From the IMG/VR virus record IMGVR_UViG_3300022861_000082, positions 1 through 42,938 of that record: 42,938 nucleotides of DNA; one strand, 5' to 3'. The notes beneath the pieces are model-generated. The model saw only the letters and a list, made by a program, of their open reading frames with translations. It was not told where the DNA came from and made no database searches. Below are positions 1-42,938 of the stretch, in pieces. Origin of the DNA: a virus. How positions within the stretch are numbered: the first letter of the stretch is position 1; every line of letters starts with the position of its first letter. The position numbers were made by a program, and so were the translations under genes.

Positions 1-780
1 AGCAGTTCCTGAACCTGCACCGCCGCCGCCCGCACCGATCATACGAATGCGCAGTGCACGCGCCCCGGCTGGCGTGTTGTAGGTGCCGCCGAACGCTTGG
101 TATGCAATGAACGTAGGAGATATTGGCAGTGAGCTCGTAGCAGCAAGTCCCGCCGTAGCCGTCTTCACAAATGCAGTCGTTGCGATGCTCGTGTCATTAT
201 CGGCGGCTGCGGGAGTTGGAGCCGTTGGGTTCCCAGTCAGTGCCGGTGACGCGAGTGGAGCGTAGCCCGAAAGATTGGGCGCGGCATTCGCCACAGCGGT
301 TTGCACAAACGCCGTGGTGGCGAGGCTTGTATCGTTGTCTCCCACTCCGGGAGTCGGGGCAGTCGGATTCCCGGTGAACACAGGCGAAGCCAGCGGAGCG
401 TACCCCGCCAAACTCGGAGCGGCTGGAATGTCGGACATCTTCAACCCCCATCGTGCCCACCAGAGCGGTGAAGTGCTTGGCGCGTTCCCAGTGTTACCGG
501 ACTGGAGACTGACGTACGTGTTGCCGTCGTCACCGATCAGCCGAGCATTGAGCCCGTAGGTTTCCCCGGCGTCATAGTCCACAAGGCCGCGCTGCATGAG
601 ATAGCGGATCGCGTTCGCACACCAGTTGAACAGCCAGTTGAATGTCTGACGAGCTGGAGGCGTAGCGGAGAGCGGGAATCCGGTCTGGATTGTCGCCGTC
701 GCCGGTTGCACCATGTCAGCCGCGGTTGTATTCGTCTCTCCCCACGCGGGAAGTACAGAAGGTTTTGCGTAAGTGGTCAT
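1..780 (-). CDS. Tail fibre / tail collar protein, N-terminal 260 residues (runs off the window)
   Basis: The frame opens with ATG at 780 and stays open to base 1 with no stop, so the C-terminus lies outside the window. Residues 40-112 (motif RQTFNWLFNWCANAIRYL, later GNTYVSLQSGN and SPLWWARW) look like the N-terminal particle-binding part of many phage tail-fibre proteins. Residues 124-213 hold two tandem copies of a unit with GYAPLASP and TGNPTAPTP motifs, as in fibre shafts. A glycine-rich stretch (GAGGGGAGSG) follows near residue 250, common in fibre tip domains. The ATG overlaps the stop of the upstream DUF2612 gene (ATGA), so translation is coupled. The protein probably forms the receptor-binding fibre. 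Family assignment is firm; receptor specificity is unknown. Confidence 0.85.
   Translation of the reverse strand, partial: MTTYAKPSVLPAWGETNTTAADMVQPATATIQTGFPLSATPPARQTFNWLFNWCANAIRYLMQRGLVDYDAGETYGLNARLIGDDGNTYVSLQSGNTGNAPSTSPLWWARWGLKMSDIPAAPSLAGYAPLASPVFTGNPTAPTPGVGDNDTSLATTAFVQTAVANAAPNLSGYAPLASPALTGNPTAPTPAAADNDTSIATTAFVKTATAGLAATSSLPISPTFIAYQAFGGTYNTPAGARALRIRMIGAGGGGAGSGTA
157..411 (-). repeat. Two tandem 138-bp repeats inside the tail-fibre gene
   Basis: The 46-residue unit starting at residue 124 (bases 411-274) is repeated from residue 170 (base 273 downward to about 157). Shared motifs are GYAPLASP, TGNPTAPTP, DNDTS and ATTAFV. The units are tandem, in frame and similar at the DNA level, so unequal recombination could change copy number without breaking the frame. 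Confidence 0.8.
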
Positions 781-1628
781 GCTGCGATTGCCTCCACAAG
801 TTCACCACGCGCCACCAGCCTGTTATCAGCCGATGATGGCGGTTGAATGAGTTCTGCAAACACACCAGCTCCGAAGGTTAGCGCCCCGGGCTGGTCAGAG
901 AATCCGAAGTAGTTCAGCGAGTCGTACGTTGTGATCGATCCGATCAGCACGGTAGCAGGACGAGGCAGCAAATCAAGCTGCGCAAGAATCGCCTGTTCGA
1001 TCACCGTGAGTTGTCGCCCGATGGCAAGGCCAATGACCATGCCGCCGTAGTCGTCCACATTGGCCGCGCTCAGACTGAACAGAAAGGCCAAGGCTCCGAG
1101 GATGTCCTCACAGGTTGAGTGCGAGGCATTCTTCATGATCTTGGCGCGTAGCAGGAGCCTGTATTCAATGTCTCCGAGGGTCGATGTCCCGGTGTAGGTC
1201 TCGCCCAACTCATAGAACCGTGATCCGATGCCGAGTTGACCGAGTTCACCGAAGACTGTTTCGTAGCTGTACCCCGCGAAGCCAAAGAACGTGAGCTGCA
1301 CTGAGTCTGGAATCTCGCGAGTGACACCGACGATCTGCCCAATCACGTCCAGGTTGACGCCTTCCATGCTGTCGATGTCTGGCAGCGAGTAGAGCGATTG
1401 CAGGGTTGCTTCCACGTCGTTCGCCATGGATAGCATCGCACTCAGGTACGCCAGAAACTTTGGCGACTCGGAGTATTGCGTGATCACTCGACTTAATCCC
1501 AGAGCGAGGTGATCGATCGGTAGAGCCGGATTGTCACTCGGCACCGGAAGTGCTTGGTATCCTCCGTATCCGCCTAGTCCGTACCCGCCCATGCCATAGC
1601 CGATAACCGGCTGCAGCGTTGTCGTCAT
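777..1628 (-). CDS. DUF2612-family baseplate/tail protein
   Basis: A protein of 283 residues directly between the baseplate genes and the tail fibre. The N-terminus is Gly/Tyr-rich (YGMGGYGLGGYGGYQ). The body matches the DUF2612 pattern: helical start, then DSMEGVNLDVIGQIVGV (typical of proteins sitting where P2 gpI sits), then YRLLLRAKIMKN and a C-terminal region with aromatic repeats. The family is found next to baseplate J in many myophages and is thought to link baseplate to tail fibres. ATG at 1628 overlaps the end of the small zinc protein gene, and its own stop overlaps the tail-fibre ATG. The family call is from the sequence; the structural role is inferred from position. Confidence 0.8.
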   Translation of the reverse strand: MTTTLQPVIGYGMGGYGLGGYGGYQALPVPSDNPALPIDHLALGLSRVITQYSESPKFLAYLSAMLSMANDVEATLQSLYSLPDIDSMEGVNLDVIGQIVGVTREIPDSVQLTFFGFAGYSYETVFGELGQLGIGSRFYELGETYTGTSTLGDIEYRLLLRAKIMKNASHSTCEDILGALAFLFSLSAANVDDYGGMVIGLAIGRQLTVIEQAILAQLDLLPRPATVLIGSITTYDSLNYFGFSDQPGALTFGAGVFAELIQPPSSADNRLVARGELVEAIAA

Positions 1629-1978
1629 GATGCGGCCTTTCCGTGACTGCGCAGATAGGCAACCGCCTCAGCGACGTAGCAGCCGAACCCGCGCTCCACT
1701 GGCTCAAACAGCATCTTGGCAAGGGTCTCTGGCAGCGCAACCCAGCAACCGAGGCAGAAGGCACGCTTCCGGCTCTTGTAGCCGCCGCATGCGCAGCGCT
1801 GAGAGTGAATGCGATGGAACGCTGAATCTCCGGAGAGATGCATTCGCTCAACGCACTCAGGGTGATTGCAGATGGTCTGACGTGGATCCATCCATGTGCA
1901 GTGCTTGTCAGAGCGCCCGCAGAATCGGCACGTTCCCGAGGCTGCCTGAAACGTAGCTGCAATCTCTTGTATGGTCAT
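1625..1978 (-). CDS. Small cysteine-rich (zinc-binding) protein of unknown function
   Basis: A protein of 117 residues with several Cys/His pairs: CRFCGRSDKHC near residues 17-27, ICNHPEC near 36-42, CACGG near 63-67 and CLGCW near 75-79. These suggest a small protein binding one or two zinc ions. It lies between the secreted Ig-like gene and the DUF2612 gene, overlaps the latter by four bases, and starts four bases after the Ig-like gene stops, so it is part of the tail operon transcript. I do not recognise a family. It may be cargo carried with the Ig-like gene rather than a virion part. Confidence 0.65.
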   Translation of the reverse strand: MTIQEIAATFQAASGTCRFCGRSDKHCTWMDPRQTICNHPECVERMHLSGDSAFHRIHSQRCACGGYKSRKRAFCLGCWVALPETLAKMLFEPVERGFGCYVAEAVAYLRSHGKAAS

Positions 1979-1982
1979 ACGG

Positions 1983-2858
1983 CTAACTCCCTGTTGTGAC
2001 TGTCACTGTGGCGCTTGCCGTTGACGAGCTGGAGGCGTTGCTCGTAGCTGTGATCGTGTGCGCCCCAACCGTCGACGGTGCGGTGTACAGTCCGGATGTG
2101 CTGATGGTTCCGACTGTGGTGTTTCCACCCGCGATGCTGTCAACGCTCCAATTCACGGTTGGATCGGTGGCTATCAAGGTAGAGCCGGAGAACTGCACGG
2201 TCCCTGCCGTCGCAACGCTTGCCGTGAGAGGGCTGATCGATGTCGAAAGCTGATCTACCTTCAGTTCCACCCTCACGCCCGTGGCGTACTGTGTGCAACC
2301 CGTTGGGGAGGTGAACACAGGGTGGAGCAAGGCCGCACCGCTGGCTGCGATGACACTCAAAGGCTTGCTGATTCCAGTCATGTAGGAGTATGGAGTCGAG
2401 CCAGAACCGTAGTTATCCGCCAAGGTCAGCGTCGTGATGTTGTGGCCCAAGTCATCGATGACGGAGATGCTTCCACCCGAGGTGCAGTTCAGCCAAGGCG
2501 TCTCGGATTTCACCGTTACGGTTTCGAGCTCAGACCCCGGCCCGATCATCGTGTAGGCGACTGGCCATGCCGACAACCTGCCAGTGTCGGTGAACTTACC
2601 GATGTTGAGGCCCGCCGAATCTGCGGTCACCGCCACATCGGCAAGAGCCTTATTCCAGAAGCTCGCAGGCATGGATGTGGTACCGCCAAGCAGCGAGTCA
2701 ATCAGCTTGAAATTGCCGTTGACCGGAGTGTTCCAAAGAAGCTGCCCGAGGGCTGGAAGCTGAAACCCAAGGTTCGGAGTGCTGGTCTGGATTGTCTGAC
2801 CGAGGCACAGGGCTGCGAGAGCGCACACTAGTGCGCCCACATGAAGAAACCTTTTCAT
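1983..2858 (-). CDS. Secreted protein with signal peptide and C-terminal Ig-like (BIG2-type) domain
   Basis: A protein of 291 residues. Residues 1-20 form a classical Sec signal peptide: MKR, a hydrophobic core (VGALVCALAALCLG), then a likely cleavage before QT. There is no proper lipobox. Residues 26-60 contain PNLGFQLPALGQLLWNTPVN and GNFKLIDSLLGG, which I associate with exported Acidobacteriota proteins. Residues 200-291 read as a bacterial Ig-like group 2 fold (VELKVDQLSTSISPLTASV, then NWSVD, GTISTSGLYTAP, THTITATS-like strands). ATG at 2858 has a strong AGGAG site. It sits inside the baseplate operon between baseplate J and DUF2612. Phage structural proteins are not normally exported, so this may act on the cell envelope (receptor masking, exclusion) or be host-derived cargo. 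Function is unknown. Confidence 0.75.
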   Translation of the reverse strand: MKRFLHVGALVCALAALCLGQTIQTSTPNLGFQLPALGQLLWNTPVNGNFKLIDSLLGGTTSMPASFWNKALADVAVTADSAGLNIGKFTDTGRLSAWPVAYTMIGPGSELETVTVKSETPWLNCTSGGSISVIDDLGHNITTLTLADNYGSGSTPYSYMTGISKPLSVIAASGAALLHPVFTSPTGCTQYATGVRVELKVDQLSTSISPLTASVATAGTVQFSGSTLIATDPTVNWSVDSIAGGNTTVGTISTSGLYTAPSTVGAHTITATSNASSSSTASATVTVTTGS

Positions 2859-2875
2859 GGAAGTCTCCTAACTGG

Positions 2876-4030
2876 CTAGCTGATGTTGACGGTGATGCGT
2901 GATGGATCGAAGGAAGCGGTGGCGTTGAATGGAACGGGCACGTTGGCCGAACTGTTCGGAGCGGGCGCGGTGCCGATGTACACGCTGGTAATCGAGACAC
3001 CTGAAACCGTGTTGATCGGAGTGTAGAGGGCCGACTGAATAACCTCGTCTCCGATTTCCAGATTTGCATCGGCCCACGCCATTACAGCAGCCTGAATCTG
3101 CGCAACTCCGGATGCCGGGAACCCGCTGAGCTTGTTCCCGTTGATGACAACGTAAATATTGATCGGCGTCGGGCGGTCGAACTTCATGACGTGTGGATTG
3201 CCCATCGAATCGTTCACCGTGACAGACACGGCCCCGACCTGAGTAGAGCCAGCGCTTCGCCTGGTCCAAAGCGTGTTGGCGATGTCCGCATCCGCGCCTC
3301 CCGAAACTACGAGGTTCATTGAATGCGGAGGAAGCCCGTTGGCGTCAACCGCCTCTGAAGCGTTCTCGTAGAGGACCGCTTGCGTGACACCAGTCACATT
3401 CAGAATTGCGCCGTACACCGCGTCGATGATGCCTTGCGCCGGTGTGGATGTGCTCTGCGCACGTCGGATGCGCAACTCTTCATCAGTCTCGGCCGATGTT
3501 CCAACCGTAACCGCGCTCGCGTTAGTGACCGACAGCCAGCCATAGAGCGGAGTAGAGATCACGGTCAACGTCCCCGAGGCGGCAACCACTGGGCCAAGCA
3601 CGCTGCATTGCGCCATCACAATAGCCGTTCCGGTTTCATCGATGGTGACAGCATCCAAAGTTTCCCACGTGCTGGAACCGTCGACAGATGTAACCAGCGA
3701 ACCGACCGGGATCACTGTGCCATTGGTGCCACTGCAAGTGAGGTAGGCAAGGCTATAGGTTCCGACCTTGCGCGTGATGCCATTGAGAGTGACGAGCCGT
3801 GACAAAGCGGCCCCAGTTGCGCTGCTCGGGTCGAAGCTCTGGTAGATCGTTTCGGCCAACAGGTCCAGATTGGCTATCGATTCTGCAAAGGTCCCGAGCG
3901 TCTGACCGTCAATGGAGTTCGGGTCGATATTGATGTCAGGCCCGAAGATTGCTTGCATGGCCGTGTTCAGGGCCGTGATGCGATCAGCCAAGCGCATGAG
4001 GATGAATCCTGTAGAAGCAACGCTACTCAT
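2876..4030 (-). CDS. Baseplate J-like protein
   Basis: A protein of 384 residues with the hallmarks of the baseplate J / T4 gp6 family: an N-terminal helical part (LADRITALNTAMQAIFG), a middle domain with PVGSLVTSVDGSSTWET, the signature TDEELRIRRAQSTSTPAQG near residue 185, and a C-terminal domain with VVINGNKLSGF. It forms the wedge ring joining the hub to the tail fibres. It overlaps the upstream gp25-like gene by eight bases and is followed after 17 bases by the Ig-like gene. The family call is strong. Confidence 0.92.
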   Translation of the reverse strand: MSSVASTGFILMRLADRITALNTAMQAIFGPDINIDPNSIDGQTLGTFAESIANLDLLAETIYQSFDPSSATGAALSRLVTLNGITRKVGTYSLAYLTCSGTNGTVIPVGSLVTSVDGSSTWETLDAVTIDETGTAIVMAQCSVLGPVVAASGTLTVISTPLYGWLSVTNASAVTVGTSAETDEELRIRRAQSTSTPAQGIIDAVYGAILNVTGVTQAVLYENASEAVDANGLPPHSMNLVVSGGADADIANTLWTRRSAGSTQVGAVSVTVNDSMGNPHVMKFDRPTPINIYVVINGNKLSGFPASGVAQIQAAVMAWADANLEIGDEVIQSALYTPINTVSGVSITSVYIGTAPAPNSSANVPVPFNATASFDPSRITVNIS

Positions 4031-4403
4031 AGACCACCTCGATATTTACGGTGTTTCCCCAAATGTCAGCGAGCGTGATCGCTACTGAGAAGGCGCGTGT
4101 GGCGCGGTTGAAATTCGATGAATAAGAGGTGATCACGTCCACGCCATCGGTATCCAGCACTTCAGCCTGGATCACAGCGTCTGCGAAGGCGGTGTCTGCT
4201 GGCTTGTCTGTAATCGCCTTCGTCACATAATCGTTGTCGAGGTATGGAACGCCCGCGCCCGTGTCTAGGAACCACTCTCCCTGAATCGTCTGGAGGCGTG
4301 TTCGCACGTTCTGTGCGGTGGCTTCAGCGTTGACCGCAAAGTTAGCGAGTCCAGCGCCAAAGGTCATGTCGTGATTCAGGTCCAACCGTCGCGTCAGTTG
4401 CAT
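4023..4403 (-). CDS. Baseplate wedge protein, gp25/GPW-like
   Basis: A protein of 126 residues. The order of motifs (MTFGAGLANFAVNAEATAQN, VRTRLQTIQGEWFLDTGAG, VPYLDNDYV) matches gp25/W-type baseplate wedge proteins, in which a conserved EW-F dipeptide region precedes GVPY. It lies directly before baseplate J, the usual order. ATG at 4403 overlaps the previous stop as TGATG. It probably nucleates sheath polymerisation from the baseplate, by analogy with T4 gp25. Confidence 0.78.
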   Translation of the reverse strand: MQLTRRLDLNHDMTFGAGLANFAVNAEATAQNVRTRLQTIQGEWFLDTGAGVPYLDNDYVTKAITDKPADTAFADAVIQAEVLDTDGVDVITSYSSNFNRATRAFSVAITLADIWGNTVNIEVVYE

Positions 4404-4885
4404 CAGTTCGCTCCTAGAGCTGCTATGCGCGCCTCTACCGCAGAGGTTATGTTTGCAATTCCAGAGGTCACGGCGGCTGTCTCTGAAGCGATAAGCCCCG
4501 CTATAGTGGCAAGCTTGGCAGCCAGTTCGGCTGCGTCCGCCAGGTACTTAGTCTGCGGGCCTAGATACGTGTTAATGACCGCCTGCGCCCACGTAATTAG
4601 CGAAGGAAGGTTGGTAGGCGCAACCATAAGGGGAGCCAGGAGCGCGAGGTTCGCCGCAATCGCTGACTGCATCGCAGAAACATCGTTTGTGGCCTTCTCT
4701 GAAATCCCGGCTAACTGCGGGAAGATGTCGTTCAGTTCGTCCAAGATTTGGGTGACAACAAAGTTAACAGCGTTGGCGGTGGTTGCTGCATTGATCTCTA
4801 CCAGCGCAGTCGTGACCACCTGATTTGTGTAGGTGGAGACTGTGTTTAACTCTCGAATCGTGGTATCCAAATAGGCTGTGTTCAT
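4403..4885 (-). CDS. Hypothetical helical protein in the baseplate operon
   Basis: A protein of 160 residues rich in Ala, Thr, Asn and Leu with long predicted helices (INAATTANAVNFVVTQILDE; LAAKLATIAGLIASE). It has no cysteine clusters, no signal peptide and no motif I recognise. It lies between the Gp138-type spike and the gp25-like gene and overlaps the latter's start, so it is translated with them. It could be a baseplate component or a small chaperone for the spike. Position is the only evidence for its role. Confidence 0.7.
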   Translation of the reverse strand: MNTAYLDTTIRELNTVSTYTNQVVTTALVEINAATTANAVNFVVTQILDELNDIFPQLAGISEKATNDVSAMQSAIAANLALLAPLMVAPTNLPSLITWAQAVINTYLGPQTKYLADAAELAAKLATIAGLIASETAAVTSGIANITSAVEARIAALGAN

Positions 4886-4892
4886 AGGTTAG

Positions 4893-5573
4893 TCACTCGA
4901 TATTGATTACGATTCCGTCCTGTACGGTTATGACTTGTCCTGTGGGACTAGTGAAAGTTCCACTCGCGCCAGAGCTCACGTGCAAATTGTCTTCACAGGT
5001 GACGTCACCTGTGATGTTCACTCCCCCGGTGCCGCCGTTGAGGTTGATTGTTAGACCGATGACGGTCACGATTCCGGCATCCACTCGCACCAGCGTCGCC
5101 CCGTCACGCGTGCGCAGCTCGCAAGCTGTAGCATTGAAGTTCGGGATCACGTTCGGTTGACTGTTCAAACCGACATCAGCGATCGCATCGCTCAAGTCGT
5201 GCATCCGATACTCAGACGGAAGCTGAACCGCGCCGTTCTGGTACCAGAAGTCGATGGCACGCTCCGAGAATTTCAGTTCGCATTCATCACCAGCCTTCAC
5301 TGGGAACGTCAGGAAGAACCCGCCGCCACCGGGAAACTTCACAGGGACATCCGTGCAGATCGGAAGGTTCACCGGGCCCTGTTCGATGAAGATCCTCTTG
5401 ATTGCCGGTTGCACCGTCGCCGTCTGTTTCGCCGCGTTGAAGCTGACGATTACGCCGGGAATGCTGGTATGCAGGTCCCTGAGGCGCGATTCGATGTACT
5501 CGATAACCGCGTCATCCATGCTTCCAGAGAGCTGCGCATCGCTCTGCAACGCGTCTGCCTTTGTGTAATCCAT
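4893..5573 (-). CDS. Baseplate spike / membrane-puncturing protein (Gp138 N-terminal domain)
   Basis: A protein of 226 residues. Residues 20-115 match the Gp138-type OB domain of short tail spikes: IPGVIVSFNAAKQTATVQPAI, then KFPGGGGFFLTFPVKAGDEC and SERAIDFWYQNG. Residues 165-226 are repetitive beta strands (ITGDVTCEDNLHVSSG, VITVQDGIVINIE), as expected for a trimeric beta-helix tip. It would be the central spike that pierces the outer membrane after sheath contraction. ATG at 5573 follows the hub gene by eight bases. No separate lysozyme domain is visible. Confidence 0.85.
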   Translation of the reverse strand: MDYTKADALQSDAQLSGSMDDAVIEYIESRLRDLHTSIPGVIVSFNAAKQTATVQPAIKRIFIEQGPVNLPICTDVPVKFPGGGGFFLTFPVKAGDECELKFSERAIDFWYQNGAVQLPSEYRMHDLSDAIADVGLNSQPNVIPNFNATACELRTRDGATLVRVDAGIVTVIGLTINLNGGTGGVNITGDVTCEDNLHVSSGASGTFTSPTGQVITVQDGIVINIE

Positions 5574-5581
5574 GAGCTCTC

Positions 5582-6544
5582 CTAGTTGTCGTACAAGTCG
5601 GTTGAGTCAACGCCAATTGGCTGAGGGCTGGCTGGGATAGGCTGACCCAATCCAACGCAGTAGCTTTCTGTCTCCCACTGGTTACTTCGGTTATCGCCGC
5701 GATGGTCGATTCGGATGACCTTGTAAAGTCCGTCAGAATTGAGCGCAACGACCTGCTGAGTCTGGTTCGTTGGAGGCTTTTTTGTGCGCTTGAGCACTTG
5801 CCGCGTCCGCCGCCGCTTGATCATGATGTCGTTATTGTTGAGTTGCAGAACCCCGTTGACCTTGATCTGAGGGTTCAGGAGGCACTTCACCCGGATGCCA
5901 CGGTCGTTAATCTCAGGGGCGTTCAACATGCCGGTTGCCGCGTTGACCACAATCGCCTGAGTAGGAAGCACCCCATCGACCGGGACGATATGCAACTCAC
6001 CATCCTGAATCGACCACTTGGCATCGTTATCACGTGCCAGCTTTGAGAGGGTGTCACGAGTCATACCGCTGATCACCTTGCCACGAATACGCGGCGCGCT
6101 GGTGACTCCGATATGCCCTTTAATCGTGGAAGAGAAGCTCGCCAGAGCCTTGTTCACCAAATCTGAATCCGTTGTGCCAGCCGCCAGCGTGAGGTTCATG
6201 GTGGCCTTCCGGTAGTCCTTGTCACCGTCCGCAGCTTCGATCTGCGTGATCAGGTCTGCCTTGTCCCGGTAGTGGAAGGCGTGCTTGATGTTCCCCTGGA
6301 AGATGAGCAAGCTAGATCCGGGATACCCTGCCTTAATCATGATGTCCGTGTACTGAGTGCGCACCTTCGCCTCGTTGTCAGGGCTGAGGTTGTAAATCTT
6401 CACCTGAGCGATGTTCGGCGTGGAATCAACCGTCTTTGTGACCTCGAAGCTGATGCGCAATTTGTCGATGCTTAGGCCAGTCCCACCGCTCCCAACGACC
6501 ACCTGTACAGTCCGAAGCCACTGAAGATTGCTATCCATGTCCAC
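5582..6544 (-). CDS. Baseplate hub protein (gp27/gpD-like)
   Basis: A protein of 320 residues. The N-terminal half has alternating beta strands typical of hub proteins (LSIDKLRISFEVTKTVDSTP, AQVKIYNLSPDN, DIMIKAGYPGSS, IFQGNIKHAFHYRDKADLIT). The middle repeats the tail-tube-like fold with DTLSKLARDNDAKWSIQDG and ELHIVPVDGV, as in late-control gpD and T4 gp27 proteins. The C-terminus is basic (IKRRRTRQVLKRTKK). GGAG lies upstream of ATG at 6544. It joins tail tube, spike and baseplate. It is separated from its partner plug and Dit-like genes by an inserted plus-strand pair (6632-7137). Confidence 0.8.
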   Translation of the reverse strand: MDMDSNLQWLRTVQVVVGSGGTGLSIDKLRISFEVTKTVDSTPNIAQVKIYNLSPDNEAKVRTQYTDIMIKAGYPGSSLLIFQGNIKHAFHYRDKADLITQIEAADGDKDYRKATMNLTLAAGTTDSDLVNKALASFSSTIKGHIGVTSAPRIRGKVISGMTRDTLSKLARDNDAKWSIQDGELHIVPVDGVLPTQAIVVNAATGMLNAPEINDRGIRVKCLLNPQIKVNGVLQLNNNDIMIKRRRTRQVLKRTKKPPTNQTQQVVALNSDGLYKVIRIDHRGDNRSNQWETESYCVGLGQPIPASPQPIGVDSTDLYDN

Positions 6545-6631
6545 TCCAAAAAGGGAAAGGCGTCCCGAAAGGACACCGGATGTGCGTGATTCAAGTAATG
6601 AAATCCCGTAAACGGTGAAGCAGAATTTACG

Positions 6632-6916
6632 ATGGCCAGCATGGTTAAACGTGCACTGCTGGCTTTATTGCTACTACTTGTTCCATTTGTCAATGCTTCC
6701 ACGCAACCGCGCAGCCATGCGGCGAAGCTCGCCTTTCAGCGTGAGCATCCATGTCCCGCGAACGGTGCGCGGCGTGGGCGGTGCCCGGGCTATCAGATCG
6801 ACCACAAGATACCGCTGCACTGCGATGGCCCGGACTCGCCGGATAACATGCAGTGGCTGACCATCGCAGACCATGCGGCGAAGACCAAACGCGAGCACAA
6901 CTGCACTCTGAAGTGA
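6632..6916 (+). CDS. Exported HNH endonuclease-like protein, antisense to the tail operon
   Basis: A protein of 94 residues. Residues 1-23 form a signal peptide (MVKRALLALLLLLVPFVNA from the second Met, cleavage after NA). The mature part has HPCPANGARRGRCPGYQIDH, then KIPLHCDGPDSPDNMQWLT and HAAKTKREHNC. The DH, the central N and the terminal H are the HNH metal and catalytic residues, flanked by Cys pairs. Signal-peptide HNH proteins of this size occur in many prophages. The start may be the ATG at 6632 or 6641; neither has a good ribosome site. It runs opposite to all neighbouring tail genes. Role is unknown: possibly degradation of DNA in the periplasm, for example of competing phage. Confidence 0.78.
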   Translation: MASMVKRALLALLLLLVPFVNASTQPRSHAAKLAFQREHPCPANGARRGRCPGYQIDHKIPLHCDGPDSPDNMQWLTIADHAAKTKREHNCTLK

Positions 6917-6957
6917 TCTGATTGACCAACCCTGCCCGGGTGGGGGAAACTATCCAA

Positions 6958-7137
6958 ATGCATATCGAGCTAGATTTCGACTCCGCAGCGTTCGACGTTA
7001 AGTGCAAGAAATGCAAAAACGTCTACGTGGAGGATGAAGTGATCATCGACGACTCAGGAAAGCTCCTATGCCCTCAGTGCAACGAACCAACCGAGTGGAA
7101 GCCTACCTTCGAAATCAAGCGCCCGAAGATTCAGTAG
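6958..7137 (+). CDS. Small zinc-ribbon protein
   Basis: A protein of 59 residues starting at ATG 6958, preceded by GGGGGA at 6942-6947; a TTG at 6922 would add 12 residues but lacks a ribosome site. It contains VKCKKCKNVY and LLCPQCNEP, a two-knuckle zinc ribbon, followed by WKPTFEIKRPKIQ. It lies 41 bases after the HNH gene on the same strand, and its stop directly abuts the stop of the convergent plug gene at 7138. Probably cotranscribed with the HNH gene. Function unknown. Confidence 0.65.
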   Translation: MHIELDFDSAAFDVKCKKCKNVYVEDEVIIDDSGKLLCPQCNEPTEWKPTFEIKRPKIQ

Positions 7138-7455
7138 CTACGGCAACTCATCAGGACTGAGCCAGTAGACGTTCACCGAACTGCCGAGACTGTCCACAGT
7201 TGCCGGGGTGTGCGTGCCTGTTTCGTCAATGACGATCAGCTCGCCGATTCCCAGTGAGTACGGAAGCAAGAGATCAGCCCCGAGCACAAGTGCCAGGCCG
7301 GACGCTATCGGTGTCTGCGATGAAGGGTCGCTGATGTCCAGAACCCACAGGCTTGAGCGGTCATTCCAGCGCACATCGAACTGATACTTTGCACTGCCCA
7401 ACTGCGTGATGAAGGTCTGAACCGGATCGCTCGACAGCGGAAGTTGAATGATCAT
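7138..7455 (-). CDS. Baseplate plug protein
   Basis: A protein of 105 residues matching the small phage baseplate plug family: MIIQLPLSSDPVQTFITQL, YQFDVRWNDRSSLWVLDI, PIASGLALVLGADLLLPY, GELIVIDETGTHTPATVDS and a C-terminal VYWLSPDELP. Such proteins close the tail tube at the hub in minimal myophage baseplates. It begins one base after the Dit-like gene ends, so the two are coupled. Confidence 0.82.
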   Translation of the reverse strand: MIIQLPLSSDPVQTFITQLGSAKYQFDVRWNDRSSLWVLDISDPSSQTPIASGLALVLGADLLLPYSLGIGELIVIDETGTHTPATVDSLGSSVNVYWLSPDELP

Positions 7456-7456
7456 G

Positions 7457-8023
7457 CTATCCCCACATAGAAGCCAATAGGCTCTTCTTTACCGTCGATT
7501 GCTTGGTTGTGTCCGTCACTTGTGTTCCCTGCACTTCGCCGCGTTGCTTTTTCGCCCCGCCTTGCCGTGTAGTGGATCCGGTTGCACGAGGCGGATAGGT
7601 GACCACCTGAGTGGAGACCATGATCACCTCGCGAAGCTCAGCTTCGAAGATGAACGCGCCCGCCGTGTCCTTGTCCTGCTCACAGGTGATGTTGGTGCAA
7701 ACCATGTTGCTGTATAGCTTCAACCCGGTCTGCACGTCGAACGGCTCGAACGAAGACTGGAGGATGCCCAGCAGTGCGAACGCTATTTGCGCACGGCTGG
7801 TGCCGCCCTCAAACGGATCGTTCTTCCGTGGAGTCATCTGCACGTCCGAGACACCAGCGGAGATCGTTACCCGCAGTGGCTTCATGAACATGTGATCAGC
7901 GATTGATACGCCAGTTTCCACAGGGTTTTCCGTTACCTCAGCGGGCGACTCGTGATGCTCCTTAAAGGTCGCATCGAATACCAAGCCGCCCACTGAGCGG
8001 ATGATTGCTACAGGCTGACTCAT
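7457..8023 (-). CDS. Dit-like distal tail/baseplate protein
   Basis: A protein of 188 residues. The N-terminal part (VGGLVFDATFKEHHESPAEV, TENPVETGVSIADHMFMKP, VTISAGVSD) is the Dit-like N-terminal domain pattern seen in myophage baseplate hubs. The middle (FALLGILQSSFEPFDVQTGL, YSNMVCTNI) completes a beta-barrel, and the C-terminus is basic and low complexity. Its ATG overlaps the stop of the tape-measure gene (ATGA). It connects the tail tube to the hub. Confidence 0.8.
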   Translation of the reverse strand: MSQPVAIIRSVGGLVFDATFKEHHESPAEVTENPVETGVSIADHMFMKPLRVTISAGVSDVQMTPRKNDPFEGGTSRAQIAFALLGILQSSFEPFDVQTGLKLYSNMVCTNITCEQDKDTAGAFIFEAELREVIMVSTQVVTYPPRATGSTTRQGGAKKQRGEVQGTQVTDTTKQSTVKKSLLASMWG

Positions 8024-10080
8024 GCGAGCACCCCTGACTGAGCATTACGAAGTGAGGTGCGTGTATGACTCGGCTGCAAAGCTTCCTTCACTGACTGGCC
8101 AGCCTTCTCAGGATCGTTCGACACAACCGTAATCTGCGTTCCGGTGATGCTGGTAGTGTGCGTGCTGGTATGCGTGCTGTGATGCGATGGCGCACCAAAG
8201 AAGCGTCCTTGCGGCCCTCCCATGTTTCCGGTTTCCGGTGCACCGGCTTGACGAACGAGAGTCTGCACACGGCTTGGACCAGCGATAGAACTGACAGGCC
8301 CATTCGCCTGAGAGCCACCGTTCGCGTTCGCGCCCTGCACAGTCACCGTCGACTTGCCGCCAAGTCCGAAGAACCCTTTAGCCTTCTGCCACGCGTCCTT
8401 GATCGTTTCTACGTACTCGTGAACCTTCTCTTTCAACATCTCCCACGTTCCGGCGAAGTACCTGCAAATATCGTCCCAGTTGCGATACCACAGGTACACC
8501 GCAGCGATTACCAAGCCGACAGCGGCCACGATCAGAAGGATCGGAGCCAATGCAATCCACGTTGCCGTTCCCGCTGCCACCATAGAAGCTATCCACGCTG
8601 AAACTGTCTCAGCGGCTGAAGCGATCCATGCGGCTGACGACGCCGCCGCCGATCCGACAGCGGAGGCCACCATTGACGCCTGAGCAGCAATCCACTCAAG
8701 CACACTGGCAGCGAGCGCCACCGATTGACGCGCCCATGAAGCGATGGAGGCAGCAACCATCTGCCCCGTCATAGCTACCCACAGCACAACTGTCCTGATC
8801 ATGGAAGCGGCCATCGCGACGGAAGTGGTTATCCAAGTCGCACTCGCTTCTACAAATGAGACCGTCATCGACGCGAAAGACGTGATCGCGTTCCATTTCA
8901 GCCTGAGAAACAAAGCGCTGAGCACTACCAAAGCGCCCTTGAGATAGCTGAATGCCTTCGGGTACTTCGTCAGAAACTGCCCAATGAGTGATTCGTTGCC
9001 CTGATACCAATTCAACAAGTCATCGATGATGAGCGCAGCCACCAGAAGTATGCCGCCAAAGGCCGTAGCGCTAAGTGCTGCTCCCGCGCCTTCTAACCCC
9101 CACATGGCCTTGACCAGCAGCATGACTGCCTCAGCCGCGCCGGTGGCCCACGTCCCTATCTTGTAGGCAATCAGCGCAGCTACAGCGGCCTTTGCCATCC
9201 ATGATGCAGCTTGGAACTTACCCATCCATCGCCCTGCGTTGGTTAGCGCATCGATTAAGAGCGAGATCCAGTTCCAGAGCGTTCCGACCAGTGCCGACAT
9301 GATGCGCAGCGTCTGGTTGAACGTGCTCGCCGTGTCTGCACGCATGGCCTTATACCACGCGAGAAACTTCTCAAGTGCTTGCTGCACGGCTGGCATCAGA
9401 GCCACAGCGATCTGCGAAGTGAGCAGCCCAACCGTCCGCTTCACCTTCGTGAACAAGATGTCCACTTTCAGTGCGCGTTCATAGTCCTCATCACTGAACG
9501 GGTTTGCCGCCCGCGCCTCAGACGTGAGCTTGTCCAGATACGCTTTACCCTTTTCGAGCAGCGGAACCATCTTCGGATCAAGGCCTAGCTTCGAAGCCAT
9601 GGCCATGTTCTCTTGACGGCTGAGATGCTGCATCTTTGCGGCAACGTCACCAAGGATCGTGTTGAATGACTTGGTTTTCCCTGTGGCATCCTTCGCAGTC
9701 AACCCGAACTTCTCGAAGATCATGCGCCCACGGCCAACGCCCGCCGCGGCTTCGCCTGTCTTCACGTTCAGGCTCTGAATGCTGGATTCCATCGACTCGT
9801 TAGAGATGAGATTATCCGCAGCCACGCGGTTGTAAGCCGCCACTTCCTTTGCGCTGAGCTTGTTCAACTCCGCAAAGTGCTGCAATTCGCCCATGCTGCT
9901 GGCGACTTTCTCCACCATCAAACCGATGCCGATAGCGGCACCAGCCGCCACAGCGCCAAGGCGCAATGCGGCGCCCTTCAGCTCTTCGTACTTTGCCTGA
10001 AACTTCTCAATTCCCCCGGTATCGACCTGGAAGCCAAGGGCTACAAAGAAGCTATCGAGAACGTCCGCATTGATCGCCAT
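8020..10080 (-). CDS. Tail tape-measure protein
   Basis: A protein of 686 residues, the longest in the tail module. The N-terminus (FFVALGFQVDTGGIEKFQ) is the usual start of myophage tape measures, followed by a Gly/Ala membrane-like stretch (LGAVAAGAAIGIGLMVEKVA). Residues about 290-350 and 400-530 are highly hydrophobic, with many Ala, Trp and Met, and probably insert in the host membrane during DNA delivery. The C-terminus is Gly/Ser/Thr-rich with an HHSTHTSTHTTS run. It sets tail length. The start is 11 bases after the frameshifted chaperone stop and has an AGGAGA site. No lysozyme or peptidase motif is visible. Confidence 0.88.
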   Translation of the reverse strand: MAINADVLDSFFVALGFQVDTGGIEKFQAKYEELKGAALRLGAVAAGAAIGIGLMVEKVASSMGELQHFAELNKLSAKEVAAYNRVAADNLISNESMESSIQSLNVKTGEAAAGVGRGRMIFEKFGLTAKDATGKTKSFNTILGDVAAKMQHLSRQENMAMASKLGLDPKMVPLLEKGKAYLDKLTSEARAANPFSDEDYERALKVDILFTKVKRTVGLLTSQIAVALMPAVQQALEKFLAWYKAMRADTASTFNQTLRIMSALVGTLWNWISLLIDALTNAGRWMGKFQAASWMAKAAVAALIAYKIGTWATGAAEAVMLLVKAMWGLEGAGAALSATAFGGILLVAALIIDDLLNWYQGNESLIGQFLTKYPKAFSYLKGALVVLSALFLRLKWNAITSFASMTVSFVEASATWITTSVAMAASMIRTVVLWVAMTGQMVAASIASWARQSVALAASVLEWIAAQASMVASAVGSAAASSAAWIASAAETVSAWIASMVAAGTATWIALAPILLIVAAVGLVIAAVYLWYRNWDDICRYFAGTWEMLKEKVHEYVETIKDAWQKAKGFFGLGGKSTVTVQGANANGGSQANGPVSSIAGPSRVQTLVRQAGAPETGNMGGPQGRFFGAPSHHSTHTSTHTTSITGTQITVVSNDPEKAGQSVKEALQPSHTRTSLRNAQSGVLA

Positions 10081-10091
10081 GTGCTGTTCTC

Positions 10092-10678
10092 CTACTTCTT
10101 ATCGAGACGACGGTGATATTCCTCTTCCGTGTCCATTGCTTCGTGGAAATCAGCCAAATCATTGAACGTGTATGTGCCGTCCTGCAACTCGCGAAGACTG
10201 CAGAGCGGAGGGTCACGCATTATTGGCCGGAAGATGTACCAGCGGATGTTCGCTTCTTGGATGGGGTCAACTTCGCCAGAAGGCCTTGGCTTGAATCGAA
10301 GTGGAGCCCGTCGAAAAAATCGGAGAAGTTAACCTGGAGGCCCTTGATGAACACCTGCCAGAGTTCCCTGTTCCGTCCAACGAAATCGCGGTCAATGTTG
10401 ATGCGTTCCCCGTCCACCGTAATGAACTCGAACACGGTCTGCATGGTGGTCAGGAGTTCGGTGGCATCCATCTTGGAGGCCATCATTCCGACAGCAGCAA
10501 CGCCAACCTGCAGGAGCTGCTCTTTGCTGTCTCCGATTTCGGCGTCCGCGCCGGTAAGAGCCTTGAACAGCGGCTCGCCGATCACGCGTGCGATCGCTAC
10601 TTCCACAACGATGGCCCGAGTTGGGGGCACGAGGCCGAACGAGAACGTCCGGCCTCCAATCTTTTCAATTGTTGCCAT
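10092..10678 (-). CDS. Tail assembly chaperone, long product made by -1 frameshift (195 residues)
   Basis: Reading the 152-residue chaperone frame from ATG 10678 to codon 122 and slipping back one base at TTTTTTC (10313-10319) opens a frame without stops for 73 more codons, ending in TAG at 10092-10094. The extension reads as a real protein: KPRPSGEVDPIQEANIRWYI, FRPIMRDPPLCSLRELQDG, TFNDLADFHEAMDTEEEYHR. The stop is followed by the tape-measure ribosome site and ATG. This is the gpG/gpGT arrangement known in lambda and many other phages: a short and a long chaperone upstream of the tape measure. The frame and slip site are seen directly; frameshifting efficiency is not known. Confidence 0.82.
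10220..10678 (-). CDS. Tail assembly chaperone, unshifted product (152 residues)
   Basis: A protein of 152 residues starting MATIEKIGGRTFSFGLVPPT, with a helical core (EQLLQVGVAAVGMMASKMD, TELLTTMQTVFEFITVDGER) and a hydrophilic tail ending KKRTSAGTSSGQ. It occupies the tail-chaperone slot between the tube protein and the tape measure. It is expected to coat the tape-measure protein during tail assembly and not to be in the virion. The last 30 residues (after codon 122) differ from those of the frameshifted form. Confidence 0.8.
   Translation of the reverse strand: MATIEKIGGRTFSFGLVPPTRAIVVEVAIARVIGEPLFKALTGADAEIGDSKEQLLQVGVAAVGMMASKMDATELLTTMQTVFEFITVDGERINIDRDFVGRNRELWQVFIKGLQVNFSDFFDGLHFDSSQGLLAKLTPSKKRTSAGTSSGQ
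10270..10319 (-). promoter_or_regulatory. Programmed -1 ribosomal frameshift site
   Basis: The heptamer T TTT TTC (10319-10313) is in the correct zero-frame phase (codons GAT TTT TTC) for simultaneous tRNA slippage. Ten bases downstream there is a possible stem: ACTTC (10302-10298) with GAAGT (10274-10270), enclosing GCCA (10290-10287) with TGGC (10278-10275). Heptamer and new frame are clear; the stem is modest and unproven. Confidence 0.75.
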
Positions 10679-10693
10679 GTCTAGCTATTCCCC

Positions 10694-11116
10694 TTAGCTG
10701 CCGTACTCGAGGCTGAGCGACTCGACTACGACGGTCCATTCCTGCGTGTTGAGGCCAGTGCCGCGCTGCATGTCCGAAGGCTTCTTGATGTAGCCAGCAG
10801 ATGCCTCGGCAAGATCGTTGCGGTAGGTGTCCTGAAAGAGCACTGGAATCGGGGAGAACATATCGGCTCCCGCTTCCTGCTCGTCCAACAGGCTGCTCAT
10901 GTAGGCATTCGAGCTTGAGCCCTGTTGCAACTTGAAGGTAACTTCCGCGCTGTGATCAGCGCTCAATGCCACCATCATCTTGCCGTCCGCCCCGACCTTG
11001 TGACTTGCCGAGTCGGCCAGGCGCTTGATGCTGATGACATCGTCACCCTCTGCCCATCCTGTGATCTCTACGCCATCGATCACGAGGACTGTGTTCTTAA
11101 ATGAATATGCTTTCAT
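10694..11116 (-). CDS. Tail tube protein (DUF3277)
   Basis: A protein of 140 residues with the DUF3277 pattern: SFKNTVLVIDGVEITGWAEG, DDVISIKRLADSASHKVGAD, GKMMVALSADHSAEVTFKLQ, QGSSSNAYMSSLLDEQ. It also contains a long loop ending KKPSDMQRGTGLNTQEWTVV. It forms the inner tube of the contractile tail and follows the sheath gene directly, as in related phages. ATG is at 11116. The family call is strong. Confidence 0.87.
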   Translation of the reverse strand: MKAYSFKNTVLVIDGVEITGWAEGDDVISIKRLADSASHKVGADGKMMVALSADHSAEVTFKLQQGSSSNAYMSSLLDEQEAGADMFSPIPVLFQDTYRNDLAEASAGYIKKPSDMQRGTGLNTQEWTVVVESLSLEYGS

Positions 11117-11131
11117 CGGCTATTGAGCTCC

Positions 11132-12616
11132 TTAGGACTCGAAGGTGAGTGCGATGCCAACGCCCTGAATGGCTCCAGCGCCCTTGGCAACGACGGTGAA
11201 GAGATCATAGATGCGCGCCGAACGCTTGACCTGTGATTGTGAAGAGACAGGCGCGGCGTAGACGATGTAACCGTTCTTGACGAAATCGCCGGTTGACACA
11301 ACCGTGGTTCCATCCGCGCCCGTCACATCCGTGGTATTCCACGTTCCGGGAGCGAGTAGGCCATTGTCCACCGCACTATCCAAGCGCTTGGTGATCACCT
11401 GTCGGATCTTCGAGACGCCCCGGTCGGTCTGCGCAATCTTGGTAGTCACGGCGTACTCGAATGCGAAGACATCGGACTGCACGGCCCACTGAAGCCATGC
11501 CAAACCGACAACCTCGTCGATAAAGCGACCGTTGGCTACGACGCCCTCAGCGATCATCTTGTTCTGACCGAAGTAGGTGTAGTAGTTCACGTTGTTCGCT
11601 TCCAGCGCCAACCTCTGAGTTTCGGTCAGGGTCACCGGACTAACTCCCGGCTCCTGCTTGAACTTCAGCGTGATGGTGCTGTTCGGCTGGTCGAAATCCA
11701 CGGTGGCAGAGCGCGCAAAGATAGAAACCACTGCGTACGGATCGTTGTTGTCGTACTGGCTCACTGTGTTGCTGTAGCCAAGTGAAGCCAGCATGGCAGA
11801 GGTGCTTTGCGCCGGGACTGTGTTGAACGCGGTGCCGTCCTGCACGGTGTAGCCGAACATCACATTGTTCGCCTGTGCCCATGCAGCCGCATTCAGGATG
11901 TCAGCCGGCAGAATCTCTTTGGTGAAGGCAAGGTAGAACCATCCGGTGGCGTTCAGGGCCTGTATCGCATTGAGCGTGTCTGCAATCGCTTCTACCGCCG
12001 CTCCTTGCGTGCTGATTGCGCCCACAGCCGCCGTCAAGCCCATCATCGTGCCAAGGTCGGTTCCCACTCCCGAGGCAGTGGAGAAGCCCACGCTCGAGGC
12101 TACGCCCGTGGTTCCAGAACGGATAATGAACTGCGTTCCGGTCCAGATGCAGGTTGAGCCAGCCTTCACGGCTACAAGCTTCGTTTGAACCGCAGCCGCA
12201 ACCGCGCTGAGATTGGCAACGCCAGTCAGAACTATTCCAGTGAGGTTCACCGCCGTGCCATCCACGGTAAGCGTCAGCGAGCCAGCAGCGATTCCCGCAT
12301 AATCAGCAAGCGTCGAATCAGGAGCGCTTGAGCCTAGCAGTTCGCCAGGTACCGCAACGTTGAAACGACGGCCAATGAGCAACGTCCCCGGCTGAGGAGA
12401 CTGCTGAAAATAGACACTGGCTGCGTTGTACTCTTCACAGTTGGTTCCGAAGTCAGCGGCAACGGCTGCCAACGTGGAATAGGTTCGGACGCGCTGCCCA
12501 ATTGGCAGAGCAGAACTAATGCCAAGCAAGAGCATCGCGGCGAATCCGTTAGTGGACTGCGCCGCCGCAGCGACGCTCACGGACATGCTTACAACCTTGG
12601 AAACAGGGGTCGTCAT
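11132..12616 (-). CDS. Tail sheath protein (DUF3383)
   Basis: A protein of 494 residues beginning MTTPVSKVVSMSVSVAAAAQ. It shows the DUF3383 order: GISSALPIGQRVRTYSTL, FGTNCEEYNAASVYFQQSP, PGTLLIGRR, a long Ala/Thr-rich middle, KFKQEPGVSPVTLTETQRLA and a C-terminal FVKNGYIVYAAPVSSQSQ. DUF3383 proteins form the contractile sheath in phages of this type. Sheath and tube adjacent to each other mark this as a myovirus. Confidence 0.87.
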   Translation of the reverse strand: MTTPVSKVVSMSVSVAAAAQSTNGFAAMLLLGISSALPIGQRVRTYSTLAAVAADFGTNCEEYNAASVYFQQSPQPGTLLIGRRFNVAVPGELLGSSAPDSTLADYAGIAAGSLTLTVDGTAVNLTGIVLTGVANLSAVAAAVQTKLVAVKAGSTCIWTGTQFIIRSGTTGVASSVGFSTASGVGTDLGTMMGLTAAVGAISTQGAAVEAIADTLNAIQALNATGWFYLAFTKEILPADILNAAAWAQANNVMFGYTVQDGTAFNTVPAQSTSAMLASLGYSNTVSQYDNNDPYAVVSIFARSATVDFDQPNSTITLKFKQEPGVSPVTLTETQRLALEANNVNYYTYFGQNKMIAEGVVANGRFIDEVVGLAWLQWAVQSDVFAFEYAVTTKIAQTDRGVSKIRQVITKRLDSAVDNGLLAPGTWNTTDVTGADGTTVVSTGDFVKNGYIVYAAPVSSQSQVKRSARIYDLFTVVAKGAGAIQGVGIALTFES

Positions 12617-12628
12617 TCGATTACCTCG

Positions 12629-13183
12629 TTATTGAGAGTCTGTGGTGATGGAGACGGGGAACGTGCCGAACGTCGACATGTCTACCTGTTCCTGGTTGAC
12701 GACGTAGAACTCCACATCGAAGTGGGAACGCTGCTCGAAGTACGTATCCGTCACTTTCGAGAGATCACGAATCGGGCCCATCTTGCCGAGTCCGATTCCA
12801 GCGGCTTGTAACTGCTGGAGGCCGTTGGACGATTGCAGCAACGTCTTTAGCCGCATGGCTTGAAACTTCGCATTGCCACGAAAGAACTGCACGGATGCGG
12901 TGAAGTGCCGCATTCCGGTGATCACTTCAACTACGTCCTCGGATGGAGCGACCTGACCGTAACCGCTGGTGCCAAATCCAGAATCAGCGCTCTCGTAGGT
13001 CACATCGTCCGAACCGGTGCTATCCACCTCGGTAACCAGCACGGTGGCAAACTGCGTTGACTGACCACCAGCGGGAGGCGGATTAAACTGATTGGCGCGG
13101 TGCACGGAGTTCGCTGGCATCGCCAGTAGCGTGCGGATCGTCGCGCGGAAAGCTTTCTCAACCGTTGCTAGATCAATCGGCAT
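12629..13183 (-). CDS. Phage neck terminator / tail-completion protein (gp12-like)
   Basis: The chosen start is ATG 13183 (MPIDLATVEKAFRATIRTLL, 184 residues), which overlaps the upstream gene by 11 bases; a start at 13240 would overlap it by 68. Motifs TQFATVLVTEVDSTGSDDV, VEVITGMRHFTASVQFFRGN and QRSHFDVEFYVVNQEQVDM match small neck proteins that cap the tail at the head side (phage neck terminator gp12-like family). It lies between head-tail connectors and the sheath, the expected place. Confidence 0.7.
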   Translation of the reverse strand: MPIDLATVEKAFRATIRTLLAMPANSVHRANQFNPPPAGGQSTQFATVLVTEVDSTGSDDVTYESADSGFGTSGYGQVAPSEDVVEVITGMRHFTASVQFFRGNAKFQAMRLKTLLQSSNGLQQLQAAGIGLGKMGPIRDLSKVTDTYFEQRSHFDVEFYVVNQEQVDMSTFGTFPVSITTDSQ

Positions 13184-13538
13184 AGATGAACCCCGTAGCG
13201 ATGGCGAAGTAATAGCCGTTCTGCTCCCAAGGCTTCGCAAACTGGACGCGGTAGTAATTGCCGTTCCAGATGATCACGTCGGACTCACGACCATCACCAT
13301 TGCCCATGAGCACGTCCTGCGTGCTGTAGATCGTGATGGCGTTGGCTTGCCTCTGTCCTTCAGGCAGATACTTCGTCTGGTCGTCTGCTTTCGCCGGGGT
13401 GATGATTCCCACACACGCAAGCGACGTAGGCGCACCAGCCGTCCATTCACCCTCATTGGCGAAGCTGTACGAGGGACGCTGGATCGTGAAGGCCGTCTGC
13501 ATTCTCGGATTGTTGATCACCCTTGAAACGTCAATCAT
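13173..13538 (-). CDS. Head-tail joining protein, unassigned
   Basis: A protein of 121 residues beginning MIDVSRVINNPRMQTAFTIQ. The middle (ATQ-like beta strands TIYSTQDVLMGNGDGRESDV) and the end (IIWNGNYYRVQFAKPWEQNG) resemble small beta-barrel head-closure or tail-joining proteins that follow an HK97 gp10-like gene. It overlaps both neighbours by a few bases. The role is inferred from order and fold-like pattern, not from a recognised catalytic or binding motif. Confidence 0.68.
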   Translation of the reverse strand: MIDVSRVINNPRMQTAFTIQRPSYSFANEGEWTAGAPTSLACVGIITPAKADDQTKYLPEGQRQANAITIYSTQDVLMGNGDGRESDVIIWNGNYYRVQFAKPWEQNGYYFAIATGFIYAD

Positions 13539-14089
13539 TTCTGACCCTTCGGAACGATCTGGTATGTCACACCCTGAATCAGGTTGCCGCTATCAATGAG
13601 CGGCTTATCGAGATTCAGCGGATGGCCCAACTTTGCTTCAAGCTTTGCGCGATACTTCGGACTCAGCCGACGCTTACGGGCCGCGATGGTTTCAGCAGCC
13701 AGAGATTTGAATTCGCCGTTCCTGATTTCCTGTTTCACCTTGCCAACGGCCATCGCGCCTAGCTGCCCAAGGCCTTTGTCAATGCTCATCTGCTTGCGGA
13801 GCATCTTCACGAGGTTGACTCGATTCAAGCGAATGAAATCAGGCTTGCCTCTGCGCGTGCCTGGACGAAGAAAGGGACGTTCGGGAATGCCTTTGTCCGG
13901 ACTGCCGAACTCGTTTACCGCGCCAACCATCGCCAGTGAGGTACCGTCTGTTTCTTTCTCACTGCTCGGAATGCCCACCTTCACGTACTTCGCATCGACG
14001 TTGACGCGCTTCTTAAGTTCGGTGAATGTGGACGGGCTGATGTCCCTGATTAACCTTGCGGTGATTTGCACGCCTTGTGTTTGGCTCAT
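13535..14089 (-). CDS. HK97 gp10-like head-tail/virion morphogenesis protein
   Basis: A protein of 184 residues. Motifs AMVGAVNEFGSPDKGIPERP, FLRPGTRRGKP and PLIDSGNLIQGVTYQI are typical of HK97-gp10-like and virion-morphogenesis proteins (EFG...IPERPFLRP and DTG.L...I). The basic central part includes TIAARKRRLSPKYRAKLEAK. It probably closes the head-tail interface. ATG at 14089 overlaps the DUF4054 gene stop (ATGA). Confidence 0.82.
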   Translation of the reverse strand: MSQTQGVQITARLIRDISPSTFTELKKRVNVDAKYVKVGIPSSEKETDGTSLAMVGAVNEFGSPDKGIPERPFLRPGTRRGKPDFIRLNRVNLVKMLRKQMSIDKGLGQLGAMAVGKVKQEIRNGEFKSLAAETIAARKRRLSPKYRAKLEAKLGHPLNLDKPLIDSGNLIQGVTYQIVPKGQK

Positions 14090-14442
14090 AGCGCGATGCC
14101 GCCCGCGCCAACGAACTTCATGTAGTAGAGATACTTCTTGCCATAGCTGGTAGATAGGTAAGGGTTGTCGGCAATGCGATTGACCAACGTGGAATCACGC
14201 TGATAGCTGACGTCACCAGCCTTCTGTTGCACCGTGTCGTCAGTCACCTGAACTGCCGCGTCCTGTGTGGCACTGACGAGCTGGTGAGCAACCCAGTAGG
14301 AGACCCCGAGGTCCAGCAGATCATCCCAACGCGTGGCATCAAAGAACGAATCCGACTGATCAAGCCAGAACTGGATTTGTGCCGCCGTCAAACTCGCGAA
14401 CTCGGGAAACTGCGCTTGGAAACTGCTCGGGGTCACCGCCAT
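14086..14442 (-). CDS. Head-tail connector (DUF4054)
   Basis: A protein of 118 residues starting MAVTPSSFQAQFPEFASLTA, AQIQFWLDQSDSFFDATRW, with LDLGVSYWVAHQLV and a C-terminal YGKKYLYYMKFVGAGGIAL. This is the DUF4054 pattern, a gp6/adaptor-like helical connector that attaches below the portal. Three bases separate it from the previous gene's stop. Confidence 0.82.
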   Translation of the reverse strand: MAVTPSSFQAQFPEFASLTAAQIQFWLDQSDSFFDATRWDDLLDLGVSYWVAHQLVSATQDAAVQVTDDTVQQKAGDVSYQRDSTLVNRIADNPYLSTSYGKKYLYYMKFVGAGGIAL

Positions 14443-14445
14443 GGG

Positions 14446-14712
14446 TTACTTCTCCTTATCGCCGCTCTTCTGTTCGCCGGATTTCGCTTCAATCAGCCAG
14501 CCTTCATCGAAATAGTGCTTAACCGGCGCATGCTTTTTGCGGGCGGCTGCAACCAGTTCGCCATCGGCTTCAGCAACCCCGTGGATGAGCTTGTTGTCAT
14601 CTTCCGAATCGGGCCTTGCGGCAGGAATGGTGACGCTAGACACCTGATCGTTACTCACCAGGTGCAAGGTAATGTCGTGCGTGCGAGTGTTCTTCAACTG
14701 AATCTTTGCCAT
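14446..14712 (-). CDS. Hypothetical small protein after the capsid gene
   Basis: A protein of 88 residues, MAKIQLKNTRTHDITLHLVS, with beta-strand-like start, then VKHYFDEGWLIEAKSGEQKS and a charged Gly/Lys tail. A GGAG site 9 bases before ATG lies in the T-rich tail of the terminator just upstream. The position after the major capsid gene, the small size and the TLHL/TIPA strands suggest a minor head protein, but I do not recognise a family. Confidence 0.7.
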   Translation of the reverse strand: MAKIQLKNTRTHDITLHLVSNDQVSSVTIPAARPDSEDDNKLIHGVAEADGELVAAARKKHAPVKHYFDEGWLIEAKSGEQKSGDKEK

Positions 14713-14727
14713 CGTCTATTTCTCCGG

Positions 14728-14757
14728 AAAAAATCGGGAGGGGCGCGAACCCCTCCC
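14728..14757 (-). terminator. Rho-independent terminator after the major capsid gene
   Basis: A perfect 8-bp stem GGGAGGGG/CCCCTCCC (14736-14743 with 14750-14757) and 6-base loop is followed on the minus strand by GATTTTTTCC. It lies 45 bases after the capsid stop (14802) and just before the next gene, so it would reduce transcription of downstream connector and tail genes relative to capsid unless antiterminated. Confidence 0.85.
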
Positions 14758-14801
14758 AGCCCTGGCACGGTGCCCGCTATCTCTGCGGTTAAATGCCTTA
14801 G

Positions 14802-15866
14802 TTACTCGCCGTCCATGTAATACGCGGACTTCGGGTAGCGGATCGCGACTCCCGAATACTTGTACTCACCGGGAACCTTCACGCGGAGGCCGACGAGCTG
14901 CGGAGCGAGGAAACGCAGTGGAAGAGGAACATGCATCACCAGCCGGAGCGGGTTCTTTACGTATCCGATGACGCGGTTAACGCCGCCCGATCCCGCCGTG
15001 TCCAGACCGTACCCAGCGGAGAAGGTGATTTCCTTGTTGAACTGCGTGGTCGCAAGGTTCGTTTCCTTCAACTGCTGAAGCAATGTCTTCGTGGTCGCCA
15101 CGCCGTTGATGACGATCAGCGTAGTGGCCAAGAAATTGAACAGCGCGGGAGGCAGCAGAATGTCAGTCACGATGTCATTGAACGCCGTGTTCTGCCAGAC
15201 GTTGAAGATCAGCGTATTGACATCCTGAATGACCTTCAGAATGTAGGTAGTCGGGTTGGCCGACAGACCCGCAATCCAACCACCGTTCGGAGCGTTGCCC
15301 TGGGGAACGTACGGGTTGTTAAACAGGCCAGTCAGGTTCGACTCGCCAAACAACGCGACGGCATTCAGGTGGCGCTCGTAACCTTCAATCGCGGCCCGCA
15401 GCTTGAGGTCGCTGATGGGGCGGCGAAGGAATGCAGTCCGGCGAAGCTCTTCAGAGGTGTAGCCGTAACCGATGTTGCCGTTGACCACCGGGAACGATGC
15501 ATCGGCGTACGCGACATCTACTTCATTGATGTCATCGCCTTTGCCGCTGGAGCGCTTGCCTCGGCCCGCAAAGTCGTAAATCTCGTAGCGTACGGAGTCA
15601 GCCCACTCACCAGCCTCGCTGGTAACAGGGATGAGCTGCTTGTACTGCATCGGGATATACAGCTTTTCGAAAACCTGCGACTCGGTGTAGGCGAGCTGCG
15701 AGATGGTGAACGCCAATGCTTCCTGTGCGTCACGAGCCCGGAACATAGGGTCTTGCGCCAGTGCAGCCATAAACGCCGGATTGCTGCTCAGCGAATCGAA
15801 CGCGTTGTAACGCATTTCGTCCACCTCGACCATCCGACCGTCGCCAATCATTACGTGCTTGATCAT
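14802..15866 (-). CDS. Major capsid protein (DUF2184)
   Basis: A protein of 354 residues. Motifs AFTISQLAYTESQVFEKLY, IPMQYKQLIPVTSEAGEWAD, YGYTSEELRRTAFLRRPISD, EGYERHLNAVALFGESNLTG and FNNPYVPQGN match the DUF2184 major capsid family of myophages. It forms the icosahedral shell with an HK97-like fold. It is flanked by two terminators, typical of an abundantly made protein. ATG at 15866. Confidence 0.88.
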   Translation of the reverse strand: MIKHVMIGDGRMVEVDEMRYNAFDSLSSNPAFMAALAQDPMFRARDAQEALAFTISQLAYTESQVFEKLYIPMQYKQLIPVTSEAGEWADSVRYEIYDFAGRGKRSSGKGDDINEVDVAYADASFPVVNGNIGYGYTSEELRRTAFLRRPISDLKLRAAIEGYERHLNAVALFGESNLTGLFNNPYVPQGNAPNGGWIAGLSANPTTYILKVIQDVNTLIFNVWQNTAFNDIVTDILLPPALFNFLATTLIVINGVATTKTLLQQLKETNLATTQFNKEITFSAGYGLDTAGSGGVNRVIGYVKNPLRLVMHVPLPLRFLAPQLVGLRVKVPGEYKYSGVAIRYPKSAYYMDGE

Positions 15867-15880
15867 GAGAATTTGTCCTT

Positions 15881-15909
15881 AAAAGCAAAAGCCCTCCGAA
15901 GAGGGCTTT
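15881..15909 (-). terminator. Rho-independent terminator/attenuator before the capsid gene
   Basis: A 9-bp stem AAAGCCCTC/GAGGGCTTT (15888-15896 with 15901-15909) closes a TTCG tetraloop (C-TTCG-G on the minus strand), followed by TGCTTTTAAGG. It is 22 bases after the cement-protein stop and 22 before the capsid ATG, so it either attenuates or protects the capsid message end. Confidence 0.82.
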
Positions 15910-15931
15910 GTGACTCGGCTGATGGCCGGAC

Positions 15932-16426
15932 TTAGTTGTTAATGCGCACGATGCCGATGCTTCCGGCTGCGGTCGTAGTCTCCCACGACGCATTTGGAAT
16001 GACCACGCGTCCAGCGCCAGCGACGCCACCGGTTACACCGCCGATGGTGCCATTGCTGGCAGTCAGCGAAAGCGCCTGATCGCCACGCGTCACGTTCTCA
16101 GCCGCGGCGATGTACACGAAGCCCTGACGCAGAACCGGAACTTCCATGTTCTGGGCATACTGAACCGTGTTGGTACCGCCAACAGAAGCGCCCAACGTCG
16201 GCATGATCGCATGACGCAACGCAATGCCGATGATCTTGTCAGCATCAGCAGCCGGGGCCTTGCAAGTGTTGTCCGCAGCCGAACGAGCAACGACGCCGCC
16301 GAACGGAATCGCTACGGCCTGATCGTTGAGCAGGGACTCTGCTTCGTAAGTATTCTGGTCGACCAGCTCGCCAGCGTAACCGAGATCGCGCTGGTAGCTG
16401 CCGTAAGTGCTAAGAGATGGAATCAT
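15932..16426 (-). CDS. Structural cement / decoration protein (Gp24-like)
   Basis: A protein of 164 residues. The order TYGSYQRDLGYAGELVDQNT, AVAIPFGGVVARSAADNTCK, IIGIALRHAIMPTLG, YAQNMEVPVLRQGFVYIAAA, ENVTRGDQA matches the Gp24-like structural cement family, which binds the outside of the capsid lattice. It lies between scaffold/protease and major capsid, the usual place. Confidence 0.83.
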   Translation of the reverse strand: MIPSLSTYGSYQRDLGYAGELVDQNTYEAESLLNDQAVAIPFGGVVARSAADNTCKAPAADADKIIGIALRHAIMPTLGASVGGTNTVQYAQNMEVPVLRQGFVYIAAAENVTRGDQALSLTASNGTIGGVTGGVAGAGRVVIPNASWETTTAAGSIGIVRINN

Positions 16427-16459
16427 TTCTTTATTCTCCTCGGTGCTTTACGCGCCCGG

Positions 16460-17686
16460 TTACTTGCAGCAGTTGTTCTTATCGCCCTGCCAAGCGTCCT
16501 GCATCTTGGCAATGTAGGCATCGCGGCCTGTGGGCTTCTTTTGCGGCTCAGGGTCGCCGCTATCACCGATCAGCGCTTTGGAAAGAGCAGCATCAGCAGC
16601 AGTCCTCTGCTTTGCGCCCGTGGATTTAGGCGAGGCAGAGAGCGTGCGGAATGCGATTTCGAGCATTGCAGGAGCAGCGGAATCAACAGCCACACCGCCA
16701 AGGACAGCGTCTACAACTCCCTTTGCGGACTCATCCTTGGCAATGACGTTGCTGATAACCTCACGCCGAATCTGCACGTCGGTCTTACCATCGACGGCGA
16801 AATCAGAGACCAGCTTCTGTGCGTCGCCAACGAGCTTGACGCGTGCGGAAACCTGCTTCTCTACCTGCTCCGGAGTAACCCGTTCGGCCTTCATGTCGGC
16901 ATTCTCTTTCGAGAGGCCGTCAATGGCAGTCTGAATTCCGGCCGCATCGCCGATAACAAACTCTTTGTCGCCAACCTTTACCTTGGCAGCGAGCTTCTGA
17001 TTCGAGGTGTCACGTTCCGACTGCAACTTCGCGAATAGATCGGCAGTCGTGCTGTCCTCAATTTCGATGGAGATCCCATCTACCACAAATTTCCGCATTG
17101 CTTTGTCTCCTAGTTGATTTGAGTCTGCGATTCGGCAGACAGGACCACCGCGCGGCGAATCGACAATTGCCACGTGATTACCGCGAATTTTGCGCATGAC
17201 CGCGTCGTACTGTTGCCCATCGGCTGCGGTACCGGGCGTTGGATCAAGCTCGAACGAATAGCCAGCCGAGAGGTACTTCTTACCGCTCACCACGGCGTCA
17301 ACAGCCTTCTTATCGCGAACGGTGATCTTGCCGTTCACTGTGGCGCCATCACTCGCGACATCATCCATGTCGCCAACAGCCTTGTCTTTCCAGTTGGCAG
17401 CATTAACCACGTTGCCTGGAGGATGGTTGAGCGTCACTGGAGCGCCATCGAACGAACTGACACTCTCTGGGTCGAATACTTCCTCTGCTGGACGGTACAA
17501 GCGAACCACCGTCATCGGGTCCATGCCTGAATCACGGCCTATGCCCAACTCGCCAGCGCGGTATAGCTGCACTCCTGTGCGCGAAATCGATGCAGGAGCC
17601 ACAAGGAAGCCCTGTGGTGTAAGCGTTCGCGAGGTTAGTTCAAGACGGTCGCTGACCGTGCAACTACTCTTCTTGAGATTCAGCAA
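16460..17686 (-). CDS. DUF2213 prohead protease with scaffold domain
   Basis: Residues from LTPQGFLVAPASISRTGVQL to LNHPPGNVVNAANW and YLSAGYSFELDPTPG, followed by KIRGNHVAIVDSPRGGP, are the DUF2213 pattern (His in GNHVAIV, Ser in SAGYS). These are thought to be the catalytic part of a capsid maturation protease. After about residue 195 the protein becomes a charged, Ala-rich helical segment, as expected of a fused scaffold, with a second half rich in SAPAMLEIAFRTL and KSTGAKQRTAADAALSKAL. AGGAGG lies 6 bases before TTG 17686, chosen as start; a TTG at 17716 is possible but has a larger overlap with the upstream gene. Confidence 0.8.
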   Translation of the reverse strand: MLNLKKSSCTVSDRLELTSRTLTPQGFLVAPASISRTGVQLYRAGELGIGRDSGMDPMTVVRLYRPAEEVFDPESVSSFDGAPVTLNHPPGNVVNAANWKDKAVGDMDDVASDGATVNGKITVRDKKAVDAVVSGKKYLSAGYSFELDPTPGTAADGQQYDAVMRKIRGNHVAIVDSPRGGPVCRIADSNQLGDKAMRKFVVDGISIEIEDSTTADLFAKLQSERDTSNQKLAAKVKVGDKEFVIGDAAGIQTAIDGLSKENADMKAERVTPEQVEKQVSARVKLVGDAQKLVSDFAVDGKTDVQIRREVISNVIAKDESAKGVVDAVLGGVAVDSAAPAMLEIAFRTLSASPKSTGAKQRTAADAALSKALIGDSGDPEPQKKPTGRDAYIAKMQDAWQGDKNNCCK

Positions 17687-18545
17687 GTAGCGCCTCCTCT
17701 TCCTCGTCAAGGTCAAATTCCGGGATCGCGTTGCAGCGACAAAGAATGTCTTCGCCGGGATTCAACGCCTCGCCATCAATCTCGGGTGGCGAATCCCAAC
17801 GGAACGTCTGCCCGTCCAATTCAGCGTGCGACTCGCGTACGTGCTCATCCTCGGACGTTTGCCACGTGTACTTCTCAATGCCAACCGATGTCTGTCGGAC
17901 TCGGTTGAATGACGAGTTCATCTTCGAGGTCTGATCACGCGCAATTACCTTGGCCCGACTCTCTGTGACGTCGGCAACGTGCTGCACGGCGTTCGCCAGA
18001 TGCTCGTAGCGGACACCTTCAACCCAGTTGTCATTGAGCGCCTTTTCGAGCTTGGTAAAGTACTCCTCTGGAATCGAGGTGATCAGGTCGATATTGGCTT
18101 TCGTCGCCGCGTCCATCGCCTGCATGATTTCGGTGTCGTGGGCGAAGATCGCCGTGATGTCAACGCCAACTGCTTCCTTGATGATCGCTTTTAGCCGATC
18201 ATCCACCGCCTTCAGGTTGCGAGTGACCGCAGCCTTTGAAAGACGCTTAGCAACCGAATCGATGCCGCCAAACTCAGAACGCATGGTGCCGAACTGATCT
18301 TTAATCGACGGCGGCGCGGCATCGCCCACACCTTTATTACCGAAGGTGTAGTGATGGATCGCCGGAAGCAGATGACGCTCCGCACTCGAGCGCAGCAACT
18401 TCACGATCTTGAGCAGCTCGGACTTATACCAAAGCTCATTCGCCCGTGACGGCCGGACTGGACGCAACCGACGCCCACGGCGCTTACGCAACTTCGCCGC
18501 GTGCGGATGCAGCTTGACGAACATGCTCAGCTTTATGGCAGCCAT
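17664..18545 (-). CDS. Head morphogenesis protein (SPP1 gp7 / Mu F-like)
   Basis: From ATG 18545 (MAAIKLSMFVKLHPHAAKLR) 293 residues; upstream starts overlap the portal gene more. A basic arginine-rich N-terminus (LRKRRGRRLRPVRPSR) is followed by long helices. Near the end, SRAKVIARDQTSKMNSSFNR, VGIEKYTWQTSEDEHVRESH, FRWDSPPEI and PGEDILCRCNAIPEF make up the F-like domain. This minor head protein is packaged with the portal in SPP1 and Mu. The context after the portal is as expected. Confidence 0.87.
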   Translation of the reverse strand: MAAIKLSMFVKLHPHAAKLRKRRGRRLRPVRPSRANELWYKSELLKIVKLLRSSAERHLLPAIHHYTFGNKGVGDAAPPSIKDQFGTMRSEFGGIDSVAKRLSKAAVTRNLKAVDDRLKAIIKEAVGVDITAIFAHDTEIMQAMDAATKANIDLITSIPEEYFTKLEKALNDNWVEGVRYEHLANAVQHVADVTESRAKVIARDQTSKMNSSFNRVRQTSVGIEKYTWQTSEDEHVRESHAELDGQTFRWDSPPEIDGEALNPGEDILCRCNAIPEFDLDEEEEALLAESQEE

Positions 18546-18549
18546 GGGT

Positions 18550-20058
18550 TTACATCGCTCCTGCTGGCTGCTTGATGCGTCCTGAACCCGCTGGCGGCTG
18601 GTCTGCTTCCCCCGGCTCCGCTTGCGGGTCATTGGTCTGCTGAGGAGAGCTCAGACCCTTTTTCTGAGCTTCGAAGCCAGCTTCACGAGCCTCTTGCGCC
18701 TGCTCACTCAGTTCCTCTGCGAGCTGAACATCCTCATCCGACATGGAGCGATAAGTGCCACGCGCACGAAGTTCCGAAGCAACAAGGCCCTCAGTGACGA
18801 CACCAGCGTTCAGATAAATCTGATCCCGCTGCGCATTCTTGTAATCGATGTCGGCTTCGTCTTCGTCACTGGTTTCCCAGAGGCTATTGAATTCTGTGTC
18901 GTAATCGTCAGGCATCGTGCCCAACTCAGAACGGACAAAGACCTGATCGAAGTATTCAAGCTGTGGTCGAAGGTCAGACTCCTGCTTCGAACCAATCATC
19001 TTGTAATAGTTCTGCAGATCGCCGTCGCCGGTGGAGTTCAAACCGCCTGCGGACTGACCAAACAGGCGCGTCATCGGGATGTCGCAAGCACCGCACACGT
19101 CCACCGCGAACTGTTGCCAGATTTCCTTGAGGTTGGTGAAGTTGTTGCTTTTCTTCTCATAGGATTCCTCGCTATCAAGAAGGAACGTGCGATTAAACGA
19201 CTTCATCAGCGCGGCGGCTGCAAACCTGCGACGCAGCTTTTCTTCACCGTTCTTGCTGGCCAGCAGCTCTGTGATGTCGTCGGACTTGATGACATCGACG
19301 TTGGCTTCAAACAACATGGTCGCAATCGAAGCGGCGGTTGTGTCGTAGTTCTTCAGGCTGTCCAAAGTGTGCTGAAGGACGCTGTCATCCCACCGCGCAT
19401 TGCGCAGCCATTCGAAGTAGGGAAGCTTCTCACCGCCGAAACGAATGATGCGTGAGTGGTGAATCTCAACCGAACTCTCCGCAATAATGTAGCTGCTTGG
19501 CATGCCGAATGCTGGACTGTCCAGGTCGGTTTCCATTGCTCCGGACGGTGCGCAGCGCCAGCGATCCAACACGCGCACATACTTCAGATCGCCCTTACCA
19601 ATCTGCGTCACGTCCAACGGCAACTTCATATCCTCGGGATTCACCACGTCCTTGGTGCCGAGAATCATGATTGCGCCACCGTACAGACGGCCCCAGCGCG
19701 TCGCCTCTGCGAACTTCGCCTTTACCGCGAAGGACTTTTCGGCCTGCTTCAGAGCGTCCAGGCGAGGGTTGTTATCCTTGTCGCCAAACTTGAAGCTACG
19801 CCAGTTGCCCGTCATGTCGTCGGCAACGCTGTTGACGATGCGCTTTGCAAGCCAGCTCGTGCAGAACATCGCCTCAAGCTCTACGCGAGTCAGGCGACGC
19901 ACGACACTCCATCCGGTGTAGCTGCGCTTGTCGGCACCGCCACCAAGGCCAGCAACGAAGTTCTCCAGACCATCAGAGGCCATGGAATCGGCAACCTTCA
20001 CAGGCCGTTCGGTGCGAGCAAGAGCGCTGGCAATCCGCTTTACGTTTCGCTTACTCAT
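18550..20058 (-). CDS. Portal protein (DUF1073)
   Basis: A protein of 502 residues. Motifs YTGWSVVRRLTRVELEAMFC, WLAKRIVNSVADDMTGNWR, EATRWGRLYGGAIMILGTKD, IPMTRLFGQSAGGLNSTGDG, DLQNYYKMIGSKQESDLRPQ are the DUF1073 portal pattern. The C-terminal 60 residues are acidic/Gln-rich (EELSEQAQEAREAGFEAQKK). Databases often label this family 'anti-CBASS Acb1' because some members carry an extra Acb1 domain; no such extra domain is visible here. It forms the ring through which DNA enters. Confidence 0.9.
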   Translation of the reverse strand: MSKRNVKRIASALARTERPVKVADSMASDGLENFVAGLGGGADKRSYTGWSVVRRLTRVELEAMFCTSWLAKRIVNSVADDMTGNWRSFKFGDKDNNPRLDALKQAEKSFAVKAKFAEATRWGRLYGGAIMILGTKDVVNPEDMKLPLDVTQIGKGDLKYVRVLDRWRCAPSGAMETDLDSPAFGMPSSYIIAESSVEIHHSRIIRFGGEKLPYFEWLRNARWDDSVLQHTLDSLKNYDTTAASIATMLFEANVDVIKSDDITELLASKNGEEKLRRRFAAAALMKSFNRTFLLDSEESYEKKSNNFTNLKEIWQQFAVDVCGACDIPMTRLFGQSAGGLNSTGDGDLQNYYKMIGSKQESDLRPQLEYFDQVFVRSELGTMPDDYDTEFNSLWETSDEDEADIDYKNAQRDQIYLNAGVVTEGLVASELRARGTYRSMSDEDVQLAEELSEQAQEAREAGFEAQKKGLSSPQQTNDPQAEPGEADQPPAGSGRIKQPAGAM

Positions 20059-20074
20059 GCTCTAACCCCCCGGC

Positions 20075-20431
20075 CTATTCCTGATTGGTTGGCTTCGTGA
20101 CTGCTGGTGCAAGCTTCTTTGCCTTCCGCATGATCGCCCGACGATCACGGCGGCTCATCAGTGGGAATCGTTCAGCCAGCTTCGTTTTCAAAGGCTGGTT
20201 GTCGTCATGGCAGTGCATCGTGCAAGTGATCGGTTCGCGAACTGGATTACCGCGATATACAACGGCGCTCACTAGAGGAGCGTCATCACCCATAGTCAGT
20301 CCGGTGATTCTCTCGGTAGACAGCCTCGGACCATCAACAAGCAGGATGCGGGTACCGAAGACGTCCTCAACAGCGGCTTCCGTTACGGCATCGCTGGCGT
20401 TCGCCAAGGGTTTCGGTAGTGGTGTTCCCAT
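20075..20431 (-). CDS. Hypothetical protein between terminase and portal
   Basis: A protein of 118 residues, beginning MGTPLPKPLANASDAVTEAA, with a beta-rich middle (GTRILLVDGPRLSTERITGL, LVSAVVYRG, ITCTMHCHDD) and a basic C-terminus (SRRDRRAIMRKAKKLAP). It has no motif I know. It sits in the packaging operon 17 bases before the portal start and 17 bases after the large terminase stop. A role in packaging or head assembly is plausible only from place. Confidence 0.65.
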   Translation of the reverse strand: MGTPLPKPLANASDAVTEAAVEDVFGTRILLVDGPRLSTERITGLTMGDDAPLVSAVVYRGNPVREPITCTMHCHDDNQPLKTKLAERFPLMSRRDRRAIMRKAKKLAPAVTKPTNQE

Positions 20432-20448
20432 CTGATTCCTCCTGACGC

Positions 20449-21984
20449 CTAGACAACGTCATTCATACTTCGGTGCTTCTTAGCCAGCATCTCGTTGATC
20501 GCATCGACCATCGGGTCAATCTGATCATCGTGAGCGTGCGTGTCGTCAGAGGTGAAGGACTCATTCTCTACAACAAAGTCATTCGTGTACGGAGCGTCCT
20601 CGGGGATGCACACCAGCCCTGAATCGATGTAGCTAACCACGTCCATGACGCGTGTCAGCTTGTCCTTAGCACGCTCTATGCCCCTGACCGGGATATTGCC
20701 GGACTCTTCAATATCCTGAATCAATCCGGTACCGCTGGACTTGTCTTCTACGACCAACTGCCGGAGCGGAGTATCGTGCTCGCTGGACGGCTTGTGCTTG
20801 TTCCAGAATGCAATCGCACGCCGCTTCAGTTCCGGAGCTGGCCATTTGCCGCGAATCAGATCGACCAGATAGATTCGCCCGTCCTCGCCAAGGCCCCAAC
20901 ATTCGAAGACGCTGTAATCATTGCGCTCGGAAGTCTTCTGCGCAGTGTCCGCAAACACCTTCATGTACTTCAGCGTCGGAAGAACCGTGTAGCGCTTGAA
21001 GCACTGACCCTTGATGATCTCGCCACCAAGCGGTGCAGGGCGTTGCTGATACTGACCACTGAAAACGTAACGATCCTTCGATTCGAGCTCCAGCAGATCG
21101 TCAAGCGGCTCTTTGTAGGGCCAATAGCTGAACCGTCCGTCCTTATCGCGCTCACTCGGTTTGATCAGCGCCCGAATGTGCGGAGGTAATGCCTTCACAT
21201 ACGCGTCATCGATCAGCGCCGGGATGTTGATGAACTCCCACTTACCCGGCATCTTGCCAGCTTTAATGAAGCCGGTTGGATCTTCCTCAGCCAGCCGCTG
21301 CATGATCACGATGATGGGTGTGTCCGGGTTAGCCTTCCGGCTCTTTACCGTGGATACCAGCTTACGGTTGGCCGCGTTGCGCCTCGGGCTGCTGTACGCA
21401 TCCTCAACCTTCAGCGGATCGTCGATGATAATCGCGCCCTGCCAGCCATCGGCCATGTGACCAGCACGAAAACCTGTGATCTGTCCGCCAAGCGAGACCG
21501 CGTACACGCCGCCTGCCATCTTTCCATCCACTACGATGTTCCAGCGCTTCTTAGCCTTCGCATCGTCGGCCACCTTCAGCGGCCACATCTCCTGATAAGC
21601 ATCGGACTGGATGATGTCCTTTGCCGTCGCACTGTTCAGCAGCGCCAAGTCATCCGAGTAACTGATATGCAGGAATCGCGCCCGAGGGTTAATAGCAAGC
21701 CCACGTGCAATGAGGTTGATGGACACCAGTTCTGTCTTGGACGAGCCGGGAGGAACGTTGATCACCAGGTTCTTTAGCTTGCTGTCGATAACCTGCTGGA
21801 CGGCATCACTGATCAGGTAATGGTGCCAGTTCAGCCGGAAATCAATCCCTTGCCGATGGTGAAAGAAGTATTTGGTGAACTCAAGATGGCTCTGTTCGCA
21901 CCGCAGTTTCTGGCGCTTACTTCTTTCCTGACTTATCGACCTCAGACTTGGCAACGATTTGAGCGAGCTGTTCAAGTTCTTCAT
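20449..21984 (-). CDS. Terminase large subunit
   Basis: A protein of 511 residues. Walker A is VPPGSSKT at 77-84, Walker B IIIDDP near 185-190, and a coupling motif ends in [13 protein letters not shown] near 226-238. The RNase H-like nuclease has [10 protein letters not shown] (Asp346) and a C-terminal [12 protein letters not shown]. It cuts and pumps DNA into the prohead with ATP. ATG at 21984 lies 68 bases inside the small-subunit gene and has only a weak ribosome site; no better in-frame start is visible. The distinct Walker A (GSSKT) is common in this T4-like/Mu-like clade. Confidence 0.93.
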
Positions 21985-22519
21985 CGGTTAGGCTCGATAG
22001 GTCCACTGGCACGCTCTGTGTTTCGATTGGGCCACCATCCTTACCCGAGAGTTCCACCTTGTCGGTGAACAGCTTCAGGTGCTTTCCTAGCAACTCCAGC
22101 GCGGCTCGCTTGTCAGCAATGCGAATCTTCTTCAGCAGCCCATAGGCGTGCTTCTGTTCGCCCGCACCTTCAAAGAGCTCGCACACTTCCAAGCCCGCCA
22201 AAGACGCTGCAGTGTCGTCGTCTATCTCACCCGGCTGCTTTACCGAGCCATCACTGTTGAAGAATTTGCGGGGATCAAGGAACGCAATCTTGGCAATCTC
22301 AGCCAGCACTCTCTCGCGGCTGATTTCAAGTTTTGCTAAGGATTTGTCACGAAGCTTAGCAATCTGAGCTTGGATGTTAGCTTTCTTTAACAGCCGACTT
22401 GCGGCCACTGCTGCGGAATTCGGCGCGTAACCTGCTGCAATCGCTGCCCTTGTGCCGTTCTCGTCGATGACATACTCAGCGCAGAACTTTTGTTCCTTAA
22501 TGCTAAGGTTGTCTGCCAT
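21917..22519 (-). CDS. Terminase small subunit
   Basis: The chosen start is ATG 22519 ([20 protein letters not shown]), which has an AGAGGG site; the frame is open further upstream but without support. The product has 200 residues. [40 protein letters not shown] is the Terminase_2 DNA-binding helix-turn-helix pattern, followed by helices and an acidic C-terminus. It recognises the packaging site and hands DNA to the large subunit. Its 3' end overlaps the large-subunit start. Confidence 0.9.
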
Positions 22520-22536
22520 TTTGCTAACCCTCTTAT

Positions 22537-22797
22537 CTATGCCCTGAAAGGTGACGAGAACTGCTGTTGCCGACGTGACTCTAGGAGCTGAATCCGCTTT
22601 GCGCGCTTTCTGAACCTGCGGGCTAACTTCGCCATGCGCACGTCCTTGTAGCTCGGGCACTCGGAATGATCGATCTCAACCAATTCCGACATAAGGAACA
22701 ATTCCTCTGGATTCCCGGAGACATCACGGCGGATCGGAACATCCTCCAGGCATGAGTCACAATAAAAGCTCTGCGTCTTGGGGTTATAAGTGACCAT
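22537..22797 (-). CDS. Small zinc-finger protein at the head of the late operon
   Basis: From ATG 22797 with a CGGAG site, 86 residues: MVTYNPKTQSFYCDSCLEDV, DHSECPSYKDVRMAKLARRF, then a strongly basic helix (RKRAKRIQLLESRRQ). FYCDSC and HSECP form a possible zinc site. It is the first gene of the packaging operon, 17 bases before the small terminase ATG. A DNA- or RNA-binding role fits the basic helix, but no family is recognised. Confidence 0.65.
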   Translation of the reverse strand: MVTYNPKTQSFYCDSCLEDVPIRRDVSGNPEELFLMSELVEIDHSECPSYKDVRMAKLARRFRKRAKRIQLLESRRQQQFSSPFRA

Positions 22798-23175
22798 GCT
22801 GGCTCCGAAAGAAATGTGCGGGGACGTGGGTTCGCGCGACTCACTACTGAGCGTCAGCTCCGATTGCCGCAATGCTTGCCTTTGTCCCCGCGTAGCGCGC
22901 TGCGATCCATCGCAAGCAGGGCGCTAAACTTACGCACACAAGAAAGCGGCACCCGGGTTTCAAAGCCGGATGCCGCTCTTTGCTGCGCTATGTGGGCCGG
23001 AAGTGAACTACCTACTCGGCCCTTTCTATGGTGTATCTCGTGTGCGTACTACTCCACAATGTGTTTAGTACAAGGGATTCATCCACAGAAGTCAATAGCA
23101 ATTTTCTGAACATTGTGCAAAGCTGCCCGAAAACTGCGAAAAAGATTTCTGAACTTCGCGGAATGAATTTCCCGA
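22798..23175. other. Intergenic region with three consecutive hairpins
   Basis: No convincing gene lies here. Hairpin 1: TAGCGC/GCGCTA (22893-22898, 22921-22926) enclosing TGCGA/TCGCA. Hairpin 2: AGCGGCA/TGCCGCT (22945-22951, 22971-22977) with inner CCGG/CCGG. Hairpin 3: GGGCCG/CGGCCC (22994-22999, 23017-23022). Hairpin 2 has a weak T-tail on the minus strand and may end the brnTA message. The rest could hold the late promoter or a packaging site; I could not identify a clear -35/-10 pair. Confidence 0.55.
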
Positions 23176-23442
23176 TTAACCAGCTTTCTCGATCTCGGAT
23201 TTCAATGTTTCGTCAATCCGTGCCTGCCAGCCAGGGCCAGATGCTTTGAAGTGGTCGATTACCTCACGCGATAGACGAATGGACACGAGCTGCTTGGTTG
23301 GTGTCTTCTGTGGGCCACGCTTGCCACGGTTCGATAGCACCTTCTGCATACTCTTCGGGAGTCCCGACAACGGGACCGCCCGACTAAAATCACTGTCATT
23401 CCACTCGGGGTTTTCTTTATCGTTTCTTGGTTGCTTCTTCAT
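23176..23442 (-). CDS. brnA: BrnA-type antitoxin
   Basis: A protein of 88 residues. The C-terminal part TPTKQLVSIRLSREVIDHFK, ASGPGWQARIDETLKSEIEK is the BrnA antitoxin pattern (ribbon-helix-helix with KxxVSIRLS...VI..FKA.G.GWQ.RI...L). The N-terminus (NDSDFSRAVPLSGLP) is the toxin-binding part. A GAGG-GAGGA site precedes ATG 23442, which lies 26 bases inside the toxin gene. It neutralises BrnT and, with it, represses the promoter at 23703-23731. Family call is firm. Confidence 0.87.
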   Translation of the reverse strand: MKKQPRNDKENPEWNDSDFSRAVPLSGLPKSMQKVLSNRGKRGPQKTPTKQLVSIRLSREVIDHFKASGPGWQARIDETLKSEIEKAG

Positions 23443-23695
23443 ACTTCCTCACCTCTCTGCGGCTGGCCTTCCGCAAGCTGATCACTCGTAATTTCTCACC
23501 ACGCATTGTGAATACAAGGGCATGGAGCCGCTCTTCAATGAATCCGAGGGAGCGAATCCGTTTCTCTCCGTAGTCCTTCCGTGTGTCCTCAACATAAATT
23601 GCCGTATCGAAATCGAACTCTTCTACCCGCTGAAACGAGAGGCTACGTTCCTTGACGTTGCGCTCATTCTTTGCGGGATCGAACGTAATCTCCAT
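23417..23695 (-). CDS. brnT: BrnT-type ribonuclease toxin
   Basis: A protein of 92 residues. MEITFDPAKNERNVKERSLS, FDTAIYVEDTRKDYGEKRIR, GFIEERLHALVFTMRGEKLR, VISLRKASRREVRKYEEATK closely follow the BrnT order (F.W.P.KN..N...G.SF..; R...G; V.....G...RIIS.R.A...E...Y). It is a RelE-like ribonuclease that stops translation. ATG 23695 lies about one base from the predicted transcription start, so the message would be practically leaderless. It precedes brnA as usual. Confidence 0.87.
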   Translation of the reverse strand: MEITFDPAKNERNVKERSLSFQRVEEFDFDTAIYVEDTRKDYGEKRIRSLGFIEERLHALVFTMRGEKLRVISLRKASRREVRKYEEATKKR

Positions 23696-23702
23696 GTGTT
23701 TA

Positions 23703-23731
23703 ATTGTATTTACAATAAAACATCACGTCAA
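23703..23731 (-). promoter_or_regulatory. brnTA promoter with operator palindrome over the -10
   Basis: On the minus strand TTGACG (23731-23726), 17 bases, then TACAAT (23708-23703), a near-consensus sigma-70 promoter. The palindrome ATTGTA-TT-TACAAT (23703-23716) covers the -10, ideal for autorepression by the BrnA-BrnT complex. Transcription would begin near 23696, next to the toxin ATG. Confidence 0.8.
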
Positions 23732-23759
23732 GGGAATTCTGGATTATTTGCGCATATAT

Positions 23760-23791
23760 AAAGGATAGGGCGCGGTTGCCACGCCGCGCCC
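23760..23791 (-). terminator. Terminator at the end of the left early operon
   Basis: An 8-bp GC stem GGGCGCGG/CCGCGCCC (23768-23775 with 23784-23791) and 8-base loop lies 8 bases after the HNH-fusion stop, followed on the minus strand by TATCCTTTATATAT. The tail is not a pure T-run but is U/A-rich. It separates the early operon from brnTA. Confidence 0.65.
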
Positions 23792-23799
23792 ATGTGTCG

Positions 23800-24627
23800 T
23801 TACTTTCGCGCCACTTTCCCAATGGTGACGGCATCAGCTAAGGAGAACACGATTCCACGGCAGTAATGGTCACCATCGACCATCACTTCAAACGTTTCGT
23901 GAGGGATGTCCGTCTTGTAAGTCCATGAGTAATTCGGTTCCTTGTTCCACAGCGCTTCGATAGACACCGTGCGCCCTTCGCGTGCGAAGTAATTACGAAG
24001 CGCATCTTTGTCGCAATCGCTGGCGATGGCTTCGAATAGCGGAAGCACTCCCTCTGCATCCACCTCAACCGTAATACCTTTGTAGGCACCGCACTCCTCG
24101 GTGATCGCGCCTGAGAATTCCATTAGGTCGTCACTCGCTCCGTACACGATCACAAGGCCGCTCGCCTCAGCCTGAGCCTCTATCGCTTGTGAAATCTCCA
24201 GCGGATATTCCATTCCGTTCAGTTGCTGCGCTAACTCCTTACTGGTCATCTCTTTCCCTTTCGTGTGCTCAATTTCGATGTGACAGCGGAAACATTTGCA
24301 AAGCGTGTTCTCTGGAGTGTCGCTACCTCCAGCACCTCTACTCTGGATATGTGCCAGGTGCATTCGGTGGAACAGGTCGCCATCCAGAGGCAACGGCTTC
24401 CGGCACACAACGCACCGTCTCCCGTCCCTCTCCCAAACCTCCCGGCGAAGATTCTGCATCTCCTGACCATGAAGGCGAATTACTGTCTTCCGCACCCTCG
24501 GCCTCTGACGCTTGCGAGGAATCGGCTTCGCAGAGCGTTTCAAGGGTTTCCGGCGCGGAGGCAGTGGGGATCTCTTCAATGCCCCGAATGACCTCCACAA
24601 CTTCTGTGTTCTTTCCGTGCCCTTCAC
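23800..24627 (-). CDS. HNH endonuclease fused to a phage-type C-terminal domain
   Basis: GTG start at 24627, 275 residues. Residues 15-50 are Lys/Arg/Pro-rich (ALKRSPLPPRRKPLKRS). Residues 58-122 form an HNH nuclease: REVWERDGRRCVVCRKPL, HLAHIQSRGAGG, NTLCKCFRCHIEIEH, with two CxxC pairs. From Met126 (MTSKELAQQLNGMEYPLEIS) a second domain follows, with GLVIVYGASDDLMEFSGAIT and AYKGITVEVD. That domain looks like a stand-alone phage protein I have seen elsewhere. GGGAAAGAG precedes this internal ATG at 24252, so a short product could also be made. The first 290 bases overlap the previous gene in another frame. It may nick DNA during packaging or act as a homing-type nuclease; unknown. Confidence 0.7.
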   Translation of the reverse strand: MKGTERTQKLWRSFGALKRSPLPPRRKPLKRSAKPIPRKRQRPRVRKTVIRLHGQEMQNLRREVWERDGRRCVVCRKPLPLDGDLFHRMHLAHIQSRGAGGSDTPENTLCKCFRCHIEIEHTKGKEMTSKELAQQLNGMEYPLEISQAIEAQAEASGLVIVYGASDDLMEFSGAITEECGAYKGITVEVDAEGVLPLFEAIASDCDKDALRNYFAREGRTVSIEALWNKEPNYSWTYKTDIPHETFEVMVDGDHYCRGIVFSLADAVTIGKVARK

Positions 24628-24823
24628 CAGTGGGATAGTCGCAGTCCCAGTGGCGCGGCCTCGGATCGTCCAGCCACGCTTTAGCCGACCATCGGTGATG
24701 CTTGAGAATCGGCTTTCCGCAACGTGCGCAGATTCGGCGTGCTGGCTTCGGTGCCTCGGGCTGGCCGCGCATGACGAGATACAGCCCGAGGCAGATCGTC
24801 CGAATTCGTTTCAGTAACTTCAT
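24338..24823 (-). CDS. Small zinc-finger protein with a long overlapping tail
   Basis: ATG 24823 overlaps the methyltransferase stop (ATGA), which supports this start. Residues 1-62 carry a hydrophobic/basic start (MKLLKRIRTICLGLYLVM) and a probable zinc finger, ICARCGKPILKHHRWSAKAW ... HWDCDYP. From about residue 66 the frame becomes acidic, Ser-rich and low complexity and lies over the start of the HNH gene for 290 bases. Either the true gene is short and its tail unimportant, or the two genes overprint. Function unknown. Confidence 0.55.
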   Translation of the reverse strand: MKLLKRIRTICLGLYLVMRGQPEAPKPARRICARCGKPILKHHRWSAKAWLDDPRPRHWDCDYPTGEGHGKNTEVVEVIRGIEEIPTASAPETLETLCEADSSQASEAEGAEDSNSPSWSGDAESSPGGLGEGRETVRCVPEAVASGWRPVPPNAPGTYPE

Positions 24824-26967
24824 AGTTCTTCCACCATCTGAATCCTCTCTCCTATCCAGTGCATGACAGGCCTCGCCATTGAATTTCCAATGGCCTTGTA
24901 TCGCGGCCCGTCTGCCGTTTTGTCGCTGATCTTCGTGTAGTCATCAGGGAAACCCTGCAATCGTTCGCACTCTCGCGGTGTGAGGCGGCGAACAGCCATG
25001 CCTTCTGCTATCGGACTAATCTTCATTCCCCCCGCTGGATTAGCAGACAGCGTTTCGCATTGACCTTCTATGCTCTGAATTCTGTATCCCTGAGGAATTC
25101 CCGTCTTGAATGCCACCGCTGGTACCTGATTTGTCCCGCTGGAAGCACCGCGCAGAGTTGGCGACTGTTCTGGCTGGTAGGCGATACTTCCCGCCTGTGG
25201 TGATTGTCCAGCGGAGAAACCATAAGCCACGCTCCCCTCAAAGCCCCCGCCTGTCTCGCGTGATTTCAGGCATCCCATTAATTCATCGTTGGCGTTCTGC
25301 TCTTCGTCAATTCCGTAACACACGGTCGGAGCACCCGCACCCCCACCATCGCTATTCAGGACCGGCGGAGATACCTCCGATGGCGTGAACCCATCCTGTC
25401 CCGACGCACGGAATGCTACGGCCATCCAGTTTCCAGAGTTCGCGTGACTCTTGTCGAAGCCACCGGCGCGGAGAGTCGGGCTAATCTCTTCCGACGCATC
25501 GGCACCGTGATCCTTCGCGGAGAAGGCGATTACGTTCGTGCTCGGATCTGTGGCAGTGGTGAGAGGAGCCGTGCAGTCCCCCTCTTCATACACGGCCCCA
25601 TCTCCCGCGGTGCGATACGCGATTACCGTTCCACCTTGGCCAGCAGTGAATCCCCCCGTATCAATGGCCCTAGATACTTCCGTTTCAAAAGCAGCTTCGC
25701 TTAGGCCCTTTCCGCGCATGGCACACGAGTTCGCCGAATGAATATTGAAAGCGATCGCATCAGCGTCCAGGGTTGGGATGAGCAGTGATTCCCGACTAGC
25801 TGTATCCCCATACGGGTTCTGAGTTAACGCGCAAGCGACGATGTTCATGCCTCTATCTGCGCAGGGACTAGAATCGTGACGCGATGTAAGTGAACCTGCG
25901 ATGTCTCCGAATTGCGTGATGGGTGAGTCAAAGGAACCCCCGGTCACCACTAGGTCCTGACACTCGTCTCCGCTCGGGCCCCCTGTTCCTTTGGCCCATT
26001 TGCTCGTCACTGCTCCGCACGGGGATGACGTATCCAGATAACGCTGACTGCGTATCGACTCCTCCATGAGATTGGTGCGACATTGTTCCGACGATCCGCC
26101 CCCCCCCGCAACCGAATTGCCATCCACGGCCAACATTCCTAATTGATTGCGGATTGCTCCGTCTTTGCAGCGGGTATCGAGCGTGCAGGATGTTTCGGTG
26201 AACTCACCGCCTGAAGGGCCAACCGCAACGCCACGGGCAACTCTTTGCCTCGCTTCTCTGCGCGGCGGAGGATACCCCGACAGGCTGTGGCGCTCAAAAA
26301 GTACCGCAGCGGGACGTTCCCAACTTCCAAGATGTCCGACAACGAAGACGCGACGGCGCCGCTGTGGTACTCCAGCGTATTGAGCGTCCAGAATCCGATA
26401 GCTCCACCCATAGCCGAGTTCTGACAGCCCTTCGAGGAAGACGCTAAGATCGTTGGTTTGCACAACTTCCTCAAAGTCGCCATCGCCTGAATCTGGGCTT
26501 CCGAAGCCGATGTCCAATCCGAGGAGTTCTCCAGCTCGTCGAGCCTCTGCGATAAGCTGCTCGTTTTGCGCATTCTCCAGACGCGCTGCGTCATCGGTCC
26601 ACGAGGATTGGACTCCGGGGACGTTCTCCCAAACCACCCAACGGGGCCTGAGGCGTTGAGCCAGTTTAAGAAATTCGAGCGAGAGATTCCCGCGTTCCCC
26701 GTCAAGTCCTGCTCGGAGTCCTGCGACTGAGAAATCTTGGCAAGGTGTTCCTCCGACCAGAAGGTCGATTGCGGTTGCGTCTGTTGCTTCAATCTTGGTG
26801 AAGTCGCCAAGGTTTGGAACCTCCGGATAATGATGTTTCAGTACCGCCGATGGAAATTTCTCTATCTCCGCAAAGAACACTGGCTTCCACCCGAGCGGCT
26901 TCCACGCGACCGTGGCCGCTTCGATGCCCGAGCAAACTGAACCGTAACGAATCACTGCTCTACCCAT
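24820..26967 (-). CDS. C5-cytosine DNA methyltransferase with very long target-recognition region
   Basis: A protein of 715 residues. Motif I region YGSVCSGIEAATVAW, motif II FFAEIEKFP, catalytic GGTPCQDFS with Cys76, VWENVPGV (114-118), QRRRRVFVVG near residue 205, and C-terminal RRLTPRECERLQGFPDDYT ... IGNSMARPV. All C5-MTase landmarks are present. Between residues about 225 and 640 there is an unusually long segment of degenerate repeats (AIAF/VAF and SPTL/APT motifs), about 400 residues, where the family usually has 100-200. It should methylate cytosine in phage DNA against host restriction. Located late in the left early operon. Confidence 0.88.
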   Translation of the reverse strand: MGRAVIRYGSVCSGIEAATVAWKPLGWKPVFFAEIEKFPSAVLKHHYPEVPNLGDFTKIEATDATAIDLLVGGTPCQDFSVAGLRAGLDGERGNLSLEFLKLAQRLRPRWVVWENVPGVQSSWTDDAARLENAQNEQLIAEARRAGELLGLDIGFGSPDSGDGDFEEVVQTNDLSVFLEGLSELGYGWSYRILDAQYAGVPQRRRRVFVVGHLGSWERPAAVLFERHSLSGYPPPRREARQRVARGVAVGPSGGEFTETSCTLDTRCKDGAIRNQLGMLAVDGNSVAGGGGSSEQCRTNLMEESIRSQRYLDTSSPCGAVTSKWAKGTGGPSGDECQDLVVTGGSFDSPITQFGDIAGSLTSRHDSSPCADRGMNIVACALTQNPYGDTASRESLLIPTLDADAIAFNIHSANSCAMRGKGLSEAAFETEVSRAIDTGGFTAGQGGTVIAYRTAGDGAVYEEGDCTAPLTTATDPSTNVIAFSAKDHGADASEEISPTLRAGGFDKSHANSGNWMAVAFRASGQDGFTPSEVSPPVLNSDGGGAGAPTVCYGIDEEQNANDELMGCLKSRETGGGFEGSVAYGFSAGQSPQAGSIAYQPEQSPTLRGASSGTNQVPAVAFKTGIPQGYRIQSIEGQCETLSANPAGGMKISPIAEGMAVRRLTPRECERLQGFPDDYTKISDKTADGPRYKAIGNSMARPVMHWIGERIQMVEEL

Positions 26968-27302
26968 TGCCTTTCACGCTTTATCCACTCGCCGAACGTC
27001 ACACCACAATCGGCGTCTAAGAATGCTTGGTACCGTTTCTGACTTCTCGAGAGCTTCGGAGGGTTGGGGCTGGCTTTGAACATCGCCACCCGCCCTTCGT
27101 CCGTCACTGAGCAGTTGAAGTCCGGATAAACCTCTGTCGTCGCGTGCTGCTTCATGAGGCCCAACGCGACCAGTTCGCGGCAGATCACCTCGTCCGCACC
27201 GCCCGCACAGAAGAAATTGCGATACTGCCCGCCCCTCGGAAAACGCCCGTACTGGTCAACCCCGAGCGTGTGCTGGATGATTTCAAGCTGTCTCGCGTTC
27301 AC
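26952..27302 (-). CDS. Hypothetical protein, possible DNA-binding
   Basis: GTG 27302 overlaps the previous stop (GTGA) and follows GGAGGTGG, giving 116 residues: NARQLEIIQHTLGVDQYGRF, PRGGQYRNFFCAGGADEVIC, RELVALGLMKQHATTEVYPD, FNCSVTDEGRVAMFKAS. This pattern (short helix, GVDQYGR, two-Cys strand, winged-helix-like VT.EG) recurs in phage proteins of unknown role. The start is more likely than one at 27470, which would overlap the upstream gene by 172 bases. No catalytic residues recognised. Confidence 0.7.
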   Translation of the reverse strand: MNARQLEIIQHTLGVDQYGRFPRGGQYRNFFCAGGADEVICRELVALGLMKQHATTEVYPDFNCSVTDEGRVAMFKASPNPPKLSRSQKRYQAFLDADCGVTFGEWIKRERQWVEQ

Positions 27303-27940
27303 CGGGCCACCTCCACACGCTTGAAACTGAACGCGCTGACAGTCGGATTGGTGTCCCATGTGTAGCCGCGAGAGGCGTTCAACAAATCCCAAAGAGAACA
27401 GAATGACCGTGCTGCGGTTGAAAAGTGCATCACTCCGGGACAGCCCGCAGGAGCCTGATAGTTCCTCCATGGCGTGATATTGGGGAACTCGCCACGTTTT
27501 TCAACGCCTTCCGCAATTGCCTCCTGTTCAGTAATCGACTGCAACGGTTCATTGTTGCGCGCCGTGATTTCGAGCAGGATGCGCGAGGCCCAACGGAACA
27601 TAAAGATGGATGGGCGCCACAGACCTTCGTATGAGTCCCAGACCTTGTGATAGCCGTGAACCTCATCAGCGGCGTACTGAATGCATGGCCTATCCCATGA
27701 GAGAAGCTTCTCGTCTCTAGGTACCGCATCGTAACTCCCCCATCTCACAGGGATCCAAGTCTCCTTCACCCACAGACGGTCACCGACCTTCCACTTGGCG
27801 TTCTTCGCATCCGGAATCCGGCGCGTCATACCTTTGCATGGATGCTTCGGGTCGATGGCCACGGGTGGAAAGGTACCCACCCGCGTATTGAGAAGAGCGC
27901 GAACCATCGGACTGCTAAAAAGAATCGGGTGCTCAGCCAC
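27299..27940 (-). CDS. ASCH/PUA-like phage protein
   Basis: A protein of 213 residues. MAEHPILFSSPMVRALLNTR, KGMTRRIPDAKN, WKVGDRLWVKETWIPV, RPSIFMFRWASRILLEI, EQEAIAEGVE, LWDLLNA, and a C-terminal WDTNPTVSAFSFKRVE make up a common phage family built on an ASCH (PUA-like) fold, thought to bind RNA or modified nucleotides. It lies between the putative radical-SAM protein and the methyltransferase, so a link to base modification is possible but unproven. Confidence 0.75.
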   Translation of the reverse strand: MAEHPILFSSPMVRALLNTRVGTFPPVAIDPKHPCKGMTRRIPDAKNAKWKVGDRLWVKETWIPVRWGSYDAVPRDEKLLSWDRPCIQYAADEVHGYHKVWDSYEGLWRPSIFMFRWASRILLEITARNNEPLQSITEQEAIAEGVEKRGEFPNITPWRNYQAPAGCPGVMHFSTAARSFCSLWDLLNASRGYTWDTNPTVSAFSFKRVEVAR

Positions 27941-28109
27941 GGGGATTCCTCTTTTCCGAGCGTGCGATCATTGCAACGCATCCCGAGCAACCTTCATGCT
28001 TCGGAGTTCTTTTCCCGTCGATGATGTGGTACCCGTGAGCCTTTTTAGCCTCGTCACGAATCCCACTGCATTCAACGCATCCGCACATCGTTAAGCAGTG
28101 CTTAGCCAC
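27933..28109 (-). CDS. Small cysteine-rich protein
   Basis: GTG 28109 follows GGAGG and is preferred to ATG 28121; 58 residues. It contains HCLTMCGCVECSG and HEGCSGCVAMIAR, six cysteines plus histidines, probably a small zinc-binding fold. It overlaps both neighbours by a few bases. No known family. Confidence 0.55.
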   Translation of the reverse strand: MAKHCLTMCGCVECSGIRDEAKKAHGYHIIDGKRTPKHEGCSGCVAMIARSEKRNPRG

Positions 28110-28296
28110 GTTGCCCTCCATTGATTGCGCGGAGTTCGACCAGTTGCGTTGCCGCGCCACGTGCGCGCCGGTGGAGAGACTCGTGCTGGCAGACCTCGCA
28201 GCCAGAGTCCAAGAATTCGATTACCTTGCCGTGCTTCGGGCAGACTCCCGACCATAGAAGGCGAACGTGCAGCCATAGCTTCCGGAGGCGCGTCAT
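28102..28296 (-). CDS. Small zinc-ribbon protein
   Basis: ATG 28296 overlaps the stop of the DUF5131 gene (ATGA); 64 residues: MTRLRKLWLHVRLLWSGVCP, KHGKVIEFLDSGCEVCQHES, then a basic tail. CPKHG and GCEVCQH give a probable zinc site. It is coupled to both neighbours. Function unknown. Confidence 0.55.
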   Translation of the reverse strand: MTRLRKLWLHVRLLWSGVCPKHGKVIEFLDSGCEVCQHESLHRRARGAATQLVELRAINGGQRG

Positions 28297-29336
28297 CGGG
28301 CCACCTCGGGGAACTCGTTATGCTCTACGCCATCAAGCAAGCGTCCAGCGGCTACCTTGCCGACTCGCGTGTGCAGTGTGTGGTTTGTCTCTCCATCACC
28401 AAAGGTGACGCACTGATTAGGAGCCAATTTCGACAACTCGACTTCCGTCCCATCCACCGACTCCGCCTTCCACTCGCCCCACTGCTTGAAGAAGAACGGA
28501 ACCTTAGTAGCCGCGCACTGATCACGCAGAGTCCGCACCCACTCAGGATGAATGATGCGTGCGCCTGGGCCAGTCTCCCCACCGCAGACAACCCAGAACG
28601 GAAGTGCAATCACTGGAACGTCAATCGCTCCGCAGTCTTCACAGCCGATGCGACCAGCCGAGTCCTTATTCATGTTCAGGTGCAGGCAGATCGGGCCTTG
28701 CATTGGCTCAATGGATAACCAGAACGGAGTCTCCAGAAGCCCAAGATTGTTGTACTCAGCCTGATTGACGACGGTGATACCTTCCCAGACATTGCGCAAC
28801 GGAAACGGCCAACGCGGCGCGGTGCCAACGTAGCGGCAGAGCCCGGAAATATATTCCGCTTCAATCCCTACAAACTCCTGACGGAGACAGAGACTCTTGA
28901 GATACCTCTTCCTGCGGCCCGGCCTCTTTGTCAGGTGGATGAACGTGTGCTGAGGGCAGAGCGCCTCAACTGCATAGATCCTGTCGAGCCAGTCTTCACC
29001 CACCCACACACCAAACAAGTCGCTCGTACTCTCGACAAATACCTTGGTTGGTTTTTTCCACTTCAGCGGAGCCAACAGAACCTCTTCGTCTAAGAACAGT
29101 TCCACCTGGTCGAACTTATCCGCCGCGAATGGAATGCCGTTGCCGATTCCGTGCAAGCCATCGGCCGAGACGCGCAGATTCATACGCTCGCTGTAGCAGT
29201 GCAGACATCCCGGTGAGCACTTCTGGCAGTACCAGCCGACCTTGCCAGTCTTTATATTCCGCGCGCGAATCGGGTTCCAGCTCTTACCATCGGACCCATC
29301 AGCGTTCTTTGCCCATTCGATTGAGGTGTTAGCCAC
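28293..29336 (-). CDS. Phage Gp37/Gp68-family (DUF5131) protein with a radical-SAM-like cysteine motif
   Basis: GTG 29336 after GGGGAAAG gives 347 residues starting VANTSIEWAKN. SIEW..., WNPIRA, then KCSPGCLHCYSERM with CxxxCxxC, the classic spacing for a 4Fe-4S radical-SAM cluster. FVESTSDLFGVWVGEDWLD, HTFIHLTKRPGR, WLSIEPMQGPI, VVCGGETGPGARIIHPEWVR, VPFFFKQWGEW follow, the DUF5131 order. Family is common in phages; reaction unknown. It may modify a nucleobase or tRNA, by analogy with radical-SAM nucleoside enzymes. Confidence 0.82.
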   Translation of the reverse strand: MANTSIEWAKNADGSDGKSWNPIRARNIKTGKVGWYCQKCSPGCLHCYSERMNLRVSADGLHGIGNGIPFAADKFDQVELFLDEEVLLAPLKWKKPTKVFVESTSDLFGVWVGEDWLDRIYAVEALCPQHTFIHLTKRPGRRKRYLKSLCLRQEFVGIEAEYISGLCRYVGTAPRWPFPLRNVWEGITVVNQAEYNNLGLLETPFWLSIEPMQGPICLHLNMNKDSAGRIGCEDCGAIDVPVIALPFWVVCGGETGPGARIIHPEWVRTLRDQCAATKVPFFFKQWGEWKAESVDGTEVELSKLAPNQCVTFGDGETNHTLHTRVGKVAAGRLLDGVEHNEFPEVAR

Positions 29337-29532
29337 GGCGCACCGACTTTCCCCGTAATACTGGTATTTCGGTAAGTTTCGGCTGCTTGCAGGAATGCTT
29401 CTGGCCGCTCTCGACCAGCACTCTGCACACTGGGCACTTGAGCGACATACCTTCAACCGACATCGTGCAGGAGTCGCTATTCCACTTCATTTCTAGGTTC
29501 GTGATCTTGACGACAGCCTTCTGATTGCTCAC
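29329..29532 (-). CDS. Small zinc-binding protein
   Basis: GTG 29532 overlaps the previous stop (GTGA); 67 residues: SNQKAVVKITNLEMKWNSDS, then LKCPVCRVLVESGQKHSC, a single zinc knuckle CPVC...HSC, and a basic tail. Overlaps the DUF5131 start by eight bases. Unknown function. Confidence 0.6.
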   Translation of the reverse strand: MSNQKAVVKITNLEMKWNSDSCTMSVEGMSLKCPVCRVLVESGQKHSCKQPKLTEIPVLRGKSVRRG

Positions 29533-29972
29533 TGGCCCGCCTCGATTTCAATCTCTGTTTGGCGTCTCATCGTGTTACGTCCTTTCTCGTAATGTGTTGT
29601 GAAAATGAAAACGTTGGACTTCTTTGCGATCTTTCCGCACTTGCGAAGCTCGTTCCCGACACAGCTTTGAAGCATCCATTTCCACTTCCAAGCCGTGTTC
29701 TCATCCATCTCCAGGTGCTTCGCAATTGCAGCCAGATCGTCAATTCCGCAAAGAAAGTGCAGCCGGAAGAACTTTGCGCGTGCTGGCCACTTCCGCAGAG
29801 CCCGCGCCGATGTCAGTTCGAAATCAGCGATGTACTCAGTCAAGGGGTTCCCAACGAACCCCTGACTGCTCGCCGATCCGTCGCGAAACATCACGGTCGG
29901 CGTCGCTCCGCTGCACTCACGCATTTCCTCGTAGCGCTCGAACGCGAGCTCAAAATATTCGAACGGCTTCAC
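29529..29972 (-). CDS. Helix-turn-helix protein, candidate regulator
   Basis: GTG 29972 overlaps the rusA stop (GTGA); 147 residues. After KPFEYFELAFERYEEMREC, the region ARALRKWPARAKFFRLHFLC, GIDDLAAIAKHLEMDENTAW, KWKWMLQSCVGNELRKCG looks like a sigma-region-4/ArpU-like helix-turn-helix. Position downstream of rusA resembles the place of antiterminator or late activator genes (Q, ArpU/RinA) in other temperate phages. The C-terminal 13 codons contain a repeated leader-like sequence. Role as late regulator is inference. Confidence 0.6.
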   Translation of the reverse strand: MKPFEYFELAFERYEEMRECSGATPTVMFRDGSASSQGFVGNPLTEYIADFELTSARALRKWPARAKFFRLHFLCGIDDLAAIAKHLEMDENTAWKWKWMLQSCVGNELRKCGKIAKKSNVFIFTTHYEKGRNTMRRQTEIEIEAGQ

Positions 29973-30418
29973 CTGGACAACTCCTGATGAACCGCTGTCG
30001 TGTGCGAGAACATCCCGATGCGAACTTGTTCGATCTCTCCGTACTCTTTCGAAACATCCAGGCATACAACCTGTGCATCGTCCAGAAAGAGAACGCCCGT
30101 AAGCGCGTCCATCGTGGCGCGTGTGAGCTTGTCAAGGTCTGGTTTGACCGCAGGGTACTCACGACGCTTCGGAGCCGATGGCGGCTTGTTAAAGACGAAA
30201 ACAAGAGACAACGTAACCGGCTCATGCTTCCCGGCGATGGGTGTCGTGAAGCCAGCGCGGCGAACTTCCAAGATGGCCGTCTGTGTTACTTCCTGACGGA
30301 AAGGCTTGAGCTTTTTGTTATCGCTGGTGACGATGGCACGGCCCTTCTGAATGAAAGCCTTGGCCGATCCCTGAGGCTCCGGGTGACAGAAAACTGAGAA
30401 ACCGAATCGCTCACGCAT
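29969..30418 (-). CDS. rusA: RusA-type Holliday junction resolvase
   Basis: A protein of 149 residues. KHEPVTLSLVFVFNKPPSAP, YPAVKPDLDKLTRATMDALT, GVLFLDDAQVVCLDVSKEYG match RusA: the conserved KPDxDKL, LDAL-G--..DDAQV and K metal-binding acidic residues (Asp near 95, 97 and 116-117) are present. It resolves branched recombination intermediates and fits the ERF/YqaJ cluster upstream. Confidence 0.87.
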   Translation of the reverse strand: MRERFGFSVFCHPEPQGSAKAFIQKGRAIVTSDNKKLKPFRQEVTQTAILEVRRAGFTTPIAGKHEPVTLSLVFVFNKPPSAPKRREYPAVKPDLDKLTRATMDALTGVLFLDDAQVVCLDVSKEYGEIEQVRIGMFSHTTAVHQELSR

Positions 30419-30656
30419 TTTTCAGTACCTCGCTTTCAATCACCCACTTCGTTTCGCCGTACGGCAGTTTCAGCCCAACCATCGGAGCCAGCCGGCTGAA
30501 CTGGTGACGCGTCGGCTTACCGCATTTCGAGCAGTTCAGAAAGGGTTCAACCGTCACATCGTCCGGGAGACCGAACCCGAACTGGCGCACCGTTTGGCAT
30601 CTGGTGCAGACGAACATCGACCCCATACCGCGCTGTTTTACTTCCACGTTCTTCAC
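30411..30656 (-). CDS. Small zinc-ribbon protein
   Basis: A protein of 81 residues with FVCTRCQTVRQFGFGLPDD and LNCSKCGKPTRHQF, a two-knuckle zinc ribbon, then APMVGLKLPYGETKWVIE. It overlaps both neighbours by four and eight bases. Such proteins between replication and resolvase genes are common and uncharacterised. Confidence 0.68.
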   Translation of the reverse strand: MKNVEVKQRGMGSMFVCTRCQTVRQFGFGLPDDVTVEPFLNCSKCGKPTRHQFSRLAPMVGLKLPYGETKWVIESEVLKNA

Positions 30657-31249
30657 TGATCCTCCTGAACTGTGCTGCTAATTGGTTCAACACTGGGCAG
30701 CGTCTTGGACGCGCCAGTAAGCCTCTTCACCATGTCCTGCACAACCGGAGCAAGTGCCAATCTCGTTGCCGCGCGGCCTGTCCGGTCATAGTTCGCAATA
30801 GCCTGCGCAAATTCCTTTTTCACCCATGGGTACTGCTCGTCGGTCATTTCCTTCAGACGACTCCACCCACCCACGATGCGAACCGCGTGTTCGATTGCCT
30901 CGGGAATCTCCGGGACAGGGATCCGCTTGCAATGCGGTTTCCCGTCAGTCCACTCAATCCGCCCGAGGCCCTCGACAATCCCGTAACCTTCAGGGCCCTT
31001 GCGCTCTACGTGGCGTTCCATGAATTTCTGAACGAACTCCCACGAAGCCAAGGACTCTGCATCGCCGCCGATTCCAGCCATCTCGCGTAACTCGGCCGGA
31101 ACTGGCAGAAACCTGCACGTGCACTCCGCCTGCTCGAAAATCTTGGCGAGCGTAGCTGGCTCGATGTCCTCCAGGACATCGGCGTAAATTCCTTGAATCC
31201 CTTCGTCAACCGTCGCCTTAGTGATACCCGCCAGACGCGTTACGGCCAT
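30653..31249 (-). CDS. Replicative helicase loader-like protein
   Basis: From ATG 31249 198 residues: MAVTRLAGITKATVDEGIQG, IYADVLEDIEPATLAKIFEQ, AECTCRFLPVPAELREMAG resemble G40P-loader / DnaI-inhibitor proteins, whose signature is a short helical bundle ending in F.P...ELR. A stronger ribosome site (GGGGGAG) precedes ATG 31375, which would add 42 residues but overlap the initiator by 158 bases; I could not decide. It follows the replication initiator, the usual partner order. It would load the host helicase at the phage origin. Confidence 0.68.
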   Translation of the reverse strand: MAVTRLAGITKATVDEGIQGIYADVLEDIEPATLAKIFEQAECTCRFLPVPAELREMAGIGGDAESLASWEFVQKFMERHVERKGPEGYGIVEGLGRIEWTDGKPHCKRIPVPEIPEAIEHAVRIVGGWSRLKEMTDEQYPWVKKEFAQAIANYDRTGRAATRLALAPVVQDMVKRLTGASKTLPSVEPISSTVQEDQ

Positions 31250-32171
31250 GATGATCGCTACCCGCTTGAGAATTGGCGAGTTCGCGCTGAATAGCACGCT
31301 GGGCCGCGGATAAGTTATGCTCTGTTCTTGCCTGTCCTGCCCCCGCTGCTGCCGACGCTGCAACTCGAATCCCATTTGCTCCCCCTGCTGTTGCTTTGTG
31401 TTGACCATCTGTGAACCAGAACCGATTGATCTTTTCGCCGTTTTCGATTGCCAACTTCGCCCGTGCCAGCACTTCCACTGAAACCGTTGCCACCGGCATC
31501 TTTCTCTCTCTCGCGTAAAGCCTCAGGTTCTCTGCGCAAGCTTCGTTGGACATACGATCTGGCATCACAAAGAGCTGAGACCAAAACCAATCGGAGCACT
31601 GCAGTTCGTTCCAATCATCCGGAGGAACCTCACAATCGAAGTTCTTCCGGGTAGCGCAGATCTTGGGAACAGGGGGTTTTTGCGTACTCTCTTCCTGTTC
31701 CGGTTCCTGCTCCTGCTCCGGTTCCTGATTAGGGGAGGTCTTCGGAAAGGCTTCCGTAAAGGCTTCCCTAAAGCCTTTGGTTAAGCCTTCCGCAAAGCCT
31801 TTAGCGCGTTGAAAAACAAGGTGCTTATACTCACACTCGGGTAGCAAGTCGTAAGCTTCTGGCCAAGATTTGACCACGTTCGGAGACTCTGGTCGGTTGT
31901 ACTTGAGGAAGTTTGGGAGCCATATGAAACAGGCTTCCTGATCATGCTTTACGAGACCCTTCGACAAGGCTTCCGCAAAGGCTTCCCGAAAGCCTTCCGC
32001 TGGAATTTGAAGTTCATCGGCGAGTCCACTCAGCGACCCTCTCATCGCTCCGAGCATTGTCATATTTGGGTGCGTCAGCAAAAAAAGGAACACTAGCTTT
32101 CCGCGCTCGCTCAGAGAGCGGAACTTAGCGTCATTCCAAATTCGAGTTTCAATCTTCCGGTACTTACTCAT
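31218..32171 (-). CDS. Phage replication initiator / replisome organiser
   Basis: A protein of 317 residues. N-terminus MSKYRKIETRIWNDAKFRSL, LVFLFLLTHPNMTMLGAMRG, CFIWLPNFLKYNRPESPNVV is a well-known winged-helix initiator start in phages. Residues 58-70 and 123-144 contain repeated GFREAF-E-A motifs encoded by iteron-like DNA. Residues 148-162 are a Glu/Gln/Pro linker. The C-terminal half (WFWSQLFVMPDRMSNEACAE, RLYARERKMP) is partly DnaT-like. It probably binds the origin within its own gene and recruits the loader encoded next. Confidence 0.82.
   Translation of the reverse strand: MSKYRKIETRIWNDAKFRSLSERGKLVFLFLLTHPNMTMLGAMRGSLSGLADELQIPAEGFREAFAEALSKGLVKHDQEACFIWLPNFLKYNRPESPNVVKSWPEAYDLLPECEYKHLVFQRAKGFAEGLTKGFREAFTEAFPKTSPNQEPEQEQEPEQEESTQKPPVPKICATRKNFDCEVPPDDWNELQCSDWFWSQLFVMPDRMSNEACAENLRLYARERKMPVATVSVEVLARAKLAIENGEKINRFWFTDGQHKATAGGANGIRVAASAAAGAGQARTEHNLSAAQRAIQRELANSQAGSDHHGRNASGGYH
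31745..31999. repeat. Eight 12-bp iteron-like repeats, candidate replication origin
   Basis: Five copies lie at exact 12-bp steps (cores AAGGCTT or AAGCCTT at 31747, 31759, 31771, 31783, 31795), and three more at the same step (31966, 31978, 31990). Consensus about NAAAGSCTTYCG. The first three units of each cluster (two AAGGCTTCC then one inverted AAGCCTT) are the same series, so the group is duplicated 220 bp apart. They lie in the initiator gene, as lambda iterons lie in O. They also encode the repeated GFREAF peptide, so protein-level repetition is a rival explanation. Confidence 0.7.
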
Positions 32172-32200
32172 CTCGCCTACTGTCCCGTTGCCGTCGCAAG

Positions 32201-32614
32201 CTACTTCTTGTCGCCGTCGTCTTTCTTGTCGTCTGGACCCTGACCGTACAGCCGCTCCAGGTCGTTTATCTCCCCGAACAAGTTCTCCTGCATTTCGTCA
32301 TTGCTCATTGGCTCGTCACGTACCAGTTCCCCTGTGTCTATCCTGACGATCCGCTTAGTCCCGACAGCCGGGACGTGAAACAACACATGGCACGAGACGG
32401 CACGCGCTTCACCCTTGCGCCGGATGTTCTTGGAGATGGAGCGCATACGCCCTCGCAACTCCTTCAGCGAGTCAGTGAACTCTTTGGTGGCGTCCTTCTT
32501 CTGGCTCTCCACGTTGTCGTACTCGAGCATCGTGGAGCTCAGCTCCTGCCCCTTTGCATCCATCTCATCCTGCGAAAACTCGCAGAACAATTCCTCTGTG
32601 ATTGACTTCGGCAT
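32201..32614 (-). CDS. Conserved hypothetical phage protein
   Basis: A protein of 137 residues: an N-terminal helical coiled-coil (ELSSTMLEYDNVESQKKDAT, KEFTDSLKELRGRMRSISK), then VPAVGTKRIVRIDTGELVRD and MSNDEMQENLF. This combination of coiled coil plus K-IVR.DTGE-V...M...E.QE.LF recurs in many phages near recombination genes. Function unknown. Confidence 0.72.
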   Translation of the reverse strand: MPKSITEELFCEFSQDEMDAKGQELSSTMLEYDNVESQKKDATKEFTDSLKELRGRMRSISKNIRRKGEARAVSCHVLFHVPAVGTKRIVRIDTGELVRDEPMSNDEMQENLFGEINDLERLYGQGPDDKKDDGDKK

Positions 32615-32845
32615 CTATCTCCCTTCCCCTGCTTCCACTACGTTGACTGCCGCTGGACCGCGCGACGTGGCTACTACGTCAAACCTCACCCGCTGGTCCT
32701 TAGCGAGGCTCTTGGACTCACTCAGGAGCCCGGTGCGATGCACATACACGTCCTCTGCATCGAACCCGTCAGGCTGAATGAATCCATACCCCCGGGCGGC
32801 GTCAAAGAACGACACCGTCCCGGTCTGTTTTGCTGCTGCTGTCAT
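32615..32845 (-). CDS. Cold-shock domain protein
   Basis: A protein of 76 residues. GTVSFFDAARGYGFIQPDGF with RNP1 (GYGFI) and DVYVHRTGLL with RNP2 (VYVH) define a cold-shock OB fold that binds single-stranded RNA/DNA; the rest (RVRFDVVATSRGPAAVNV) completes the barrel. The family is usually 65-75 residues. It overlaps the YqaJ gene by four bases and lies among recombination genes, so it may cover ssDNA or unfold mRNA. Confidence 0.85.
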   Translation of the reverse strand: MTAAAKQTGTVSFFDAARGYGFIQPDGFDAEDVYVHRTGLLSESKSLAKDQRVRFDVVATSRGPAAVNVVEAGEGR

Positions 32846-33480
32846 GCGGCCTCCTGTTTTGACAGAAGCTCACGCACGATCTGATCAACCTCGCGATTGA
32901 ACTGAATGGCCGCATCTTCGATTTCCGCGATGCGCTTACCGTCACGATCAAAGCGAACGATGAAGAGCTGAAGGCCCTCAGGCATCTCTGGGCAGAACGA
33001 AACAAAGTCGTTCCACTTGCGCTCACAGACTGCAAGCTCAGTCAGCAGTTGCGGCTGATACTCTTCCGGAGCCCCGCCTTCGAGCAGGTACTTGATGTGA
33101 GTTGCCGGAAGTGGGCACTTGAACTCAACCATGCCCTCTTCGCCCACAAGGCCGTCAGGAGAGCACCCGAGGCGCGTGACGTTGGGATGGATCACAAACC
33201 CCACCTGGTCAACCATCACGTCCGTCTTCATCTCATAAGCAGCGCGGGCGAATGGTTCCAACTCAATGCCGCGACGCATCGGACCAGAGATGAAGAGATC
33301 GTCCTGCGGTTCCCCGGTAAGAATCTCTGCGATGATCTGCGCTTTATAAGAGGTGCGAACCTTCGAATCGCCACCGTTCTTTAGCTTGGTCATTACATCC
33401 GGCATACGGGAGCCGGTGATCTTACCGGCCCTCGCTGCCTTCCACTCTGGTGTTCCCTGTACGCAGGTAATGATGTTCAT
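32842..33480 (-). CDS. YqaJ-family exonuclease (lambda-exonuclease type)
   Basis: From ATG 33480 after AGGAG, 212 residues. GTPEWKAARAGKITGSRMPD, MRRGIELEPFARAAYEM, GCSPDGLVGEEGMVEFKCPL, PEEYQPQLLTELAVC are the YqaJ order: Glu, Asp (SPDG) and the E-x-K (EFKCP) catalytic residues are present. It degrades one strand at DNA ends and hands the single strand to the ERF annealase encoded just upstream on the transcript. Confidence 0.9.
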   Translation of the reverse strand: MNIITCVQGTPEWKAARAGKITGSRMPDVMTKLKNGGDSKVRTSYKAQIIAEILTGEPQDDLFISGPMRRGIELEPFARAAYEMKTDVMVDQVGFVIHPNVTRLGCSPDGLVGEEGMVEFKCPLPATHIKYLLEGGAPEEYQPQLLTELAVCERKWNDFVSFCPEMPEGLQLFIVRFDRDGKRIAEIEDAAIQFNREVDQIVRELLSKQEAA

Positions 33481-33488
33481 GTCGGCTC

Positions 33489-34607
33489 CTAGACCTCTCC
33501 GTTGCTGTTGCTGTCCACTGCCTTGCCATCGCGGAAGCACTGCGATCCGATGGAGCGAACGTCTTCGATGTTGAGATACTTGCCCGATTCCTTGACCGTG
33601 AAGATGGCGCGCATGTTCTTCTGAATCGAAGCCAGTGCGGGCCAAAGCGACTTATGCCAGCAAGACAGAGTTGCGTTCTGCCCATCGGGAGCGTTCACTG
33701 TGACCGTCACAGAACCCTTCTTAGTCACAGCGCCCGTCCCGTCCTTCACGTCTTCCTTCACGCGCACATCAAGCACTTGGCAGTCCATGACGCCATCCTC
33801 ATAGAGGTAGTCGGACGAGACAGGCTGAGCTGGTGATGATGTTGCTGTGGATGTTGCGGAAGGTTCTGCCTGGGTCGATGCCGCGGTGGTCAGTTCCAAC
33901 TTCCGCTGGTCTTTGGCTTCGATGAACTTAGCCATGGAAGCCTTATCCTTCGCACCCACGGCCTGTGTGTAGGCATCCTTGAATGCCACCTGAAGGTCAT
34001 TCAGATTCGCGGCGTTCTTGATGCTTCCGAGCAATGTCGCAGAGTGGCCGGCTGAAATCGTTGCAGCCGCGCCGTCGTCATCCTGATCCTTGACGGCCAT
34101 GCCTGTGGCAGCCAGCAAGGTGTAACGCTCAAGATAAGTGACCGTGCTTCCGACTTGCTGAATGCTGTTCTTCAGGCCGGAATCATCAGCCCCGCCTTCC
34201 ATCTGAACGCATTCGGAGTGACCAGCCGCATGAGCCAAAATGCAGGTCACGCGAATCTTTCCCTGAATCTGTTCGACGTTCCAGCGGAAAGAAAGACCGT
34301 GCGGAGCCAGTGCTTCACCCACCGCGATTGCCACCTGATCCAAAGTCGCGTGCTTATATTCCGTCGTGCCTTTGGAAGTGGCGAACTTAACCTGTTTGTT
34401 CTTGAACAACTGTGGAGGATTGGACTTGAACGCGGCCATGGCGGCATCGAATGCCTTGCGAGCTTCGTTCTTTTCCCAACGCTCCTGAAGGTCCATCAGC
34501 TTGCTCAGCTTGTCCAGGTCGGCATTCTGCGAGACTGCCATCTGAAGCATCTGCATCGGCGTTGCCGCTACAGTGAGTGCCTGAGACTTTGTCGTTTCTT
34601 CGTTCAT
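33489..34607 (-). CDS. ERF-family single-strand annealing protein with a C-terminal OB-like domain
   Basis: A protein of 372 residues. Residues 45-170 are the ERF core (AFDAAMAAFKSNPPQLFKNK, TTEYKHATLDQVAIAVGEAL, HGLSFRWN, VTYLERYTLLAATGMAVKDQ, DDDG). A Ser/Thr/Ala linker (about 235-265) leads to a second domain (270-360; MDCQVLDVRVKEDVKD, KKGSVTVTVNA, CWHKSLWPALAS, RAIFTVKESGKYLNIEDV) that resembles an OB fold, which is unusual for ERF. It anneals single strands for recombination. Confidence 0.85.
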   Translation of the reverse strand: MNEETTKSQALTVAATPMQMLQMAVSQNADLDKLSKLMDLQERWEKNEARKAFDAAMAAFKSNPPQLFKNKQVKFATSKGTTEYKHATLDQVAIAVGEALAPHGLSFRWNVEQIQGKIRVTCILAHAAGHSECVQMEGGADDSGLKNSIQQVGSTVTYLERYTLLAATGMAVKDQDDDGAAATISAGHSATLLGSIKNAANLNDLQVAFKDAYTQAVGAKDKASMAKFIEAKDQRKLELTTAASTQAEPSATSTATSSPAQPVSSDYLYEDGVMDCQVLDVRVKEDVKDGTGAVTKKGSVTVTVNAPDGQNATLSCWHKSLWPALASIQKNMRAIFTVKESGKYLNIEDVRSIGSQCFRDGKAVDSNSNGEV

Positions 34608-34616
34608 AAACTCCCC

Positions 34617-35768
34617 TTAGTAGGTGATCTTGATGTTGGGAATCTGGTTCTTAGCGATCAGCTCAATCACGGTTTTAGCCAGCGTCTCGTTGATGCCCGC
34701 CTCGACAAATGCGGAGAGCGCTTCGCGATTGATCTTTGCGCAGTGACGCTTGTTCGCTTCACGCTTGGCCTCAGCATCCGCAGCTGCCTGTTTCTCGCGT
34801 TCAACGCGCTCACGCTCACGCTGGATTGCTGCTTCCTGATCCTGTTGCGCCTTCAACTCAGCGGCCTTGCGATCGCTCTCCGCTTTCTCCGCTGCGGCCT
34901 TTGCATCCGCTTCCGCCTTGGCCGCGCGTTCCTCAGCTTCACGCTTCTCACGTTCGGCCTTCTCTGTGGCCTGACGGGCTTCGTTCTCCATGCGCACACG
35001 TTCGGCTTCGGCCTTGGCATCGGCGTCCCGCTTTTCTTTGGCAGCTTTCTCTTCTGCCTGCTTGAGCAGCATCTGTGCGTAGGCTTCAGCACGATCCTTT
35101 TCTTCGCGCGCCTTGCGATCCTGCTCATCTTTGGCTGCCCGCTCCGCAGCTTCCTTACGGAGTTTGTCTAGTTCAGCGCGCTCCGCTTCACGCTGCTGAG
35201 CAACGGCAAGCTGATTACGGAGAGAATGCAGAGCATCTGACTTAGCCAGTTCGGCGCGGCGCGTGAACTCTGCGCATGCTTCGGTATCGAACGCTTCCAC
35301 GGTTTCAATCCGCGCGGCGATGGCGTCCACCGATGGATTCATACCAAGGTCAGCAGCATCCTGAAGGGCGTTAACCGTCGTCTCTAACTTGGCGACGCGA
35401 TCTTTCTCCGCATTCTCCCAATCGGTAAGCGGCTGGCGAACCTCGGTCTGCAATGTCTCCAGTTCAGACCAAATGCGCGAACCCTCTGCATCGATCTTCT
35501 TGAGGCGTTCCTTTTCGTCTTTGACCAGCAGCTTGCGCTGTTCGTCGATGAACGTCTTGCTGCGAGCGACCTTATAGGCGAGAGAGGCAATCTCTTTACG
35601 CCCGGTCGGTGTCTCCACCGTGAGTTCGGAGGCGCGGGCCGTCACTTCTGCCCTGATCCGAATGAGCAGCGGATCGATTGCGCCTGCCCCGAAGATGAGT
35701 GCTGGAGTCATCGTTTCGATAACTGCCAGCGCCGATGGTTCATTGGGAATCACTTGCTGTGTCGTCAT
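34617..35768 (-). CDS. Long coiled-coil phage protein of the recombination operon
   Basis: A protein of 383 residues. The N-terminus (ALIFGAGAIDPLLIRIRAEV, KVARSKTFIDEQRKLLVKD) leads into a charged coiled-coil from about 90 to 330 with Ala/Glu/Lys/Arg repeats, ending in a small globular part (AFVEAGINETLAKTVIELIA, KNQIPNIKITY). The last segment and the N-terminal part recur in phage proteins next to ERF/RecT genes. Role unknown; perhaps organising recombination complexes. Not a Sec or membrane protein. Confidence 0.72.
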   Translation of the reverse strand: MTTQQVIPNEPSALAVIETMTPALIFGAGAIDPLLIRIRAEVTARASELTVETPTGRKEIASLAYKVARSKTFIDEQRKLLVKDEKERLKKIDAEGSRIWSELETLQTEVRQPLTDWENAEKDRVAKLETTVNALQDAADLGMNPSVDAIAARIETVEAFDTEACAEFTRRAELAKSDALHSLRNQLAVAQQREAERAELDKLRKEAAERAAKDEQDRKAREEKDRAEAYAQMLLKQAEEKAAKEKRDADAKAEAERVRMENEARQATEKAEREKREAEERAAKAEADAKAAAEKAESDRKAAELKAQQDQEAAIQRERERVEREKQAAADAEAKREANKRHCAKINREALSAFVEAGINETLAKTVIELIAKNQIPNIKITY

Positions 35769-35787
35769 GTCTTATCTCTTCTCTCCG

Positions 35788-35904
35788 TTAGCGGACTAGC
35801 CGCCAAATCAAAAGGCCGATTACTGCGTAAAATCCGAGTCCGAGACCACACGCAATACCGAGTCCTCGGAATGGGTTACCTGGAACGAAATTCGGTGCGC
35901 ACAT
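35788..35904 (-). CDS. Putative 38-residue membrane microprotein
   Basis: ATG at 35904 overlaps the previous stop (TAATG); the frame ends in TAA at 35788. The peptide starts MCAPNFVPGNPFRGLGIACG and ends FYAVIGLLIWRLVR: one Gly/Leu-rich membrane helix with a basic end, the length of a small inner-membrane protein. The overlap and position in the operon support translation; function unknown. Confidence 0.5.
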   Translation of the reverse strand: MCAPNFVPGNPFRGLGIACGLGLGFYAVIGLLIWRLVR

Positions 35905-36275
35905 TAGCGGTCATCCCGCGAATCGAATGGGTTGCAGTGGCAAGGGATGGAGCCACAGTCCGTGCAGAATTCGGGAGCGTCATTGCCACAACGAGTGCAG
36001 ACCACGCCCGTTCTCGGGTTGTCGTCGTAGCCGCAGATTTTGCAATCCGCTGAACCGACCGTCACCCAATCGCCACCATCGCGCTGAACTGGGACGGCGT
36101 ACTTGTAGCCGCATTTCGCGTCTTGGAATTCACCCTCACAGGTGATCAGGGCTTGGAATTCTTCGGAGTTGCAGTGCTTACCCTTGACGGACTCACCGCA
36201 CCGGATCTCTTCGCCACCAAAGATGTGGTCGATCTGTGCTTGTGTGCAGCCCGCTGGTAGATTCAGTTCACTCAC
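35904..36275 (-). CDS. Zinc-finger protein of unknown function
   Basis: GTG 36275 is preceded by GAAAGGA; 123 residues. Contains IRCGESVKGKHC, ITCEGEFQDAKCGY, CKICGYDD, VVCTRCGNDAPEFCTDCGSI, PCHC: a high number of Cys pairs for several zinc knuckles. Conserved-looking HIFGGEEIRCG and WVTVGSADCK. I do not recognise the family. Its upstream leader is almost repeated at 29571-29590. Confidence 0.65.
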   Translation of the reverse strand: MSELNLPAGCTQAQIDHIFGGEEIRCGESVKGKHCNSEEFQALITCEGEFQDAKCGYKYAVPVQRDGGDWVTVGSADCKICGYDDNPRTGVVCTRCGNDAPEFCTDCGSIPCHCNPFDSRDDR

Positions 36276-36296
36276 TGTGTCGCGTCCTTTCTCGTC

Positions 36297-36635
36297 TTAT
36301 GCGTGTCTGAACTTGCTGAACACGTTGATCCATTCGCCTTCGCGCTTGCCGGGACGGAACGTTCGCCCGTCATCCCACATGTCACGCAGACGGCCTGAAA
36401 ACAAATTCTTTGCAACCGGCTGTTCTTTAGTTCCGAGTGCGATTGAGATTTCGCTGGACGTCATACCCATCGGACCAGCAGCCTGCAGAAGGTCCAGAAT
36501 TCGCGCCTCCCAGTAAGGCTTCCACTGGTGAACTCTGGCGTTGGCCGCTTCGCTGTTCGCATCCCCGCCGTGCTTGCGACGCGATGGGTCCGGCAGTGGC
36601 TTCGGGTCGAAATCAAAAGAGGGATACGTGGACAT
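36297..36635 (-). CDS. Winged-helix-like protein of unknown function
   Basis: A protein of 112 residues. KPYWEARILDLLQAAGPMGM, TSSEISIALGTKEQPVAKNL, FSGRLRDMWDDGRTFRPGKR reads as a winged helix (ILxLL...G.TS.EI...L) with a basic wing. It may bind DNA as a small regulator. Two bases separate it from the preceding membrane-protein gene. Family not recognised. Confidence 0.65.
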   Translation of the reverse strand: MSTYPSFDFDPKPLPDPSRRKHGGDANSEAANARVHQWKPYWEARILDLLQAAGPMGMTSSEISIALGTKEQPVAKNLFSGRLRDMWDDGRTFRPGKREGEWINVFSKFRHA

Positions 36636-36637
36636 GA

Positions 36638-36862
36638 TTAGCGGCTCGCTTTCCTCGGAAACTGAATGGGGAGTTGAAGAACCTTGGGGGCCTTGAATGC
36701 GAGCTCATAACCGCCATCGAACAGCACCATGAAGAACGCGCAGACTATGGCGGGAAAGAGGAATGCCAAACGGAAAACTCCGGATACAAAAGCGGAGCCT
36801 CCATCGAACGTCTGTTGCAGGACTCCCAGAAACTTGTCTCTCACTTGGGCTGGGTTGGTCAC
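36638..36862 (-). CDS. Small membrane protein
   Basis: GTG 36862 overlaps the previous stop (GTGA); 74 residues. A hydrophobic stretch at about 25-50 (AFVSGVFRLAFLFPAIVCAF) predicts one membrane helix, with basic ends. Second gene of the left operon. Unknown; small membrane proteins here sometimes affect host entry or lysis, but there is no evidence for that. Confidence 0.55.
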   Translation of the reverse strand: MTNPAQVRDKFLGVLQQTFDGGSAFVSGVFRLAFLFPAIVCAFFMVLFDGGYELAFKAPKVLQLPIQFPRKASR

Positions 36863-37026
36863 TGGATCACCTGTGGCCCAGCGGTTACGGAAGACTCCAG
36901 CGGAAGGAACATTGCCGCGTCGCCGCGAAGCGATCCGCCCGGAAGTTTGAGGGAAAAGGGCGTTTTGCCCAGAATGGAGCTACGGACCACATCCTGATTC
37001 GGTACTGGTTTCGGGAAGCTTTCCAT
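36859..37026 (-). CDS. First gene of the left early operon, unknown
   Basis: ATG 37026 after AAGGGG, 55 residues: MESFPKPVPNQDVVRSSILG, KTPFSLKLPGGSLRGDAAMF. No motif recognised. It is about 35-40 bases downstream of the predicted left promoter start and is the first translated unit, so it is probably made at once on induction. Confidence 0.6.
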   Translation of the reverse strand: MESFPKPVPNQDVVRSSILGKTPFSLKLPGGSLRGDAAMFLPLESSVTAGPQVIQ

Positions 37027-37068
37027 GTGAAACCCCTTGCAGAGTGTTAAGGTTTGATCCAGAGACAA

Positions 37069-37096
37069 AGTATCGCTTTTTCTTTACCTCTGTCAA
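37069..37096 (-). promoter_or_regulatory. Left early promoter (PL-like)
   Basis: On the minus strand TTGACA (37096-37091), 16 bases, then GATACT (37074-37069). It drives the left operon from 37026 downward. Two GTAAAG operator copies flank the -35 (37082-37087 and 37104-37109), spaced 22 bp apart, so repressor bound there would block polymerase. Confidence 0.75.
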
Positions 37097-37152
37097 GCGT
37101 TTTCTTTACTTCGTGTACAGGAAAATATATCCCTTAGGAGTTCTGGGTAAAG
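37082..37152. promoter_or_regulatory. Left operator cluster (three GTAAAG-type sites)
   Basis: GTAAAGAAAA-like decamers occur at 37082-37087 and 37104-37109 (minus orientation) and 37147-37152 (plus orientation). A GTACAGG motif at 37115-37121 is shared with the right operator region. The same GTAAAG core reappears at 38559 and 38590, so these are probable repressor/Cro sites. Confidence 0.6.
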
Positions 37153-37175
37153 AAAAACCGCCCGGGGAGGGCGGT
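37151..37175 (-). terminator. Rho-independent terminator of the repressor operon
   Basis: A 7-bp stem ACCGCCC/GGGCGGT (37157-37163 with 37169-37175), loop of 5, followed by TTTTTCTTT on the minus strand. It lies 31 bases after the membrane-protein stop, so repressor and membrane gene form one transcript that stops before the left operon. Confidence 0.88.
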
Positions 37176-37206
37176 GGGGGAAAGCTCTAGCCTAAGCTCT
37201 GTAGGG

Positions 37207-37887
37207 CTATCTCAGAATGTAGAGCACTATTCCTATAAATACCGCAATGATGGCCAATGCCACCCCGCACTCGATCAGACGAAATTTCAGAGGAGAGATT
37301 CCAAGCTTCTTGGCCTCGTATGCAGTCTTTTCTTTCGAACCAGCGGGTGCGTGGCAACCGCACGAACACTCCTGGGAACCGCAGGCATAGTGTCTGCCTT
37401 CGAGACATGCTGTGCGCAAGTCGGCGGATGGAACATATTCCGTTTTGCGAGGTGTGAACTTACCAGACGACTGGGGCCGGGAGGAATTTTGGCTTACGGA
37501 CACCGGCTGCGACATCGCTAGCGCTTGAAGGTTGGTGAATGTCTTCGCATCACATTTCCCCAAGAACCGCCGTCCATCGGAAAGCAGACAAGTGAAGACT
37601 ATCTCCGTCTTCCTCCCACCAGAGAGCACGCCAGCAGCAGCCCCTACGACGCCAAAGGCTACGCCTCCGACCAGACCCCATCCGATGGAGCCGGACATCT
37701 TTTTCAGGTTCTGCTCAGTCGCAATCTCTAGTGACGCTATCTCTCCACCTCCCACATGCTCCGTCCTGAATGACGCCCCGTTTATCGGCATCTGGAGCCC
37801 CTGATTCTTCCCGTACAGTGGTCCCCAAAATAACTGCCCAACGCGGTCCTGCCCAAAATCTCCTGCAATAACCTTGAAGGTGGACAC
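37207..37887 (-). CDS. Repressor-linked membrane protein (lysogenic cargo candidate)
   Basis: GTG 37887 lies 12 bases after the repressor stop; 226 residues. The N-terminal domain (FKVIAGDFGQDRVGQLFWGP) precedes a glycine-zipper hydrophobic stretch at 66-90 (GSIGWGLVGGVAFGVVGAAA), then TEIVFTCLLSDGRRFLGKCD, a Ser-rich linker, a Cys-rich segment (CLEGRHYACGSQECSCGCHA, 161-180) and a C-terminal membrane anchor at 204-225 (CGVALAIIAVFIGIVLYIL). It shares the repressor transcript, so it should be expressed in the lysogen, like lambda rex. Superinfection exclusion or defence is a reasonable guess, not shown. Confidence 0.72.
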   Translation of the reverse strand: MSTFKVIAGDFGQDRVGQLFWGPLYGKNQGLQMPINGASFRTEHVGGGEIASLEIATEQNLKKMSGSIGWGLVGGVAFGVVGAAAGVLSGGRKTEIVFTCLLSDGRRFLGKCDAKTFTNLQALAMSQPVSVSQNSSRPQSSGKFTPRKTEYVPSADLRTACLEGRHYACGSQECSCGCHAPAGSKEKTAYEAKKLGISPLKFRLIECGVALAIIAVFIGIVLYILR

Positions 37888-37899
37888 TTCTAGTCGGTC

Positions 37900-38547
37900 T
37901 CACTTTCTCCTGAATTTGCGGTGCTCCATCATTGTACCGACGATCCGAATGTGGGTCACATCTGACCGCATCGTGGGATAGTCGGGATTCAAAGGCACAA
38001 GCTCAAACACGTTCTGGCTGGCTTCATTCAGGCCACGCTCCCGGTATCTCTTGAACGTTGCTTCTCCGCTTCCATTCACCGCTACCACAAAGTCGCCAGG
38101 GCGAGGAGGTGCAACTTCCGGGTCTTCTGCAATGATCATGTCGCCTTCTCGAAATTCCGGAAGCATGGAATCGCCGCGAATAAACATCGCAAATGCGGAC
38201 GGGGATAGGTCTAGGCTCGATAGCACATATTCTCTGATGTCAGATTCCGAGAGCCCAGAGTCAACCCCCGTCCATGCCCCCGCCTGAACGTGATCCAGGA
38301 CTGGCACTTTTCGCGTACCGATGGAAGCGGGACTCACATTCTCGGCTCCGAAGTGGAGTTCCGCCCCGGTCAACTTGCTCATCTTGGAGAGTTGCTCGAA
38401 CGACGGTTCATGCCTGCCGTTTTCCCATGCGGAGATATTCGCTTTCGTCACTCCTAACAGTTCCCCGAGGCGTTCCTGCGTAAACCCGCCTGTTTCTCTT
38501 GCTGCACGGACCCAGCTTGCCACGTTCATGACGGCGCTTAGTTTCAT
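37900..38547 (-). CDS. CI/LexA-type repressor with autocleavage (S24) domain
   Basis: ATG 38547 after GAGGGA gives 215 residues. Residues 8-66 are an HTH_3 domain (FTQERLGELLGVTKANISAW, ENGRHEP). Cleavage site VQAG (Ala89-Gly90), Ser127 in RGDSM, and Lys166 in GEATFKRY form the S24 self-cleavage centre, so RecA-stimulated induction is expected. It represses both early operons. Adjacent and divergent to the Cro-like gene. Confidence 0.93.
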   Translation of the reverse strand: MKLSAVMNVASWVRAARETGGFTQERLGELLGVTKANISAWENGRHEPSFEQLSKMSKLTGAELHFGAENVSPASIGTRKVPVLDHVQAGAWTGVDSGLSESDIREYVLSSLDLSPSAFAMFIRGDSMLPEFREGDMIIAEDPEVAPPRPGDFVVAVNGSGEATFKRYRERGLNEASQNVFELVPLNPDYPTMRSDVTHIRIVGTMMEHRKFRRK

Positions 38548-38558
38548 AAAGTCCCTCA

Positions 38559-38633
38559 GTAAAGAAAAGTATTTACCCAACGGCGAAAAGTAAAGATAGA
38601 TTTTCCTTGACATAGTACAGGTATTTCTATACT
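38559..38633 (+). promoter_or_regulatory. Right early promoter and operators
   Basis: TTGACA (38607-38612), 15 bases, then TATACT (38628-38633). Transcription would start at about 38640, two bases before the Cro-like ATG. GTAAAG sites lie at 38559-38564 and 38590-38595, and an inverted TTTAC at 38572-38576 pairs with the first. GTACAGG at 38615-38621 lies between -35 and -10 and recurs in the left operator region. A weaker divergent repressor promoter probably overlaps these sites; I could not define it. Confidence 0.7.
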
Positions 38634-38641
38634 TTCGTCTC

Positions 38642-38977
38642 ATGAATGCACTAGAGAAAGCTGCTGGAATCATAGGATCACAGGCCAAGCTTGCCGGATT
38701 TCTGGGTGTGAGTAAGGCTGCCGTGAATCAATGGAAACTCCCCGGGCGAAAAGTCCCACTCAAGCACTGCTTACCAATTGAGCAGATCACAAAAGGAAAA
38801 GTCACCTGTGAGGAACTTCGCCCAGATATTAACTGGACGACCATGAGAGCAAGCGTGCCCCCAGCCGCCGACTCTAGACTTCCCCATACCACCCACACAC
38901 GGGCCACCAATGGAAACGCTATCGGAACCCCGCTAAGGAGGCGCGCCACAGACAAGCAGGACAAGGAGACGGTGTGA
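38642..38977 (+). CDS. Cro/YdaS-like DNA-binding protein
   Basis: A protein of 111 residues. MNALEKAAGIIGSQAKLAGF, LGVSKAAVNQWKLPGRKVPL, KHCLPIEQITKGKVTCEELR match the Cro/YdaS pattern, a HTH that recognises operators. It lacks any Shine-Dalgarno and lies practically at the promoter start, so its message is leaderless. The C-terminal 45 residues (RASVPPAADSRLPHTTHTRA) are unstructured and basic. It should compete with the repressor for operators. Confidence 0.85.
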   Translation: MNALEKAAGIIGSQAKLAGFLGVSKAAVNQWKLPGRKVPLKHCLPIEQITKGKVTCEELRPDINWTTMRASVPPAADSRLPHTTHTRATNGNAIGTPLRRRATDKQDKETV

Positions 38978-39474
38978 ATCCGAAGGACGTTATCGAAGCA
39001 ATTGCCAACGCCGACTCGCAGGCCCTGTCGATCTATTCGTCCTTTGACCCGGCAAAAGCCACAGGCCCCGCGCTGGACAAGCTTAAGGGCGTGAGCACGG
39101 ACGCTCACCCAATCTACTGCCGCCTAGGTTTCAATGTGGACGAAGTGAAGGCGCAGCTTGACGAACTAGCTGAGCTGGTTTGGTCACGGTTTCCGGAAGA
39201 GGTCCCGGATGACCTGTTCAACGATATTTTGAGACTCGCGTCTGACATCGTCCTCACGAGTTTCACTACCGCAACCGGGGCAGATGGCACGGAGTACGCC
39301 TGCCAGAGCATCAAGCTCGGAAGTAGCTTTGATGATTTTCTGGCCGCATTTCGGGCAGACAAAGTAATCGGGCATGATGGGCAACTTTCAGTGACACAGG
39401 ATTCCAGATTAGAGTCTAGTGCCCAAAATTCAGAGCTGCAACAAGTTCCAACCAGTGAGGGGCAGGAGTCATGA
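38974..39474 (+). CDS. Hypothetical protein after the Cro-like gene
   Basis: GTG 38974 overlaps the Cro-like stop (GTGA); its own stop overlaps the next ATG (ATGA). 166 residues: MNPKDVIEAIANADSQALSI, AKATGPALDKLKGVSTDAHP, GFNVDEVKAQLDELAELVW. Helical at first, low complexity at the end. An opposite-strand frame with a zinc ribbon lies inside (39184-39384). The operon overlaps support translation of this one. Function unknown. Confidence 0.65.
   Translation: MNPKDVIEAIANADSQALSIYSSFDPAKATGPALDKLKGVSTDAHPIYCRLGFNVDEVKAQLDELAELVWSRFPEEVPDDLFNDILRLASDIVLTSFTTATGADGTEYACQSIKLGSSFDDFLAAFRADKVIGHDGQLSVTQDSRLESSAQNSELQQVPTSEGQES
39184..39384 (-). CDS. Antisense zinc-ribbon frame (possible nested gene)
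   Basis: A 66-residue frame on the minus strand: MPIMPDYFVCPKCGQKIIKA, LDALAGVLRAICPGCGSETR, then RESQNIVEQVIRDLFRKP. CPKCG and CPGCG spaced as in known phage zinc ribbons make chance unlikely, yet it lies wholly inside the plus-strand gene 38974-39474. No promoter seen for it. It may be a relic or an antisense gene. Confidence 0.35.
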   Translation of the reverse strand: MPIMPDYFVCPKCGQKIIKATSELDALAGVLRAICPGCGSETREDDVRRESQNIVEQVIRDLFRKP

Positions 39475-42149
39475 GTTCCGCTCGTCTCGCTGCCTATCAG
39501 GATTTTCTAAGAGCTAAGTTCCAGTTTTCCAAGGGGTGCGGCTTTGACGTTTCCCCCAGCGAGATTCATCCGCTGTTGAAGCCGCACCAGCGTGACATCG
39601 TGCAATGGGCCGTGCATCGTGGCCGCGCTGCAATCTTCGCCTCCTTTGGACTCGGCAAGAGCCTCATTCAGCTTGAGATTATGCGGCTGATTGCAGAGAA
39701 GTCGGGCGGTCGGTCACTGATCATCGCTCCCCTTGGCGTTCGTCAGGAGTTCAAACGCGACGCGGAAATGATCGGGATTCGCATTTGCTTCATTCGCCGC
39801 ATGGAAGATTGCGCGCAATCGGACCTATTCGACGATCCGCGCCCGGTGATCTTCCTGACGAACTACGAGACGGTGCGTGATGGCAAGCTGGACCCGAACG
39901 AGTTCGCCGGCTGTTCTCTGGATGAGGCCGCGTGCTTGCGAGGCTTCGGAGGTACGAAGACTTTCCGCGAGTTCATGCGCCTGTTTGAGAACAACGGGAA
40001 ATACAAGTTCGTAGCCACGGCCACACCATCGCCGAACGATTACATTGAGCTGCTCGCCTACTCCGCATTCCTGGACGTGATGGATGTCGGGCAAGCAAAG
40101 ACGCGCTTCTTTAAGCGGGATTCCACGAAGGCCGATTGCCTCACGATCCATCCGCACAAGGTCAGAGAGTTCTACCTCTGGCTGAGCACCTTTGCCGTGT
40201 TCGTTCAGAAACCCTCGGACCTCGGATACAGCGACGAAGGCTACGAGCTTCCGGCGATGGAAGTTCATTGGCATGAAATCCCCAGTGATCACAGCGATGC
40301 TGGCTGGGAGAGCTACGGCCAAGGAAAGCTCCTGAAGAATTCCGCGCTCTGCCTTCCGGATGCCGCGCGTGAAAAGCGTGACAGCCTGGATGCTCGGATA
40401 GAGAAGCTTATCGAGCTTCGCAAGATCGATCCCGAGGCCCACCGGATTATCTGGCACGACCTGGAGGACGAGCGGCTGGCGATTGAGAAGGCCGTGCCGT
40501 CAGTCGTGACGATCTATGGCGCGCAACGATCTACTCCGAAAGGCCAGCAGGAGCTTGAAGAATCTCTGATTGCTTTCTGCGATGGCCAGATTCAGGAGAT
40601 GGGCGGCAAGCCGTCGATGCTCGGCAGTGGAACGAACATGCAGCGGCATTGCTCATGGGCGATCTATCTCGGCATCGGCTTCAAGTTCAACGACTTTGCC
40701 CAGAGTCTCCACCGCCTTTATCGCTATCTGCAAACCAAGACCGTGCGCGTCGACTTGATCTACACGGAAGCGGAACGCGAGATTCGCCGCGTGCTGGAAG
40801 AGAAATGGGAACGGCACAAGGAACTGACGGCCCAGATGTCGCAGATCATCCGCGAGTACGGGCTGGGCAGCGGAGCGATTGAAAACGAGTTGAAGCGATC
40901 GCTTGGATGCGAGCGCGTGGAAGTGAAGGGCGAGAACCACACGCTGGTCAATAACGATGCCGTGCTGGAGACCATGCAGATGCCAGATAACTGTGTGGAT
41001 CTGATTCTCACCTCGATTCCGTTTTCGATGCAGTACGAGTACTCGCCTTCATATAACGACTTCGGCCACTCCGAATCGAACGAACACTTCTGGCAACAGA
41101 TGGACTTCCTGAGTCCTGAACTGCTGCGCATCCTTCAACCTGGTCGCATTGCGGCCATCCACGTAAAGGACCGGATCGTGCCCGGAGGAATGACCGGCCT
41201 TGGATTCCAGACGGCCTATCCATTTCACTGCGACGCCATCCGGCACTACGAAAAGCATGGCTTCGCCTATCTCGGCATGAAGACCGTGGTTACCGATGTG
41301 GTGCGCGAAAACAATCAGACGTACCGCCTCGGCTGGACTGAGCAGTGCAAGGACGGTTCACGCATGGGCGTGGGAATGCCCGAGTACTTGCTGCTGTTCC
41401 GCAAGCCGCCGTCTGATTGCAGCAACGGATATGCCGATGTGCCCGTGGGTAAAGAGAAGGCCAAGTACTCTCGTTCACGCTGGCAGATTGACGCCCACGG
41501 ATTCGAACGCTCCAGCGGCAATCGCCTGTTAGCAACCGAGGAACTACGGGCGATGCGTCATTCCGACATCTTCAAGGCTTTCCGCGAACACTCGCTCACC
41601 AACGTCTATGACCTGGAGGAGCACGTTCGCATCAGCGAGTCGCTGGAACTGTGCGGCTTCTGCAATCACATCCACCTTGGCACTAAAGACGACGATGAAG
41701 GCAAAGTTTGCGGCCAGATTGTGGATGGGGAACCGTGCTTCTGCCACGTCTACAAAAGCCTGTTGCCCACAACGTTCATGCTTCTCCAGCCGCAAAGCTG
41801 GCACCCCGACGTGTGGACAGACATCACGCGGATGCTGACCCTGAACGGTGCGCAGAGCGCCAAGGGGAAAGAGATGCATCTCTGCCCGATGCAATTTGAC
41901 TTAGCCGACCGCGTGATCACTCAGATGAGCATGGAAGGCGAGACGGTATTCGATCCATTTTCCGGCCTCGGTACCGTCGCATACCGGGCACTCAAACTGA
42001 AACGCAAGGGCTACGGCGTCGAACTGAGCCCGCGGTACTTTGCCGACTCCATTGCTTATTGCCACTCCGAAGAACAGGCGCTGAACGTCCCGACCTTGTT
42101 CGACTTACACGCTCCCGATCACGAACCAGAAGGAAGGTTGCCCGCATGA
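39471..42149 (+). CDS. Fused SNF2-type helicase and N4/N6 DNA methyltransferase
   Basis: A protein of 892 residues. Helicase part (1-460): Walker A FASFGLGKS (Lys63), DEAA at 151-154, TATPSP at 183-188, and motif VI QSLHRLYRYLQ (411-421). Methyltransferase part (490-870): motif IV TSIPFSMQYEYSP at 514-526, with Ile in place of the second Pro, and motif I FDPFSGLGT near 827-835, i.e. order IV before I (beta class). A Cys-rich insert (CGFCNHIHLG, VCGQIVDGEPCFCH, 728-760) probably binds zinc. ATG overlaps the preceding stop. It may modify phage DNA with ATP-driven tracking, a protection or remodelling role. Confidence 0.83.
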   Translation: MSSARLAAYQDFLRAKFQFSKGCGFDVSPSEIHPLLKPHQRDIVQWAVHRGRAAIFASFGLGKSLIQLEIMRLIAEKSGGRSLIIAPLGVRQEFKRDAEMIGIRICFIRRMEDCAQSDLFDDPRPVIFLTNYETVRDGKLDPNEFAGCSLDEAACLRGFGGTKTFREFMRLFENNGKYKFVATATPSPNDYIELLAYSAFLDVMDVGQAKTRFFKRDSTKADCLTIHPHKVREFYLWLSTFAVFVQKPSDLGYSDEGYELPAMEVHWHEIPSDHSDAGWESYGQGKLLKNSALCLPDAAREKRDSLDARIEKLIELRKIDPEAHRIIWHDLEDERLAIEKAVPSVVTIYGAQRSTPKGQQELEESLIAFCDGQIQEMGGKPSMLGSGTNMQRHCSWAIYLGIGFKFNDFAQSLHRLYRYLQTKTVRVDLIYTEAEREIRRVLEEKWERHKELTAQMSQIIREYGLGSGAIENELKRSLGCERVEVKGENHTLVNNDAVLETMQMPDNCVDLILTSIPFSMQYEYSPSYNDFGHSESNEHFWQQMDFLSPELLRILQPGRIAAIHVKDRIVPGGMTGLGFQTAYPFHCDAIRHYEKHGFAYLGMKTVVTDVVRENNQTYRLGWTEQCKDGSRMGVGMPEYLLLFRKPPSDCSNGYADVPVGKEKAKYSRSRWQIDAHGFERSSGNRLLATEELRAMRHSDIFKAFREHSLTNVYDLEEHVRISESLELCGFCNHIHLGTKDDDEGKVCGQIVDGEPCFCHVYKSLLPTTFMLLQPQSWHPDVWTDITRMLTLNGAQSAKGKEMHLCPMQFDLADRVITQMSMEGETVFDPFSGLGTVAYRALKLKRKGYGVELSPRYFADSIAYCHSEEQALNVPTLFDLHAPDHEPEGRLPA

Positions 42150-42385
42150 GTACCCAGTCCAACACACCGCAGCCCAATGACGTGTCCGCTGAGCGGCACT
42201 ACACAATCGACGAGCTCTCCGAACTCTGGCACCTCTCTTATGACGTGGTGAAGCGCCTGGTGGAGAACGAACCGGGAGTTCTGATCTTCCACTCCGATGG
42301 AACTCTCAAGAAACGGAAGTACACGACGATCCGAGTTCCCGACAGCGTGAAGACGCGCGTGCACAGAAAGCTGAGGGCACAGTGA
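42146..42385 (+). CDS. Small helix-turn-helix protein (excisionase-like)
   Basis: ATG 42146 overlaps the previous stop (ATGA); 79 residues. HYTIDELSELWHLSYDVVKR, LVENEPGVLIFHSDGTLKKR, KYTTIRVPDSVKTRVHRKL is a MerR/excisionase-type (HTH_17-like) pattern. It may be an excisionase or a regulator; no integrase is in the window to decide. Confidence 0.72.
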   Translation: MSTQSNTPQPNDVSAERHYTIDELSELWHLSYDVVKRLVENEPGVLIFHSDGTLKKRKYTTIRVPDSVKTRVHRKLRAQ

Positions 42386-42582
42386 GAGAGAACAGCTACA
42401 GCCTTCACCTGATTCCGGCGACTGGCAAAACCATCGCCGATTTACCAAGTGCATTGCGCCGGGAGATCGATCAGCGCAAGAGCTTCGGAGCCCCGCCTCT
42501 TAGCGAGCTGGCGGCCCGATGCTTCCGTAACGAATCCCGGCGTAGCGGGAATCGCGTTCACGCGAGGCCGACATGCGCATGA
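42382..42582 (+). CDS. Hypothetical small protein
   Basis: GTG 42382 overlaps the previous stop (GTGA); 66 residues, RENSYSLHLIPATGKTIADL, PSALRREIDQRKSFGAPPLS, ELAARCFRNESRRSGNRVHA. Basic and Arg-rich at its end. Overlaps the next gene by ten bases. No family recognised; a short DNA/RNA-binding role is possible. Confidence 0.55.
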   Translation: MRENSYSLHLIPATGKTIADLPSALRREIDQRKSFGAPPLSELAARCFRNESRRSGNRVHARPTCA

Positions 42583-42938
42583 TCGCAGACGTAGACGAGG
42601 ATGACTACGAGTACCGGAATCGCGCCGCAGCCATGAGGGCGCTTGCCAAGTACGTTCGCATGAGACTGCGGAGCGAATCAACGTCTATCGGGGAACATGG
42701 GCTGGTTTGGATAATTGACGCGGATCGGGCATTGTCAGCGCTCGATCCGCTCGACAGGAATATTCTCCTAGGGCGAATCTACGGATTCACCATGCCCGAG
42801 ATTGCCAAGTTGCTCCACAAAGGGACATCCACCATGGAACGCCGAATGCCCAAAGCTCAGAAGACGCTTGTGACACTGTTTTTGGAGAGGAGAGTCATCA
42901 CCGACGTTGCGCAGTATTCACGCGAGCGGGAGGCGTGA
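42573..42938 (+). CDS. Sigma-70 region 4-like regulator, candidate late activator
   Basis: A protein of 121 residues ending in TGA at the window end (42936-42938). ADRALSALDPLDRNILLGRI, YGFTMPEIAKLLHKGTSTME, RRMPKAQKTLVTLFL is the pattern of sigma region 4 (LDxxDRxIL..R..GF...EIA.LL....T.E.R...A...L). In other phages such proteins (ArpU/RinA-like) switch on late genes. It is the last gene seen in the right operon. Activation of the late operon is inferred. Confidence 0.7.
   Translation: MRMIADVDEDDYEYRNRAAAMRALAKYVRMRLRSESTSIGEHGLVWIIDADRALSALDPLDRNILLGRIYGFTMPEIAKLLHKGTSTMERRMPKAQKTLVTLFLERRVITDVAQYSREREA

Follow-up and report, generated by a model that had tools for sequence, protein, structure and literature searches.

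The window analysed here, 42,938 bp in length, corresponds to a complete IMG/VR record, and its annotation, which includes tail sheath, baseplate, portal, and terminase genes, is that of a contractile-tailed phage. The gene P0001, located on the minus strand at positions 31,218-32,171, is predicted from PHROG profiles and AlphaFold2 to encode a replication initiator of 317 amino acids with a winged-helix N-terminal domain (NTD), an iteron-encoded linker, and a poorly modelled C-terminal part. Genes for a repressor, RecE-like and Erf-like recombination proteins, and a RusA-like resolvase are present in the same half of the window, and the second gene upstream of the initiator encodes a cold-shock-domain protein (32,615-32,845, minus strand). 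Elsewhere, a C5 cytosine methyltransferase gene (24,820-26,967, minus strand) was recognised by a match to PHROG 116, in which 282 profile positions are spread over 705 residues. The product thus carries a large insertion, for which the Pfam search found no intein domain. The sole large plus-strand gene (39,471-42,149) encodes a protein of 892 amino acids that matches a DNA-helicase PHROG along its length and has an N6/N4 DNA methylase domain at residues 509-858.

Judged by its N-terminal profile match, the initiator appears to belong with the DnaD-like phage initiators and helicase loaders (residues 1-167; PHROG 25711, E-value 5e-32; PHROG 1701, "DnaD-like helicase loader", E-value 8e-20). 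The protein matched no Pfam family, neither a RepA_N domain nor phage replication protein O (lambda O) was detected in Pfam or NCBIfam, and no meaningful homologue emerged when PDB sequences were searched with profiles. AlphaFold2 modelled residues 11-140 as a winged helix with a pLDDT of about 97, the elements being a1 (22-32), a2 (47-54), a3 (58-70), and the wing (75-84). In the fold search with the full model, the RepA entries 4pt7 and 4pql came out on top with weak E-values of 0.02 and 0.03, while with the NTD model 4pt7 was only 23rd, among generic winged helices; the RepA matches were weak overall (E-values 0.02 to 0.07). Relatives were collected by protein similarity using search peptides taken outside the repeats. 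A single-protein query of viral contigs found none, but a three-sequence alignment query did.

Other replication genes adjoin the initiator gene. Its 3′ end is overlapped by about 190 nt (assuming the first ATG) by a gene for a DUF6475/PHROG 10105 protein (30,653-31,408, minus strand), which was identified by a profile match. In three relatives (loci L092, L094, and L164) the gene directly after the initiator gene codes for the DnaB replicative helicase; in two others (L090 and L024), as in the window, this place is taken by a gene for a DUF6475/PHROG 10105 protein. Because of this position, held in relatives by the same family or by the DnaB helicase, the DUF6475 protein is a candidate that may serve as helicase loader.

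Inside the initiator gene, eight AAGGCTT/AAGCCTT cores (AAGSCTT) are arranged in two clusters with steps of exactly 12 bp within each, just as the original prediction had described. Cluster A (31,964-31,999, minus strand) has three units, with words at 31,966, 31,978, and 31,990, and cluster B (31,745-31,804, minus strand) has five, with words at 31,747, 31,759, 31,771, 31,783, and 31,795. The codons of cluster A correspond to residues 58-69, coinciding with a3, the predicted recognition helix, and those of cluster B to residues 124-143. The two clusters had been said to have a series of units in common, and a stretch of 38 nt does recur in both, with 89% identity. On the other hand, the flips of orientation described within each cluster are not real. 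Reverse complementation turns AAGGCTT into AAGCCTT, the central G/C being the sole difference, so that flips appear merely because the word is an odd near-palindrome with G or C as its middle base. All eight units are in the same codon phase on the coding (minus) strand, xAA GSC TTN, and the central base of each decides between a Gly (GGC) and an Ala (GCC) codon.

The word is clearly overrepresented. AAGSCTT occurs 16 times in the window against 4.85 expected, a number reached in none of 100 shuffles. To the initiator gene we applied codon redraws, in which the peptide was kept and the codons were drawn from the phage's own codon usage; the mean was 0.82 words and the maximum in 20,000 draws was six, compared with the eight observed. 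The aligned copies display a seven-base core, which is fixed by the search itself, and variable spacers. The centre of the cluster B word is a free C/G in every codon phase, and as it thus varies in all three codon positions, it fits a DNA site and not a peptide.

Repetitive-looking DNA could also result if an amphipathic helix of the form (GFxEAFx)n were under selection. Cluster A indeed lies in a conserved helix where the peptide is conserved, its words are nearly always in codon phase 1 (276/288), and a part-role of the peptide is possible there. According to the original prediction, a protein-driven signal would be revealed by relatives that keep the GFREAF peptide with synonymous codons that spoil the repeat. 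The opposite was found, as the relatives keep the DNA word by means of almost fixed synonymous codons. Among 37 protein-selected relatives, in which all synonyms occur in the remainder of each gene, the codon GAA was used in 97% of cases in the repeats and 50% in the rest of the gene, AAA in 91% and 43%, and GCC in 92% and 34%, respectively. In 48 non-redundant protein-selected genes, the linkers contained 409 lag-12 6-mer matches against 4.8 expected, with an excess in 42 of the genes, although part of this excess does not come from the iterons because the hexamer tract described below contributes to lags 6, 12, 18, and 24.

Searches that ignore the reading frame gave a similar picture. Three AAGSCTT words at 12-bp steps were found at no fewer than 119 loci in viral contigs, and among the matches listed 85 of 119 arrays were inside genes of the initiator family, in phase 0 or 1. 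With AACSGTT there were 80 loci, 43 of which were inside the family and covered all three phases. In contrast, the scrambled control word AGASTCT, of the same composition, gave 28 loci with none in the family and 25 in a single phase, and therefore behaves as protein-driven repeats should. The peptides encoded by the arrays are entirely different (EAFREAF, KPSGKPS, SLTESLS, ETVPQTV, NGSGNGS, and ERLRERF), and phase 1 in cluster A goes together with phase 0 in cluster B in many genes. A tree of the winged-helix domains from which the cluster A columns had been removed required at least 21 changes of phase and 7 to 9 of the word, the tree being poorly resolved. The alignment of relatives proposed in the original prediction thus revealed that the repeats persist when the peptide varies, with the word retained through changes of both frame and peptide. 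That the repeats would arise from selection on the helix peptide is highly improbable, given that the redraws never reached eight words, the synonymous codons are fixed, and the same DNA word turns up in different phases, where it spells unrelated peptides (for example KPSGKPS, SLTESLS, ETVPQTV, and NGSGNGS).

At L225, L230, L242, and L248 the AACSGTT arrays are outside profile-recognised genes, yet they encode linker-like peptides (NGSGNGS, PKPLPKPL), and in L225 and L248 the array is followed by a QDRE/QEQE-type tract; these are probably truncated or more distant members of the initiator family. A family member of an Exiguobacterium phage (L004, 2501-3499) carries another word, TATCGATA, twice with 12-bp spacing at the same linker position, which suggests that there are more word types in phages of Firmicutes. 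L028 and L031 are two initiator genes of the family located about 20 kb apart on the same 53-kb contig (IMGVR_UViG_2890915291_000011).

Clusters A and B carried the same word in all 128 genes that have both (100/100 genes with AAGSCTT in cluster B, where one further gene ties, and 28/28 with AACSGTT), and in 103/103 after removal of near-copies. This agreement is partly due to kinship, because a kinship-corrected test counted only two independent word changes on well-supported branches, both of them concordant and too few for a p-value. Slippage can create tandem arrays, and the iteron copy number varies among the relatives, as would be seen with neutral, functionless duplication. Such an origin of the arrays is hardly credible at all, since the seven core bases are kept while the spacer bases vary, arrays are still present in initiators whose NTDs are 25-70% identical, and the word is common to two clusters separated by about 170 bp.

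A peptide-only explanation was rejected on the basis of the codon redraws, the codon bias, the phase distribution, and the scrambled control word. Selection acts at the DNA level on both the word and its 12-bp spacing. As the codons are fixed, the frame-blind matches fall in the same family, and the two clusters agree in their word, we regard the repeats, from sequence comparison, as DNA iterons and not a peptide repeat. The iteron reading of the original prediction is strongly supported by the codon redraws, the fixed codons, the frame changes, and the fact that both clusters change their word together.

The recognition helix a3 of the initiator, with whose codons cluster A coincides, may itself read the iteron word. 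Between the initiators of L187 and L284, the winged-helix domain is 80% identical, but the former has AAGSCTT and the latter AACSGTT, each in both clusters. Six of the 24 differences between them are within the 13 recognition-helix residues (p 0.02), an enrichment with some circularity, since the recognition helix is itself encoded by cluster A. The sites could instead be read by another protein of the host or the phage, as a winged-helix fold alone gives no specificity. However, the word differs between these two close initiators, with the partly circular helix difference, and there is no DnaA box in the window, so we consider another reader distinctly unlikely and favour the initiator encoded there.

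The iterons were located correctly at 31,745-31,999 in the original prediction, but the feature extends further, to a CAGGAR-type purine-rich hexamer repeat at 31,692-31,727 (minus strand; QEPEQEQEPEQE on the coding strand). The order along the coding strand is thus cluster A, cluster B, and the repeat tract, which begins just 3′ of cluster B and is of the CAGGAR type in most genes. Its period among the relatives is 6 in 59 genes, 7 in three (L118, L174, and L185), and 5 in one (L193, EQNRT). The tracts of period 7 (QGAGSREQGAGSRE) and period 5 rotate through all frames, and the tract is also read in other frames as TGTG, RNRN, and GAGAG. Because it occurs in several reading frames, the tract is probably selected at the DNA level, and its tandem structure and presence in relatives make it a candidate opening or loading region.

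After the last iteron, TnnT occurs on average 11.1 times per 60 nt on the non-coding strand, compared with 1.2 on the coding strand and 2.2 in a control stretch. 5′-TnnT-3′ is the single-strand motif read by Bacillus subtilis DnaD at oriC (PMC10201434), where the DnaA-trio/DnaD Recognition Element places it on one strand beside the double-strand sites of the initiator. The resemblance is a lead only, because TnnT is a weak motif that largely survives codon shuffling of the tracts (10.2 per 60 nt). Some observations speak against an origin. Near the clusters there is no conspicuous AT-rich unwinding element, the minimum GC content in 60 bp being 0.43 between the clusters; the purine-rich repeat is found instead. 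The window also lacks a DnaA box. The GC skew has no turning point at the clusters, and it is confounded by gene direction.

Several studied replicons have a comparable layout. The closest in plan is the pSK41-type Rep (RepA_N), in which boxes at the centre of the rep gene are bound by an N-terminal winged helix, and the middle segment of the protein, encoded by the ori, is a linker; both the NTD and the CTD of this Rep resemble DnaD (PMC5703833). The Rep boxes are four in number with inverted repeats of 8 bp in pSK41 or 9 bp in pTZ2162 (PMC7145576), whereas here the units are 12 bp long with a 7-bp odd near-palindrome, and the initiator has no Pfam match and a weak fold match to RepA (E-values 0.02 to 0.07). 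In lambda, the iterons are in the middle of the O initiator gene and the helicase-loader gene is downstream (PMC7466680), as the candidate loader gene is here. Ori-lambda, however, has four longer iterons beside an AT-rich tract and not 12-bp units in two clusters with a purine-rich repeat. The initiators Rep2009 of Tuc2009 and ORF13 of TP901-1 bind direct repeats in their own genes that act as ori, and phage-encoded resistance, in which a cloned fragment lowers the growth of the cognate phage, is reported for both (PMC8965321). In Tuc2009, the middle of the gene additionally contains short repeats rich in purines. The strongest repeat lag in these two phages is 15 instead of 12. Both were tried as members of the present family and rejected (a single-sequence search gave E-values of 0.01-0.03 with scores close to zero). 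The SPP1 origin-binding protein gp38 likewise has direct repeats (oriL) in its own gene and works with a loader and a DnaB-type helicase (PMC6316719). SPP1, which is likened here by description, differs by its AT-rich DUE and by another origin, which is located outside the gene.

The sites could also be an operator, bound by the initiator or a repressor to regulate transcription of the initiator gene. They are within that gene, and initiators often regulate their own genes. We consider this unlikely, as the sites are 170-430 bp inside the gene and not at the promoter, and in the studied look-alikes sites of this kind serve as origins. We favour the view, at a probability of roughly 85%, that the repeats are iterons, i.e., DNA binding sites in the initiator's own coding sequence, which together with the purine-rich repeat form the replication origin of the phage. 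The origin role is likely on account of the family-wide evidence and the experimentally studied cases of the same layout.

By analogy with lambda O, SPP1, TP901-1/Tuc2009, and pSK41, the winged helix of the initiator would bind each 12-bp unit via the near-palindromic AAGSCTT, and several copies of the protein would occupy both clusters to form a nucleoprotein array. The adjoining repeat tract would then be opened or kept single-stranded, and the replicative helicase would be brought in by the C-terminal part acting together with either the loader-like protein encoded downstream or a DnaB helicase.

The general plan of an origin inside the initiator gene is known. What is new is the unit of 12 bp with its odd near-palindrome, a second cluster within the codons for the recognition helix, the fact that word swaps are coordinated, and a repeat tract independent of the reading frame. 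In the literature covered by PMC, no description of the 12-bp iteron family was found. Tentatively, this may be a large, unstudied initiator family with a self-addressed origin. The helix codons would contain the word that the helix reads, so that the target and its reader are tied in one DNA stretch. The address (AAGSCTT, AACSGTT, or others) would be swapped as a unit in both clusters, and the 5-7 bp tract would be a strand-specific, DnaD-type loading site. The finding provides a testable origin for a widespread, uncharacterised family of phage initiators, and the 12-bp DNA pattern finds such origins directly. The same bases serve two functions, and from the frame switches one can see how an array of binding sites is reconciled with a protein. 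The natural word swaps between near-identical initiators such as those of L187 and L284 could be used directly as specificity switches when replicon compatibility is studied.

Follow-up and report, generated by a model that had tools for sequence, protein, structure and literature searches.

The question raised by this locus is what is encoded by the single gene that lies between the repressor and the left operators of a lambda-like immunity region, and what it may do for the prophage. The window analysed is the complete 42,938 nt of IMG/VR virus record IMGVR_UViG_3300022861_000082, and the gene occupies 37207-37887 on the minus strand. The frame matches these coordinates exactly, starts with GTG and predicts a 226 aa protein. 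Directly upstream is a gene for a CI-type repressor (37900-38547, minus strand, coding from 38547 to 37900), presumed to be the first of the message, with Pfam matches to HTH_3 (E 6e-13) and Peptidase_S24 (E 6e-18). Beyond it a Cro-like regulator (38642-38977, plus strand; Pfam match YdaS_toxin / P22_Cro) is transcribed divergently. The GTG follows the repressor stop after a gap of 12 nt, exactly as in the original prediction. There is no strong Shine-Dalgarno sequence close by, and the repressor TGA is in frame with the GTG (TGA GAC CGA CTA GAA GTG, 37885-37902, minus strand), so that translational coupling of the two genes is likely. Readthrough of this single stop would yield a fusion of the repressor and the membrane protein.

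The gene is followed, 31 nt past its stop, by a predicted intrinsic terminator (37175-37157, minus strand) with a 7 bp stem that includes 6 G-C pairs and is followed by TTTTTCTTT. A terminator had been predicted here; this one is the only terminator-like hairpin on the strand of the gene, and the stretch 3′ of the gene has a fold energy of -19.7 kcal/mol (z -2.7 against shuffles). A consensus terminator scan overall found fewer terminators than were found in shuffled sequence, and the case for this one is therefore based on position and fold, not on count. Two palindromes resembling GTAAA-N8-TTTAC (37070-37087 and 37092-37109) form a putative left operator region at 37070-37109, and a second pair (38559-38576, which is perfect, and 38615-38632) forms the right one at 38559-38632. 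Exactly four copies of the word GTAAAGAAAA are present in the window, three at 37078-37156 and one at 38559. The T-run past the terminator (37147-37156) is itself an exact copy, and terminator and operator may thus overlap. A PL-like promoter, TTGACA-16-GATACT (37069-37096, minus strand), overlaps the left operators; a promoter scan of the region gave nothing above chance.

The resulting order is OL, the 37207-37887 gene, repressor, OR and Cro-like gene, and because palindromic operators flank the repressor and the gene on both sides, the gene occupies the position of rexAB in lambda, where the annotated order is OL-rexB-rexA-cI-OR-cro. As with rexA and rexB, the gene lies between cI and OL in the same orientation, and transcription linked to the repressor would be a further likeness. 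This anatomy (12 nt gap, terminator, operators on both sides) lends good support to the earlier claim that the gene is on the repressor message, co-transcription being deduced from the layout. However, rex comprises two genes where the window has one, and neither RexA nor RexB shows meaningful sequence similarity to the 226 aa protein. RexB is a polytopic membrane protein, whereas a single C-terminal transmembrane (TM) helix is predicted here.

The features named in the original prediction, a glycine zipper (G66 to G91), a Cys-rich region (residues 161-179) and a C-terminal hydrophobic segment (residues 207-225), are all present. Residues 1-125 (37513-37887) form a domain that matches PHROG 12025 (residues 1-133, E 1.4e-9) and PHROG 20920 (residues 46-119, E 1.9e-6), both clusters annotated as of unknown function. 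An AlphaFold model built with 46 relatives predicts seven strands and a capping C-terminal helix, with high confidence except in the zipper, and a family member folded separately gave the same elements with moderate confidence. The best fold matches in the PDB are mostly PH domains (Rtt106, GRK2, USP37) but are weak, none reaching E 0.001, and the core is therefore described only as PH-like. The zipper (residues 66-91, 37615-37692) is a hairpin placed between strands 5 and 6, modelled (58-86) at low confidence, and G66, G79, G82, G86, G90 and G91 are invariant across 46 family sequences. As its halves are short and the flanking strands have to be adjacent, it more likely dips into the membrane than crosses it as a spanning pair. 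The Cys/His knuckle, C-x4-H-x2-C-x4-C-x-C-x-CH (37351-37407), is a possible zinc site. At the C-terminus a TM helix is predicted at residues 204-225 (37213-37278), within a long helix (199-225) modelled with confidence. The one strongly hydrophobic segment there (207-225, Kyte-Doolittle 2.9) is preceded by K/R, which predicts a tail anchor that would leave the PH-like domain, like the N-terminus, in the cytosol.

A match to a known metabolic or structural protein was looked for, and Pfam, NCBIfam, PADLOC and PDB sequences gave nothing above cut-off or of note for the 226 aa protein; matches such as Bacteriocin IIc (Pfam E 0.48) and CEND1 were dismissed as chance. The layout had been described as belonging to no named family, and this stands for the protein as a whole and for Pfam, NCBIfam and PADLOC, but not for the core, which falls in existing PHROG clusters. 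Relatives of the full-length protein were found neither by pattern search of viral and genome contigs nor by tblastn against phages and plasmids. The family came to light only through a phrog_12025 hit in a related phage, followed by alignment-based scans. Three members used as tblastn queries against phages also gave no match, probably because glycine-rich stretches were masked. The scans identified 55 viral loci encoding about 50 distinct proteins, mostly of 115-130 aa, and those tested match the PHROG 12025 and 20920 profiles too. They resemble the N-terminal 125-130 residues of the window protein, to which the knuckle and TM helix are added. No member of known function was found among them, and none of the papers searched names either PHROG.

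The closest relative is a 166 aa protein in a sister phage (L226; the same gene is in L297), which is 49% identical over 185 aa, Cys module included, and has the same domain, a nearly identical knuckle and no TM helix. On the retention of the N-terminal domain in about 50 phage proteins and of the Cys module in this one, 37207-37887 is judged a real gene. In the sister phage the homologue lies in the tail module, where the window has no copy, and the tail proteins of the two phages are approximately 63-77% identical; a single phage lineage thus has the gene next to the repressor in one phage and among the tail genes in another. Among the family members found, the knuckle is confined to the window copy and L226/L297, and the TM helix to the window copy. 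Viral contigs often contain the pattern itself, with at least 112 in-frame cases; most of these are in tiny ORFs (30-70 aa; L177-L296) that possibly encode an undescribed mini zinc protein. Another member (L146:4989-5507) ends in a zinc ribbon, which makes this the second time that a Cys module was independently added to the PH-like domain. In the window, two genes at 6632-7137 (plus strand) run against the tail operon; one predicts an HNH-like protein that looks secreted, the other a zinc-ribbon protein. The zinc-ribbon gene is retained in the sister phage, and the family gene adjoins it there.

Two genomic slots recur. Ten loci, the window included, carry the gene downstream of a repressor, which has an S24 domain in the window, L096, L116, the near-identical L124 and L125, L131 and L140, and an HTH domain in L123, L139 and L148. 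At least 19 members directly adjoin a tape-measure gene, at least 15 on the same strand (L126 was counted here via an overlapping ORF) and four on the other (L114, L117, L138, L110), and ten of these tape-measure genes were confirmed by PHROGs. Two members follow an integrase, four are in other tail positions and the remainder are elsewhere, approximately a quarter of the family being in neither the repressor nor the tape-measure slot. On the family tree the context labels require at least 21 changes, with many forks open, indicating that the contexts are not one inherited arrangement. The window copy is on a long branch, which leaves its exact sister unsure. An integrase or S24 match was found on 22 of the 30 long member contigs, one of these matches being weak; roughly one in four contigs tested, some possibly fragments, has neither domain. 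In L120 and L128 a BRCT-domain protein is encoded directly upstream of the family gene, and an apparent homologue is in the post-repressor slot of L039.

A terminator of its own and independence from the late genes are expected of a moron. A terminator within 120 bp was found for 18 of the 31 tail or other copies, compared with 3.4% of stretches drawn at random from these loci, and four copies are antisense; the window gene has the repressor operon and its terminator. The copies with their own terminator are, in their layout, self-contained units. A promoter consensus was not enriched upstream of the tail or other copies (3/31 against 6%). The case is stronger for the family as a whole than for the one gene.

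The tape-measure slot recalls HK97 gp15, a superinfection exclusion moron encoding a small predicted inner-membrane protein that blocks DNA injection by long-tailed phages. In the annotated HK97 layout gp15 is between a tail assembly gene and the tape-measure gene and has its own terminator. Many family members share this slot and terminator layout, though in the window the gene lies elsewhere. At 62 aa gp15 is too short for a PH-like domain, and it gave no alignment with the 226 aa protein at E ≤ 100. Some homologues of SNIPE have a PH domain matched to 2BCJ-A (PMC13190303), which is also a top fold match of the 226 aa protein. SNIPE contains DUF4041 and a GIY-YIG nuclease, neither of which was detected in the 226 aa protein by the Pfam scan. 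A link to SNIPE was rejected, as none of 11 sampled DUF4041 proteins carries the family domain. The gene resembles those of the rex and gp15 slots, yet by sequence comparison it is not RexA, RexB, gp15 or SNIPE.

The explanation preferred here, at about an even chance, is that 37207-37887 is a lysogenic-conversion (moron) gene in the rex slot, which would be made with the repressor in the prophage and act in superinfection exclusion at the inner membrane. The PH-like domain would be on the cytoplasmic face of the inner membrane with the zipper hairpin dipping into the bilayer, and the tail anchor and knuckle of the window member would provide attachment and probably a protein- or metal-binding site. 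Interference with an incoming phage would take place at the inner membrane as the tape-measure protein opens the route for DNA or, less likely, at tail assembly. Support for this reading comes from position, as both slots are known to house exclusion genes, from independence of late transcription and from a temperate background. Adjacency to the tape-measure gene counts against it to the extent that this may merely be a tolerated insertion site, and PADLOC models did not match the protein. The earlier suggestion of a possible lysogenic defence gene has gained strong circumstantial support (repressor and gp15 slots, terminators, antisense copies, temperate phages), and superinfection exclusion is plausible, with the balance about level.

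A benefit to the host apart from phage exclusion, with the protein acting as a membrane-attached adaptor or as a stress or metal sensor, is rather unlikely but has some points in its favour. The core domain is found in bacterial genomes without obvious phage context, in a Pseudomonas record beside a siderophore receptor and in a 449 aa protein with a SHOCT domain. The post-repressor slot of related phages also carries mixed cargo. In L003-L056 and L298 it appears exchangeable, holding lipoproteins, TM proteins and second repressors, as well as an AAA-like ATPase (L048) and a TerB/BRCT-like protein (L039). Membrane proteins are modestly enriched there (6/27 against 8.5%, p 0.02), a count that depends on rough gene calls and includes the window itself as one of the six. 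Chromosomal members are, however, rare (2 of 369 and 2 of 274 bacterial genomes), and many phage copies cluster in the two exclusion-associated slots.

The tape-measure neighbours bear on two further alternatives. Tab and Tai are prophage-encoded blockers of tail assembly. Tab acts on the tape-measure protein, its gene is antisense to the late operon and has a promoter of its own, and its homologues lie between terminase genes (PMC10884400). The four members antisense beside a tape-measure gene recall this arrangement and would fit a protein that binds the tape-measure protein of other phages in the late phase and blocks tail assembly. That is improbable here, since membrane association, as predicted, would suit a block at DNA entry more than one at tail assembly in the cytosol, and no candidate counter-gene was identified. 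An accessory tail or injection protein for the phage's own use would explain why so many members directly adjoin the tape-measure gene, but a late structural gene would not be expected on the opposite strand, with a terminator of its own or in a repressor or integrase operon, which makes this reading still more doubtful. Least probable is an insertion that is neutral or in decay and plays no part in lysogeny; the long branch of the window copy could be read in this way, but the 226 aa frame is intact, the family glycines are kept and the whole Cys/His module is conserved in the 49% identical sister-phage copy elsewhere in the genome.

Exclusion at the inner membrane thus remains the preferred reading, and the 226 aa protein makes a good candidate for an exclusion protein not yet described. 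More tentatively, the family may be an unnamed and widespread exclusion family of temperate phages, in which a PH-like platform with a zipper moves between two slots and blocks DNA entry, extended in this phage by a zinc knuckle and a tail anchor. If true, a role could be assigned to two PHROG clusters annotated as of unknown function, and a single membrane-based exclusion module would be common to dozens of temperate phages. Because the domain is present in both the rex and gp15 slots, a direct test would be possible with the domain from either location against long-tailed phages. The protein would also provide a small and tractable system for how inner-membrane exclusion proteins stop DNA entry guided by the tape-measure protein.
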